A DNA stretch of 64,000 nt. It comes from Rhizophlyctis rosea (taxonomy: Eukaryota > Chytridiomycota > Chytridiomycetes > Rhizophlyctidales > Rhizophlyctidaceae). The stretch lies in assembly GCA_027596075.1 (NCBI GenBank), contig JADGJC010000016.1, positions 124,001 to 188,000 on the forward strand. Direction: 5' to 3'. Made by a program: the position numbers and the translations under genes. The notes under the pieces were generated by a model that was not told the DNA's origin, did no database searches, and saw only the letters and a list, made by a program, of their open reading frames with translations. This document shows, one piece after another, positions 1-64,000 of the stretch (within the stretch, counting starts at the first letter, position 1; the number at the start of each line of letters is the position of its first letter).

Positions 1-2928
1 CTAGAAGCAGATAGCGGCATGTCCGTCTCGTCGATCTCTTCCCGTCGGCCGTTTGCCACCGGGGTAGCCGCAGTGAAGGCGGGAGCAGGTTTGCTGTAGC
101 GAGTTACCGGTGCTGGTTCGGTCGGCAGCGCCAATGTCTTAGCCTGAACACCTGGCAGCACCATTCGGATATTGCTGATGATCCGCCCCGAAGGCCCTGA
201 CATTTGTCCACCGCTTGAAGAGAAGAAAGAGACCATCTCTCCATACTGTCCCCGATTCATTAAATAGATAGCAAGGAATTCTTTTGCCATCGGATTCGTC
301 GACTTTCGGCAGTACTGGATCACAAAGCGTTCTTCTTCGGAGCTGAAGTTGGAGTTCAATAGAGAGGTGAGGGCGTTTGATCCTGCATCGTAAGACGTCA
401 GCTAAGGAACTTTTCTGATAGATGGTGTAAATCGCACCTGTCGACAAGCAGAAATTCAACAGTCTCTCCAGTAGGTTCAATGCTTTTCCGGCGTGTGACC
501 GCTGCGCCACGGAAGTGAATATTATGCGATGATGGATACCAAGCCCAGTGAAGTCATACCTGCAATTTCAATGCACGCTGTATATCGGTTCGGAGCAAAA
601 TATCCATTTGTATAGCGATGTCCTCAACTGATTCAGCAGCCGGTTGCACAATTTCCAAAAACCGAGCGGCTTCTGCCCATTCACCGTTATCGCGCAAGGT
701 GAGGAGGACTTGATTGGGCCAGTCGTTATTGACCGACGGTTGAGTCAGATATTGTACAGCTTCCTGCAATCCACAGAATGTGTTGATTGTTGAGTTTGAA
801 AATAGACTGGACACATCACATTACCTTGAACCGTCCATGATCCATGCACCAGTACCCTTTCGTCGCATGATAGTAGGATTGATGAATCATGCACTCGTTC
901 ACAAAGGAGCTCTCCTTCCCATCATGGCGATCCAGCAGAAGGTACAACAGCTACGAGAAACATCAGTACAGTGCCGATGATGAATATTTTATTTCTCACT
1001 TACCAGAGAGTCGCGCCACAAAAGTCGTAATGGTTCTATACCATCCAACAGTTTCTGCATTTCGCGTATGTCGCGTGGCGGGTACAGTGCAACTGATGGC
1101 TCAAAGATAAGTACGAGAAAATGAAGCGCGGAACATTTGTGTGCTCACCATCAACTCCACATGCGGTCAGTAGTTTGTCAAAGAAAAGTTCATTATGTCG
1201 AGCCCGTCTCCGACTGAGAATCTGCTCTCTTTGCTTTGCGTAAACGAAATCTCCAACATGATGCTGGTGCGTCCATATCTGTAGGAACATTTGATATTCT
1301 GTACATCCGAAAAGGGAACTGATCCGACCATACCTGCTCGGCCTCTTTCACAACCGGAAGACTTTCCGAGTCAACAAACGTGCACAGCTTGTTCATATGT
1401 AGCACATAAGAGTACGGCATCGCGCTTTCCATGTGAAAGTCCTGCAAAGTAACAATCAGCTCCATTCGCAGCACTGTAGTGGAATTCAAGGGAAACCAAC
1501 CAGTATGGGATAAGCACTGGCGTATGTGACGTCCTGGGTAGCAATTTGTGGATCCAATCCGTCTTGCAGCAAGATCATCGATACAGAATTCAACCAAGAT
1601 GATCCATGTTGCAATGTTCGCAAACCCGCATATAATTTGTGACCAGTGCTGACTGAAAGTGGGAGACGTAAGTACGGCGATCCATCGTAAATTTTTGGAA
1701 AACATGCTGCCTTACCTCGAGTCATCGTCAAAGCTGATACATACCCAACGGGATCGTTTGGAGCTGGTTGATATATTGCCGGAGGCCCCACCTCCCCGGT
1801 CTCCACCGCGATCAAACACGAAACGATCCTTGCACTGACAGTGTCAAGTTGCTGGTCAGTTGTCTTGCTTCAAAATGGATGACGGTTGAACCTACTGCGA
1901 CTGTTCTTGATTTCCAAAAGCAGCAACGAACGTCCCATACTTGGGACTGGGAGCAGCATCAACAAGGATATGGGATACCGGCGCTGAAAAGCCGCACCGA
2001 TTAGTACAATATCGTTAAATGTGTCGAGTCTTCCCACATTACCATGCACCCCGCTTTGGAAACCGCCCATGCGGTAATATCGATCGCCGCCTACTTCCCC
2101 GATATCGATATCTCCAGAATCGGTTCCAAAGATGACGACTGGCTTCGGGTCCGTTGCACGTACATACGACGCAATTGCTGTCACCTGAGATTTTGCGTGT
2201 CAATACCATCGGAGATCCCCGAACGATGTGACATGATCTTACCGGTCGCGGGTAGGAGGTGCCATATGTTGAGCCCTGCAGACTTTTCATGAATACTCCG
2301 TTGAAGGATTGACTGTGAGCAACATCCATGCTTACCCAGCTCAAATTTGCATCATGATGTCCCATTGCAGAAATTTGACAATGATAAAGGTTGCGATCTG
2401 TCCCAACCAACAGGTAATATGCAGACACTGACACATCCGTTCCAGGTATCCGCTCCGTGACGGCGGCGGCGGTGATCGTCTCGCCAAGGTCAGTTGTGCA
2501 TGGGCAGGTCTTGCTCAATGTCAAAGGATTGTAGAGCCAAACGCGCGATTCAGCCGATTGCATGGAGCAGCAGATGATCAAATACTCGACGTTCCGCAGG
2601 CAAGCGTGTGTCACAAACGTTATCCGCAATTCCTGTGCTTTGTATCAGAAACCAGAAGCAAGAAACGAGATCGAGTACCAATCACGCGTACCTTGACCTC
2701 GTCTTCGTCGCTTGCTAGCTCTGTTGCATTGATTTTGGCTACAACAATACTTTTGGCCGTCCGGATCTCGCGGACCTCAATTTCCCGGTCGTTATAACGA
2801 TAGAACCAAGACGCAGTCTGCCGTGTGTTACTGTTTCCCGCTAAGAACGTAGCAAAGCGGCCTCCAAAAGTCGACTCGTCACGCCCTTGCTCCAAGAACT
2901 TGGAAGGGAGATCACAAACGTCTTCCAT
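1..2928 (-). CDS. ELYS: ELYS-type nucleoporin, N-terminal beta-propeller plus ELYS helical domain (3' end off window)
   Basis: Likely nuclear-pore assembly factor of the Y-complex side, acting at chromatin and the nuclear envelope. The ATG at 2928 opens MEDVCDLPSKF; the open frame upstream of it has no ATG. Proposed exons include 2692-2928, 2243-2632, 1892-2184, 1716-1828, 1501-1652 and 1334-1441, followed by more down to base 1. The first ~450 residues are propeller-like beta strands. The next exons give LYPPRD, then YWCMDHGRFK joined to EAVQYLTQPSV (about 810-560), then RFLEIVQPAAESVEDI, and LAIYLMNRGQYGEMVSF near 280-230; this order is the signature of the ELYS domain family (PF13934, from memory). 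The intron at about 385-460 has a good branch site (gctgac). Most fungal ELYS proteins are short and lack the propeller; this one resembles the animal architecture. The C-terminus lies beyond the left edge. Confidence 0.85.
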
Positions 2929-3544
2929 GCTGGGGGATCGCGTGGACGGAGTAGCAAAAGGAGGCAAGCGGCGTGCGAAACCTTATATCCTGAGCATATA
3001 TCGCGTCGTATTCGTTGCGCAAACAACTTCGTGCTATCACTTAAAAATTTGATGCGGGCTGGAGTCCGACTTGGAAAACTTAGATCGCAAGGGAGTGTGG
3101 GAAAGCGAAGTGGGGAGATTCAAATGGTGCAATTGCAAGTCTGGGTCAAGTCTTGGGCTTGTGGCAGCGTAGTGGCTTGGCCTTCGCAAGCCACTGGACT
3201 ACCGTATGGTATGTGGATCACAGTGCATGTGCAGGGAGAAGATGGAAGATGATGTCAATGGCGTCGCGCCACATACGCCACCCCCACCACCTTTGTTGGT
3301 GGGTCTCTGAGGGGTTCACGTTCAACCATGCCTTTGACACTTTTGGGCCTTTGAGCTTTCCAACAAACTGGCTTTCAAGTTGAAGTTACTCTGAACATCG
3401 CCCAAAATTATCAAAAAGTAGGGAGCGTTTGTGACGAGCCACAGGAATAAAGGGTAGACGTAGATAGAAAATCAATGTCCTGTTGTTTCCGCAACTTTGC
3501 AACAACTTCAAAAAATACAGACGACATTCACATTATACTCCTGC
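2929..3544. other. Intergenic, divergent promoters of ELYS and the L-domain gene
   Basis: No coding frame fits either neighbour. The stretch separates two divergently transcribed genes, so it should hold both promoters. No clear TATA box or strong repeat was seen. Confidence 0.6.
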
Positions 3545-5048
3545 ATGGTGACTGCCAGAACAAACATGAGACTACTTAGAACCTTGGCGTGTTCGTTATT
3601 GTTATTACTGCCCAGCAACACGGGAGGTCAGCAAAGTCAACCCCCGCCACCCTCCCCAACCACCAACGGAACTGCACCTGCCAACAGTACCACCGTCCCA
3701 GCCAATAACACCTTGCCAGGGAGCTGCGGAACTGCTATAATCACAACTCAAACGGACCTCGGTAAACCAATACAATCATTCTGATATAAGCCATACTCCA
3801 GCTCAACATGCTATCATCCCATCCAGAGAGGTTGATAAACTGTACCGCCATTGCTGGCTCCTTGACCCTCCAGTCGCAAAGTATATCCAACCTCTCTCCG
3901 CTGCAGAAAGTGACTAGTATCTCGCTCGACCTTGACATTTTTGGCACGTCCATCCAAAATTTGAGTGGATTGGCTGCAATACAGACCATTGGACAACGTT
4001 TCATCATCAGAAGTAACCCGAACCTGGGTACGTTGGACGGCATAACGTCATTACGGTTGGTTGGCAGCATAGAGGTTTGTTTATTTACATTACTCTTGAT
4101 TGTAAACATTGTCGTTGCGCGCCTAGTACTTACACGTTTGGTTATGACCGAAGATCCACGAGAATCCTTCCTTGACATCCATTAAAGCCTTCGGATCGCT
4201 GACTGCAGTCAGTCCGCAGCAGGGGTCGCCGTCGGGTGTTGCCATTTATAATGTGGGTTTTAAAAGTGTTGTTCATTCGGCTCGTAGGCACTGACAATCC
4301 TGTTTGCAGAATGATAACTTGGCTACGCTTGAGGGCTTAACAAACTTGAACACGACTGGCAACCTTCTGTACGTTGGTGGATGCAAAAACCTTGCCAGTT
4401 TGACTTCGCTGCCGCAACAAGGATCGATTGCCGTTACGAACTTAACTATCGATTCCTTGCCACAATTGACATCGCTGAACGGGCTGTGAGTGTTAATCGC
4501 CCAAGCTCATGGAAACATACTTTGCTCATTTGTCCATCATCTGCAGAGGGGCGTTTACGTCGGCAGCAAATGGGACGTCGTTCATTGTCTCGAATATGCT
4601 CGCGCTGACTACACTCAGCGGAATAAGTTTGACGCGCATATCAAATTTGACTATCAGCAACAACCCGCAACTCAACGACATAAGCACATTGGTACAGCCG
4701 GGAGTTACCATCACCGGACCGCAAATATATATTGCGGACAATGACGCGCTATGCGATTTCAGGGTAAGTCATTTACCGCCAGATGGTTGTCTTTTATCAT
4801 CGAATGGTCGTTTGTGCCATGGGATCTCATTGTACTTCCAATGTAATGCGCAGGGACTCAATACCACCTTGCCAGCCACCGTTCCGAAAGCTCAAATAAC
4901 ATATGCTTGTGGACAAGCAGGCTGGCAGAGAAAAATTCCGTTACCAGGTAGCAACGCAAATGGACAGAAAGCTGGATGGAGCACCATTGCTGGGATGTTG
5001 GCTACCATGTTTGTGGGTAATTCAGTTGGTAGATTCCTCTATGCTTGA
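3545..5048 (+). CDS. Secreted, probably GPI-anchored receptor L-domain protein (Ecm33/Sps2-like)
   Basis: Probable cell-wall or surface glycoprotein. The ATG at 3545 or, better for a signal peptide, 3566 (MRLLRTLACSLLLLLPS) starts a secretory leader, followed by a Pro/Thr/Asn-rich stretch. Irregular leucine-rich beta-helix repeats follow, for example LTLQSQSISNLSPLQKV, LDGITSLRLVGS, LATLEGLTNLNTTGN and NPQLNDISTLVQPG, as in receptor L-domain proteins of the fungal Ecm33/Sps2 group. Many NxS/T sequons are present. The C-terminus (GMLATMFVGNSVGRFLYA) is hydrophobic and could be a GPI signal. Introns proposed at 3762-3826, about 4080-4184, 4254-4310, about 4487-4544 and 4764-4852; the second one has an uncertain donor. 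The family role in wall integrity is known; the anchor is inferred. Confidence 0.75.
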
Positions 5049-5826
5049 AACGTGCTAGAATTCGATGGACGGGAAATTGTAAATACAATTGAAGATTGTG
5101 TAGTTTGTACAGGTTCGATAATAACAATGTGTTTTCGAGTTAACATTTCTGACGAAATGTATGTGGCAATTTTGGAACACCGCACCAGAACCCTCTATCT
5201 GCAGTAAATAATGGGCATCCCATTGATTCTGCAATGCGTTTGACTTCGCGCGCGGCGCCACCACGATCAGGAAGGCGCGGGTGGGGAGAAACTTACTCAC
5301 CTTCGTAAATCTACTAGTTCTACTGAATGCCGAGCATTGATCAGTATCTTGCATTGATTGACAAAACACTCCCTGCACCAATTTCGTTATCTTCTACACA
5401 TCGCATTCATAAACCCTCTCCCGCTTCGGTTGTGTCCACATTTTCTGTACATTCTTCAAAGTCTGGGCCCTAGACCCTGAAGTGAAGGCGGAGCATCGTC
5501 CGAAGGCATGGACGGATGAAAGGTGATCACGAAGCCACCTTTCGGAAGGTTTCCAAGCCCAACCGATTTGGGTCGCACGAATTGGAGACAACGCGTGTAA
5601 GCCACCAAGCACGCCATCCTTTGCGAAGGGTGGCCGATCCAGGCAATCCAAACACGCGTCAAGGGGTTCAGTGAGTTGGCCTGCAATTGTTTACATTGGG
5701 TTGAATGAGTCAAGAAGGGGGAATTATAAATAGCCAACATCCCCCCTCCAAAGAGATCTCAGTCCCCCATCTACCATACCCTACCTCCTTTACCCTTACC
5801 CTCCCACCCTACACAACTCATCAACC
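5049..5826. other. Intergenic, peroxiredoxin promoter
   Basis: No supported gene. The 3' half is the promoter of the peroxiredoxin gene. The pyrimidine-rich tract at about 5755-5826 fits a fungal 5' UTR. Confidence 0.6.
5724..5731 (+). promoter_or_regulatory. TATA box of the peroxiredoxin gene
   Basis: TATAAATA lies about 100 bp upstream of the ATG at 5827, ahead of a CT-rich leader. The fit suggests a strongly expressed, TATA-driven gene. Confidence 0.6.
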
Positions 5827-6720
5827 ATGCCTCTCCGTCTCGGTGACATTGCCCCCGACTTCACTGCCCAAACCACCAAGGGCGAGATCCAGTTCCAGAA
5901 GTGGAAGGAGAACTCCTGGGCTATTCTCTTCTCTCACCCTGAGGACTTCAGTATGTGTCTTGTTAACCGCAACCGTCGGTTTAACTTCCTGATGCTATGC
6001 ACGTGCTAATGCCGCATTTTTCTTTTAAACAGCCCCCGTCTGCACCACCGAGCTCGGCCGTGTCGCCAAGCTCGCTCCTGAATGGGAGAAGCGCAACGTG
6101 AAGGTTGTTGGTCTTTCCTGCAACACCCTCGAGTCCCACGAGCAATGGATTTCCGACATTGACGAGACCCAGGTATGCATGGGCTTCACCATTGTTACTT
6201 GAATCGATCGGGCCTTTTTGCTTTTTGTGCTATGAACTTACCAACACATTGTTCAAATAAATAGAACACCAGCGTCCAATTCCCCATCATCGCCGATGCC
6301 GACCGCAAGATTGCCACCGTCTACGACATGTTGGACAAGCAGGACGCCACCAACGTCGACAAGAAGGGTATGCCCCTCACCGTCCGTTCCGTCTTCGTCA
6401 TTGACCCCAAGAACGTCATCCGGTTGATTATTACATACCCCGCCTCCACTGGCCGCAACTTTGACGAGATCCTCCGTGTCGTTGACTCTCTCCAACTCGC
6501 CGACAAGAAGAAGATCGCTACTCCTGAGGGCTGGAGGGGCATTCAGGACGATGTCATCGTCCACAACAGTGTGAACAACGAGGAAGCTGCCAAGGTAAGA
6601 CGGCTGCTTTCCCTGGGCCATGAAGAATGGACCTGCATATTAACTCTTTCATCACAGCTCTTCCCCGGATTTAAGGTCATCAAGCCTTACCTCCGTACCG
6701 TCAAGCTCCAAGATGCTTGA
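5827..6720 (+). CDS. PRDX6: 1-Cys peroxiredoxin (Prx6/Prx1 type)
   Basis: Thiol peroxidase reducing H2O2 and organic or lipid hydroperoxides. Exons 5827-5950, 6033-6172, 6265-6594 and 6658-6720 give 218 residues, the usual length for the Prx6 class. The N-terminus MPLRLGDIAPDF is typical, and the peroxidatic cysteine is Cys45 in the motif TPVCTTEL, created exactly across the first splice junction. The Prx6-specific C-terminal arm is present (VRSVFVIDPKNVIRL, TPEGWRGIQDDVIVHNSV, then LRTVKLQ). Codon use is strongly biased to C-ending codons, consistent with high expression. A TATA box precedes it. No mitochondrial presequence is visible, so a cytosolic site is likely. Identification is very secure. 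Confidence 0.97.
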
Positions 6721-7020
6721 GTCTGGTCCGTGTGCACCTGATTCGATGTGTTCCTTTCTTTTGCGATTGTAATTTGAACTTGTACAAATTTATTTTGAAA
6801 TAGATAATGTGTTATCAAATGACTGGTTTGCACCGATCGTGTCATATGCTACTGAATGCAATACGTCACGTGGGCATCGTTTTGAAGTGTCAATGTGTTC
6901 ATATCAAATGCCGTGAGCAATGGGGTTCGACTGCGTTTGCGCTTCTTTCGTGCTTCTTTCGTTTTACATATATACACTATTGTGCGAACCTGATGCTGCC
7001 TGCAGCTTCGCCAAATTACC

Positions 7021-8329
7021 TTACACCATCTTACAGACCGCCACCCCGTCGGCAAGCGGACCTGCAATGAGGACTGTGCTCCGCTGCTCATCGGGAGCTG
7101 CAACACCCCAGCCACCACCTACAAATTTCCCATCCGACACAAACAACGGTTCCACCTTGTACTTCCTCCCATAAAACACATCCTCCCCTGTGTTGTTGAC
7201 AATCCTCAAGGCACGCGCTGCCACTGTTGACCGCAAACTGATATCCTTCATCGCCACCATCCGAATCCACGCCAATGGGTTGACAACGCCAGCTGTGTAA
7301 ATGTGGCCAGATGATGGGTCAATATGCAGATTATCGCAAGTGGACGGAAGGGCAATCCGTTCCTTCAATCTGAGCCGATTGTAGTCCGCATCGTATGAAT
7401 ACACTTGCACTTCGGGAGTCGTGGTGGCGCAAACGTAGACCGTACTGAGAGCGGATGAGTAGGCGATCCCATTGGGATAGACGATGTCGCGAGCAACAAT
7501 CTTGGGATTGACCTCTTTGTCAAACGAATGGAATTGCACATTGCCGCCTGGGCGTTTAAGGAGTAGCGCTACTTGGCGCATGATGCCGGTGGGATTACCG
7601 AAGTCGTTTGTCACGAGGAAGGATGTGGGAGACAGGGGGGCAATGCTGTTTGGAGATACGAGTAGCGGATGACTGTAAGTTTGTTGGTGCTTGATGGTGT
7701 TGGAGTTGATCGTATGTGTGAAAAGCTCGATGGTGGAGCCTTGGCGGCGATGGTTGATGAGGAAGATGTACAGCTTTGTTGGGTCGTCGGGTGAGGGAAG
7801 TATGTTTAGACCGTGAAGAACCAAATCTGATGAAGACGGGTAATTCGATATGGAGAGCTGAACGAGTTTAGCGGTCTGCTAGATACGAATGCTTAATCAT
7901 TTGACAACGGTTGTCTCCGAATTCTCCCAGGACAAACCTCGATATTGTACGCGTAGAGCTGATCCACAATCGGTACGCTAGTGTCAGTATTTGATCTGCT
8001 ATCAATGGGTCTGCAAATGATTTTCGGTAAGATACAGTACTCGCAGGCTCTTTCCTCAAAAACATTGCGCCCAAGAAGACTTACGGCCACCACTTCATCC
8101 TGCCAGCAGGACTGCCACACGTCATATACGCAATTCCAGACTCGTGATGGACGACTATATCCTCACAAGCCGATAGTTGCTCAAGCACTTTGCATCGCTC
8201 CACTCCAAAGGGAGCGGGGAGGGGCCGGAAGAGATTGCCAGTGCGATATAAACCTAGGAGTCCTGGGTATAGCACTGCGAATACGACGGCGGCGATTGAC
8301 AAAACAGCATATCCTAGTTTGGACGCCAT
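7021..8329 (-). CDS. Paraoxonase/arylesterase-like calcium-dependent lactonase
   Basis: Six-bladed propeller hydrolase of the serum paraoxonase (PON) family. Exons 8085-8329, 7938-8010 and 7021-7875 encode 390 residues. The start is the ATG at 8329 (MASKLGYAVLSIAAVVFAV), which gives an uncleaved signal-anchor as in PON enzymes; the open frame upstream has no ATG. PON hallmarks are visible: the histidine dyad in VLHGLNI and FLINHRRQGSTIELF; calcium-site regions SPNSIAPLSPTSFLVTND, VYPNGIAYSS and CDNLHIDPSSGHIYTAG; and a C-terminal VGGGWGVAAP stretch. Activity on lactones or aryl esters is inferred from the family. It is convergent with the peroxiredoxin gene, 300 bp away. Confidence 0.88.
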
Positions 8330-8679
8330 CGTCGAATATGTACTCTCTATGGATACTCCCAAACCAGTATACGGAGGATGTGTTTTACTCGACTTTGTGA
8401 GGTATCGGCCTTCACTTGCGATCTCATGGAGGGAAACTTTTGGCAGGACTCACGGCAACCAACTTGAAGCCTCCGGAATGGGCTCAACCAGCCACAAAAG
8501 CAACACGACCCGCGCGTTTTCTCTCTTCATCCACCTTCATCTTTCCATCGTGAACATCATCCTATCCTGCCCATCAGTTTCCGGGCTCAAACAATGACGC
8601 TCGCGTTCTGTCAATCAGTCTTTTCACCCTGATATCTTTCCATATCAATGGAAGATATGTTGATATGTGTTGAACTTTA
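8330..8679. other. Intergenic between PON-like gene and RTA1-like gene
   Basis: Promoter side of the paraoxonase-like gene and 3' side of the RTA1-like gene. No further gene is supported. Confidence 0.55.
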
Positions 8680-9807
8680 TTATGAATACTGTGGCTTTCC
8701 GTTCTCACGGAAAGCCCTCCCAGGATGCACAATGTGAAAAACTGCGATGCACGCCACCATCAAGGCCATATCGAATATATACATCAGTTTCTCATCATGC
8801 ACCGGTCCGGAATCATAGCCTTGCGAGAATTCGTACACACGGAAGACAGAACGTGTCTGCGCAAATACGAAAGCCCATCCCAGTCAGCAATGAATTGAAG
8901 ACCAACAACGGTATGTATGACTTACCAAAATGCATAACGCGCTAATGAACTGTTCCAAGAACAATCATCTCCACAATCCGGGGATGCGACGTGCGCGGAA
9001 GAAAAAGACAGCACAGATGACAACGAAGCCGACAAAAGCAATCACTTGCACCACCAAACCCGCCATCAAGATCTTTGATCCGGTTTCATACATGCTGGAA
9101 ATCAGCACTAGGAGCACTATGGTACCGGCCAATTGGATCAGAAAGGAAAGGATGTCGGCGCTGATGAAGATTTTTGCGATCAGCGATGGACGCACTGGAG
9201 CCTTCTTTTCGCTGACGAAGGACATGCTACAGAAATATGTCAGCGCATATCTCTTTGGACGTTTTCTTTCAAACCACAATCAAGACACCGACCTCCTTCC
9301 TAGTATGATGTAATTACCAGCCGCAAAGAAAATGGGTGCAAGGAGGATGCAAGCTTGTTGGGCGGCGAACAGAGGAAGTTTGAACGGTACGCTCCTAGCG
9401 AAGATCCTCAAAATGTAGCCCGCAGTTTCCACTGTTTGTTACACACTTGAATGAATGCACATGGTGGACTACAAACACAAAGAACTTACTGAGAGCCCCG
9501 AAGATTGCAGTCGGCCACATATATTTCGTTTTGAAGTACAATGCTTGGCCAGCGTGAATTAAGCCGCTAACACCAAACAGGGCGGCAGCCACGATGGCCA
9601 ATGTGATACTGGGATTGACTCGGAAGTACGAGCATTGCCCTAAGTAAGCATTGGAGACACTCGATGAAAAGCGGTGATAACGGGTACGTATGATGTGTGC
9701 ATCAGGTGAATGAGGAAGTGCTTACATGGATAATCTGGGTCATTTGCATCCTCTGCCCCCAAAGCTATATAAGCTTGTGGTGGAAGGTTGGCCCAACACT
9801 CGGTCAT
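8680..9807 (-). pseudogene. RTA1-like seven-TM protein with a single in-frame TGA
   Basis: RTA1-family (lipid-translocating exporter-like) membrane protein. Exons 9726-9807, 9490-9639, 9293-9431, 8926-9226 and 8680-8856 join in frame to 283 codons including the final stop, a normal family length. Start MTECWANLPPQAYIALG; conserved segments are GVSGLIHAGQALYFKT, LFAAQQACILLAPIFFAAG, SADILSFLIQLAGT, GSKILMAGLVVQVIAF and LTRSVFRVYEFSQGYD. Codon 211 (8965-8967) is TGA, lying between GLWR and LFLEQFISALCIL, exactly where the family continues through TM7. No plausible intron removes it; the only flanking GT...AG is about 25 bp. Both sides stay conserved in one frame, so this is a very young pseudogene, an allele, a read-through gene, or a base error. 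Neighbouring genes use TGA as a normal stop. Confidence 0.7.
8693..8716. repeat. Perfect inverted repeat inside the RTA1-like 3' exon
   Basis: GGCTTTCCGT and ACGGAAAGCC form a 10-bp stem with a 4-base loop, near the end of the coding sequence. It may be an RNA hairpin close to the 3' end, or chance. Confidence 0.5.
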
Positions 9808-10446
9808 AGTGTGCTATACGAAATGTTTCTATGTGACCGTAGTATTCTGCAGGTCCACCATGGTCCAGCTTCGCAACCACGATCCAGAGCTTTTGTAAAC
9901 GCAGCAGACGTATCATTGCCGGGTCTTTGGAAAAACGGCCGTCTTGACAGAATGAAGGTCACGCTCGCAAAGGCGCTGGATTTGCATCATGCAAAGGCCG
10001 CGCCTGTGTAGTTTTTCGGCGTCCCTCGCATTTGCAACGAACGTCCAACACAGGGTGCGGTAAGTTTTACACTCTTAGGGGAATGTTTTGCTCGTCAGAC
10101 CTGGCGGCCTGGCCAGTTGATCAATCGCTAAGGGTGGGAAGGGACGCAAGCGAGAAAAACGGAGGGATGACCAGGCAACACGGCCGTAGCCGAAAGCATT
10201 GCCGTTTTTGTGCAAGTGAAATTGGGAGCTGTGGACGCAGGAATGCGGGGTTTTTTGAACGCCTGGCCTCGCCCGAGTTGCTTCCTCCGGTGGTCCTCCG
10301 AGCTGGCCCCACTCCGCAGCCGGAGGATGTCCCGCCTCGTCTGTCTTTGTGTCCCCTCCTCTACCGGTATCCTCCAAAACTTTATTTACTATCTGACGGT
10401 TGCGACTTTTCACAGCGCACCTTCTTCTATACCGATCCTAATCATT
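9808..10446. other. Intergenic, divergent promoters of RTA1-like and acyltransferase genes
   Basis: No supported gene. A long plus-strand open frame here (10032-10679) overlaps the start of the acyltransferase in another frame and has no recognisable domain. Confidence 0.55.
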
Positions 10447-11876
10447 ATGGACTTAACATCCTCGTCTCCGCCCATCAAGTTCAACCTCAAACCTTTGAAT
10501 GGCCTACGAGGCCTGTCTGCCTTCATCGTAGTCCTCGGCCACATAACACAATTTTGGGTTCCCACCTTTGCGGAAATCGCCGCCGGGACGCAGCCACGAT
10601 ATGTAGTCAAGATCGAGAATTTATCGGCGGTGTCTCTCTTCTTCGTTATCTCCGGGTTTACTCTAGTGGCCGTCTATGACAAGGATACACCGGATGGGAA
10701 ACCACCCTTGGTGGATTGGGCAGCAAGGAAGTCCTTCTTTATCAAACGGGTGGCGAGGCTAGCACCCATTTACTATCTGGCATTGTTGATTGGAATCGGC
10801 CCCTTTGTCGTGTATGGGTTCATAGAGGTAAGCGGGACCGTCGCTAGTACTCAGATCGCCATAGTCAATGCTATGTTCAGGATTACTATTCCATCCCCGC
10901 TACACTCCTTATGGTTCAATCTCTCACATACTTCGGCAACACCTGGGTGGGACCTCTTTGGACAGTCAGCGCATTTGTCGTCCAGTACATCCTTTTCGTA
11001 TTTGTCCTTTACCGTATGCGGAGACATTCGATCCGTACCCATGTTCTTATTATCGCCATCTGTTTCCTCCTATCCATACCCATTGCATGCCTTTTCATAT
11101 TCTGGCTCCGTGGCTTCATCATGTTTCTGCATTACTTCGGTATTTTCAGACTGCCCCAGTTTGTAATTGGAATGTCGTCCGCGTTCCTGGCTAAGAAGGT
11201 TCAGATTTCTCGACCTGTATGGGGAGTCGAGATCACATCCATACTCCTGCTTCTCAGCATCGTCGTCAACGCCGTGATTCCATTTAAGGACTACAACTTC
11301 CTGATCCAGTTCGTCTTGCCACCTCTTCACGGCTTTTGGCTGATCTGCTTGTCGCAAAGTGATAGTGGAGCAACCGCGTGGGTCCTGAACACCAAAGCAG
11401 CGGCTTTCCTTGGCGACATCTCCTACTCGCTATATTGTTTACATTGGCCACTACACAACTGGATAGCATGGGCCGTTGCAGGGGATCTTCAAGGAGTGCC
11501 AGTAGATTATGCGGGCGGCTATGAGGTATATACTTTGGTGTACGTCAAACATGCGCGATTTTGTTGTGATCACTAACCACACACTTTTTCCCCTATTACA
11601 AAGTGGAAATATTTTAAAACGTCAGCCATCCCGATCCTTCTTATCGTTCCCATTGCTGTTGCAGCTGTGGCTCATGCCGTATTAGAGAAACCGGCTCGCG
11701 CAAGCATCCGGAAGAAGGCTGCTTCACTACCACTTTGTGAGGATGTAGGCGACCATCCTGCAGGCGTATCTAACCCCCCGTCTCCGGTCGACGCAATCGT
11801 TGTAAATTTGTCAGGGGACATTGCAAAACCAACCACCCGAAGAGTGGTAAATGATAAAGAAAACGGCGATCAATGA
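10447..11876 (+). CDS. Membrane acyltransferase 3 family protein (OafA/YrhL-like)
   Basis: Multi-pass acyltransferase that would transfer acetyl or acyl groups to a glycan, sterol or similar acceptor; the substrate cannot be read from sequence. Exons 10447-10827, 10881-11525 and 11604-11876 encode 432 residues. The family signature near the N-terminus is present: LNGLRGLSAFIVVLGHITQFW, with the conserved Arg and His, then LFFVISGFTL, RVARLAPIYYLALL, and GPLWTVSAFVVQYILF. About ten hydrophobic segments run to LIVPIAVAAVAHAVLEKPAR, typical of the family end. The last ~60 residues are a polar, probably cytoplasmic tail. The last intron has a good branch site (tcactaac). It is divergent from the RTA1-like gene. 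Confidence 0.88.
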
Positions 11877-12374
11877 GTGATCGGTATTTTCCAGGTAAGC
11901 TCACATCCCCCACGATCAACTTGGTACACTTCCTGATAGTGTTGCTCGTCCAGGGAATTCAAAGGGCGCATCTGTATAAAACATTGGGAAGCTGGCAAGT
12001 TGCTGGGACCGCTAAAGTCATTGGTTGGTTCAATAAATAAACGATTGCGCAAGTCTGGAAACATAAAGGGAGTAGGATTATCAAAGCAGAAGCTGGAAAA
12101 AATGTTGGGCCATCGCACCTTGCTGAAATGCAAGCCGTATAATCATTTTGCATGGACTGACTGCCGCACAGTCATTGCTGTGCCACCCGGACTGAGGCGG
12201 GCCAAAGCAACTTGAGCTGGCCACAGTGGCCAGTTGCGCGCTCTTCCCACAACTTCCATCCTCTCCCACGATCGCTTCTCTACATCTTCCCCAACACCTT
12301 TTCATGTTTTCAGTATCACTTAACAGTAACCAGCGGTATTTTCAAACCCATCAACCAAGTCAGCAGAATCAACA
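11877..12374. other. Intergenic upstream of the small unknown gene
   Basis: No gene seen. It contains a palindrome at 12217-12233 and a CT-rich leader just before 12375. Confidence 0.55.
12217..12233. promoter_or_regulatory. Palindrome CTGGCCAC-A-GTGGCCAG
   Basis: Perfect 8-bp arms around one central base, about 140 bp upstream of the ATG at 12375. The dyad symmetry would suit a dimeric transcription factor. Function is unknown. Confidence 0.35.
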
Positions 12375-12922
12375 ATGTCTTTTCCGTCGATCGATGTCAA
12401 ACCCACTCTCCGAAAACCAGCACTGGTAAGCCCATTGCACTCAACCCTTGTAGCCTACCAACAAACGCTCATGAACTCCGCAGAACTTCTCTTCCGACGC
12501 TCGATGGGACCTGTACAGGCACGGCGACCCACGTATCCTCGACTTCGCCCTTTCCGGTCCGGAACCGAAAGACCCAAAACATTCTTGGGTGAATCACGTT
12601 CTCCCTGTCCACGGTACTTTCCCATTCGCTGCCATACCATTTGACACCAACTTGACTGAAATGTTGTGACGACTTACAGTCCCACCCATTGCTCAAAAGC
12701 TGGTTCCACAGGACGAAGGCGATGATGGTATGTTGTGTGTTTGCCATGACTGCCCCTGGAGTCAACCTTGCTTAACTTTTTGACTCCTCCCACATAGCCG
12801 AAGTCACATACCCACCAGTGGACGACAACAAATGGGAGGATCTCGATTTACAATTCTTCAAAAAGACGGCCCCTCATCTGGACGATCCTCTTCAGCGCAT
12901 ACCATCGGCATCTAGTCGGTGA
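12375..12922 (+). CDS. Small unrecognised protein, 117 aa
   Basis: Four exons (12375-12425, 12484-12613, 12680-12727, 12798-12922) join cleanly in frame to 117 residues. The ATG sits in a good context (caacaATGtc). Visible stretches: FSSDARWDLYRHGDPRILDFA, SGPEPKDPKHSWVNHVLP, LVPQDEGDD, and NKWEDLDLQFFKKTAPHLDDP. The protein is acidic, soluble, without signal peptide or membrane segment. All four splice pairs keep one frame, so it is probably a real gene. I do not recognise the family. Confidence 0.7.
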
Positions 12923-13105
12923 CACACTGGCTGAGACACTCCCATATCGATTCCCGTTGCAACACCCTCCCTTATTGCACCAATTGTCAATTGTATATAA
13001 TACGTTATCAAGCTGTTCATAATAATTTATCAAGCTATTGGTATATACAGAAGGAGGGTATCTTTATGGTACAACGATCTATACATGGTTCGAGTGCCAC
13101 GGCAA

Positions 13106-14445
13106 TCAATCACTGTCTTCGTGTTGGGCGGCACGATGACGACGAAGTGCGTCCTGCATGTCACACATGTTAAAGCCAGGTCAGTCCAAACACCATCTTC
13201 ACTTTTGAATGTACCTGACGGGTAAAGCGCATCGGACAATCTGTGCACGCGTGGCTCTTGCTGCTTTCGTCATGTGTAGCTAGATGACCTAGCGCGTAAT
13301 CACGGTCAGCAAATCCTTCACCAGATCTTAGTGAACCGTCCCCTTGTACATACGGGAGAGATCGTGTCTTCTCGTAAAACCCTTGTCACAATCATCGCAC
13401 GAATAAGGTTTGACACGAGCCGAGCAATGCGTTTCCTCGTGCGCCTTGAATACGCACTATCAGGACCATTGTTCCATATGTGTGATGTTTTGAAGTCAGT
13501 GCATACCTTTAAGTTATATTGACGACTGAATTCCTTTTCACATCCTTCATATGGACAACAGTACATCCGCACCACACGTCGCTTCTTGCGGCGGATCACC
13601 TTCGGTGTGGAGGGAAGCTCACATTGTTCCAAAGACAAGACCTCGGCAGATGTGTCAGGAATCAGATTGGTTATTGCATCTGTGGTTGCGGATGGAACGT
13701 TGGAGAGGAGGTCGAATGGGAGGGAAATGTCGGCGGGACTGACGTTTGTAACGTTCATCGGAACAGGGTTGATGTCTAGCGAAGAGGCTTCATCCGCCAA
13801 AGGGGTCCACACGACGTCTTGCGTCGTTGATGTGGTGGAAACGCTACTGAAAAGGGGACCTGAAATATCAAGATCCTCCACAGCATTGGGAACAAACCAC
13901 GCTGATTCCCGAATCAGCGGCGACGACATGCAAGAGGAGGACGGCGATTCCAACGAAGGGAGAGGAGAAGAATCGAGACTGCTATCAATAAAAGGGGAAT
14001 CTATCAGATAGTCCAAGGAGCTATCGTATTGTGGCTCGCCAATAAGCATCTCGAGCTCTGGTAAACTTCCGGTTACATTGACAGGAGAAAGCTCAGGACT
14101 GGGACTCGGCAGAGGATAGCTGAAATTGATGGGGACGAACGGCTCTGCAAATGTAGGCACACGGGAATGCTCTGGTTCGGCAGCAAGGGCAGTGAATGAG
14201 CGCTGTTTCCGAAGACCGCATGGAGGTTTAACAGGAACAGACAAGTGAGGAGTTGAGGGTTCTGGGCACTGTTTGAGCTTGGGTTCTGACTCGTACAGCT
14301 CGAAGTCGTTGTCGGTTTGCAAGCTGGCAAGCAGGTCACTAACGCTACGTGGGAATGTGATAGGCATACTTGCTGATGGGGTAGCGGCAGTTGATAGTAC
14401 AGAAAGAAACAATTGGTGTTGGTGGTAGGTGGTAGAATTTCGCAT
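13106..14445 (-). CDS. C2H2 zinc-finger transcription factor (three C-terminal fingers)
   Basis: Probable sequence-specific DNA-binding regulator in the nucleus. The start is the ATG at 14445 (MRNSTTYHQHQ); the frame is open further upstream but without ATG. About 325 residues of Ser/Pro/Asp-rich, probably activating sequence precede a basic stretch (IRRKKRRVVRMY). Finger 1 is CPYEGCEKEFSRQYNLK joined across an intron to AHEETH. Finger 2 is CDDCDKGFTRRHDLSR, joined by an intron with strong donor gtatgt to HLATH. Finger 3 is CTDCPMRFTRQ joined to DALRRHRAAQH. The protein ends at the TGA at 13106. Introns interrupt all three fingers. A possible TATA (tatata, 14482-14487) lies about 37 bp upstream of the ATG. 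Confidence 0.85.
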
Positions 14446-15073
14446 TTGTGCTTGAGGGAGGTATTTGGAGGGAGGGTTGTTTATATATGTGGACGCGTCT
14501 GGCCCCACCCTTTCAAAACTCTGACAAGTTGACGGGTTGCATCTTCGAATCGAAGATAAATCAAAGGTCACCTGCCGAATATGGCTTGCAAAGTATGTCC
14601 ATTTTGGGTCAAACTGACTGCATGGTTTCTGATCATTTGGTCACCTCCGAAAAGTTCGATTCGACGATGCGACACATCTCAAATTTGTCAGCGAATTGCC
14701 CACCTCCCTTCTTTGAACTTGCAATTCCCTTCCCTTGCTCCCGTTCTTATATAACAATTTTCATTGGATCCGCAGTCAGCATTGAGCTGCGGAAAATGTG
14801 CAAAAATTCCCAGGCGCCGCACCAGTCGGTTCTCCCAGCAGCAATTCGTCAATGTGTTATCCACATTGCTATCAAATAGACCCATTCCATCACGCAACTG
14901 TTGGAACGAAGTTCCCTCATGCGGCACGGCGATCATTAAACTCAGGCCGCGCAGTTGTATGGGTTTCTTCCCGCCGTAAGGCCAGCACCCCTTGGTCGAA
15001 TATGCTCGTCAAGTCTACTCATTAATCTATTTACATCAAATCAAGACTACATTACATAAAACATACATGTACA
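14446..15073. other. Intergenic, zinc-finger gene promoter
   Basis: No gene supported. The promoter of the zinc-finger gene lies at the left end and the 3' flank of the ankyrin-like gene at the right end. Confidence 0.55.
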
Positions 15074-15808
15074 TCAGTTTACACTTAACCCCTTCCGTCC
15101 ATCATTCCTCCAGTCACTCCTTTCGATCAGGATATTCTCCATCCACCATCCAAATACATCTTGCCGCACCCCCGTGTCCCGCAGCCAGAAGGTCATAAAG
15201 CTGCTCTCAAAGGGTATCCTGAGCTCTAGATTACTTCCTTTCCACCAAATCAGAACGTCCATGTGCCCATTTTGAGAAGCTCCTAGCAATGCCTCGATTG
15301 AATACTTCAAGGGCAAGCCGCTCGCTTTCCACCACTCCAATACCGCAACGTGCCCAGCTTCAGATGCGTTATCCATTGCCTGCTCCGAATACTTGAAAGG
15401 CACCAACCCACTATTCCTCCACCAATCTAAGACCGCTATGTGGCCATTACGGCTGGCGCTATTTAACGCGCTTTGTGACCAAAGGAGATCTAACCCACTC
15501 TCCTTCATCCACCAATCTAACACGTGAACATGCCCTTTTCGAGAAGCTTGGTTCATTGCCCACATCGTGTAGACCAGTTTCTCATTGGGGTGCCGGCGTT
15601 TCCAATCCAACCACCAGTTCAGGAGCGGAACGTGCCCCTTGCGTGAAGCAGCGTCCATGAAGAAGGAAGGGGAGGATCGTATGGTGGCATCTCGAAGATG
15701 GGCATAGGCATACAAGACTTTCAGTAGGACGCCGACTTTGAAGGCAATCACTGGTGGTGAGGCACGACGAACGATGTCATCAATAAGTTCGAGTGGAAGG
15801 TGCAGCAT
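15074..15808 (-). CDS. Ankyrin-like repeat protein with GH-x-x-VLDWW repeats
   Basis: Intronless, 244 residues, true ATG at 15808 (MLHLPLELIDDIVRRASPP). The first ~30 residues resemble an F-box-like helix (LPLELIDDIV). At least five ~34-residue helical repeats follow, each with AS-x-x-GH-x-x-VLxWW: ASRKGHVPLLNWW, ASRKGHVHVLDWW, ASRNGHIAVLDWW, ASEAGHVAVLEWW and ASQNGHMDVLIWW. This divergent ankyrin type is, from memory, expanded in chytrids and in some giant viruses. A possible role is a ubiquitin-ligase adaptor, inferred only from the F-box-like start. The single exon contrasts with its intron-rich neighbours and fits a recently duplicated family. Confidence 0.75.
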   Translation of the reverse strand: MLHLPLELIDDIVRRASPPVIAFKVGVLLKVLYAYAHLRDATIRSSPSFFMDAASRKGHVPLLNWWLDWKRRHPNEKLVYTMWAMNQASRKGHVHVLDWWMKESGLDLLWSQSALNSASRNGHIAVLDWWRNSGLVPFKYSEQAMDNASEAGHVAVLEWWKASGLPLKYSIEALLGASQNGHMDVLIWWKGSNLELRIPFESSFMTFWLRDTGVRQDVFGWWMENILIERSDWRNDGRKGLSVN

Positions 15809-16352
15809 TCTGAGGAAGGGAAGGCTGCAAGTGGGTAATGTGTATTGCTGGTTGCGGTGACCGTGGACAATGTTAGGCAGGTTTTTGCATGATAAAGACG
15901 CGAAGTCCTACCGTTGGCACGACTGTACGCTTTTGTGCTAAAGAAGCTCACAAACACTTGGGTTGAGGTGACAGCGCGGTGGAATGCTGTTTACAACAAC
16001 AGGGTGGACCAGCGTAGAGGCCGTTGAAAATAAAAAGGTTGAGGAACCACAGTTTTGCCTCAGAGGGTTTTGCCTGTTGCGGTTTGGAATTTTGCAAACG
16101 CCCGTTTTTGATGCTTTACCCAAAATGGGAATAATTTGTCAGACCTTGTTTATGAAGGTCCCCCCCCCCAAAAACAACAGAAGTGACAACTGATGGTAAT
16201 CCGAGAAACTTTGACTCAAGTGACTCCAGTACTCTAATAAATCAATTGTATGCACATTACGTCTAACCACATAGGCACCAAGATGCAACTTGTGTGCATC
16301 GATATAGTGAATGTCGTCCATCTTGGATATTGCACAAATCTCTTCAAGCTTC
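15809..16352. other. Intergenic
   Basis: No gene seen. It contains a C8 homopolymer at about 16161-16168. It should carry the promoter of the ankyrin-like gene. Confidence 0.5.
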
Positions 16353-17423
16353 TTACGTCACATTGGACTCGGTCTTCTTGATTTCCCAACACCCATCAAA
16401 AAACCCCTTTTTGGCAAGGCGAGACCATGCCAGCCTTCCCACCCATGCCCAAAGGCATCCTGCAAACGATAAAATGCATGCCATTACCGCTGTCCAGAAA
16501 GCGGGATGCCACTGAAAAGTCGCCTGCCAAGTTGCTGGGAAAACCTTTCCAGGATCGTAAAATAAACTTAACCAGTAGCTTTCCACCCCGGCTGTGTGCG
16601 CGTACATAAAGCATATTAGCCATATAGAAGTCACCTACAAGACGACTAAGCCAATACATACCTGCCACAAGCAGATGTGCTCCGATTACGCCAGCCGATA
16701 GCCAAATCCACCAGCAGCAGCAACCACCTGCATTCTCCTTTGTCTGCCTTCCACGTGCACTTGCCCTTGCATGTAGCAAAGCAGACACAAAGTACAGTAG
16801 GCTGTATCCCACTGCAGCACAGAGACATGGTACTGCCCCGTATCGCCACACATACAACTGCGCTGCGTAGAAAAATGAACCGAAGAAGAGTCGGACAAGG
16901 GTATTTCCAGTAATGAAGGGACAATCTTGATGGAGATTATCCACGCAACACTGAGCGGAAGCTGTCGAATTGCTGAAGAGCGTGCAATGAGATAGATATT
17001 GATACGGAGTGAATGTTACGATTTTGTTCATGCTGGTTGCTGTGTCGACCGGCTCTGTGTACCTAACATGGTGCCCCAAAATGGTCAGAAGTTTGGTACT
17101 AGCCTGGAGACCACAATATGATCAGCTCACGTTGCCGTAAACCACGGTTTTCCATCAAAGGCAATGAGCCCGCATATCAGGGCGGCAACAGCCAAGACTA
17201 GCAGCACACATCTATGTAGAAGTATACTGCGGTGGTCTCCAACAGGGGGCTTGGCTGATGGCGAGACGATATCCTCAGACAAGATGGTGAGTTCTGTGGG
17301 AAGTGGTGGGTATGTGTATGTTGGAACACCACTTCCTCTCCGCTTCGCGCTGACTTCGGGTGATTGGACCTCGTGTAGAGAGTAGGCGGGAGGTAAATGA
17401 GGAGGGGGCGACTGACTGGACAT
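16353..17423 (-). CDS. Four-TM membrane protein with N-terminal PPxY motif (paralog A)
   Basis: Unrecognised integral membrane protein, 319 residues, exons 17131-17423, 16635-17062 and 16353-16591. The Pro-rich cytoplasmic N-terminus carries PPAY (residues 11-14), a WW-domain ligand of the kind bound by Rsp5/NEDD4 ubiquitin ligases. TM1 is LHRCVLLVLAVAALICGLIAF. A Cys-containing outer loop (QCCVDNLHQDC) follows, then two more hydrophobic blocks, a loop AGVESYWLSLFYDPGKVF, and the last TM FWTAVMACILSFAGCLWAW. The topology recalls claudin/PMP22 or fungal Sur7 proteins, but no signature proves that. Intron 1 is phase 2 and intron 2 is phase 1, identical to paralog B next door, so the pair arose by tandem duplication. 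Confidence 0.75.
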
Positions 17424-17817
17424 ATTGGGGCGGGACTTGCATGTTGAAAGCTTCTCTGCTGACTGTCTAAAATTCTGAGGCGGAAGCTCAAGAAAGCCTC
17501 ACACACGCGAAGGAGCCTCGCCCACATGGACACAAGAAGTACAAGAGGTGTCAAGAGCTCATTTTCAAGTGGACCATAATCAGATCACAGCCACCCCTCT
17601 CGCGCAGGTCCGAATCGACTGGACGGAGAGAGTGGAGAGGGACGCAACTGAATTCCATCTTTGTCCATTCAGTCTGTTGGTATACATTTTCTATCTGTAA
17701 CTGCTTATGTATGTACAACATATACCAATTCCGGATGGGGTGACTATACGGGATGGAAGGACCCGTCACCAGTTAAAAATTCCTCACGCACGGCGAAATG
17801 CCTCGATTCCTCTCCCG
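17424..17817. other. Spacer between the tandem paralogs
   Basis: Serves as promoter of paralog A and 3' flank of paralog B. No other feature was seen. Confidence 0.55.
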
Positions 17818-18894
17818 CTAGGACCGTTGAGCTATGGTCTTCCTAACAAATTCTCCAAAGCAGGCCCACAATGCCGCAACGTACGCAATCAGGCAGGCGG
17901 CGATGCCCAACTTGAACCCATCATGCCAATTCCAATGCTCCAGGGTATAATCTAAAAAATGTGACAACGGATCGGCGAAAAGGCTGATGTGGTAGCTTTG
18001 GATGGCCGCTGTCCATGTACAAGAATTTACAAACTTGAGTTGAGGTAAAGACAAGCAGTTGTCTTGTGACCATTAAAGAACGCACCAGAAAGTATTAGCG
18101 TTCCACCAATGATGATTGGGCCCCATTTCCGAAGGACACCATGGCCTGCGTCAGTCCTGAGTCCTTTGAGGCAGACAAGAAGTATGCACCAACATGTCGC
18201 GACTCCAAGTAGAACGATCGAGGTCAGGAAGATTGCCAGGGTCGAGTTCTTCAGTAAGGGCGCGAAGAAAGTTGCCGCATAGGTATTGGTGGTGCCAAAG
18301 TCTTTGGTGGAGAAAATGCTCGGAGGTTCATCCCAGCATGCCAAGGGATGACTCGCTTCAGTGGTCCCTGGCTCATCCAATTTCCAGGTGCATCGACTAA
18401 TTTCATGATGCAACGGGCTGAGGTGGATCGTGGATATGGTGAGGATGGTTCCGGGCTTAGTTCGGTCGACATTTGTCCCTTCTATATAACTGTGACACAC
18501 ATAGTCAGATCAGAGTATGATGAGCATGTCAATTGAAACAAACTTACGAGTAGTCAGCCCATGGAAGTGCCAGACTTGCACAACTACACGAAAATGCAGC
18601 AATGCACAACAGGAGCAGAACAATCATGTGGAGCTGGTTGTTTGAGTCGCGAGAGCCTCGTGGGGTTTTTGCATCTGGATTTGCATCGCCGTACCGCTGC
18701 CCCGACTCAACAGGCGAGAGCGCGTAGTAGTGTGTGACGTTCTCTGGTGAAGCTTTTGCAGTAGTTGATGCTGTGGCAGTTGCAGGGTCGTCGGAGTAGG
18801 AAGGTGGAGGGTCGCAAGGAATGGAGATCTCGGGAGGGAATTGTGTGTCGTTTGCATCGCGAGCTACTGAAGTTACTGATACCTGGCCAGTCAT
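17818..18894 (-). CDS. Four-TM membrane protein with N-terminal PPxY motif (paralog B)
   Basis: Second copy of the same architecture: 318 residues, exons 18548-18894, 18071-18489 and 17818-18008, same intron phases as paralog A. PPSY is at residues 30-33 in CDPPPSYSDD. TM1 is MIVLLLLCIAAFSCSCASLAL, then an outer loop with Cys (ISRCTWKLDEPG), TM2 LAIFLTSIVLLGVATCWCILL, TM3 GPIIIGGTLILSGAFF, loop AAIQSYHISLFADPLSHF, and TM4 FKLGIAACLIAYVAALWACF. The loop aligns to AGVESYWLSLFYDP of paralog A directly after the same phase-1 intron. Overall identity is low, so the duplication is old. Function is unknown; PPxY suggests control by a WW-domain ubiquitin ligase. Confidence 0.75.
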
Positions 18895-19288
18895 TGTTCA
18901 CTCCTTGCTTCCCGGTCGTCAGTGACGGCCAAAGGGTTCCGTGAAGGGTGGGAAAGAGGGTGCCGCACCGTACTTATGCTCCTCCTTTGGAGGAGTGATT
19001 ATTTAGAGTTGTAAGTGGGCTAGAAAGTGCGGAGACCTCGCCCTGTCACCTGCGAAAGTGTTGCCCACCAAGGCGCAGCCCGCAGTATAACCGGAAGTGA
19101 AGCGACTTTCCATCAAACCATTTTTGGTTTGATGAGTCCGCATTCCGAACCCTAACAGCCAATCAAATACCGGGAATTCCTTTCATCAAGTACTATTGCA
19201 ATAAAACAGGACCAATCTCAGGCTGGCGCCTCACAACTCAGTAATACTAATGATCAACGTGATTTTGTGGGAGACGTGTGAGGTGTAA
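18895..19288. other. Intergenic with hairpin
   Basis: 3' flank of the two-TM gene and promoter of paralog B. It contains the inverted repeat at 19111-19134. Confidence 0.5.
19111..19134. repeat. Perfect 10-bp inverted repeat
   Basis: CATCAAACCA and TGGTTTGATG flank a TTTT loop. It lies about 220 bp upstream of paralog B and 155 bp beyond the stop of the two-TM gene. It may be an operator-like dyad or an RNA hairpin. Confidence 0.5.
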
Positions 19289-20913
19289 TCAAGCTTCTTT
19301 GGCCTTGACATCGCCGACAGACTCTTCACTGTCTTCCGCAACTGCGTTCACATCGGCCCCTTCACTACTCTCGCTCCTGGCCCCTCCAACCTCTTGAGGT
19401 TCTGATCTATTCGTTGAACCTGCCCGTGCCTCCTTCATCAACCTCCCCAGCTTCTCTACTTGTTCCGGTTCGTACCCGGCATCAACTAATCGTGCCAAAG
19501 TCTCATCCAGCTTGTCGGTATTGGCTATTGTTGGGAATGAGTGGTCAGGTACGTCAAAAATTCAGAATTGATTTTCCGAAACAAAAAGTGAACCAGACGG
19601 CACTTACCATTCCGCACCGCCTCCATCAATTCAAATGGAATCGTTCGTCTCCCTGACGGCAACACGTTGTCCTTCTTCGCTCTCGCCACATGACTCTCAT
19701 CTACCACCCCATTCTCATCACTGAAGATACTGTAGGGTGCATGCTTGCTGGCCTCCAACGTATTCATGACGATATCGTCGGGACGGACCGCAGAATCTGG
19801 TCGCAAGCTTGCTTCTACAGCCTTCTTAATCTGATCCTCATGATGCATTTCTGCAGCAACAGTCCGTTGCATCTGAACGAGCGGGTCCACTGGGTAGCGT
19901 AGAGCAGGCCGAGGTTGTGGAGCAGGAATGCCATTGTTATTCCAAAGAGCGCTCAACCCGGGGTTGGTTGGTATGGGCAACGGACTTCGTAGGTGTGGAG
20001 CCACATCTTCGTATACACAAGATGGAAATGCGTGTGCTAAATGCATGGGAATGAGGAAAATCACCTGGGAAAGAAAGTCGTATAATGCCGCCAATATTAG
20101 AATCGGAAGCAAAATACGGTTCATCGGAAAAGCTCAAAATCCTTACAACTTCATTTGTCGGTCCAGCCTGCTTGACCCATTTGATCCTCCCATCCCACGT
20201 CCACAACAAGCCCCGCTGACTATCCTCTTCATTAAGCTTCGCCAACAGTGCTCTAAGCCCTTTACGATCCGCACCATTCAGTCCAGGCCCTTTCCAATAA
20301 AACGGCACGGTGGAGATGAGGATGAAGGCGGCTATCGTGAGGCAGACATAGCCGAGCATATGCCTCAACCCAACAAAAAGAGTTTATAAGCACATCCATT
20401 TTTGCGCACAAAGGAAGTCAAAATGCGGCCCCATACTCTGATCCAACACAGAAACTAATGATCATGACTATTATATCAAAAAGGAAGAGGACGCCAACCA
20501 TTCGTCGCATCCAGATCCGACTGTTGCTGCGTAAATATTGCTGGATGGTTTCTATGCGTTCATCGTACACACTTAGTGGCATCTGCAATCAATGACGAAA
20601 TGATGTTGGGTATCAGTCATGATTCCTGGACCATTGGCGCCGAGACCATCTGAGACAACTGCGGTCGTTTTCCACGATGATTGATCCGCCATGTTTTTTT
20701 TCGCAAGGAGTCTTTCTTTACCTGATTCCACAACAACTCCGAATGCTTCCCTGTAACCTTTTCCCGGAAATACAACGAGATCATGAGACAGACTGTCGTG
20801 ACTTCGGGCAAAGCGCGGTAGTCCGCAATATTGACGGATGTGGCCGTTTCGACCTCGACGGGTCTAGCCCCATCATCGATTTTGACAGCAACGGTTTGCA
20901 CCGCGACGTCCAT
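19289..20913 (-). CDS. Unrecognised two-TM protein with UBA-like C-terminus
   Basis: Multi-exon gene starting at the ATG at 20913 (MDVAVQTVAVKIDDGARPVE). Exon 1 is 20722-20913, joined in frame to MPLSVYDERIETIQQYLR at 20582. TM1 is MVGVLFLFDIIVMIISFC. After an intron comes TM2, MLGYVCLTIAAFILISTVPFYW, then KGPGLNGADRKGLRALLAKLN and DGRIKWVKQAGPTNEV. The next exon (VIFLIPMHLAHAF, SCVYEDVAPHL) runs into a polar Pro-rich tail with MEAVRNA. The final exon TDKLDETLARLVDAGYEPEQV looks like a small three-helix UBA/CUE-type fold. A membrane-anchored ubiquitin-related role is possible but is inference only. I do not recognise the family. Confidence 0.65.
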
Positions 20914-21416
20914 TTGTGAAGAGTGGGATTTGTGGGCTGCACGACGAATGGGAAAGAAAGGCACCTTTCCAGCAGGTATGGAACTGTGTGGTGGTGGAAG
21001 ATGAGGTGCGATCAAGAAGTTTTCGAGGTGACGGTTGACATTCAGGGTTCGTTCCTTTGCAGGAAACAAGAAGACTGCGGAGTTGGAGAAAACTTGTGAC
21101 TCTTCCAACTCGCCCAGGTTGCACGAAAGGAAGGTTTCTTTTCCCAGGAAAGGTGAAAAGCGCAGCTTCTGTTGTGCAAGGTGATACCACAGTGCTTCAG
21201 GGTCCTCCAGGAGGGCGCCACGCGATTGGTGGCACAGGCACCCCGGCACAGTCACGTCTGCAATCCATCCCTTCACCTCCTCTAACCCGACAACACATCA
21301 AAAATTTTGTCATCACACACCAGACCTAATAAGTAACATTTACATACCGAAGCAGATCCAAATAATAAAAACACAAATATACCAATCTATATGTACACTA
21401 AAACTAGCTACCTAAC
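20914..21416. other. Intergenic between the two-TM gene and zuotin
   Basis: Holds the promoter of the two-TM gene; an open frame extends through it but has no ATG before 20913. One copy of the recurrent 10-mer TCAGGGTCCT is at 21197-21206. Confidence 0.5.
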
Positions 21417-23955
21417 CTAGCTAGATTGCTTCTTACGCTTGACCATTTCCGCAAGTTCCTGCAATCGGAACGGCATCAGCACGATTGCACTTCCGTCAAC
21501 AATGACCATTTACACACGGTCACATACCTTCACTCGCTTCTTGACATCCTTCTTGTCCTTCCCAGGCACCTCAGCCGCAATCTTCTCCCACCGTTCCGAA
21601 GGGTTAGCCGAGAACTGCATCGCGGGGAACTTGCGCATAGCAGTTTCGAGCGCAATTTGCTGCTCGTTGGACCAGGAGGCGTTGGGCGGGGCAAGCATGG
21701 TAGGTTTGGGCGCACCCGTGTCAGCAGATGCAGCGGTGCCGTTCGTTTGCGGTGCAGCAGGCTTTGCCGGTGCCTTCTCGGCAGTGGCAACACCGTTAGT
21801 CTCGGCGGGGAGGCGTTCGCTCGGAACCTCCTTGATCTCCTGCTTGAGGGTCGGCTTCTTGTTCGCCGCAAGTTGGAGCTTCTGTCTGTCGGCGGCGGCA
21901 GCTTGCTGAACTTGCTTGGACATGGTGATGGCTTCCTTGGGAGTGCGTTGACGCGCCAAGCGCGCCTCCTCGCTTTCGGCTTCCTCCCCACCGTGGTCAT
22001 TGACGTATTCAGAGATCTTCTCCCACCGACTGATCGTGCCACCGGGGTAGAGCTTGACTGCCTTGATCAAGATGGTAACCTCCTTCGGAGACCATGCGGG
22101 CTTTGTCGACTTCTTCTCAGAAGCCGATGTCGCTTGGGACTTGGCGGCGTCCTGCTCCTGTTGTTTGCTCCCCTTCTCGTCCGCCACGCGCATGTGCTGG
22201 AATCCAATTTGAGCTACGGTTAACATCCATTTGATACCCTTTGCCCATTGCAGTGGAATTTCGTACCTCTTCATCAAGAACGAAACCAAGGTCTTCGACA
22301 CCGTTCGGCGCAGACTCCTCCAACTTCTTCCTGAATTGCTCCAACCCCGCGGTGTCCAAATACTCTAGAATGTCATCCAGCTTTTGAAGCTGGTTGGCTA
22401 CGGCCTCAGCGGAAGCGTCGTCGTTCAGGAAGTTGTTGTTGTCCTGGTGTTTATTTCTTAGAATCTACCAAGAACCAACCGCGCAATGTAATTTAACCAC
22501 ACACCTTCATGATGCGCTTAATGGCCTTCTTCTCCTTCCTGACAGCGTTCTTGGCAGCCTCCCTGTTCTTCTTTTCCTCCGCAGCTCGTGCCTTCTCCTC
22601 TGCCTCAGCAGCCTCCTTTGCCTTCTGCTCCTCCTCCGCTTTCTGTTATGCGCCAAAATTAGTTCATTGCCCATATATAAGATGTTTCTCATCAAAAATA
22701 TCCTTACCCGCTTCGCCTCCTCCTCCGCGGCTCGTGCGGCAGCCTCCTTCTCCAACTTCTTCGCATTCTTTGCCTTCTTCTCCTCCTCCTTGAACTTCTG
22801 AATACGTGGGTCAAGCTTGAACGCTTGCTCTGTTAGGGCAAACATTAGTCCGAGCAGGAGTGAAAAGCGAAACTGAGTGAAACTCACCAACAAGTTTGTT
22901 CAAACGACCGTTATCCTCCTTCTTTAGCTTAGTGCGTGCCGCCTTGTTCTTCCTGTCTATCCATCTCTTCTCTTCACGGCTACCAATACAAAGCACATAA
23001 GTATCCCGTCCTTGGATGCATTGATCAACGCGCTTTGCGAAGCTTACTTCTCCACATTATCCGTATCCTCCTCATCCATCATCTCGAAAGTACGCCATGA
23101 ATCAAAGTTGAACCAGAACTCGTAGAACGCCTCCACTTCCTCTCGCGTGGATTCCAACGATCCCAATGATGGCACGTCTGGGTTTTTGGAGAACCGAGAT
23201 TCCTTCTCGAAGGCCGGGGTGTAAACGTCGAAGAAGTCGCCCTTGGCGCGGATGCTGGGGATGGAGTCGTCGAATTTGGGGTCGCAGGAGTCCCATTCGC
23301 GGCGCTTCTTTGGCTCGCTGAGAACTTCCCATGCTGTTGGATCCAGTTGTCAGTGAGGGCGCTGTGAGGTCGGGAGAAACCAAAAATGCCTCACCCTTTT
23401 GAATGCATTTGAAAAAGGAGTCGTTGCCGCTGGCGTTCTTGTCGGGGTGGTGCTTGAGCACCTTGCGACGGTCTGTGGTGGAATTGTTTACAAATTGGAC
23501 GGCAGAAGACCCAATCATATCACGGCCAATCACAACTTACAAGCCTTCTTGATATCGTCATCGGTTGCCTTGTAGCGGAGCTTGGAAATACCAAGAACGG
23601 CATAATGATCTTGTTCCTGGATTTATAGGATTAGAAAGCCGGTACAGCAGCCTACCAACACCTAGGAACAAACCTTCCACTTCAAAGGATCACTCTTCAA
23701 AAGCCTTGGAGCCTCCACTTCATCGTCCTCAACAGAAACGTCCTCCGCCGTTGCTTCCCTCAAAGCCTCCATGATAACCAAATCCTCCTCTAGGGTGCGC
23801 TTGTGCTTGTGCCGGCGCGCCATGGCCATAAAGCCCTCTCCGGCCGGCTCGACAGGCTTAAGAGCACATTGCGAAATTTCGCGGTAAATTTTATGGTCCT
23901 TGTTGCTGTCCCAGGACGGCGGGGGAGGGGGAAGGAGGAAGTCTAGGACGGACAT
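21417..23955 (-). CDS. ZUO1: Zuotin / DNAJC2 (MPP11): J-domain ribosome-associated co-chaperone with two SANT domains
   Basis: Ribosome-associated Hsp40 that stimulates the Ssb/Ssz Hsp70 system on nascent chains. Starts at 23955 (MSVLDFLLPPPPPSWDSNKD). The J domain spans the first introns: HYAVLGISKLRYKATDDDIK, then YRRKVLKHHPDKNAS with the HPD triad intact, then AWEVLSEPKKRREW. Zuotin-homology segments follow (YTPAFEKESRFSKNPDVPSLG, EVEAFYEFWFNFDSWRTFE, REEKRWIDRKNK), then a long charged Lys/Glu/Ala coiled coil that binds the ribosome. At the C-terminus two SANT/Myb repeats are present (PAWSPKEVTILIKAVKLYPGG and ASWSNEQQIALETAMRKFPA with SERWEKIAAEVPGKDKKDV), as in animal DNAJC2; budding-yeast Zuo1 lacks them. 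The final exon adds ELAEMVKRKKQSS after a phase-0 intron. At least eight introns. Confidence 0.95.
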
Positions 23956-25250
23956 TTCCAGTATGTGTAGTTTGGAAAGTAAGTTCCTAGTAGGTGTGTG
24001 AAAGCAGAAGGCGAACTCCTGTTCTAAGGGAAGAGAAGGGGTTGAGAAAAGCGCAAGTGTGGCCCGCGCGACTTTTTTGGTGTGAAGAAGGCGCGTGTTC
24101 CAAATTTCCCACAAAAATTATGAGCGCCACATTGAAAGAGTGGCACTGTCACTCAGCTGGTGGGACAGCCCATTTGCCACACGCACGTTGCTGCGTGGCG
24201 GACAGGGGTTGCAGGCATCAGGGTCCTTGTAAACAAATGCGAGGGTTCACGCAGCTTCAACGCTTCACAATATTAAGGATTTCAATGGAGTTTCCGAGAA
24301 GTTAATATGCGCGGGGGCATAATAATAAAGCATCAGGGGGCAGGTCCCCCATCATTTTTCCATCTCGGTTATACTAACAAAGTTGTGCATGAATCAAGGG
24401 GACCAGGGTACGCCTGTACCATCCGACTATTTTCGGTACTTGCAATAGCTAGGGCATCCTTAATGACTAATTCAAGTCTTCAGTACCTATTAACGAAAAT
24501 CGATTGGTCAGCTCAGAAAATGACGGCCTGAAACAAACCACGGAGGAAAGGCAATTCGCATTGCCTTACATACGGCCAGCCATTACAACCGATATTACCT
24601 TGTGCTGTGCCTTCTGCTGAAAGCATCAGTGTTCTGTTCTGTGGGCATGAACAATGTTATCGGTGTTTCGGTAACATTCGTATCGATCTGCTCATTGATA
24701 AATTCTCCCTGAGCGACAATGAAAGGGCATGGCTGACATAATCCACAAGCCCTGCCCAGCCAATCACAAGCCTCACATGTCGGATCACGTGACTGCATCT
24801 GATGAAATTGGGGTCTTGTACCACCTTGAATGGCCAAGCCCCGATCACCCGTTCGATGATTGGTTGATTTTGGAGTTTCATTATGCAGCCCCGATACGAC
24901 AGCCTGATTGAGCCTGATTGAGCCTGACTGAGCCACCCACAAAAGCTGACACCCCTCTCTCCCTCTTTCCAACCACCACACAACCAACACAGCCCTGCAA
25001 GTGAGGCTACTCTCCTCAAAGCCTTCTTAGCCTACCCAGCCTGATACACCCGGCTTTACCTGCTTCACCTCCAACCACACTCACTACTCCTTCCGCAGCA
25101 GGCACGCGTGGGTGCACTACCTACTACCCTACTGCACACCCACAAACTTACGTACAGACAATAACGTAACTCCGTAAACCCCTGTACAGCATATCGCTCA
25201 AACCCCATTTGTCCCACTGGCGTCCGTGCCCCTTCCCTGACTTCACCCTC
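23956..25250. other. 1.3-kb intergenic, divergent promoters
   Basis: Promoters of zuotin (left) and the Gln-rich zinc-finger factor (right, with a long CT-rich leader). It holds a short tandem repeat (24901-24934) and one TCAGGGTCCTT copy (24218-24228). No gene supported. Confidence 0.55.
24901..24934. repeat. 10-bp tandem repeat, unit agcctgattg, ~3.4 copies
   Basis: Three full units in tandem with one transition (attg to actg in the third), then a partial unit agcc. Noncoding microsatellite-like array. Confidence 0.8.
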
Positions 25251-26514
25251 ATGTCGGCAAAAACTGACGAAGTCCAACTTCCGGCTCCCGTTTCTGACAT
25301 GCTTACCCCACCCGCACACGACGCGAACGTGGCAGTGCAACTGCCCAGTCCTGACGCCAACGCTCAGGAAACGGCCCAACAGGACGGTATCAATTTCGAG
25401 ACTGAAGGAGAAAGGCCTGCGCAGCTGGAGCACATTCCACAACAGCCAAACGAAAACGACCACAACGCACAACTGCAACAACAAGCGCAGGACGCTTTGC
25501 AGCAGTACGGCATTCAGACAGCTCAAGGGCAAGAGGAAGGCGTTCAACAGGACGACCCAGCGACCCGTGAAGGATCCACGGTCGGCGAAGTTGACAATTC
25601 CTCTGGTGCCGCCAACAACCGAAACAAGACCTTCCGAAACGTCGCACCCCTTCCTTCCGCGCCAGTTCAACAAGCAGCAATGACCGCTCTTCCACAGGCA
25701 CCCTTGATCATGGTCCTCCCTCCAAACGCCGCCGGCACCCCGCAACAACCTCAATACTTCCTCCAACTCGCTCAACCACAACAGCCAGGGCAGCCACAAC
25801 AGCAACAACAAGCACAGCAACCTCTCCAGGCAGCGTTCTCCCTTCCCATTCAATTCGCTCTCCCCGGCCAGGCCCAAGCCACCACCATGGTCGCCCCGCA
25901 CCCATTCCTCACATTCGCTTCTGGTCAGCAAGGCTTCCCAGGGGGACAAGCCATCCAAATCCAACTCGGTCCGGGCGGTACGACAGCAATTCCTCTTGTT
26001 GGTGACGGACGACCGGGTACCCTGCCTTTGGCTCCTCTGCGATTTGCTCAACACGATCCGTCAAAGGGACGGTCTGCCACGACGGCATTATACCCCTGTC
26101 CTCACCCCGGTTGCGACAAGTCGTTTTACAGGAAGCAGAACTTGCAGTCTCATGCGAGATGTCATTCAGGTTTGTGAATCTGCGATTCGTGTATATGTCG
26201 AACTGACATCGCTGACACTATGCGCTATTCGTCTTTCAGAGGAGCGGCCATACCCATGTGACAGGTGTGACACGCACTTCCGACGGAAGCATGATCTCCA
26301 CCGTCACTTCCGTTCCATGCATGCGGACGTGAAGCCCTTCAACTGCAATTTCTGGTAAGTTCTATTTTTGCCTCATGCTTTTGTTTGTTGTCACGTTGGT
26401 CATCTCCTCAAATGCTAACGCTTATCTACAATCATCAGCAACAAACCCTTCGCCCGCTCCGATGCATTGCGCCGGCATTTGATGACTCGGACAAGCAAAG
26501 GGTACTGCGGATAA
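25251..26514 (+). CDS. Glutamine-rich C2H2 zinc-finger transcription factor
   Basis: Likely nuclear DNA-binding regulator. The ATG at 25251 (MSAKTDEVQLPAPVSD) opens a ~285-residue disordered region rich in Gln and Pro, including QPQQPGQPQQQQQAQQP, of activation-domain type. Fingers at the C-terminus: finger 1 CPHPGCDKSFYRKQNLQSHA followed by RCH; finger 2 CDRCDTHFRRKHDLHRHFRS followed by MH; finger 3 CNFCNKPFARSDALRRHL, which then runs MTRTSKGYCG and ends. Finger 3 therefore has no second histidine at the normal spacing; a terminal Cys may replace it. Introns lie at about 26169-26240 and 26356-26439. The RRKHDLHRH arrangement resembles the middle finger of the factor at 13.1-14.4 kb. Confidence 0.85.
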
Positions 26515-26803
26515 AGTGTGTGGGCATCGGGATCCATTGCATTCAAAATTACAAAACGTCCGTTCTCGTTTGATGTGGGGGTCGTATAACCAAAGGCCCA
26601 TCTTGCTGCATTGTAAATATTATATCCAGGAAGATACATGTATCGCGTCGATACACTTGCATTACGGTTCCTCGTATTGATGGTTTGTGGTGCTTTTGGA
26701 AGTGACGGGATTTGGGCTGGCCGCACATGACGGCCGAATATGACAAATCTTCCCATGAGAATGCATTTCACGAATGTTGCAATACGTCGAAAAAAGAAAT
26801 AGA

Positions 26804-29182
26804 TCAAGAAGGCTCTTCCTCAATGGCGCTATCTGAATCCATCTTATCTACTTCCCCTCCTTCCTGCGCAGCCTCACCACTCCCGTCCGTCTCCGGTTGT
26901 TCAAAGTATGGGTTGCGAGTGTTGAGCAAGTGGATGAGTTGGGTGTAGTTTGGCGAGTCCTTGTCGAATAGGTTGTCCTATGGTTTTTGACATGTGTTAT
27001 TGATCGGAAGAAGGAGAAAAATTATGACTGCCGCGTGATTTGACTTACTTGCAACGCTATCCTGAACACTCCAACCATACCCTCCCCAGCGTTGTCCATT
27101 GCAGCTTCTTGCTCCATCACGGCGTCCAGGAGGTGTTTTAGCCCTTCCTCGCGGATACCGTTTCGGGAGAGGTTGAGATTGTTGAGCGTACGGTTGCCGA
27201 GGACGTACCATTGGCCGTTGAGTTCGAACATGGGTTCGACGGTGCCGACTGTGTCGAGTGCCTGTGGTGAGGGAGCGTCAGCGATAATTGAGTGATGGGT
27301 TCCCTTAGCATGATACCGGATTTCTTGCAATCGCAATCAAAATAACCCTCCGAAGCAAATCAACGTACCTCATCCATCTCCTCCTTGGTCTCCTCAACCT
27401 TCCCCTTCTTAGCCCCTTTCCCCGCCGCACCCGCCGCCGCCCCGCCCTTCTTATCCTTATCCTTTCCTCCTTTCCCTGCCGCAGTCTTATCATCCACCGG
27501 AGCAGCAGCAACCGGTGCGGCGCCCTTTCCGCCTTTTGCAGCCGCGGCGGTTGGAGGTACGTCTGGCGTCTTCTTGGATGCACTGGTGGTTGTTGGGGGT
27601 GCAGCTGCGGGAGTCGCGGGTACTGGGTCCTTTTTGCCGGCTTTGCCGGGTTTGGCGCCTTTGGCTTTGGGGTCTACAGGAACGTCTTTGGATTTTATGC
27701 TTTCGGTGGAGGCTTGTTGGGCGCTGAGAGAGGGGTGTTGTTCAGGGTGAGAGATCGCATGATCCGTTTTAGGGTGGGATGAAGCTCATGTTGCAACATT
27801 ACACACACCTCAATGGCAACTTTGCAGAGCTCATGCGTCTACCACCCGCCGGCCCACGCTTGCCGCCTTTCTTCAGCACGAGATCCTAATCAGCCGAGGA
27901 GTCGGGCATCAGCATGTAAACACTTCAGCCATGATACCATTACATTCCCCACCTCTTCCAGCTGATCTCTGCGCTGCTTATCCAGATCCCCAATCGTCTT
28001 CCTCCTTGCCATGATCTCATCGTGCGACAACGCATAGTTTGACAAAACCTGATCCCGCCACAAGATGGGCATACGGATATCAGAACAAAAAAGAAGTGGG
28101 GAAACGCGCTGACAAGCAAGAGGCATTTTACAAATGCGGAAAAGCAAAATCAGGCGGTATTTACCTTGGCAAAAAATCCAACCCCCTCATCCCCAGCAAA
28201 ATTCCTCCCCAAACTCAAACTCACCAACCCAGTATTGAGCTTCAAACTATCCGCCAACGCTTCTGCGCCTTCTTTACCGATACTATTATCCCACAGATTC
28301 AGATTCGTCAAGACTCTATTTGTCTTCAACGCCTGCGCCAGGGCCTTAGCTCCCGCATCAGTGATGCCGTTAGAACGGAGGGATACAGATTGGAGGGAGG
28401 AGTCGTCGGTTAGGAGAAGCGCGAAGGATGTGTCGGGGATGAGTGGGTTTTGGTCGAGGGTTAGGAAACGTATTGGGGTGGAGAGAATTATTGGAAGGAG
28501 GCTCGTGAAGTGTTGGGATGTTAGGCCGCAGTTCCATAGCCTGGTGTGTGGATGTAGATGGCGATTGGTTTAGGAGTTGATGGGCTTCGTGATCTGAACA
28601 CGTTGCTGCAGGCAATACTCACACTCCCATACTCACGTCAGATGCGTAATTGAATTACATGCTGGCACGACGGCACATAGGGCTTCCGTCATGCTTAAGG
28701 ACAGCTTCCAGCCTCTGACTTCGACCTTGTAGACTTCCTCGTCATCTTCGCCTTCTGCGGTCTCGACTATTAGACTTGGCTTGAACTGGAACCGAGAGTG
28801 ATAGCTCATGAGAGGTGGTTCTGCTGGTTTTAAGTCGGTCGTGGTGGTGGTGGTTGAGTCAGGTTGAGGAACGTTATCTCCGGGGCTGGAGCTTGTTGTA
28901 GTTGAATCTGCGGGAGGTGGGGTGGAAGCATTTTCGCGAGGTGTTATTGGCATTGGGATGGGAGGTAAGGGGTGTCCTATTTTTAGGATGTGCAGCGGAT
29001 CTAGCTTTTGGCGGCGGCAGGCTTCGAGGTAGTCGATTTCAAAATTGCCGGTATATTCTTGTGCTGTGAATCATGGAGTGGTAAAGTCAGCTTAATCATT
29101 CGAGAAAGTTGAAATTGAAATTGGTGTTTGGGCACATGCAAGAGTGGTTCTCACCATCTTGTTCTTCGGTGTCCGCGGCCAT
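26804..29182 (-). CDS. Leucine-rich repeat protein, LRRC71-like, probable flagellum-associated
   Basis: Begins at the ATG at 29182 (MAADTEEQD); a phase-1 intron joins to QEYTGNFEIDYLEACRRQKL. A downstream ATG at 28953 would drop this conserved start. RNase-inhibitor-type LRRs follow: LSLSMTEALCAVVPACNSI, LQSVSLRSNGITDAGAKALA, LTNLNLWDNSIGKEGAEALA and LVSLSLGRNFAGDEGV. Next come SNYALSHDEIMARRKTI, a Lys/Ala/Gly-rich linker (27400-27720), and a final LRR block with WYVLGNRTLNNLNLSRNGI and EEGLKHLLDAV. The TGN...CRR start, the mid-protein ALxxxEIxxRR helix and the GNRxLxxLNLxxN block after a Lys-rich linker match my memory of LRRC71, an axonemal protein. About seven introns. An outside search would be needed to exclude another LRR family. 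Confidence 0.7.
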
Positions 29183-29837
29183 GACCAGATATTGAAGGTT
29201 CTACAAGATGGGAGATCGCTGTGAAATGATGATATGGTGATATCAAACAAACCCAGTTGAATGCAATAGGAGTAGATGGAACCTCAGCACCATGGGATGT
29301 TGGAAAACAGTGGACGGGTGGTGGTGCTCCAATAACGTTTGTGGCACAATTAATTGATTACATAGCATATGGTCCAGTTGGCAGTGAGTCACACACCACT
29401 ATTTGCGCATTCTGCCGATGAGCCACCTTTATGACCTCCGAAATCAAAGCCTCACAGCCGCAAAGGTTCCGTGACCCACGCTCTTGGGTCGTGGTCGTTG
29501 GATCTCACCCGAAGCCCTCCCTTTGTGAAGCACCAGGAGGTTTCACATTCCCACACTCATCCGCCATCGCCATCTCAACAGCGTTCAACAAACACGAACC
29601 GCAAGCAGCTTGGTTGCAGGGGATCACTATAGCGAAACCGCTAGTCTATAAATTCCCAAGACTGTCACCGCATAACGCGTTCAAAGGAGTTTGAGCACTA
29701 CAACTATTTGTCGTCGCAGCACTCACGAGACGGTCGCCGCTACTCCCTTTCCCACGCGTTATTTTGGCCTAGCTTCCACACACTGCCTCAAACCGCCTCG
29801 TGTATATTAAAGATCTTGTATTGCTGATTTTCCCACA
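29183..29837. other. Divergent promoter region LRRC71-like / PTC1
   Basis: A TATAAAT at 29647-29653 lies about 190 bp upstream of the phosphatase ATG. I looked for an RFX X-box in front of the LRRC71-like gene and found none convincing. Confidence 0.5.
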
Positions 29838-31732
29838 ATGTCGGCACCATCACCCCGACAGTCAACTTCCTCGGCAGGTGCAGGAAGCGCCAGTACTCCC
29901 TTCACCGCCCCAACACCATCACATCCCCAAACCAACCTGTTCAAAACCTCCACCAGTCGTACGTCCATATCCGACAAGGAATCGGACATCGTTACATCCC
30001 CAACCAGAATAATGACTGACTCACCCGCCAGTCTAACGCCACCCGTAAGCATGTCACCCGCCCCGCCGTCAACCACCAGTCTAGACGACCTAGACGACGC
30101 CGGACCCGTCACAATCACTAATATGGACGAAGACGATGAACCGCCTTTGCGGCACCGACCTTCACAACGCGGCAAGGGGAAGGGTGGGGATGCTCGGGCA
30201 GGAGGAGGTGGTAGTGGAGAAGGAGAGAATAGCGGGAGTGGTGGCTTATTCAAAGATGGAGAGCAAAGCAGCAAAGTCAAGCCAAGCACGAGTCAGGAGA
30301 GTGTGGGTAGCGCGAAAGATAGTGCGGATTTTGGGTCAACTGAGTATGAGGAGTCATGTGGATTCCAAATAGGGGTGGCGGAGGATCGGAACAAGAAGTA
30401 CAGAAGAACGATGGAGGTAAGAAGATTGCGTAAGATCCAACCTGCCCTTCAACCACACTAACGGAAGAGATACACTGCCCTACACTTCACTTGTTAGGAT
30501 GCTCATTCTTTTTTCTACAACTTTGCGAATCGGAATGGAGCGGGATGGTTTGCGATTTACGATGGACATGCCGGAAAAGCGGCTGCGGAGTGGTGTGGGG
30601 GACATGTGCATGAGGTGAAGCGTATAATTTCAGTATTTCGTCGCCCAATCAAATGACTCGAAATAGCCATTTGAACGCTAATCTTACTGCACCTTTACAG
30701 ATTTTCAAAGGTCTCCTTAACTCACATCCAAATCGTTCCGTACCCGAACTCCTCCATGAAACCTTCATAGAGACAGATAAACAACTGAGTGAGAAGAAAG
30801 GACTGTTTGCGGGATGCACGGCGGTGGTCGCCTTTATTCAGGTGGAGGAGAGAGAGGGCGCGAAGAAGGTAGGCTTTCACGGCAAAATGGGAAGGGGAAG
30901 GCTTTGAAGGATTTTGTGTGGGAGGTCGGATATGGGATGACATATATTGACTCCTACTCTGCCTTCCATGGCACTCTTTCCAATCCAGAGAGTGCTATAT
31001 ACGGCAAATGTTGGTGACGCGAGGGCTGTTTTGAGGTATGTTTTTTGTCTGAATCGGAGATTCGCCGAATGTTGTATGTACTCATTGCGTCCCCAGCCGT
31101 GACGGACAAGCCGTGAGATTATCCTATGACCACAAAGGATCGGATTCTCAGGAGGCACGAAGGATTCAGGATGCAGGAGGATTTGTCATGAATAATCGTG
31201 TGAATGGTAAGTTCTTGTGCCGACGTCCACTCGTCGAAGTTTCCTGCCGTAGTTAGAAATTAGACCAGGGTGGTAACATCGGAACCATATTGTCAATTAC
31301 AATGTTTTGAACCTATCCCATCTGTACAATGAACAGGCGTTCTGGCCGTGACGCGATCCCTAGGCGACATCAACATGAAAGAATGGGTCATTGGCAGCCC
31401 GTTTACAACCGAAACGGTGTTGGACGCCAAGGATAAATTTTTGATTTTGGCATGCGATGGGGTGAGTCATGGCCGTCAGCCTCTACATCGTTTTCCGTCT
31501 GCGTATGTTTGTGTTTCCTTCTACCAACCCACGTACTGACACATTCTACCTGATTTTTTAGCTATGGGACGTATGCTCAGACCAAGCAGCCGTAGACGCC
31601 ATAAAAGACGTGACGGACCCGCAGCAGGCCGCGGAGGATCTATTGGAACATGCCCTGGAGAACTTTTCGACGGATAATTTGAGCATTCTTGTCGTGCGGT
31701 TCAATGAGGGTTTTCAGCCCTCTTCTGGATGA
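29838..31732 (+). CDS. PTC1: PP2C-type protein phosphatase, Ptc1-like
   Basis: Mg/Mn-dependent Ser/Thr phosphatase; the yeast homolog dampens the HOG MAP-kinase pathway. A ~175-residue disordered Ser/Pro/Gly N-terminal extension precedes the catalytic domain. The domain opens with [20 protein letters not shown] joined by an intron to DAHSFFYNF, closely matching Ptc1. Metal-binding motifs follow in order: [51 protein letters not shown], and CDG joined by an intron to LWDVCSD. It ends [11 protein letters not shown]. Introns are proposed at about 30418-30497, 30616-30700, 30870-30990, 31036-31095, 31207-31336 and 31461-31560. All catalytic aspartates are present. The long N-terminus is unusual compared with yeast Ptc1. 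Confidence 0.93.
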
Positions 31733-32080
31733 TAATGGGCAGAGGAGGAATTAGGGCGGGAAATCCGATTGATGGGCAGAAGATGCGCAGAATGCAGCCA
31801 TGGAAGCCTTTTCTCGGACATGACTTGTAAAGAATGTAAAATTGTATATGTTTCTTGTGTTGGGCTTTGTGTTTACGAATTTGGATGACTGTGGGGAGGA
31901 GTGGATGATGGGCAATATTTTTGGAATCAGTATGTGGGAGGGATGCATTTCTTGTCATCAAACTCCAGAGACAAGCAGCTCTCCATCATTTCAATATTCG
32001 GTGCGCGTTTCAAACCGAGCCAACATGCTTCTCCTAAATTTTTTCCATAATTGCGGGAGGCTCTCAGATGTGCACTCAGA
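31733..32080. other. Convergent 3' region PTC1 / BBS9
   Basis: Only 3' flanks of the two convergent genes. No other signal was seen. Confidence 0.5.
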
Positions 32081-35000
32081 TCATTTCAATTTGCTCCATT
32101 TGTCAACCATGGTAGTTACAAGCTTTATGATCTTGCTACTCTGCTGCGGATCCGGCTGCATGGAGAGGTTGATATTGCCTGTATACGGAATACAAGACTG
32201 ATCAGTAAAACCAAGACACCTTGAGAACTCTCAATTTCATTTGCTGAACGTACTTGTGTGATCTTTACCATTCTTCCCCCTCAGGATACAACCCAACGCC
32301 GCCCTCGTCGTCTCCTCCCACCCAACACCGTCAACCTCTTCCTGCACCACAACAGGCATGGCCGCTTCCACCTCCGCCATCCGTTCGGCTGAAATGAGTA
32401 ATCTAACAACATAAAAGTAGGTAAGAACCACTTCCGCTCAATCAATATTCAGCTGGAACGGCAAAAAGAGCGGACCTCATCAACCCCAACACCAAACTCG
32501 TCCCGGCCGACAAGCGCCACCTCGCAGCTTCCAACAATTCCTTCTGGTGGAGCAATTCGCGAGAAGTGGTCATGATCTGCAGAGATTTGGGATGAGGAAG
32601 GTTCAAATGAACCAAAAGAGATAGAATGCTTCTCTTCATCAAAGTTGCAACAAACCTGCTGGTATGCATTCTCAAACTCCTGCTTCAACCCTTCCTCCAG
32701 TGGCTCAGCATTTTTTGCGGCAAACGCTGTCAACAGTCGTTGCTGTACTGCCCGGAAGGACTGGGAATGGGTGCCTAGTTGGGTTGTCAGGTTTCGGACT
32801 GTTTCTCGCATCTGAGCCAATGCAGCGGATATGATGAGGATGAGAATAGGTGAATTAAGGAAGATGATATGGCCCTGCCAAATCATATACTTACCACCAA
32901 GTGATGATCCATTAGCGCTTGGTATTGTCGTGATGGTAGTGGGCCCACTGGTCGAATTTGGATTTGCGGCAGGATTGTATGTTTACCCTCCACGTTCTCC
33001 AAGTCTGCATTCCTGTCGAAGAAAGATCAGGCAAGGTAAGTGGATGAGAAATTTGCGGGTCAGAAGAGAGGAGGGGTGATGGGGATTTTATATCATATTC
33101 ACCACAATATTGCTTACCCCAATTCTACCACTCGTGACTTTAAATCCTCCAACGGCAACCAAATGGCTTCCATGTGTTTTGAGTGGAAGGTGATGTGGTC
33201 TAACATGAAGATCATGGAAAGTGAAGTTCAGGAAACAAACGTTATGGGAAAGTGCTCAGCGTCTATTCACCCCAAACACCACCTTCCGCTGATGACCTTC
33301 TTACCTACCTTCTGATTTCTGGGAGATTTGGACGTTCGCACCAGAAGGATAATAGAACCCCACCGCTTTGTTCAGCACAAACTCGGGGTTGAGGTCTATG
33401 ATTGAGGTGTGAGAAGCCAACGAGCCCGTACATCAAATGGCGTATGAGCCCCTATGACATTTTCAGAAACTGCTTACCGTCATATATCGTCCCAAACGAT
33501 GTAGGCGGTTGTAATCTTACAGACAACTGAACACGTTGGCTGATTACTATACAGGTAACTGCAACACCAAATTGCAACGTGTTGACAGCATACCTCGAAT
33601 ACATCTTCATCAGCCTCCACCACAGGTCCAAATCTTCCAAAAAACGAGGTGGGAAGATCGTTTGCACTATCGAAGCATTTCGTCCCCTCTACAGGCAACC
33701 AGTACGTACAACCATCAAAATCCGTCATCCATCCAAATCAACGAAATGCCTCCTCCCTCCACAACTCACCACACTGAAACGACCCCAAAACTCTGACCGT
33801 CCGCATAACCGGCACCAGTTGCGTAGCGTACAACCCCACCACCATATCTGTAGACATATCCCGCTGCACAGATGGTATAACGTGATATTGCCTACTGACT
33901 TGCATCAATGGCGGGACCTGTATTGTGATGCGCACGTCCGCTGCAGGCATTGATGGATGCCGATTGGTGAAGGTGCAGCATAAGGTGTGGAGGATGGCGG
34001 AGTTCTTGGAGTCGAGGCCGTGGGAGAAGTCTGTTTGCTGATTATTGAAAGGGATGTTAGATTTCAAGCGCGATCATGGAAATTTGGTGTGTTAAATGAG
34101 TTGAATACGCACTGGGAAGTAGTTGGCCGCTTCTGCATCTTGCGTCAGGTGGAAGGATATGTCCAGTATTGGGTCTTCAGGTGACGTTTCTTCTTGTGCT
34201 GGTTGGTAGTGTGGGCTTTTTTGCGCATTTAAGTCTTGAAGACCCAAAATGTATATCAACACCAACCAGCATCATCATCAGCTCGTATTTTCTCATCCAG
34301 AATCCTCAACTCCTCCTCCATCTCCTCTTTTGAAACTTTTGACGGGAGCAGGTCAAGATTGACCTCAGACATATCTGTGCCCAAGTAGGACGCCATCATA
34401 GTCCCAGCGGCATCCAGTGATAAGATCAGACCTGCTATGTTGCTGTACCGAAAAGAGATGGTTAATACATTGTGCCCTTACCCAAATCTTCCATGATCGC
34501 ACAATCTTCCATACCTAAACCGCCCCAGCCGCACCGCAACAGGCCGTCCCGCCATCCGAGCCTTCCACACCAAATGCGAGTCATCATAAACCAGCAGGAT
34601 GTTATCTTCAGTGGCAACAAGGAGATTATCGGATGACATCTCTTCCTTGATATGATGGTTTGCATCAAGATGATTCATTCATTGTCATGCGGAGGTGAGC
34701 TTGCCACTCACCTGTGTCATCGCCCTTTGGATATGACCAGCAACAAAGAGGGGAATGCAACAAATGGACTCGGGAAAGCAGCTCCCCGACGTCGCTAATC
34801 ACGAACAGGGAGGACAGGCCTGTGTTATTGGGAAAGGGGATGACAAGGGTGACCAGATTTGATTGGCGCATGATTCAAAAACATTAGTCATTCTTCAAGT
34901 CGGGTCAAAAGGTCAAAAACCAATCCCTTACCTAGTGCATACACAAACATTTCCCCATTTTTTCTTCTTCCTGGTCGGAGTTGCAGAATATCTTCGCCAA

Positions 35001-36127
35001 GCATGATGGACCATGTGGGCTTAACAAATTGACCATTATTCATCAGACTTAGTTCGCCTTCCCAACCTCCACACAACATGAACATACCGACACCCGCTCC
35101 TCCTCCCCACCCGCCGGACGTCCATCCACCCCTCGCGTCATCATCAAACTCGACGCAAAAGCCATAGACTGATACCTAGACTCACCAAATATACCGCCGA
35201 AAGCGACAATTCAGTCTCATGAACCCTCTCCCCTCCTCTCTATGTGCTGCAATACACATACCGATAAGACTCAACTCTCAAGGTAGTTGCAAACCTGACC
35301 ACTGAATCCGTGGATTCCAAATAACACAACGGACCAGGCAAGAGTGATAGCTGTAGGCGCTTAGTGAAAGATAGGTGGGTGCCGTCAATGAATGTGAGCG
35401 TCCCGTTGAGGGATTGAATACATGTGAGGTCTCTGTCTTTGCGGGGTGAGAGGGAGTTTAGGGTGGCATTGGTCAAAGGGGACGTGTATGATTGGAAGGA
35501 GACGGCTCTCACCTGGTGCTCTACCAAAAGAGCCGAAGCAAAAGTTGTATGATGGAAGGGGGAGGGTGATGTCGGCGGTTTTGAGGAGTGTTGGAGTGGT
35601 TTGAGGTGGAGTAGCATGTTGGAGGGTGTAGATGGCGAAAGCATGTGGATGGAGGATGGCTAGTGTTTGGGTATTGGATCTGGAACAGCGATTAGGTGCG
35701 ACTCAACGAATTCTCGAAGTTCAAATGTCACTCCCATACATGAATCTCCCAAACTCCACTTGCAGAATCGGTCGTCCAAGCACAATGTCCAGCGAGGGCT
35801 CGTTAGATGCTGATGGATCGTTCGTCGGGTAAAATATCTTCAATCTCCCTTCCAGATCGCCGACGACAACAACATCTATTGGCCGAATCGGTACAAAAAG
35901 AAGTTTGTTGACAAATCAGTGTAAACATCAACGATACCACAGAAACGGAAAAAGCATGTTCCCAAAGTAAACACATCACCTTGTGACGTCTCCCCTCCCC
36001 GTCCCACACACAAAGACTCCGAATGATACAAGCAAGACTCTTCGCTTATCTCTTTCCCATCCTGAAGATCGTTAACCTTCTTCCCATCCGTATACTCCCA
36101 CCATTTGTTAAGATGGAAACATGCCAT
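32081..36127 (-). CDS. BBS9: BBS9 / PTHB1, BBSome subunit
   Basis: Core subunit of the BBSome, the coat that moves membrane proteins in cilia and flagella. Starts at the ATG at 36127 (MACFHLNKWWEYTDGKK), matching the family start (Phe-x-x-x-x-WW). N-terminal propeller motifs match human PTHB1 almost blockwise: RDLTCIQSLNGTLTFIDG, LSLLPGPLCYLESTDSVV, RVESYRY, and ELSLMNNGQFV. The middle has MPAADVRITIQVPPL and PSVQRDMSTDMVVGLYATQ (platform/GAE region). The C-terminal helices include RLLTAFAAKNAEPLEEGLKQ and LLHQKELLEAARWRLSAG. The last exon, starting NINLSMQPDP, is joined by a phase-1 intron and ends at the TGA at 32081-32083. Many short introns. A complete BBS9 implies a flagellated life stage. 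Confidence 0.92.
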
Positions 36128-36742
36128 CGCTCAGTCATCTCCCTTCTCACTGTTCAAAGCAACAAGTATGGAGATCGAATCTGTTACGCCAATGCGAAAG
36201 CGATGGGAGAATAAGGAACGCAAAGACTTGTACACGCTTGGCTGGCAGATCCGCTGCTTTCCCACGAGGAAGATATCCAGCCACAACTTGCACATCCAGC
36301 AATCTCATTGCCCCATTGGGGATGAAGGTGTAAAAGATGTACATGTCGTGGAGTCCCCAAGGTCCTTTTCATATTGCTCCCGTCGCGTCGCGTGACTTGC
36401 GTCGCGTCTTTTGTGGCGTTGAGTGCTGACGGACTGTGCCACCCATGGTCCAACCCCCACAGCCCACAAGCCAAAAACTCACACCAGTAGAAGAAGAAGA
36501 AAACATTCTCCATATCAAACTACAACAAAAAACATCAAACCGGAGAATCAAAAAACACCACGCACACTACATCCTGCTAACTATTTACAAAAAAAAAAAA
36601 TTCCGCCACTCTTTGCGACACACTACCCACTTCCCACAACCTTGCTCACATTTCAAGTCGTACATATCCTATTACTACATTCTAACAAATTTGAACCTAC
36701 ATCCCATTCCCTCTCCCATACTACTTCTCACCAACACACAAA
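36128..36742. other. Intergenic, BBS9 promoter
   Basis: Contains an A-run at about 36590-36600 and no gene. I looked for RFX X-box sites (GTNRCC-N-RGYAAC); only a half-site-like GCGTAAC (minus strand, about 36184-36190) was seen. Confidence 0.5.
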
Positions 36743-39700
36743 TCACCCATTCCTCCGACTCATCCCATACCCATGCGGTCCAAATTCCCCACCTCCCCCC
36801 TCCGCAGCAATAAACCCACCAGCATGCGTCAAATGATGTGGTGCCCCACCACCCGGCGGCTGCTGCTGTTGCTGATGCTGCAGTGGTTGTCCTCCACCTC
36901 CCTGCCCCTGCGCCCCATGCATCAACCCATTCCCAATCTCCTGATCATTCCTCGCCAAATTCAACAAAGACTGCACAGGCGGCAACACCAAACCCCCTGC
37001 AGCTGTCCCTACCGACCCACCACCACTACCCACACCACCACCCCCACCAACCCTCCAATCCCCCACAACCCCACCATGATGCCCAACATGCGGATGCATC
37101 AAATGCCCACCATGCCCCAAATGCCCCGCGGCATGCCCATGCGACAAATGCGCCGCTTGCCCACCACCCATCATCTGCGTCGGATGAACCGGTGGCGGTG
37201 TCCGATGATGATGTCCCATAACACCATCACCTCGTCCAGCCGCAGCAGCCTGCATCACATACTCCGATAAATGCCCCGCATGTCCAACACCAAACCGATC
37301 AACAGCTGATAACCCGCCCATCCCAACACTCCCCGCATCGCCTGTGTACCGCCCGTACCCGTCCAGGTGGGCATGTCCGCCTGCGAAAGGGTGGTACAGC
37401 GCGTACCCACCGCCTGGATTGAAGTACGTAGCGATGAGCGGGTTGGTACGGTCGCCTAATGCTGTTGTGGAGAGCGCCTGGTGCACGACGCTATTGTACG
37501 TTTGTGGTATCCCCATTGCCACTGGAGGCGCAAATGTAGGGGCCGTTACTGCAACCGCCGTTGCTGCTGTTGTCGTCGCATTCCCCGAAAGCCCCGAGCT
37601 AGACCCACTCGCAGCAACATGCGTCGACCCGCCGACCTCCTTCCGTTCACCCGCTCCATGACTCCCATTCGTCTGCGTACTTTCCAGCACCACCGCACCA
37701 CCTCCCCTCCGGCCTTCTCCCCTTGCGCTCTTACCCACAACATTCCCACCATCCCCATCTCCACTCACCGCCCCCCTTCCCCTCTTAACTCCACTCCGTA
37801 CCGCCCCACCCTGCCCATTTGATCCCCCGCCACTCCCGCCCTCCTCCCCACCAACCTTCCCAACCTGCGTCTCAAGCACCATCCTAACAACCGGATCCAA
37901 AACACTCTGATACCGACAAACATCCATCATATCCCTCTCCGTCTCCCCATCATCCCTAACCTCCCCATCCCCACCCCCCTCCACACCCCCCTCCTTCCCC
38001 CCCTCCCTCATCTCAACCATCAACCTCACCAACATACCAAGCTCCCTCTCCTCAACACCCCCACCCTTCCTCCCCTCCCACTCACTCCCCCTCTTGAAAA
38101 ACGACCCAATAGTAGGTCGACTCCCAACCCTCCAAACACTCCTCCCCCTCCCCCCTCCACCTTCCCCCTCCGCCAACTCAAACCCAAAAGGCGGAACCGC
38201 CAAAATAGTAGCACCATCCCCACTCCTCCGTCCCCTCCCATCTTCCTCCTCCTCCTCCTCCTCCTCCTCTTCCTCTTCCTCCCCCCCATCCTCAACTTCA
38301 TGCCCACCCTTCCGCAAAAAAACATCCAACCCAGCTTCCCGCCGGTTATTCTGGTAATAATTTCGTACTTGGTTCGCCGTCTTACTGCCTTTGAATGTCT
38401 CGGCTACTGATGCCCAGTCTCGGCCGTGGGATGTTAGAGCGCCTTTCAAATGCTCCCTTTCGGCTTTGGACCAGTAGGAGGCGGCTTTGCGTTGTGGTTG
38501 TTGCGTTGGGGTTGGTGGGGGTTGTTGTTGCTGTTGAGGTTGTGTTCCGTCGGGAGTAGCGGTGACTTCTGGGTCTCCTGCGGTTGCCCCAGCAGCGGCA
38601 GCACCACTAACTATCCCTTCATCGGTCTTGACATTGGCAGAAACAGCTGCACCACCCTCCAACTCAACCGCTGCCCCATCACCCAACACCAAAGACTTCT
38701 TCCCAGACCGCTTCCGCTTCCGTCCCGTCTTCGCAGCATCCTCATTCCCAGCACCTGCTTCCGCCATTCGCACGTCGTCCCCATCCGGTTCGTCCGTCAA
38801 AGTAACTTTCGTCGTCGTAACAGTCTCCTCCACCGCCGCGACAACCACATCCGGTCGATCACCCGTAACGACCGAAATAGTCGACGAACTACTACTCACA
38901 ACCACACCTTCACCCCTCTCCTCCTCCAAAGTAACAGACTTCCGCACCTTCTTCTTCTCCACCTTCTCCCCTTTCTCCGCAACCCCAACTTTTCCCCTCT
39001 CACCCCCCTCCGCCCCACTCATCCTCTCCCCTTCCATCTCTGCACTTCCAACCCCCCTTCCAACCCCCTCACCCTTCTCCCCCCTCCCCCCACCACCACC
39101 ATGCCCACTGTCCGGACTCTCATCCGGCGACCTCTTCGAACCCTGCGACGGCGGTGGCGGTCTCTCACCATACGGCGGCGGAGCCATATGCGAAGACTGC
39201 TGATGGTGGTACCACTGCTGCGGGGAGCGGTGGTCTAGGTCGTTTTGCCGGTTTGGGGAGTCGAAGTCGTAGCGGGGATGGTTTGGTGGGGAGTGGTGGC
39301 CGTTGTTGTTTGATGGGGGGTAGTGGTGCATGGGGGGGATTGGAGGTGAGCCTATGGCGATATTCGAAAAGATTACGTCAGTTACATGTAAGTATATCAT
39401 CTTCCACATAATCAACGGCCAAAACGACCACATTACAAGATCCACCCTCTATACCCAAATAGACACTCACCGACAGGCCCCCCACCACCACCACCAAACC
39501 GATTCTCCATAACGAAAACATGCTCCCCCTTCTTCCCCTCCCCACCTCCATTCCCACCACCCTTCATTTTCCTCATCCTACCCCCAACATCAAACTCCGG
39601 CGGGACCCCACCCTTCCCAACCCCTCCACCTCTCACCCTCCCATTCCACTCCTCATCATCCTCCGCCCACTGCGGCGCTCTCCTCCCCATCATATCAGAC

Positions 39701-41195
39701 CTCGGCATGTTCCTCCCCACACCACCACCACCACCGAAAGGCGGTTCCCGCCCCTCAGGATGGAACGTCCACGACCTCCCACCTTCGCGTCCGTCCATAC
39801 CACCTTCCATGCTGCCCCGTCTTCCCATGCCGCCGCCGGAGCCGCGGTATGGCGGTTCGGGAGGCCGGACGGCATCTAACACCCATCCTCGCACGTCGGA
39901 AAATGTCCGTGCGGCCGCGACGAGCATACCACGGGCTTCGGTGTCGGAAAGGCGACGGACACACTCTGCTAAATCTAGGTCGTCTATTTCTCTCCCACCG
40001 AGCGGAGGCAACGGCGGGCCCCGGTAGGAGGACGGCATTGGTGGTGGGATAGATATAGGCATGGACCGGTCTTCGGGTCCTGAAGAGGATAATCTCTGTT
40101 TCTTCCGTGGAGGTTGGGGTGGACCGGACGGGTGATTGAAATCCGGGTGCACTTCGTCTCTGAACGCCGGGGATGCTGAGGGAGTAGGGAACCCGGCGCT
40201 AATGGCTGATCGGGGCCCGTCTGAGTGACTCGGCGGACCGATAGATGACCGGACGGCTGCGGAGAAGGCTGCTACGGCGCTCGCTGCTAGGGATGGTTTG
40301 ATGTTTCCTAACGAGGGAGATGAGGTTGGAAATGGTGGGGATGGCGCTGTGAATGGTGGTTGCTGTTGGGGTTGGGGTTGGTTTGATGACCGATTAGCGA
40401 GAAAAGCTGTGAGGGGCGGACCGGGAAGAGGTGGTAGGGTTGGGCCGGCGGATGGTGGGGTATGCTTATCTCTTTGATGGGATGCTGAAACGCGACGATG
40501 GTCAGTATTGATATTTGATCATTTTTATATATTCTTCAGTCTGTTTCACGAAACTCTGGCTTATGTTGTTTGAATTGCAGACGAAAACTCGACTTATAAA
40601 ACCCCCCTCATCTGATCACGTGAGCCAAATCTGTATCTACCATCCAAAAGTCAAGTGTGCTCTTACAACGACAGTTTCTATCGTGTCAAACTGCAACAAT
40701 CTCTTCACGCAATCATGGAATGCATGCTGTTCCCCGTCCCCCACTCATTACACCCTCCATGGTCTCCTTCCTGAGTGAGCTGTTTCCGCCCAATCCATGA
40801 TGGAACTCATCTCTCCATGGAGTGCACGCGCCATCCAACATTCAACTCATTCCATAAGCTCAACCTCATTCTCATCACAATTGCAGATGAATCACAAAAA
40901 TCTACTTACGATACAAATTCCTCGGCGGCAAAAACTGGTCACTGCTGCCAGATCCGCTCCTTTGCGGCGGAATTGGTGGAGTTGAGTGATGCGGAGGCGG
41001 CAAGCCATTCGCTATGGAAGGAAGCGGACCAGACGTTGCAGCGGGATGGGAGATGGGTGATGGTTGCGAGGTCATGGCATTGAGAGGTTCGATGCTAGCC
41101 AATCGATCCCGGGAGTCCTCGTGACCCGCCGAAACTGGCGTTCCCACGCCAGTACGAAAGAGTGGCGGTGGTGGTTGTGGAGATGCGCTGGACAT
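36743..41195 (-). CDS. Large low-complexity SANT-domain protein, NCoR/Snt1-like co-repressor candidate
   Basis: Three exons of a ~1,300-residue protein. Exon 1 starts at the ATG at 41195 (MSSASPQPPPPLFRTG) and ends near 40935. Exon 2 (about 40483-39471) is Pro/Gly/Arg-rich with a basic patch PPRKKQRLSSS, a possible nuclear signal. Exon 3 (about 39353-36743) holds one SANT domain: ASYWSKAEREHLKGALTSHG, DWASVAETF, KTANQVRNYYQNNRREAGLD (about 38325-38490). This is the style of NCoR/SMRT and yeast Snt1, which recruit histone deacetylases. A poly-Glu run (13 Glu, about 38244-38282) follows, then a long Gly/His-rich tail. Outside SANT, nothing is recognisable. The co-repressor role is inference. 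Confidence 0.75.
38225..38288. repeat. (TCC/TTC)n trinucleotide tract encoding poly-Glu
   Basis: On the plus strand a run of cct/tcc triplets reads as uninterrupted glutamates on the minus strand of the SANT protein. Likely length-variable between isolates. Confidence 0.8.
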
Positions 41196-41668
41196 GATGT
41201 TTTCACTATGTATGCTTCAATGGATTTGTGGAACGGAGAAGTTGTCGGATGAATTTGATGCTATGATGCTGGCTGATATTTAGGTTCGACAGGTTCTGCA
41301 ATGTGTGACCGAAGTGCTGAAAACACAGCGAGCAGTTGTGAGGTAAGGTGAGTTCTATATGAGACCACGTTAGCGTTATGGCCGGCGATAGCGTGGTAAA
41401 GTTCCCTGACCGCCATAGTAACAACCCAAGACCATACCGTGAGACCTGCCGTTAAGACCCGAGCCACGCAGGACAGTGGTGGGACACCTTGAAAGCTTCA
41501 AAGTTAGCACACGCTCCTAGGGTAACTGGACAAGCACATGGCACCGTGTCTCACCTCTCCCCACGGTTGAAACTGATTGCGAGCGTGGGAAAGAGAGGCG
41601 GGAGGAGGGTGAGAACAGTTTTTCTTTCTCGTGTCCGTCCGCCTTCCCTTCGTTCCCTGGTGACCTTG

Positions 41669-41690
41669 CTTCCTTCCTTCCTTCCTTCCT
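41669..41690. repeat. (TTCC)n microsatellite
   Basis: About five and a half uninterrupted TTCC units in noncoding DNA. Confidence 0.85.
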
Positions 41691-44600
41691 AGAATAGGTA
41701 TGCAGTATGCACCGTGCAGTAGCGAATCCAGGTCACCGAACAGTACCGATATGGATGCAAAGATTACAGGCTTGGTGTAGTCTCTCTGCGCACTCCTTAG
41801 CCACTTGGGCGAGTTGTAGTCATACCCCTTCCGTGTGTCCTTCCCAATGTTTCCCATGGGCCCATCCCCTGATGAATGATTTCTCCATCAGGCTTTTTTC
41901 CCGCTCCTGCCGCAATGGGAATGGACTCCTTTCGGCCATTACGCCACACAATACGCGATCATCGAGCACGTTGCGAAGAGGGGTCGGTTGGGCGCCCATG
42001 CGCAAAGACACCAACAGTTTGGATTTGATGGTCCCGATGGCGCAACACTATTGCAACATTCGTCATACACTGATTGGACTAGACTCCAACCAATTGCAAT
42101 TCCATCCGGCACTTATTCAGCTCGAGCATGCATCTCAACGTAAACAAGCATCCGGCTGCAATGCCAGACCAAACCACTCCCATCACACCCAGGTTTCTCT
42201 GTGTCCCATGAATGAGTGATTGACTGTGCGGAGCCCAAAAAGCTTCAACGCCACCTCGGATTATGGAACGCGTGGCCATCCCATAATAGGCAACTCATTT
42301 GGGGGTTGCTTGGTTACATTGGTTACGCCCCACACCCTAATCCTTACTGAGGGCCAATCCCTGTTGAGCCCACGCTGCCCCACCTGATTGCCAACAAGGG
42401 CTTTTTGGGCTTTTTGGGCGGGGTTGCCGCGACGCCACATTCTACACCCACTCCTCCGGTAGCCGCTCCGCGCCACCGCCTCATTTCCAAACTTTTTTCG
42501 TCGGTCGCACTCTCGTAGTACAAGAAATGTGTTTGTGTTGCCAGCGCAACTGTGCATAAAGCTTGCTCAGTCGGAGTCAGGTCCGTATTCCGCTCATCTC
42601 CGCAATAACCGGTGTTGAGCTGTCTGAAACCATCTTTCGACAGGGTGCTGGCAGGATTCCCCAACGAACTTCAAGAAGTTCAAGATGTGGGCACCAGTTC
42701 ACGCCGAGTTTCAAGAAATAGGCGGCTGGACTTTACTTCATTTTCTCACACATCGCATACCTAGTATGGTCAAGAGTGCACAGCCCATCACATGCATCGA
42801 CATTGTCATTAGTAGAATTGTGGACCATTATAATCAACATTGAGGTTCACACCAAAATGCCGTGTGGGTCCAAATCGGACAAAAAAACCGACGCACAAGA
42901 GGGACGCAGGACCCTGCCTCGGCAGCTGCCCTAAGGTCTGAGGCAGTCATGCACTCAAGACTACGATGCATCATCATTAAACGCGCCTGCATACTAAAGT
43001 CGCTAATGAACACGCCCGTCCAAATTATTTGGTTCTGCGCATCCCAGCTGGAGATTGGAAGCGATCTTCCCAATACTTTGGTTTTGGGCTTTCAGGAGAG
43101 TCTGATGGGTCTTACCACATCTTATTCCAATTTCCAAGACGGATATGCTCGTTGCACGTCTGTCTGCTTGCCTCGCTCAGCTTTCACATGACCTGTTTTT
43201 TTGCGGAGGCACTAAGTGCTAATGATTCTGAGACACGGATTCATCTGTTAGACGAATTGAATCGCCGGCCAGGAATGCCTACGTGCGATATTTGTTGACG
43301 AGGATATGAACTGCGTATTCAGCATCATGACGGGCTTTAGTTATCGTCCGCTTTTTTTTGCCTGGGTGCACCTGGCAATGATGGCAGGCAGACCTACAAA
43401 TGACGCGTGTCAGGGTCCTTCAGATGGGCCCAATCTCAGTATGACTCGAACCTGTGGTACGGTCTTCGAAAAAAAAGAACGAAAATGCCCAAGTAAGTAT
43501 CCGTGCAGTTGGTCAGCTTAGATGGAGCGTCTATTTGACCCATCACCTCGGCACCAAACATGACACAAGTATCTCAACTGATCAATGGAAAGGTAAGGCC
43601 ACACATATGGAAAGTGAAATACCTACCTCAACACACAGCTGTCATCTTCTCAAAGTATCGACTGATGATTCCGACGATTGGACAGCATATTTGCCCATTA
43701 ATGGGGTGTAGTCTTTGTACTGCACAACAAGAGCTTCATCTCCTGTCGCATTTCCGCCGTCCTCTATTGCTTCAAATAGCAGCCATCTTCCATCCAATTG
43801 CCGATTGAATCACCAGTTAAGATGGGAACTGAAATGGTCAAAACATGAGGTTCAAAAAAAGGGACGGGACGTCTATCATTTAGGGCTGAGCTTAACATTT
43901 GATCACTTTCAATCTCCATGAATTGCACTGAGGATGTGTGCTGATCTGTTGGACCATCTGTGGAAACAATATGTACGCATTCTGCCCTCCGCCTTTTGGA
44001 TATTCCCATAAGAGGTTTTGGACGAATCCTTTGAAAGTGCGACATAATGATCGGAAATTTCCAGAACTGTCTCGCCGTGCATTCAAACCCTCAGAGAGCG
44101 TCAGTGAGACCATACTTTTTTTTTACGATTTGTTCTTTTTGGATCGTCATAGAGACGACATGGAATTGAGCATGAGCCTGATTGCTGCAAATGAAATGGT
44201 GGAGGGAGAAATGGCAAAAAAAAACCTCTGCAGTGAAGACGAAGGGGAAAGGAGCCCGCAGACCAGACCCTCACGATCGCACTGAACAGCTGACTTCTAG
44301 CTACTTTTGGGGAGCCCAACTACGGAAACGCCGACCGATACACCTAAGTGACCTGTTGCCACAAGACAAAACACAAAGCGTGCAAGATGAAAAAGAGGAA
44401 AGCGGTTGACTACAATCCAGCATTCACAAGACTTCCGAGCGTCGTGACTCTGTTCTTTCCACGAGACGAAGTGTGGTGACCGCCTTATTCTTCCACCCAT
44501 ATTGTCCCGTTCATTGATTTGATAGCAGATTGACAACTATTTCAAGCTTTGATTCATACGGCTTCGTGCAGATCGGTTGGCAAAGAGAGAGCCAGTCCGC

Positions 44601-47600
44601 GAATGCATCAATGACGTTCGGATGGTGAAGGATCAAGCCCCATCACTTGCTAATCTCCTCCACCTCTCACCCCACCAGCTGACAGACGAAATCAATATAA
44701 GCTGTGTTTGGGGCGATACATTGACCGCCGCGCAGCGTTATCTGATGACCTTGTATGCGTTTTCTTTTATGTTGACTTCCGTGGTATGATAGACTACATT
44801 TCTCGAAATGGAAGTATGTGCAAGTGCAAGTCGGACATTACATGGAACCTATAACACTCTTCCTCGAATGTCGTGACGGGTCCGAGGATGGCAAAAAATG
44901 TGCATCCACTAGAGTATAATGCTGCTGCGTCGTCCTGGTATGGACATGCAACTGCTCCTGGATAGTGGGCGTTGTAGTCAAGTTTCATGCATTTGTGTGC
45001 TGGGATGTCTCGTTTTTGGCAGATGCTTGAGGTAAAGGACTCGCATCGTGAATGCCTTTGACCAACCCGCGGGGAAGAGACTCTTTAAATGGCTCACTAT
45101 GGGTGTGGCACCGCTTTCAACGATAAGTGCCGCGGTCCTTGGGACAGCCAACTCATGGCGAAAATGGCAAGATTCAAGGCTTCAAATAGGGGTAAGCGGG
45201 CAAAGAGGGATATCAAATGGATGATCAGTGAAGGGAAGCAGAGCGGTGTATGCGCGGAGGAAAGTGGGGGAACTTCTCAATCAAGTTATAATAGACTTGC
45301 AGATTATCGGAATGAACAACTCCAAAACCTCAAGATTCGTCATGTACCCGCTATGATAGTTAAATTGCTTATCATGGAAATATATCAAAGGGACTGCGTT
45401 CAATTTGCAACGACACATTCTTTACTAACCAAATGTCGTGGATTAGACCCTACGCCATCTGTATGGGCGTCATGAAATCTATTGCTTTTTTTCTTTTTTT
45501 TCGCGCACAAGCTCGCACTTTCAAGGAGGATTGATGCCTACTATCTTTCAGCAGTTCTCGCCTCCGTCGCATCCTTCAGAACTCTTAGCAGGTCCCAACA
45601 CTATCCCCTTCACGGCAATCGACGCGATCAGACTCCGCTTTTCCAAGTTGGTGCCCCCGATTGAGCGAAATTGAAAGATGATGTGTCCAACTCAGATGCA
45701 ATATGCGATAAGCCGCTGCGAATAGTTGCACTAGTTGCAACTCAATTGATCGGTTTGGACGATGGATGCCATTGAGCTCATCTGGCCTTGAAGAATGTTG
45801 AGAACGAGGTTATCTTGCATCTCAGCCGATGAATATGCTCCATGTTGGTAAAGAGAGTTCCGCTCTGGGCGCGCCATCGATTGACTTTCGCATATGACGA
45901 TAGCGCTGATAATTCTGTTAGCTGAAAGATTTCTTTTATTGCAATGAACCGCTTCTGGGACATTATTCCCAAGCTTGGAATCCACAAATTCGGAAGTAGG
46001 AATTCTCTGATACACAAATACATGCAGACGCTCTGATGGCCGGGATGTGCGGTGAAGGGACTCTTGAACGAGCTTTTTTTGTTTGGCGAAAATGGCCTTG
46101 GAAGGTGTCCGCTATCTTCTTGGGATGGTGATCATTTGTTTCCGCCTTTTCTGTTCCAGAGGACATCGTTGCCCTGTCGCATGTTTTGGCTAAGGATCCC
46201 ATGAGTGCAAGCGAGCAAGTTATGAAGTAGTCAGCTAGTAGTGCTCACCGATGTTGTCTACCACATCAAAACTTGTCCATAGCTACTGAATGCCAAGTGC
46301 GGATGAGTGTAGCTCACAGTCGCACGTCTATCAGCACTCTTCTCTGCTATAGTTGCTAATGCTGAAGCTACTCTTTTGCACCCATCCCTGACAATGCTGA
46401 CAAGCGATGTAAGCCTATGGTTGTGGCACGGTCACATTCGACGGGAGTCAGGGTCCTTGAAACCATCGTCCGTCCGTACAGCGCGCCTGCGAAAGGAATA
46501 GGATATCCGCTGATAGGGTCGGTGTGAAAAAGATGATCAGTGTGAATAGAAGGCATCAATGGCCTTTTGACTCACACTCTCAAATAGCTCATAATGACTC
46601 ATTTTCAAGGTCCAGCAACGAACTGACATGGCATGTCCTGCAGGTGGGTTGATTGCCCATCATAGTCTGGCATCCTATCGTTACTAGTCGCTTCTCTTTC
46701 CCCTCCAATGCTGCAAAACACACCACGAAATCGGGGTTTAAACTTCAGCGACGGTCATCGCTTGGCTCAGATTATAGGCGATATAATACCTGCCATTGAA
46801 CTAATACATGATCAAGGCTGAGATCATCAGGGATGCCGGGCTTAGCGATATAGGTTCGGCGGTCGGAAAAAACATTAGTCAACCATGTATTTTTGCCACC
46901 GCTTGGCGCTCATGTGCACCTTCGATTGGCAACTCCGTGCCTATCCCGTCCCGGATCCTAAAGACTAATGGAGCAAGTGAGAATGCAGCAGGCGGCTCAA
47001 ATGGTCTCACATGCAATATGTGGTGGCAAGAGTCGTTTTCGTCTTTCCGTCGGTGTTACACCCTTCACATCATGTTACAACCGCCTCCTAAGTAAAATGT
47101 TCAAGCCTTCGTGCGAACATGCATGCAAAAAAAGAGCAGCCAGAGAAATCAAACGCATGCTTGGGATTCAGGACTTGCATGCTGCCTCTACAAGACGATC
47201 GCCCGTGTCAGTGCAAAAGCACCAGCTTGCTAGCGAGTTTCGCCCCATGTCGCCGTCCGCTGGAGAACTACTAGATTGATGTTGAGCTAAAGGATTAAGT
47301 GCCAATTTTCCTTTCGACAAAAGAAGTTTGTACAGAAGAACGGCGGGATTGGGCAAATCTCTAGTCGTGCAACCCAACCTGTTGGCTGGAACGTGGTCAT
47401 GTATTATATGAAATGACTGTGCAAATTGTTTCGCAACAGGTTCAGCATCATAGCATATTGAACGGTGACTGCACACAATGAGATTGTATCATCCACATGC
47501 GCGTTCTGGAACGCAGCAGATAGTGAGACCACTTTCTGATACTTCATGCACCGTCGAAATTACCAGGCATTTACCACAAATCTGGCAACAGGACTGTCTG

Positions 47601-48621
47601 AAGTTCTGAACATTCATGATCTCTCCATCATTTTTGCTGCGACTCTGTGCTCACATAACGTTCATATCGTTGCACAGATGTGAATGGCATTCCTCAATCC
47701 AGCGAGGAGGCAAATGCAACATGGACAGAGGCATGCTCGATGCAAAACTGTTGGGGTTTGACCTGACTATAGGTGCTTGCTGCCACTTTCGTAGGTTTGC
47801 TCACGTTAGAACGAACTGGTGGTACTGAACATGCCACACAAGTTGAGGTATGGCATGTGCTTTACCACTGCCACCATTCACCGCACAGCGCATCTATCGA
47901 GGGATTGCACTCTCATGATGAACATAGCGTCCTGGCACCAAAAAGTCATACAAGCGCCAGAAATACAGTCCCGAGACAATTTTAAACGTCCCGCGACGGG
48001 ACTTGCCAATACGATTGCGCAATTGGAGCATTTCCAATTTTAGGCATTAAGGGTATTGAACGGTAACTGGCCCATGACTCTAGTTGTCTCTACTGGAGAC
48101 TATGCATAGGATGCAATATCACGTTCCGACTTCCCACCAAACGTATGGCACGATGCGTTTCAGGGTCCTCAGTGGTTGTGTTGAACTGGCTGCCAAAACG
48201 ATGTCTGGAATTTGGTCCGGAAATAGAAAACAAAAAAGTTTGCGGGCGGAGTTCAGGATGCAACTTTGGATGACCATCTTCGCAACTTCAATTGATACAG
48301 TAAGTTGATAGGTATGGAGATAGTTTTGTGATTGGTCAAATATGTGAGTTGCAGGACCTCGTGTGGCTTGGCCAATGCGAGAGTTTCACCCAAGTTGAAC
48401 ACACAGGTGATACAATCCCATGGGTCCCCCACATTTTTCGAAAAAGTTGTGGGGCATATTCTGCATTTTGTGTTCGCAACAACTTCGTTTGATGATTGAC
48501 TTTTTGGGTTGGGTTTCGGAGCACAGGTCTGTCGGTCGGAGGGTTGGAAATGTCATGAATTCATGCCTGAGCTTCCACGTTGTGAACGCAAGGGTGTCCA
48601 CCAAGCCGGCTCTTGGACACG

Positions 48622-48628
48622 TATAAAG
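48622..48628 (+). promoter_or_regulatory. TATA box of the CBM1-protein gene
   Basis: TATAAAG about 75 bp upstream of the ATG at 48699. The spacing is typical for a regulated fungal secreted-enzyme promoter. Confidence 0.55.
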
Positions 48629-48698
48629 GATGAGATGGTGCTTTCCCTCCTGGAGTTATTACGTCTAGTCGTGAAGAGAGCTGAACTCAGAAAGAACG

Positions 48699-50452
48699 AT
48701 GCCCAAGCTCATCCAATCCCTGGCGCTAGCGGCCCTTACGGCAGCCATTGTTGACGCAATCCCACAAACGCAAAGCACCAGTACACCCACCACAACTCAA
48801 ATCATCCTATGTACTCCAGGCCCAAGCAGCAGCACATGCGCTAATGGAGCGGTGGTCCAGGCCACAGGAACATTGGGACCCCGCTGCCAACGCACCTTCC
48901 CTCCGTGCCCTCCGCGCACCATCACCGTCGGTGGCCAGACCACAGTCTGTTCAACCGAGTCTTGCGGAACTTATCCCAGCGGGCAGCAGTGTACCTTCAC
49001 TCGTGACGTGAGGACTTTCACCGGCATGGGCAACTACGGCTGTACTGTTGCACCGACAAGCTGTGGTGGGACGTGGAGCCAAACCAGTTGTGTGAAGACT
49101 GACGCGTGGTTAGTCGTTAAAATGCATTTGATTTGAAGGTTGGGTGCTGGATTGATGATCTTTGAAATGTCAACGTACAGGCACACTGTGACGGTAGGTG
49201 GTCCCAACGGTGAACGGACCATCTCTCCGAAAACACTGTCCATCCCGGTAGATGAATCATGGGTCGACTTCCACTTTATCGGTAACTACACCGACGCTCG
49301 ATTGCTCCCGGAAGATGCTTTGGGCATGTGTCAGAAATCTGACAAGTATTTCGATGGTTGGGAGCTTCGTGGTCCCGTGGTGGGGTTGGGTGGAGGTTCC
49401 CCCGGTGCGTCTTATTATTACTCGGTAAGTAGCAAGTGCAAGGCCCTGTTTGGAAAGTGATATTTCTGTTGACATATCGTGGATTGATAGGACCATGACG
49501 ACGACTGTCAAGCTGGGATGGAATTCGCCTTGACTGTTTTTGCGGATGAGCCTACTCCTACCACCACCTCGTCTCCGTCACCTTCCCCGCTGGGACCGAC
49601 TTGCACAGGTGCTACTGTCACATTGGATCCTACCTCAACAACAATCACGGTTCCTGGTATGTAACAACCACCAGAAGTCATCTTAAAACCACATCTGAAT
49701 GAATCCACTCTTCCAGGACCCACCGTCACCGTCACCGTCACCCCAACAACCACCAGCGGAAGTTGCGCCTGCCCCACCTTCACTGCCATCCCATGCCGCG
49801 ACGGCGGATCAGTAATCCCACGCTGCTTATCAACCCCTCAACCCGGAAGCAACAACTGCCAAATCTCCTATCCAGCATGTCCCAGCAGCACAACAACTAC
49901 GACAACAACGTTCACTCCTAGACTCTGCGACTGTAAATCCGCTACTCTGACACGACCCCCAGCATGCCCAACCGACCGCGCAACAGCGTACACGTTCTGT
50001 GCTCAGACGACTATCACGTCACCGAACCAGCCTACTGCCTGCGCTATTGGTATCGCGGACTGCTTTGGTCCGACTCGCACACCTACCACCACCACGCCAT
50101 GCAAATGCGGAAGCACGACGTTGATCGCGTCCCAATGTCCTGATGGTTCCATCGTAGGGTACGAATGTGCCACCGGCGTGCCCGTCAGTGCTGGTGCCAG
50201 TGCGTGCCAGATGACGATGCAGACGTGTAAAGCGACGAAGACGTCCGATATTCCTACTACGACGCCACCTCCGACTACTTGTGCGGGGAAGTATCAGCAG
50301 TGCGGTGGTAAGTTTTTGTGATTTTGCGAGGTTCCAGAGTCAATTTTGATGTAAAGCGAACTACTTTAGGGATGTATTTCACTGGCGCTACGTGCTGTGC
50401 GGCGGGGTCTTTATGCCAAGTTTTGAACCCTTATTATAGTCAATGTCTTTAA
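48699..50452 (+). CDS. Secreted CBM1 (cellulose-binding) protein with repeated six-cysteine modules
   Basis: The signal peptide [20 protein letters not shown] leads into Thr/Ser/Pro-rich sequence. Five exons; four in-frame introns at about 49112-49180, 49424-49489, 49656-49716 and 50307-50369. Cys-rich modules recur with pattern C-x-C-x(7-10)-C-x(9-10)-C-x(10-13)-C-x6-C: one starting [11 protein letters not shown], one [14 protein letters not shown], one [13 protein letters not shown], plus a partial N-terminal version ending CQRTFPPC. Between them is a ~110-residue domain ([34 protein letters not shown]) I do not recognise. The C-terminus is a textbook fungal CBM1: [10 protein letters not shown], spliced to [15 protein letters not shown] and NPYYSQCL. 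It likely binds cellulose; any catalytic function is unknown. Confidence 0.85.
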
Positions 50453-50840
50453 GATCTGCATGTTGTGATCGCTGGTCGATCATCGTGTAGCGCGAGCGAA
50501 AGTCGATGTGATAATGAAATACCCTGTACCGAATTCAGATTGTGATTTTTGAAGCGTATATCGCACAAACTGTTTTCGCTGCGTAACATCGAAGGCCTCA
50601 CCCGGTGTACGAGGAGATGGTCTGAACACATTTCAAATTTGGACACTCCAAGTGGGTTCGCATACAATATATCCCAAGTGATATAACCCACGGGGCAGAT
50701 GGTTGCGGTCGGTCTGTCACAAGTGAATTATTCTGCAAGGTTCAAGTCGCTTTAGTCTTTGTTCCAAAATTACATGAACTATGTACATGGTTCATTTACA
50801 GTCCTATTCGCCCTATTTCCTACCCAAGACCCTATTCCCA
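50453..50840. other. Convergent 3' region
   Basis: 3' flanks of the CBM1 gene and the DUF6604 gene. No other feature was seen. Confidence 0.5.
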
Positions 50841-53638
50841 CTACTGCCCACCAACCAAATCCGCAGGAGGCTTCACTCCCGGGAGCATAAACACCTCATC
50901 CAACGGCAGTTCCTTCGCAGTCTCGATGAAAACCTTTGCCGCCGCCTGTGAATGTCCCGCACATTGTTTCTTGATCGCCGCCTTCTTCTTCGGATCAGGT
51001 ACGTCCCTGTGCATCTGCATGTTCAGTACCAATGCCTGCCGAGAAAAAATGGGAATGGTGAGTCTTCATATGGCATGCCTACACATGACGAAGCAAAAAG
51101 ATGACATCAACACTCTACCTGCGCCATCCGCGTAACATACGCATCATCCTTCACAAACCCATCATACATCTGATGCCGCAAATCCGGCACATCATAATAC
51201 AAATTCTGCATAAGCTTACGACACAACGAATGAATTGCAATCCAATCTATCCCAAATTTGTACGTCTCCTTCTGTTCCGCCTCAGACACTTTGACAAATT
51301 CATCCAGTAAACTCAAAATATCGGCCCCGCCCTCCGTCGTCGCATGTGCCTCGCCAACATTGCAGTTCCCGATCCCTGTCCCCGCAGACTAGGTATATGC
51401 TTCTCGAAAATCTCCATCGTCATGGGCGCCTTTTGCGCCCGACATACAAACCCGATATACTCGATGAAGGAATCATCTTCTTTGATGATTTGTCTCCCAC
51501 CTTTCGGTGACCCGGAAATACCGTTAGGTTTCTTAACCGTCTTCCGAACATCTTTTGAGAAACTTGCTGCACTACTCCCTAATGCGATTTTGAGGTACTT
51601 CCAGTAATCCCCCGCCGGGACGCGACCGCTGAATATCCGTGGCCCGAGGGTGCGCATGAGGAATTCGAATAGCGGGATGGGTTGTTCGAGGAACTTTTCT
51701 TGCCGGAGGGCGTTGTAGGCGTGCACAGTGAGGAGGATGAAGCCGCCCCATTGAAAGGCTTTCATGCCGGTGAAGTAGGCCATGCAGGCGGAGGATTCGA
51801 GCGTTCCGACTGTGAGCCAGGGGTTGTTGATTAGGTAGGAGAAGGGTTTGTTCTTTTCCGTAGCAGGATATTGGAAGTGTGCATGAACTTTCTTGATAAA
51901 GTCGTTCAAAATGAGGACTTGATACATTTCGCAGGTGGCGTCGACGTTCTTTTTGTATTCGGATGTGTCGGGTTCCGAGTCGTTTTCTAGGTAGTTGAGA
52001 CCCGATTTGATGTATCTCCGTCCGAAATCTTGGAGTCGCCCGAAGACGGTTTTGAGTTTGAGGCGCATTGTGTCCCAGGAGTCTAGGAAGATTTGGAGGG
52101 CGAAGAGGAAGGTTATGGAAGGGTTCCAGGGGTCTTTGCTGTTTTGCCATTCCCGGAAGTGCTTGAGGAGAGCGTCGTCGTTGAAGCCGTGGGCGGGACC
52201 GTGCTGGGCCATCCATGACCAGTCGGAGACTTGACCTAGGACCAGCACCATGTCTTCTCCAAGCTGTTGTTCATACGTCATGTCGGGACGGGAACTTTTG
52301 GGGTTGAGCTTTGCTGTTGTCCCTGGGAACATGAGCAATTTTTCAACCTCTGCATCGCAAAACTCCATCAGTTGTGAAAGGATGACGTAACATTTGGTCA
52401 TTCCCAACTCGGCGAGTTGTTGGATGGCGGGGCTTCAATTCAGCATGTGAGTTTTGAGAGTTTTTGGCAACTCTCCTGCATATTGAATTGACAAGAAGAA
52501 TGATGACTTACTCGTTTTTGTCTATAGTCCGACCCTTCATTTTGGATTCGTTGTCCAGGTGCAGCATTGTCGCCCATTTGACATACATGTTCAGCTCCGG
52601 GTAGTTGGTCTTCATATTTTGTTCCATGGATGCCACCAATTCCATCGCCACAGTCATTGTGATTGAAACCGTCACTTCAGTGATTTGCCCTGTGATACAT
52701 GGGAACCTTTAGGACTGTTTTCCTGGAAGGCTGAACAGAATCTTGAGGCCAACTTACGCAGCTTATACTTGATCCACAACTTCTTGATGAAAGTACGGAC
52801 ATTCTTCAAGTCCTCATACAAACACCATGCGGCAAACTTCGCCTCCGCATGTCTCTCTTCCATGAGTGCATATGCAGGCGCTCGCTCCTCCTCAGCAGTA
52901 GGCTTCTGCACCTTTGGCTCCGGAACCGGCCTGACAGGAGTCTCTTCCACATCCGACGTCCCGTCCTCCTCCACATCCTCCACCTCCAAAACATCAAACT
53001 TATTCGACACCTCCGCCACCTCCTTGTCAAGCCCCTTACTCTTCTCCCCCGCCGTGTCCTCCTTCCCTCGCTCACCACCCGCTGCCCTCCTCCCAACCCT
53101 CTCAAACAAGTTATACGCCCTCTCCAACACTGAGATAAAATGCTGATGACTAACATTATCCTCCTCCATCTTCCTCCTCTCAGATTGCCGCTTCAATGTT
53201 TCCCTCGCGTCGGTGTAGAATGACATGAAGCTCTTACGCAAGTCGAGCACACGTTTTAGGGTGGATAAAGTGGCACGGGGTAATGGCACCAGAAAATCTT
53301 GGCTGATGGCAGCTAGGGCGGAAATAAGGTTATTTGAATTGGGTTACGTTGAGGACGGTGGTGGGTGCCTGGGGCTGCGAATTGGGGGACGATGTGGTGG
53401 GAGGGGCAGTGGTCTTCGCTTCTTTCCTGGCCTTGCCTTTGAGGCGACCTTAAGATTGTGACTGGGAAGAAGCGGGCTTAGGGGTAAAATCTGTCAAAGT
53501 TGCACCGGCAGTCAGTTGTTCAAAACGATCTGGGGGAAGGACGGAGGACGCTATGGTCACGATGGAAGAGATGACAGCTTCTGTGCCCTTCTTGTAACTC
53601 ATGTAGGAGTCAAACAAGACTCCTGGTAATTGGATCAT
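50841..53638 (-). CDS. DUF6604-domain fungal protein of unknown function
   Basis: Starts at the ATG at 53638 (MIQLPGVLFDSYMSYKKGTE). The N-terminal YKxGT helix, then after an intron GRLKGKARKEAK (53456-53420), and the exon with VLDLRKSFMSFYTDARETL and SHQHFISVLERAYNLFERV are the hallmarks of the fungal DUF6604 N-terminal domain (name from memory). Acidic low-complexity sequence (DVLEVEDVEEDGTSDVEE) follows, then helical exons ending in a large exon (52407 to about 51313) with QVSDWSWMAQHGPAHGFNDD, NPWLTVGTLESSACMAYFTG and LMRTLGPRIFSG. The final exon ends LPGVKPPADLVGGQ. No signal or TM segment. One intron between 53461 and 53289 could not be resolved to a single splice pair. The role of the family is unknown to me. 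Confidence 0.8.
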
Positions 53639-54314
53639 GGTGACTGGTTTGTGAGTGAGGAGTCTGCGTTATGTTATGTGGGCACGAAATAGGAATGGAA
53701 GTTGATTTGAGCCCACTTTGCACGCGCAGGTGGTATTTATGGGAAGGCAAATCTGGAAATCCCGCGCGATGGATTTGCGATGCATTCTGGCGTTCCAAAA
53801 ATAGTCAGCCAATTCCAACTTTGCCGGTTCGATTCACACCGCAATGCGGTTTGATGCAGTGTCACAACACACAGATTCACACAACAACGGAAAGCAAAAA
53901 CCAAAAAGAAAGATCTGGCAGAAGTAGAAGAAGATATTCCGGAATGCGGGAGCACTTTTTGGAAGAGAGTTGGGCCAAGAACCTTAGGCATATGAGTCTT
54001 GCTCAATGTTTCACAACCACACAAACGGCAACTCACCCAACATCAATCCAGTAAACATAAACATAAACATATTTATTTGAGCACACCACACATGCATCGC
54101 ATCACAAAACTCTACCATTCCACCCACAAAAACCCAAAACCAAACCTCGACCAAATCATCTATATAAATGAGGTCCTCTATTTCCACTCTCTATACCATC
54201 TCCTTCGTACTCGTACTAAACAAAACATTCCATACCAACGTACCTGAATTTTTTACTTTTCTAATCTACCCGTCTCCCCACAACTTCCCCACATTAAACA
54301 CCACTCCCAATCCC
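53639..54314. other. Intergenic, DUF6604 promoter and TIR-gene 3' flank
   Basis: The region 54000-54310 is unusually A/C-rich and Lys/His/Tyr-like in all frames; no gene supported. A tRNA-like T-loop string near 53826 was rejected. Confidence 0.5.
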
Positions 54315-57300
54315 CTAAATCCTCGGCACAAGCATCGACTCCCTCGCCGCCTTATCTGCAACAATCCCCACACTCTCCGCCGGGAACATCCCATGCTTCC
54401 CACTAGTAACATTAACTCCCTCGCACCACCCATCCGCGAAAATCGTCCTTACTACAATCGTGTCCCCAACATGTAAATCTACTTCATCCCCGTACTCTAC
54501 GTGGTCGGAAATGAACGATTTCAAAACCGTTCGGACGGGGCCGCCGCCGCGTGCTGTCGGGGAGTCGGGTGTGGGTTGTGGGGCGGGTTGTGCGGGGGTT
54601 GGATTAGGGTAGGAGGAAGATGGACGTGGAGGGGAAGGTGGAGAGGAGGGAGAGTTGTTGGGTGGAGGGGTTGCGGTTCGTTTACGGGCTCCAGACTTTG
54701 ATGGACGACGGGGAGGCGGGCCGGTTTGAACAAACTCCAACGATGCACGCGGGCTAGGAGAGGAAGAACGTGGGGTTGAAGGAGGTGTAATGGGTCGGTC
54801 CGTCGGCTCCGGGGATGCTACTCTCGGTGCCGGGGAAACGACCATTGACGCCAAGTGGTCCTCCTCACTACCATGGCGCGTGGGCGAAGCTGCACGTCGT
54901 GAGGAACGAGACCAGGAGTTGGATCTCGCGAGTGGGACTTCGTCGTCCTCGCTAACATGACGAGTCGGCGAAGCGGCGCGCCAGGATGGTTGAGAACGGG
55001 AGTTGGACCTGACGAGAGGAATTGGTTCTTCCTCGTTACTGTGAGGAGCAGGAGAAGGGGCCCTTCGGGAAGATTGGGTACGGGAGTTGGACCTCGATAG
55101 AGGGATGGATTCTTCCTCGTTGTACTGAGGAGCAGGAGACGCAGTCCGACGAGAACGGGAGTTGTTCCTTGCAAGCGGGATAGACTCTTCCTCGTTGTTG
55201 TGAGGAGCAGGCGAAGCGGTCCGGCGAGAACGAGAGTTATTCCTCGCAAGCGGAATCGGCTCTTCTTCACTATTATGCCTAGTAGGAGAAGCCGCACGTC
55301 TCTGAGACCACGCGTCAGACCGCCCTAGCGGAATCTCATCGTCCTCATTTCCATAACGGGTAGGTGAAGTAGCGCGATGCGATGACCGAGAGTTAGACCT
55401 AGCAAGTGGGACCACGGTCGCGGCTGCCATCTGTTCTTCCTCACTGTTATGACGCGTAGGCGAAGTAGCGCGACGAGGAGATTGCGATCGGGAGTTGTGT
55501 CTGGCCGGTGAAGGAGTCCTCGACCTCGAACGAGCCGGACGAACTGGTGTAGCTGCCGGGGTCGGGAATGCTTCTCGTGCATCGTACGATGACCTCCCCC
55601 CCGCTTCATCCACAGACCTCCTACCCCGGAATGGCTCAACAACCGGTACAGGCTCAACAGGAGCAGGCGCCGAAACATTCTGAGGAATCCTCGGCAAATC
55701 CGTCGACCTCCTTACCCCATTCGCACTAACAGGCGCCCTATCAACAATCTCCACCCCTTCCCCACTCGGAAGCCCCACCGGTCCCGAAATCATGCTCTTA
55801 TCAATGCCCCCAGCAAACGCTTTCCTCACAGGAGGTGTCGGTGTCACATCAGGTGTAACACTCCCCGAAGGTGGCAAATTTTCCAACCCCCTCTCCTTCT
55901 CCTTCCCCTCCTTTCCAAGACTCTTCTTCTTCTTCAACCCAAAGAACGAACTCATCCTTTGTCCCGCGCTCTCCTTCTCCTTTTCCTTCTCCTTCGCCAG
56001 GACCGGTGTCATCGGAGTGCTAGGCTGAGGTACCGCTGACTGCCCCCGTGCTTGAATCTGCGGTTGCACCTGCGCCGACATTTGTGGCTGTTGAGGCTGC
56101 ACCGGCACACTCGGTGCCCCCACCGCAGGTCGATCCGCAAACTCAGCAACAATAGCATACTCCCCGTCGTCTTCCTCCGTTACAGAACTCTTAAGTGGAG
56201 TCGGCGCGAACGCAGTAGCGGTGGGCGAACCCATGCTGGAACTGGGACGCCGGAACGTGTTTTTGAATGCTCCACTGCTACCTCTGCGGTGACGATTTAA
56301 GCTTTCGTGAGTGATATCGTCACGCTCGGAGGTGAAGGATGCACGAGAGACGTCTGAGTCTATTGAGGGGGGGCGGCTGACGGCGTTACGTAAGGGCGAG
56401 GGACGGGGAGGAGCGAATTTGGGTCCGTACGGGTTGCGGAAGGGTGATGGTTGGGGCTCGAGGGTTGGGGATGGGGGTGTTTGAGTGACGCTAGGGATGG
56501 GTTCAGGGGCGTTTTGCTGTTGTTGACTGGTGGTATCGGCTTCGTTTCTGGGAGCGTTGACTCCGTTGATGCCATTCATGCTCGATCCCTTGGGTGGCGG
56601 CGTCGGTGGTGCAGCCGCTTGCCGGTTCTTATCATCATTAAAGTACCCATTCGGAATTTTGAAACTTCCCCTCTGGCCCAACGGCACATCATCATCATCG
56701 CTCAACACAGACGAAAAGCTCATCCTCTGCGCATCCTGCACGACGCTCTTCACCATTTCCTCCTTGCCCATATCCTGACTCCACACACTAGCCCTCCTGC
56801 CATCTCCGCCCAACCTCTCTTTCTCCAAGTTCCCGATAACGCCAACAAGCTGTTTCATCCTATCATCGAAATCGAACGTCCAAGTGCAGTCGATCACTCT
56901 GTCCGCATTGACTCTGATCTCGTTCTCGCGGGCGGCTTCCCACCAAGAGCCTGTCAGGATAAGAGGGATAATGGGAACGCCCATTGCTTGTCCGACGATG
57001 TTGAATTCAACGCGGGCGTATGGCGTGGAGAAGTATGATGACGACACGCAAGTGATCATGGCAATGGCTGCAAAATGATAGATTGGTTAGCTTCACAACA
57101 CCGCTGCCAAGAACGCCCCAGTATCACCCACCATCATTCATATCTTGCAAATGCCAAGCATACGGACTCGTCAAATCCATCACGGAAACAGTAGAATCCT
57201 TCGCCACCTTCCGTCGCGGCATAGGCTGAACCCTCCATCCTGCCATCTCAAGCACCTTAACAACCTCTACCGGATCCACCAAATGCTTCTTGTCATCCGC

Positions 57301-59422
57301 CTCATCCCGCAAAATATCCGAATCCTCATAATCGAAACTCACGAAAATGAGACCCTGATCGAAAAACACTTGAGAGGGGCATCGGGAGAGGACGTACGAC
57401 TCTGCTTGTTTGGCTGATTCGGATGGAGGTGCGGTAGCACCAGTAGGGACAGTGGGTTTCCAATCCGCTCCCAACCCGTCCCAGGTTCCAGCAACACGGA
57501 CTTGTCTCGGGTCAACAAAGAACTCTCCACCAATGGATGCATCAAACGCAATGCGGTACCATCCATCCCACACACCAACAAACCTTCCCGCCCACCAAGT
57601 GTACCGATCCGCCGCCCAAAGTTTCCTCACTTCCACAGCCCTACCAGGCTGAATGATACCCAACATCCACGGCGGGCTAGAAGCCTGTACCGGTCTAACA
57701 TGCCCCGCCGTAACCCAATCCGCCGGCGCCGCAGCATCCTTCGGCAAACCCTCCGGCTGAAACGCAACCCTATACCTCCTATTGGCACCAAACGCCTCCG
57801 CAGTACTAACAATCGTCGCCCGAACCCACACATAACCCCCAGCAGCATGCTCCTCATTCGTCGAATACGGCAACTTAACAGCAACTTCAATCGCATCACC
57901 GTCCCTCCAGAATTTGGCGCCCCGATCAGCGGGTTTAGGAAGCGGCGTGTCACCCCGCATGAATTGCATTAGCTTTGACTCTAGGTCTGGTGCCCAGTGT
58001 TCGGCGGCTTGGAGGACTTGGAGTTGTTTTGCGACTTCGCGGAGGGAGGATGGGGCGGTGAGTTTTTCGGTGCAGTCAATTATGGAGGTGATGTTGAAAA
58101 ATGTTGCGAGGGAAGTTGGGGTTGGTGTGTATGGTTTGTCGCCGAGTGCGATGGGGACTGTGGTGCAGAATTCTTGTCAAAACCTGTTTCCACTTTGCAA
58201 AATTAGACAGTTATGTACTTACTGTACTTGGTGCGGCTAGCAATAGCTGAATATAATTCCCGTTTTCCCCTCTCCGACCGTGCGTATTGCTCCGAAAAGG
58301 CGATGATTACAGCCCAAGCTGAATGGATGCTGCTGTCAGCATTGTATTCCATACCCACAACGACATGCGTTCCTACCTGATCCAATAGCCCCAACAACAG
58401 CATCAAAAATCTCCCGTTCAGTTCCCTCCATATCCATGTCAGTCCAAACCATGAACGCCCCGGTCCTCTGAATCGCGAGCCGCAAATCCAGAGGATCACA
58501 TGGCCCAATCTCTCCCAAATTGATTTCCCACTCTCCCCGTCCTATGCGTGAGTTCCTCTTACTATATGACACGACCACAACAAGGTCGCTGTTAGCTGAG
58601 GAATTTGCGGTTGCGGCGACTGATAGTGGGACGAGATCGCGACGGTGAGAGATGGTGTCTGATGCAGGGAGTTTGACGGTGATTGAGGCGGGTTCAAGAG
58701 GAATGCCCTTTTTGAGGAGTGAGGCGGGGCGGTTGGAGGCGCTGGACGAAGTGCTGTGGGTGGAGCTTGTGTCTGCGCCGGGGGTGGATAGTGATGATGT
58801 TGATTTGGTGGGATTTATAGGTTGAATTCCCATCCATGCTACCCTTTTTCGGTTGGCTTGCGCGACTTGTTTCCCTTCATCAAACAAGTCCCGACGGGAA
58901 TGTAGCGTTAGTTTGGGGTAACCCGTGCCGAGTGGTATGTATGTTTTTAGCAGTTGTGTGTCTCCGTCTTTTAGGATGCGACCGTCGGGAGTCATGCACC
59001 ATGTTTCGTCGTCTGGGTTTGGGTCATTACGAGTTGCGTCGATGCGAACGGCTGCGAGAGCTGGCCCATATTGCTGTAAAAAATTGAAGAGCGGTCAGAT
59101 AACTCTCTTTTGTTCAATCTTAAGACTTTCCGTATGGAATCAACCAGTGAACCAAAGGTGTAGGCGATATTTTGAGCCATACCAGCGATTGTAAACAAAC
59201 ATCATCGCACGTAAACAAACCACCTTCACACCAACCACAAGCTCCCACTGTCAACGACCCAACGTAATTCTGGCGCAGATTACCCACCTTCCACACATAT
59301 CCAAAAAAGTCCTCAATGCTACAATTCATCGGCACCTGCACCACAAAACTACACGGTACGCGCCCTGCGTACACCTGAACCGGATATGTCGGTTCCTTCT
59401 TTTTTGACATAAGGGAAGGCAT
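54315..59422 (-). CDS. Double-TIR protein with Tudor/Agenet-like modules, RS-type tandem repeats and C-terminal SH3
   Basis: Exons 59264-59422, 58377-59073, 58223-58318, 57132-58157 and 54315-57067 join in frame to 1,576 residues (start MPSLMSKKKEPTYPV). Residues ~10-110 look like a beta-grasp fold (YPVQVYAGRVPCSFVVQVP). TIR1, ~216-350: DLVVVVSYSKRN, then WAVIIAFSEQYARSERGKRE with Glu306, then IPIALGDK and SIIDCTEKL. Two small barrels follow (~401-480 and ~488-545; YVWVRATIVS, YTWWAGRFVGVWDGWYRIAF). TIR2, ~587-745: LIFVSFDYEDSD, AIAMITCVSSSYFSTPYARVE with Glu680, VPIIPLIL, RVIDCTWTF. The shared IIDCT/VIDCT ending shows internal duplication. Then ~700 disordered residues with an RS-type repeat, and a final SH3 (YGDEVDLHVGDTIVVRTIF, DGWCEGVN, GKHGMFPAESV). 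Probably a signalling scaffold; NAD hydrolysis is possible. Intron 1 (190 bp) is the least certain junction. Confidence 0.85.
54851..55455. repeat. Coding minisatellite, 75-84-bp unit, about seven copies plus a partial
   Basis: Translates on the minus strand to repeats of the form R/P-H-x-S/N-E-E-E-x-I-P-L-A-R-S/N-N-S-R-S-x-R-R-A/T-x-S-P, 25-28 residues each, inside the disordered part of the double-TIR protein. Each unit carries acidic, basic and Ser-Pro elements, plausible for repeated phosphorylation and 14-3-3 docking (RSNS). Confidence 0.85.
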
Positions 59423-61364
59423 TTTGAGGGGTGAGTTGTTTGAAGGTAGGGGGTGGGATGAGAGAAGGTTATGCCGGGTGGGAGTTGTGGTGTCGTAATA
59501 TTTTTGGTTGCCTGTAAAGTGGATAAGCGTGTGAGTATGACTGCTTGTTTAACTCAGACGGTTATAGAGGGTAGACAATGTGTTTTCCCGTGGTGGAGAC
59601 GGTAATCCCAAAACCTACGTTGGCATATCAAGTCTGAGAATAAATATGAGCTATCTGTGCTCTCTGAAAGTCGTATCAAGCCGTCCACTCATGCGGTTCC
59701 TACTACCACCAGTTTGTGTTGTTCGTGGAGGAGATCGTCATGAGGATGTCTAACCAGAAAGTAAATGTAGCTGGTGGATGGGGAAAGGTGTTTTCGTTTA
59801 TCAAAGGTTTCCCTTTCACCTCCTTTCCCCTCCTGCTCATTGCCGACCTTCACTGTTGCACTGGTAGCACCAACGTTGGACTGATGCACCCTATTTACTC
59901 ATAATATTTTTGCCCCCACTCCAGGCACTCCAAATGTCAACTCTTGTGGTGTTAGCAGCCACATTTTAGTAGCTGGTATCACTGCGCCCGATGTGACGTT
60001 GACAGCCATAGTGTAACCACCATACAGAATAGTGCTACATCGTGTGACGGTTGTAACAGTGGTATTACCTTGGTCCGGTTGTGCCTACGCGTGCGTGGCT
60101 TGCAGGATTGTCCAACTTCACCCCCTCGAACTTCTACTTGCCAAACAAGTCGTTTCCGCCGTCTGTGGATTATTTTTATGAATGCAGATGATACAGCCCT
60201 TCCGCTGGGATTTGAAGTGCCAGCATGCAGCAAGTCCCTTCCTTACCCATTTGATGATTTGTAGTTTTCTCTTTCCGTCACTTCCGGTGCAAATAAGGGC
60301 GACCATGATTTCTTCGTCTCAAACCGTAAGCTTCAGGATGTGCTTATGCTCTTCACAGGTCCACATCGATGAAAACATAGAACACATACGGCTGGATATG
60401 AGCTCTAACGTTTTTATAGCATGACTGCCGCTGCCAATTTGTTGCCAGCACTTCCCGGGTCGAATCTGGAGGAAGCTGAACAGCTTACCTGTTGCCTTTT
60501 TCGTTGAGCGTCGATGTGACCAAGATGCGGTCAGAAATTGAGACAGATCAATTCTTCCTGTCTCCCTTGGTCGCATCTTGTCGTATGTGAACGAGTGATG
60601 GAATTCATCTTCAGTCCCACCCTTTCCGATGGTGGTGGTGAAATGTGGCTTACATCGCTGTGCCTGCGAGTCGTTGCAACTTCAGCGTGACCACAGCGCA
60701 TAAGAAGTTTCATGTCCAAAACCATAGCCTTCAATCGCGTAGCGATGAGGACAAAGCGGAATATCCTGTTGGTCGGGAGAAAGAATGACTCTGGGCTTCA
60801 TTATACGGGATAAGATACGCCTAAGCTGGCTATGCACCCGGATCGGGCCCCCAAATGTCTGAGACATCAACACACATGTTTCGCCTTCCATCCACAGTGC
60901 CATGCTAGCTGCGCCTGTGCTGCTCACATCGCTGCCGTAAAAACGATGCCAGCAAGTACTGCACTTCCAGTGGAGTCATCTCAATGTTGGTAAGGGCAAC
61001 AAAGCTTGAATTGGTGATGAATGTTAGAGTTGACGCCATGATATGTTCTCAAAGTGCATGAAATGGCTATGCCGCAGAGTCGGGTCCTTGCTTGTCAGGT
61101 CTGAAACCGCGGGGCCACACCGCATCTCCTGAAAAATTGAAAGTTTTGGGTTGTGGAAGTTTAGGTGAACTTTTCGCTTGACCCTCCGTTTCAGTACATC
61201 TACATTTGCATTCTGCGACGCTCTGCGATTCTGCAGCAACAACTCTGTAGAGAGCTCAATCGCTTGGCCCCCCTCTTCCCGATATCTAGTCATTCATCCC
61301 TCAAGAGCGCAATCTCATAATAGAGATCAAACACAACATCCCAACCACAACAATACCAGTCACC
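59423..61364. other. 1.9-kb intergenic, possible unresolved minus-strand coding fragments
   Basis: No recognised gene. Two minus-strand frames look somewhat protein-like: 61293-61024 (true ATG, TRYREEGGQAIELSTELLLQ) and 60927-60682 (MKPRVILSPDQQDIPLCPHR). I could not join them into a gene, and the first starts only 72 bp from the divergent ATG at 61365. They may be noise or remnants. The left end is the double-TIR promoter. Confidence 0.45.
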
Positions 61365-62111
61365 ATGGCCACCTCGTCGAATACCAATAATCCCACCTCA
61401 AATCCACCCTCTCTGAAAGTCCTGGCACTCCGAAGCGCCCTCAGCTCTTGCTCGATCGAAGACATCAAGGAAGTGTTCAAAGACTATCCTAAACACCTTT
61501 TCGAAAACCTCCTTCCCATCCAGGACCGCCTTCAAGCGGCTCAAGACCTAAAGGAGCCTAAAAGACTCCTCAATCATCAAATCACTGCATCGTTCACATC
61601 TCCTGATATACGTGAGGCTTTTGAAAGCGGCCGTATCGCACTCGCTGATTACGAGAGGATCTTCAATCAACATTGGAATGAGTTCACTCCCGGTTTCAAC
61701 GAGATCAATCGGAGCTGGTTCAAAGTGTTTTCACCAAACCAAGACACCCCCCACGAGATATGCGCCAAAGTTCACCAAAGGGTTACGGCGGGATTCGAAC
61801 GGGCTCGGGATTATGTATCTTGGTGGTTAGCGATATCTTACAATAATCATAACCGAGGATGTTTGGGGCTGTTCGATGAGCGTTACATAGACGACGTTGA
61901 AGGCGACGAACACGAGCAGATGGAACTTTCAGAATACAGGGTGCAAGCGTTGCTGAGCATATGTAAAGATCTGAAAATCAAGTCTACGAAGGATGCACTG
62001 TTGGGGTTGGTGGGAGTGCTCACTGGGCATTCAGTGCAGTTGGACGCACTGGTGCAGGATTGCTTTGATAGGTACACAGAAGTTTTGATTGCTGAAGGCG
62101 TTACGGTGTAA
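61365..62111 (+). CDS. Unrecognised intronless protein, 248 aa
   Basis: Single exon from a good ATG context (caccATGgc) to TAA. Mostly helical, hydrophilic, no signal or TM. Stretches: LSSCSIEDIKEVFKDYPKHL, LADYERIFNQHWNEFTPGF, AKVHQRVTAGFERARDYVSW, DALLGLVGVLTGHSVQLDAL. A clean 248-codon frame with coding-like composition supports a real gene. I do not recognise the family. Confidence 0.7.
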   Translation: MATSSNTNNPTSNPPSLKVLALRSALSSCSIEDIKEVFKDYPKHLFENLLPIQDRLQAAQDLKEPKRLLNHQITASFTSPDIREAFESGRIALADYERIFNQHWNEFTPGFNEINRSWFKVFSPNQDTPHEICAKVHQRVTAGFERARDYVSWWLAISYNNHNRGCLGLFDERYIDDVEGDEHEQMELSEYRVQALLSICKDLKIKSTKDALLGLVGVLTGHSVQLDALVQDCFDRYTEVLIAEGVTV

Positions 62112-62449
62112 ATGCATGGTAGTCGTAGCATAGTATGTAGATGCACACAGTCACCCGGAATGCAATACTCGCAATAAAGATTGAAGCACATATTCACTGT
62201 AACTGTCATTTTCAAATGCGAGAATAGGATTACTAGGGGCTTCAGTGCCGAACCTCCATTCCCCTCCTCTTGTTGATGCCACCGTCACAATACCAAGGTG
62301 AATCTTGTTCGTTGTCCGATCATTTGCGGATAGCTGTTTAGGGATGTGAGTGTTGCAGACTTTTCCACTCCCACATGCCCAACAAATTTCCCTCGTATGA
62401 TACACTTGCATGATCATCTATCATATTATGCTATCATACAAAATGAGGT
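62112..62449. other. Convergent 3' region
   Basis: 3' flanks of the unknown gene and the ankyrin gene. Nothing else was seen. Confidence 0.5.
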
Positions 62450-64000
62450 TCACCCCACCCGCCTCACCCCTTTCCGTTGCAACCGTCCCCAAAGCTGTCG
62501 TGCACCTGGCGCTTCACTTTGCAGCAAGGCATCTCTCCCAGCCCAAAAGTCGAGATCCGTAAGTTCGTTGAGGCTTGCTCCAAAATCCAGCAGATGATTC
62601 GCTATGCCAATATGCCCTTCCCGCACCGCATATCGTAAAGCTTCATCACCCCATGAAGGTACATCCGGCCTGGATCCCACAAACCAACGGACCAAATCCT
62701 CCATCCCGTATTGGGCGGCCATTATGCAGTATTCATGCCGTGACACACTGACTCCTCCCATTTCCCAATCCAAGAGCACCTGTGGTATCCCTTCCCTCCC
62801 GACCACCAAATCACCATCTCGCCGCAACGTCCATTCAAGAATGCGCAAACCCGCGCACTTCTCCCTATGTGCTTTACAGATATGATGAAGCCTCGCCCCG
62901 GCTTCCCAAAGCATCTGCACAATTGCAAGGCGACATGGATCAACCGTTATCAGACATCTGTTTTTCAATAGTCCATCCCTCCTCATATGCACATATGCTC
63001 CTCGTTCAATCAACAACCTGATAAGCTCCACATGTACATCTCCCAAACTTCCCAAGCTAAACCTTTCTCCACGGTAAGCGTTCCGCAGTGCTTCGTTATC
63101 ACACGCATGCACATCTGCGCCCTTGTCTAGAAATAACCGCACTACATCTACATACTCCTCCCCAGCCTTCACCGGAACATTCCAACAAGCCCTCCGCAAA
63201 GGTTCGTCCCCATTTGCACGTACATCCGCCCCAGCCTCCACCAATTTTCGTATAATCCGCACATCACGCTTATGATTGATCGCCAATGTTAAGGGATAAT
63301 TGTTTCGTGCTCGTACGTCCGCCCCACATTCGTCTATGAGATAGTTGACGAATCCCAGGTCTCCTCCCTGTTTCTGAACTGCCAGCTGTAGAGCCCAGTC
63401 GTTCCCGTAGTGGACGTCTGCCCCAGCCTCGATGAGTCTACGTATGATGGAAAAATCGACTTGATTCTCAAGACTTAACCGTAGTGCCGTGTTATCCTGT
63501 GCGCAGACGTCTATTCCGTGATTCTCGATGAGGTAGTCGACAACTGCCAAGTCCCCTCTGATGACCGCTTCACATAGCAGCTTATGGCTCCCATCACCGA
63601 TCCCACCAGCATCCATGAAAGTCTTCACCCACCCAATCCGAGTCTCATCCGTGTCCGTCCGTCTGAGCAGTAGTCTCAATGCCTTGCCGTTGTCGATGGT
63701 CAGATCGGCACCGGCAGAGATGAGTTCCCTGATGACTGTAGCTTGTGCACAAACAATTGGTTCCTCCTTGGGCGTGCGGGCGATGATTAATTGTATGGCA
63801 ATGGCCAAGTTACGGGGACTGAACCGTTTGCCGCTGTCCTCAACCAATCTCAAGAGTTCCTGAACGAGCGCGTCCTTCCTACGTTTTGCGGCTTCCAGCA
63901 GAACAACCCCCTCCCCTGCCAAAGGATCAGCCCCAGCATCGAATAATAGCTGCACCGTCTTCCCATTCCCCTCCTTAATCGAAACTTGGAGCAAAATGTC
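62450..64000 (-). CDS. Ankyrin-repeat protein (5' end beyond the window)
   Basis: One uninterrupted frame of more than 510 residues reaching the right edge, so the start codon is outside. Ankyrin units recur every ~33-36 residues with the core (I/V)xxLIEAGADVxxxxxxAL: VQLLFDAGADPLAGEG, IRELISAGADLTIDNGKAL, IIRRLIEAGADVHYGNDWAL, IIRKLVEAGADVRANGDEPL, VVRLFLDKGADVHACDNEAL, and a last unit ANHLLDFGASLNEL. About twelve to fourteen units are visible. The final exon carries QLWGRLQRKGVRRVG and stops at 62450. Intronless in this window; typical of expanded ankyrin families in early-diverging fungi. Partner unknown. Confidence 0.88.
   Translation of the reverse strand, partial: DILLQVSIKEGNGKTVQLLFDAGADPLAGEGVVLLEAAKRRKDALVQELLRLVEDSGKRFSPRNLAIAIQLIIARTPKEEPIVCAQATVIRELISAGADLTIDNGKALRLLLRRTDTDETRIGWVKTFMDAGGIGDGSHKLLCEAVIRGDLAVVDYLIENHGIDVCAQDNTALRLSLENQVDFSIIRRLIEAGADVHYGNDWALQLAVQKQGGDLGFVNYLIDECGADVRARNNYPLTLAINHKRDVRIIRKLVEAGADVRANGDEPLRRACWNVPVKAGEEYVDVVRLFLDKGADVHACDNEALRNAYRGERFSLGSLGDVHVELIRLLIERGAYVHMRRDGLLKNRCLITVDPCRLAIVQMLWEAGARLHHICKAHREKCAGLRILEWTLRRDGDLVVGREGIPQVLLDWEMGGVSVSRHEYCIMAAQYGMEDLVRWFVGSRPDVPSWGDEALRYAVREGHIGIANHLLDFGASLNELTDLDFWAGRDALLQSEAPGARQLWGRLQRKGVRRVG

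Follow-up and report, generated by a model that had tools for sequence, protein, structure and literature searches.

A Rhizophlyctis rosea protein combining a TIR domain and a TIR-like domain with Agenet-like barrels and an SH3 domain: a candidate TIR scaffold

An immunity branch that relies on TIR domains and NAD+ is known in bacteria, plants and animals. SARM1, SpbK and TIR-STING are described as carrying a glutamate at the same helix position as the two TIRs analyzed here, and SpbK has an aromatic residue four positions before it (Y188/E192; PMC12847820). Composite TIR NADase sites are described as requiring two TIRs (PMC12847820, PMC12421889). Two diverged tandem TIRs in a single eukaryotic protein are exemplified by Dictyostelium TirE (PMC13142454), and TIR domains have been reported in NLRs of Chytridiomycota (PMC9815663).

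The protein described here is encoded in the window, i.e. the whole stretch of 64,000 nucleotides that was analyzed from contig JADGJC010000016.1 of the soil chytrid fungus R. rosea. It resembles TirE by description, not by sequence, TirE carrying RCC1 repeats whereas the window protein carries Agenet barrels, a tail and an SH3 domain. It differs from SARM1, SpbK and TIR-STING in that two mutually diverged TIRs lie within one chain, that the accessory domains are unrelated and that catalysis is putative; as in SpbK (PMC12847820), a tyrosine lies four residues before the glutamate in the second domain, TIR2. It shares fungal TIR-like domains with the fungal NLRs that have TIR or TIR-like domains but, unlike them, it has neither NACHT nor sensor repeats in the Pfam scan; neither NACHT nor NB-ARC was among the whole-protein matches at E<=5, so that the protein does not qualify as an NLR. 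Both TIRs match the sub-type of the CDP-class TIR genes of R. rosea, whose signature is SYxxxNS, a long loop, DP, W-x-D and SxxY...E. In the stretches read, each of these genes encodes a single TIR, associated with Sel1 repeats (L045, L048) or with ankyrin-like repeats (C333, the best single member for the window TIRs, and L013) where the window protein has Agenet and SH3.

The gene is real, and a single gene joins all the named domains. It lies on the minus strand and comprises five exons that are open throughout, as judged from splice sites and phase. Its spliced product of 1568 residues is 100% identical to the NCBI protein HDV00_002641 (P0001), so the five-exon model of the preliminary description agrees with an existing annotation, which is also a prediction. 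The length given there was 1,576 residues, and its residue numbers are therefore 8 too high. The proposed order, i.e. two TIRs separated by two barrels and followed by a repeat-bearing disordered tail and an SH3 domain, was found, preceded by an N-terminal globular region:

59288..59422, minus strand: exon 1, residues 1-45, start codon at 59422 (splice sites and phase, in agreement with P0001)
58377..59073, minus strand: exon 2, residues 46-277 plus one base
58223..58318, minus strand: exon 3, which holds E298
57132..58157, minus strand: exon 4, from the end of TIR1 through the two barrels to the start of TIR2, in a single uninterrupted frame
54315..57067, minus strand: exon 5, remainder of TIR2, disordered tail, SH3 and stop codon
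58891..59389, minus strand: N-terminal globular region, residues 12-106, spanning intron 1 (conservation in P0002)
58003..58590, minus strand: TIR1, residues 207-361, spanning introns 2 and 3 (Pfam TIR_2, hhalign)
58257..58259, minus strand: codon of E298, putative catalytic glutamate of TIR1
57688..57924, minus strand: first Agenet/Tudor-like barrel, residues 388-466 (sub-threshold Pfam Agenet)
57493..57675, minus strand: second Agenet/Tudor-like barrel, residues 471-531 (by eye)
56811..57366, minus strand: TIR2, residues 574-737, spanning intron 4 (profile comparison, sub-threshold Pfam)
57006..57008, minus strand: codon of E672, putative catalytic glutamate of TIR2
54552..56729, minus strand: Ser/Arg/Pro-rich tail with PxxPx[KR] motifs, residues 765-1490 (disorder inferred from composition)
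54885..55400, minus strand: repeat block, residues 1208-1379, missing from P0003
54360..54536, minus strand: SH3 domain, residues 1496-1554 (Pfam SH3_1, PDB SH3 domains)

In a second R. rosea series, two partial proteins (P0002 and P0003) cover the whole protein except residues 463-527. Identity between the two series reaches 74-87% in the folded domains, compared to 66% in the linker and 62% in the tail.

By Pfam, TIR1 is a TIR and, judging from its sequence, a fairly canonical one: its match to TIR_2 (STIR clan) in the whole protein (31.6 bits) exceeds the cut-off of 28, the excised domain being slightly below it (27.2 bits), and hhalign against the R. rosea CDP-class TIRs gave 98.1%. Searches of PDB sequences with TIR1 alone and with the TIR1 pair returned no matches. 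TIR1 keeps the W-x-D of the BB loop and the glutamate E298 but has an arginine at E-4, while TIR2 keeps E672 and a tyrosine at E-4 and has lost the W-x-D, with an insertion at this place. Neither domain thus combines W-x-D with an aromatic residue before the glutamate, features that catalysis in the CDP-class sub-type may or may not require.

The S-x-x-Y-x8-E motif with identical Tyr-to-Glu spacing, previously pointed out in both TIRs, is indeed present after renumbering (S286/Y289/E298 and S660/Y663/E672), as is the matching IDCT strand. However, the motif is not restricted to these two places, since a third occurrence lies at 583, inside the first strand of TIR2. Given these three occurrences and the frequencies in 5000 shuffles (mean 0.18, P(>=2)=0.016), the motif is weak evidence when taken by itself, and it is profile evidence that carries the TIR case. 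The assignment of a glutamate to the NADase position of catalytic TIRs holds: E298 and E672 align with the glutamate of other TIRs in helix C, and this residue is one of the 7 invariant columns in an alignment of six TIR sequences of low identity. In contrast, the internal duplication that had been proposed from these features finds no support in direct comparisons of TIR1 with TIR2, which are about 20% identical: BLASTP found just a 9-residue match (E=0.23), hhalign gave a probability of 0.7%, and in the tree the two domains sit on very long branches that do not join.

The other domains differ in how they could be recognized. The SH3 domain claimed at the C-terminus was recovered by SH3_1 when excised (26.2 bits, 25.9 in the second series, cut-off 22.9) and matches SH3 domains of known structure in the PDB sequence search; in the whole-protein scan it scored 20.4 bits, below the cut-off. 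Five PxxPx[KR] SH3-ligand motifs of the tail correspond between both series. Of the two Tudor/Agenet-like barrels, the first has a sub-threshold Agenet match (21.8 bits for the excised pair, E 2.7e-4, cut-off 27) and both are therefore called Agenet-like; the second, mostly outside the coverage of P0002 and P0003, has no Pfam match of its own and was recognized by eye. The PDB sequence search with the barrels reached a best E of 0.34, and a search for Agenet elsewhere in the genome found three weak stretches, all of them sub-threshold. The N-terminal region (residues 12-106), conserved at 87.4% identity in P0002, had gone unmentioned. It has no Pfam match and a best E of 0.097 in the PDB sequence search; a ubiquitin-like fold is our guess, from a strand/helix order read solely in a low-confidence AlphaFold model (residues 1-747, three sequences, mean pLDDT 32.6).

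Our preferred reading, held tentatively and at somewhat less than even confidence, is that of a TIR scaffold, so far detected in R. rosea alone, which belongs to the large TIR repertoire of this chytrid and whose TIR1 may cleave NAD+. The two TIRs would make head-to-tail contacts, either inside a single chain, from one chain to another, or with different TIR proteins present in the same cell. The SH3 domain would bind PxxP motifs in the tail of the same or a neighbouring chain and the barrels would bind a ligand, which would control where the protein sits or how concentrated it is locally. With W-x-D and the glutamate both present, TIR1 would be the likelier NAD+-cleaving unit, paired with TIR2 or another TIR; TIR2, which has kept the glutamate but not the BB loop, would more probably act as the partner. 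The result would be a loss of NAD+ or a signal derived from it. Any NADase or immune function of the protein is putative.

A non-enzymatic scaffold, whose TIRs would serve for protein contacts only and whose SH3, tail and Agenet barrels would act in ordinary cell organisation (polarity, cytoskeleton, membrane sites), is almost as probable. The changes adjoining the catalytic features in both TIRs are consistent with it, as is the conserved polybasic SFFGLKKKKS of the tail, which may have a membrane role. Furthermore, a search for a second gene copy in the R. rosea genome found none and an orthologue exists in the second series, unlike what is seen in a fast-turning receptor family. Retention of both glutamates despite the low identity between TIR1 and TIR2 argues against it.

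The genomic context suggests another role, which we consider unlikely: an adaptor whose TIRs would be recruited by activated TIR-NACHT receptors, the signal being passed on with or without catalysis. A TIR stretch followed by a NACHT stretch occurs on 13 R. rosea contigs, and NPHP3_N/NACHT was found at seven of the 15 scanned TIR loci. However, the TIRs of the window protein come closest to the CDP-class TIRs, and these go, in the scanned cases, with Sel1 or (by eye) ankyrin repeats and not with NACHT.

A further reading, to which we give a still lower probability, is a pre-wired asymmetric pair within one chain, in which TIR1 would provide the pocket and BB loop of a composite NADase site and TIR2 a dedicated partner, Agenet ligand binding would set their distance and SH3-PxxP contacts would polymerise chains. 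If true, a fungus would possess a TIR holoenzyme made of one protein and gated by a Tudor-type reader. A version in which the TIR2 pocket borrows the BB loop of TIR1 was dropped because, according to PMC12847820, the BB loop and the glutamate of the NAD+-binding protomer belong to the same TIR.

Of the two TIR-like domains previously claimed, TIR1 thus stands by Pfam, whereas TIR2 falls below the cut-off of 28 (14.9 bits alone, 17.1 in the second series), is therefore labelled TIR-like, and is clearly predicted as such by profile comparison. It could be another Rossmann-like domain, which would leave a single-TIR protein. Besides the Pfam score and the lack of a direct match to TIR1, this is suggested by a sub-threshold DUF5041 match about as strong as the TIR_2 one and by weak, mixed structural matches: Foldseek gave a best E of 1.4e-3 and TM of 0.29-0.40, and VIA-align did not distinguish between TIRs and other Rossmann-like folds. 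The PDB sequence search with the TIR2 pair listed 15 sequences at E >=0.3 (14 of O-GlcNAc-transferase type and one adhesin). The AlphaFold model (pTM 0.70, pLDDT 66) is compatible with a TIR but weakly so, its fold being partly prompted because the six-sequence input alignment contained other TIRs. However, hhalign against the CDP-class TIRs gave 96.4% with a score of 60.2, compared to a maximum of 21.6 in 200 shuffles, and this score is stable when any single member is left out; the CDP-class profile itself matches solved TIR structures. In addition, the sub-threshold TIR_2 match of the second series covers positions 15-121 of 122, and the top four Foldseek rows are all TIRs. A non-TIR fold is therefore very improbable. 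A wrong gene model fusing two neighbouring genes, conceivable since our model and HDV00_002641 both rest on prediction, is hardly credible: the uninterrupted frame of exon 4 holds the two barrels together with a part of each TIR, all alternative intron 4 junctions tried break the frame, and the two predictions agree over all 1568 residues.

Protein searches for orthologues recovered R. rosea proteins only; they scored candidates sharing 5-residue words, in two of three cases just the ~8000 sharing most, and distant orthologues can therefore be missed. Scans with the CDP-class alignment found one Anaerolineae TIR in prokaryote genomes, and viral genome scans revealed one TIR locus in all. TIRs had been called rare in fungi, which agrees with public surveys: a 2026 preprint (PMC13142454) gives 0 STIR-clan members from fungi in InterPro, Rhizoclosmatium globosum only among fungi in EukProt, and a very small number of fungal TIRs reported earlier. 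This does not extend to the R. rosea genome, where 21 TIR_2 stretches exceed the Pfam cut-off. If any of the R. rosea TIRs cleaves NAD+, the TIR-NAD+ branch of immunity would reach early-diverging fungi.

The five-exon gene proposed in the preliminary description was recovered: the GT...AG exon structure is open, and its spliced product of 1568 aa matches HDV00_002641 at every residue. The latter protein comes from Rhizophlyctis rosea, which belongs to the chytrid order Rhizophlyctidales. The length of 1576 residues initially given, like the accompanying numbering, is too high by 8. The gene and two other features of the window are as follows:

59422-54315, minus strand: five exons, GT...AG introns, matching phases, without internal stop
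52672-53343, minus strand: downstream neighbour, on the same strand as the gene, with DUF6604 (112.1 bits)
36743-39448, minus strand: open frame of 901 codons with a Myb-like DNA-binding domain

Two proteins of a second R. rosea series (HK097), each marked partial and found in different protein records, align to residues 1-462 (P0002) and 528-1567 (P0003) of the window protein (P0001); neither extends over residues 463-527, where most of the second barrel lies. They look like an orthologue of the window gene, and we infer that each is one half of a single gene from a second strain. Identity between the two series reaches 87.4% in the N-terminal region, 85.9% in TIR1, 73.7% in the first barrel (76/80 positions aligned), 81.8% in TIR2 (181/186 aligned), 86.7% in SH3 (75/76 aligned), 66.0% in the linker and 61.8% in the tail (505/730 aligned). 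Searches of about 5.8 billion proteins with word-based candidate choice returned matches from R. rosea only, and no second copy was found in its genome, where the gene gave four matches to its own exons and three other matches at E 0.2-3.3.

Pfam detected TIR_2 in the whole window protein (31.6 bits in two stretches, cut-off 28); TIR2 cut out scored 14.9 bits (17.1 bits in the second series). SH3_1 reached 26.2 bits on the cut-out C-terminal end and 20.4 in the whole protein (cut-off 22.9). On the cut-out barrels, Agenet scored 21.8 bits, under the cut-off of 27, and the second barrel was assigned by eye. In neither series does Pfam match the N-terminal region; from the strand/helix order of a failed structure model, one might guess that this region is ubiquitin-like.

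The two TIRs had been described as an internal duplication. This is not borne out, since BLASTP and hhalign found no direct similarity between them past the IDCT strand. Both stand on long branches in the tree, and they may derive either from an old duplication or from two separate recruitments. The motif S-x-x-Y-x8-E is kept in both, as had been noticed, but a further copy is found at residue 583 (P(>=2)=0.016 in shuffled sequences). It conforms to the TIR layout usual within the R. rosea genome: it is also carried by the TIR of contig C333, and the TIR of locus L036 has the same Tyr-to-Glu spacing with Thr replacing Ser. The C333 TIR (locus L013) is accompanied by ankyrin-like repeats, judged by eye.

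Both TIR glutamates are unchanged in the second series, and the glutamate is among the seven invariant columns of an alignment of TIR1 and TIR2 (entered from two series each) with one TIR from Anaerolineae and one from a viral contig. Four residues before it, TIR1 has R294 and TIR2 has Y668, the latter as in the pair Y188/E192 in excerpts on SpbK (PMC12847820). In the BB loop, W255-x-D257 is kept in TIR1; W-x-D is lost in TIR2, where about 9-12 residues are inserted. According to excerpts of the respective sources, a BB-loop Trp of TIR-STING is thought to bind substrate (PMC12421889), and SARM1 activity drops strongly in mutants of W638, E642 and the BB loop (PMC8266388). Since the modelled NAD+-binding residues of SpbK TIR-A (PMC12847820) include both its BB-loop region and its glutamate, TIR1 would be the better candidate catalytic protomer and TIR2 the better candidate partner.

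Five PxxPx[KR] motifs of the tail appear to be paired between series (PTPPPK/PVPPPK, PTPPVR/PTPPAR, PVRPAR, PRRPSK and PPSPPR), as judged from order and neighbours. P0001 has six such motifs, of which one lies elsewhere than in the tail, and P0003 has seven. A repeat block of 172 residues is missing from the second series. Two stretches of the tail stand out:

54885-55400, minus strand: the repeat block that the second series lacks, made of coding tandem units of 75-84 bases (RxASPxx...EEExIPLxRxNSRS type)
55896-55961, minus strand: polybasic SFFGLKKKKS (residues 1021-1042), conserved within the loosely conserved tail

Given the missing repeats, tail length may vary between R. rosea strains. 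SFFGLKKKKS may serve as a signal for the membrane or the nucleus.

In the 44-Mb genome, TIR_2 matches 37 stretches at E<=1, 21 of them above the cut-off, which is a lower bound because the window gene, with introns inside both of its TIRs, escapes this tally. NPHP3_N matches 29 stretches, and in 14 pairs, on 13 contigs, TIR is followed by NPHP3_N in the same orientation and at most 3 kb further on:

TIR_2 then NPHP3_N/NACHT: C616, C398, C149, C285, C375, C491, C75, C301, C9, C135, C31, C371, C208

These contigs carry TIR-NACHT receptor-like genes of a chytrid. Such genes are not new as such, since TIR has already been reported in Chytridiomycota NLRs (excerpt of PMC9815663). WD40 repeats occur on C75, C398 and C9. 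Among selected open frames at 15 of 20 TIR loci retrieved, NPHP3_N was found at seven loci (all with a NACHT match), WD40 repeats at three (L037, L042, L051), Sel1 at two (L045, L048), ankyrin at one (L043, in frame with the TIR) and TPR at one (L054, in a nearby frame).

No published description of the TIR1-barrels-TIR2-SH3 architecture was recognised among the open-licence papers listed on fungal and chytrid TIRs. In the excerpts concerned, the fungal HET domain is related to TIR (PMC4986451), fungal TIRs are mentioned (PMC7075850) and one survey finds them almost absent (PMC13142454). Taken as a whole, the preliminary observation is mostly correct. The architecture looks like a new variant among multi-domain TIR proteins, and the window protein may plausibly be an NAD+-linked immune scaffold.
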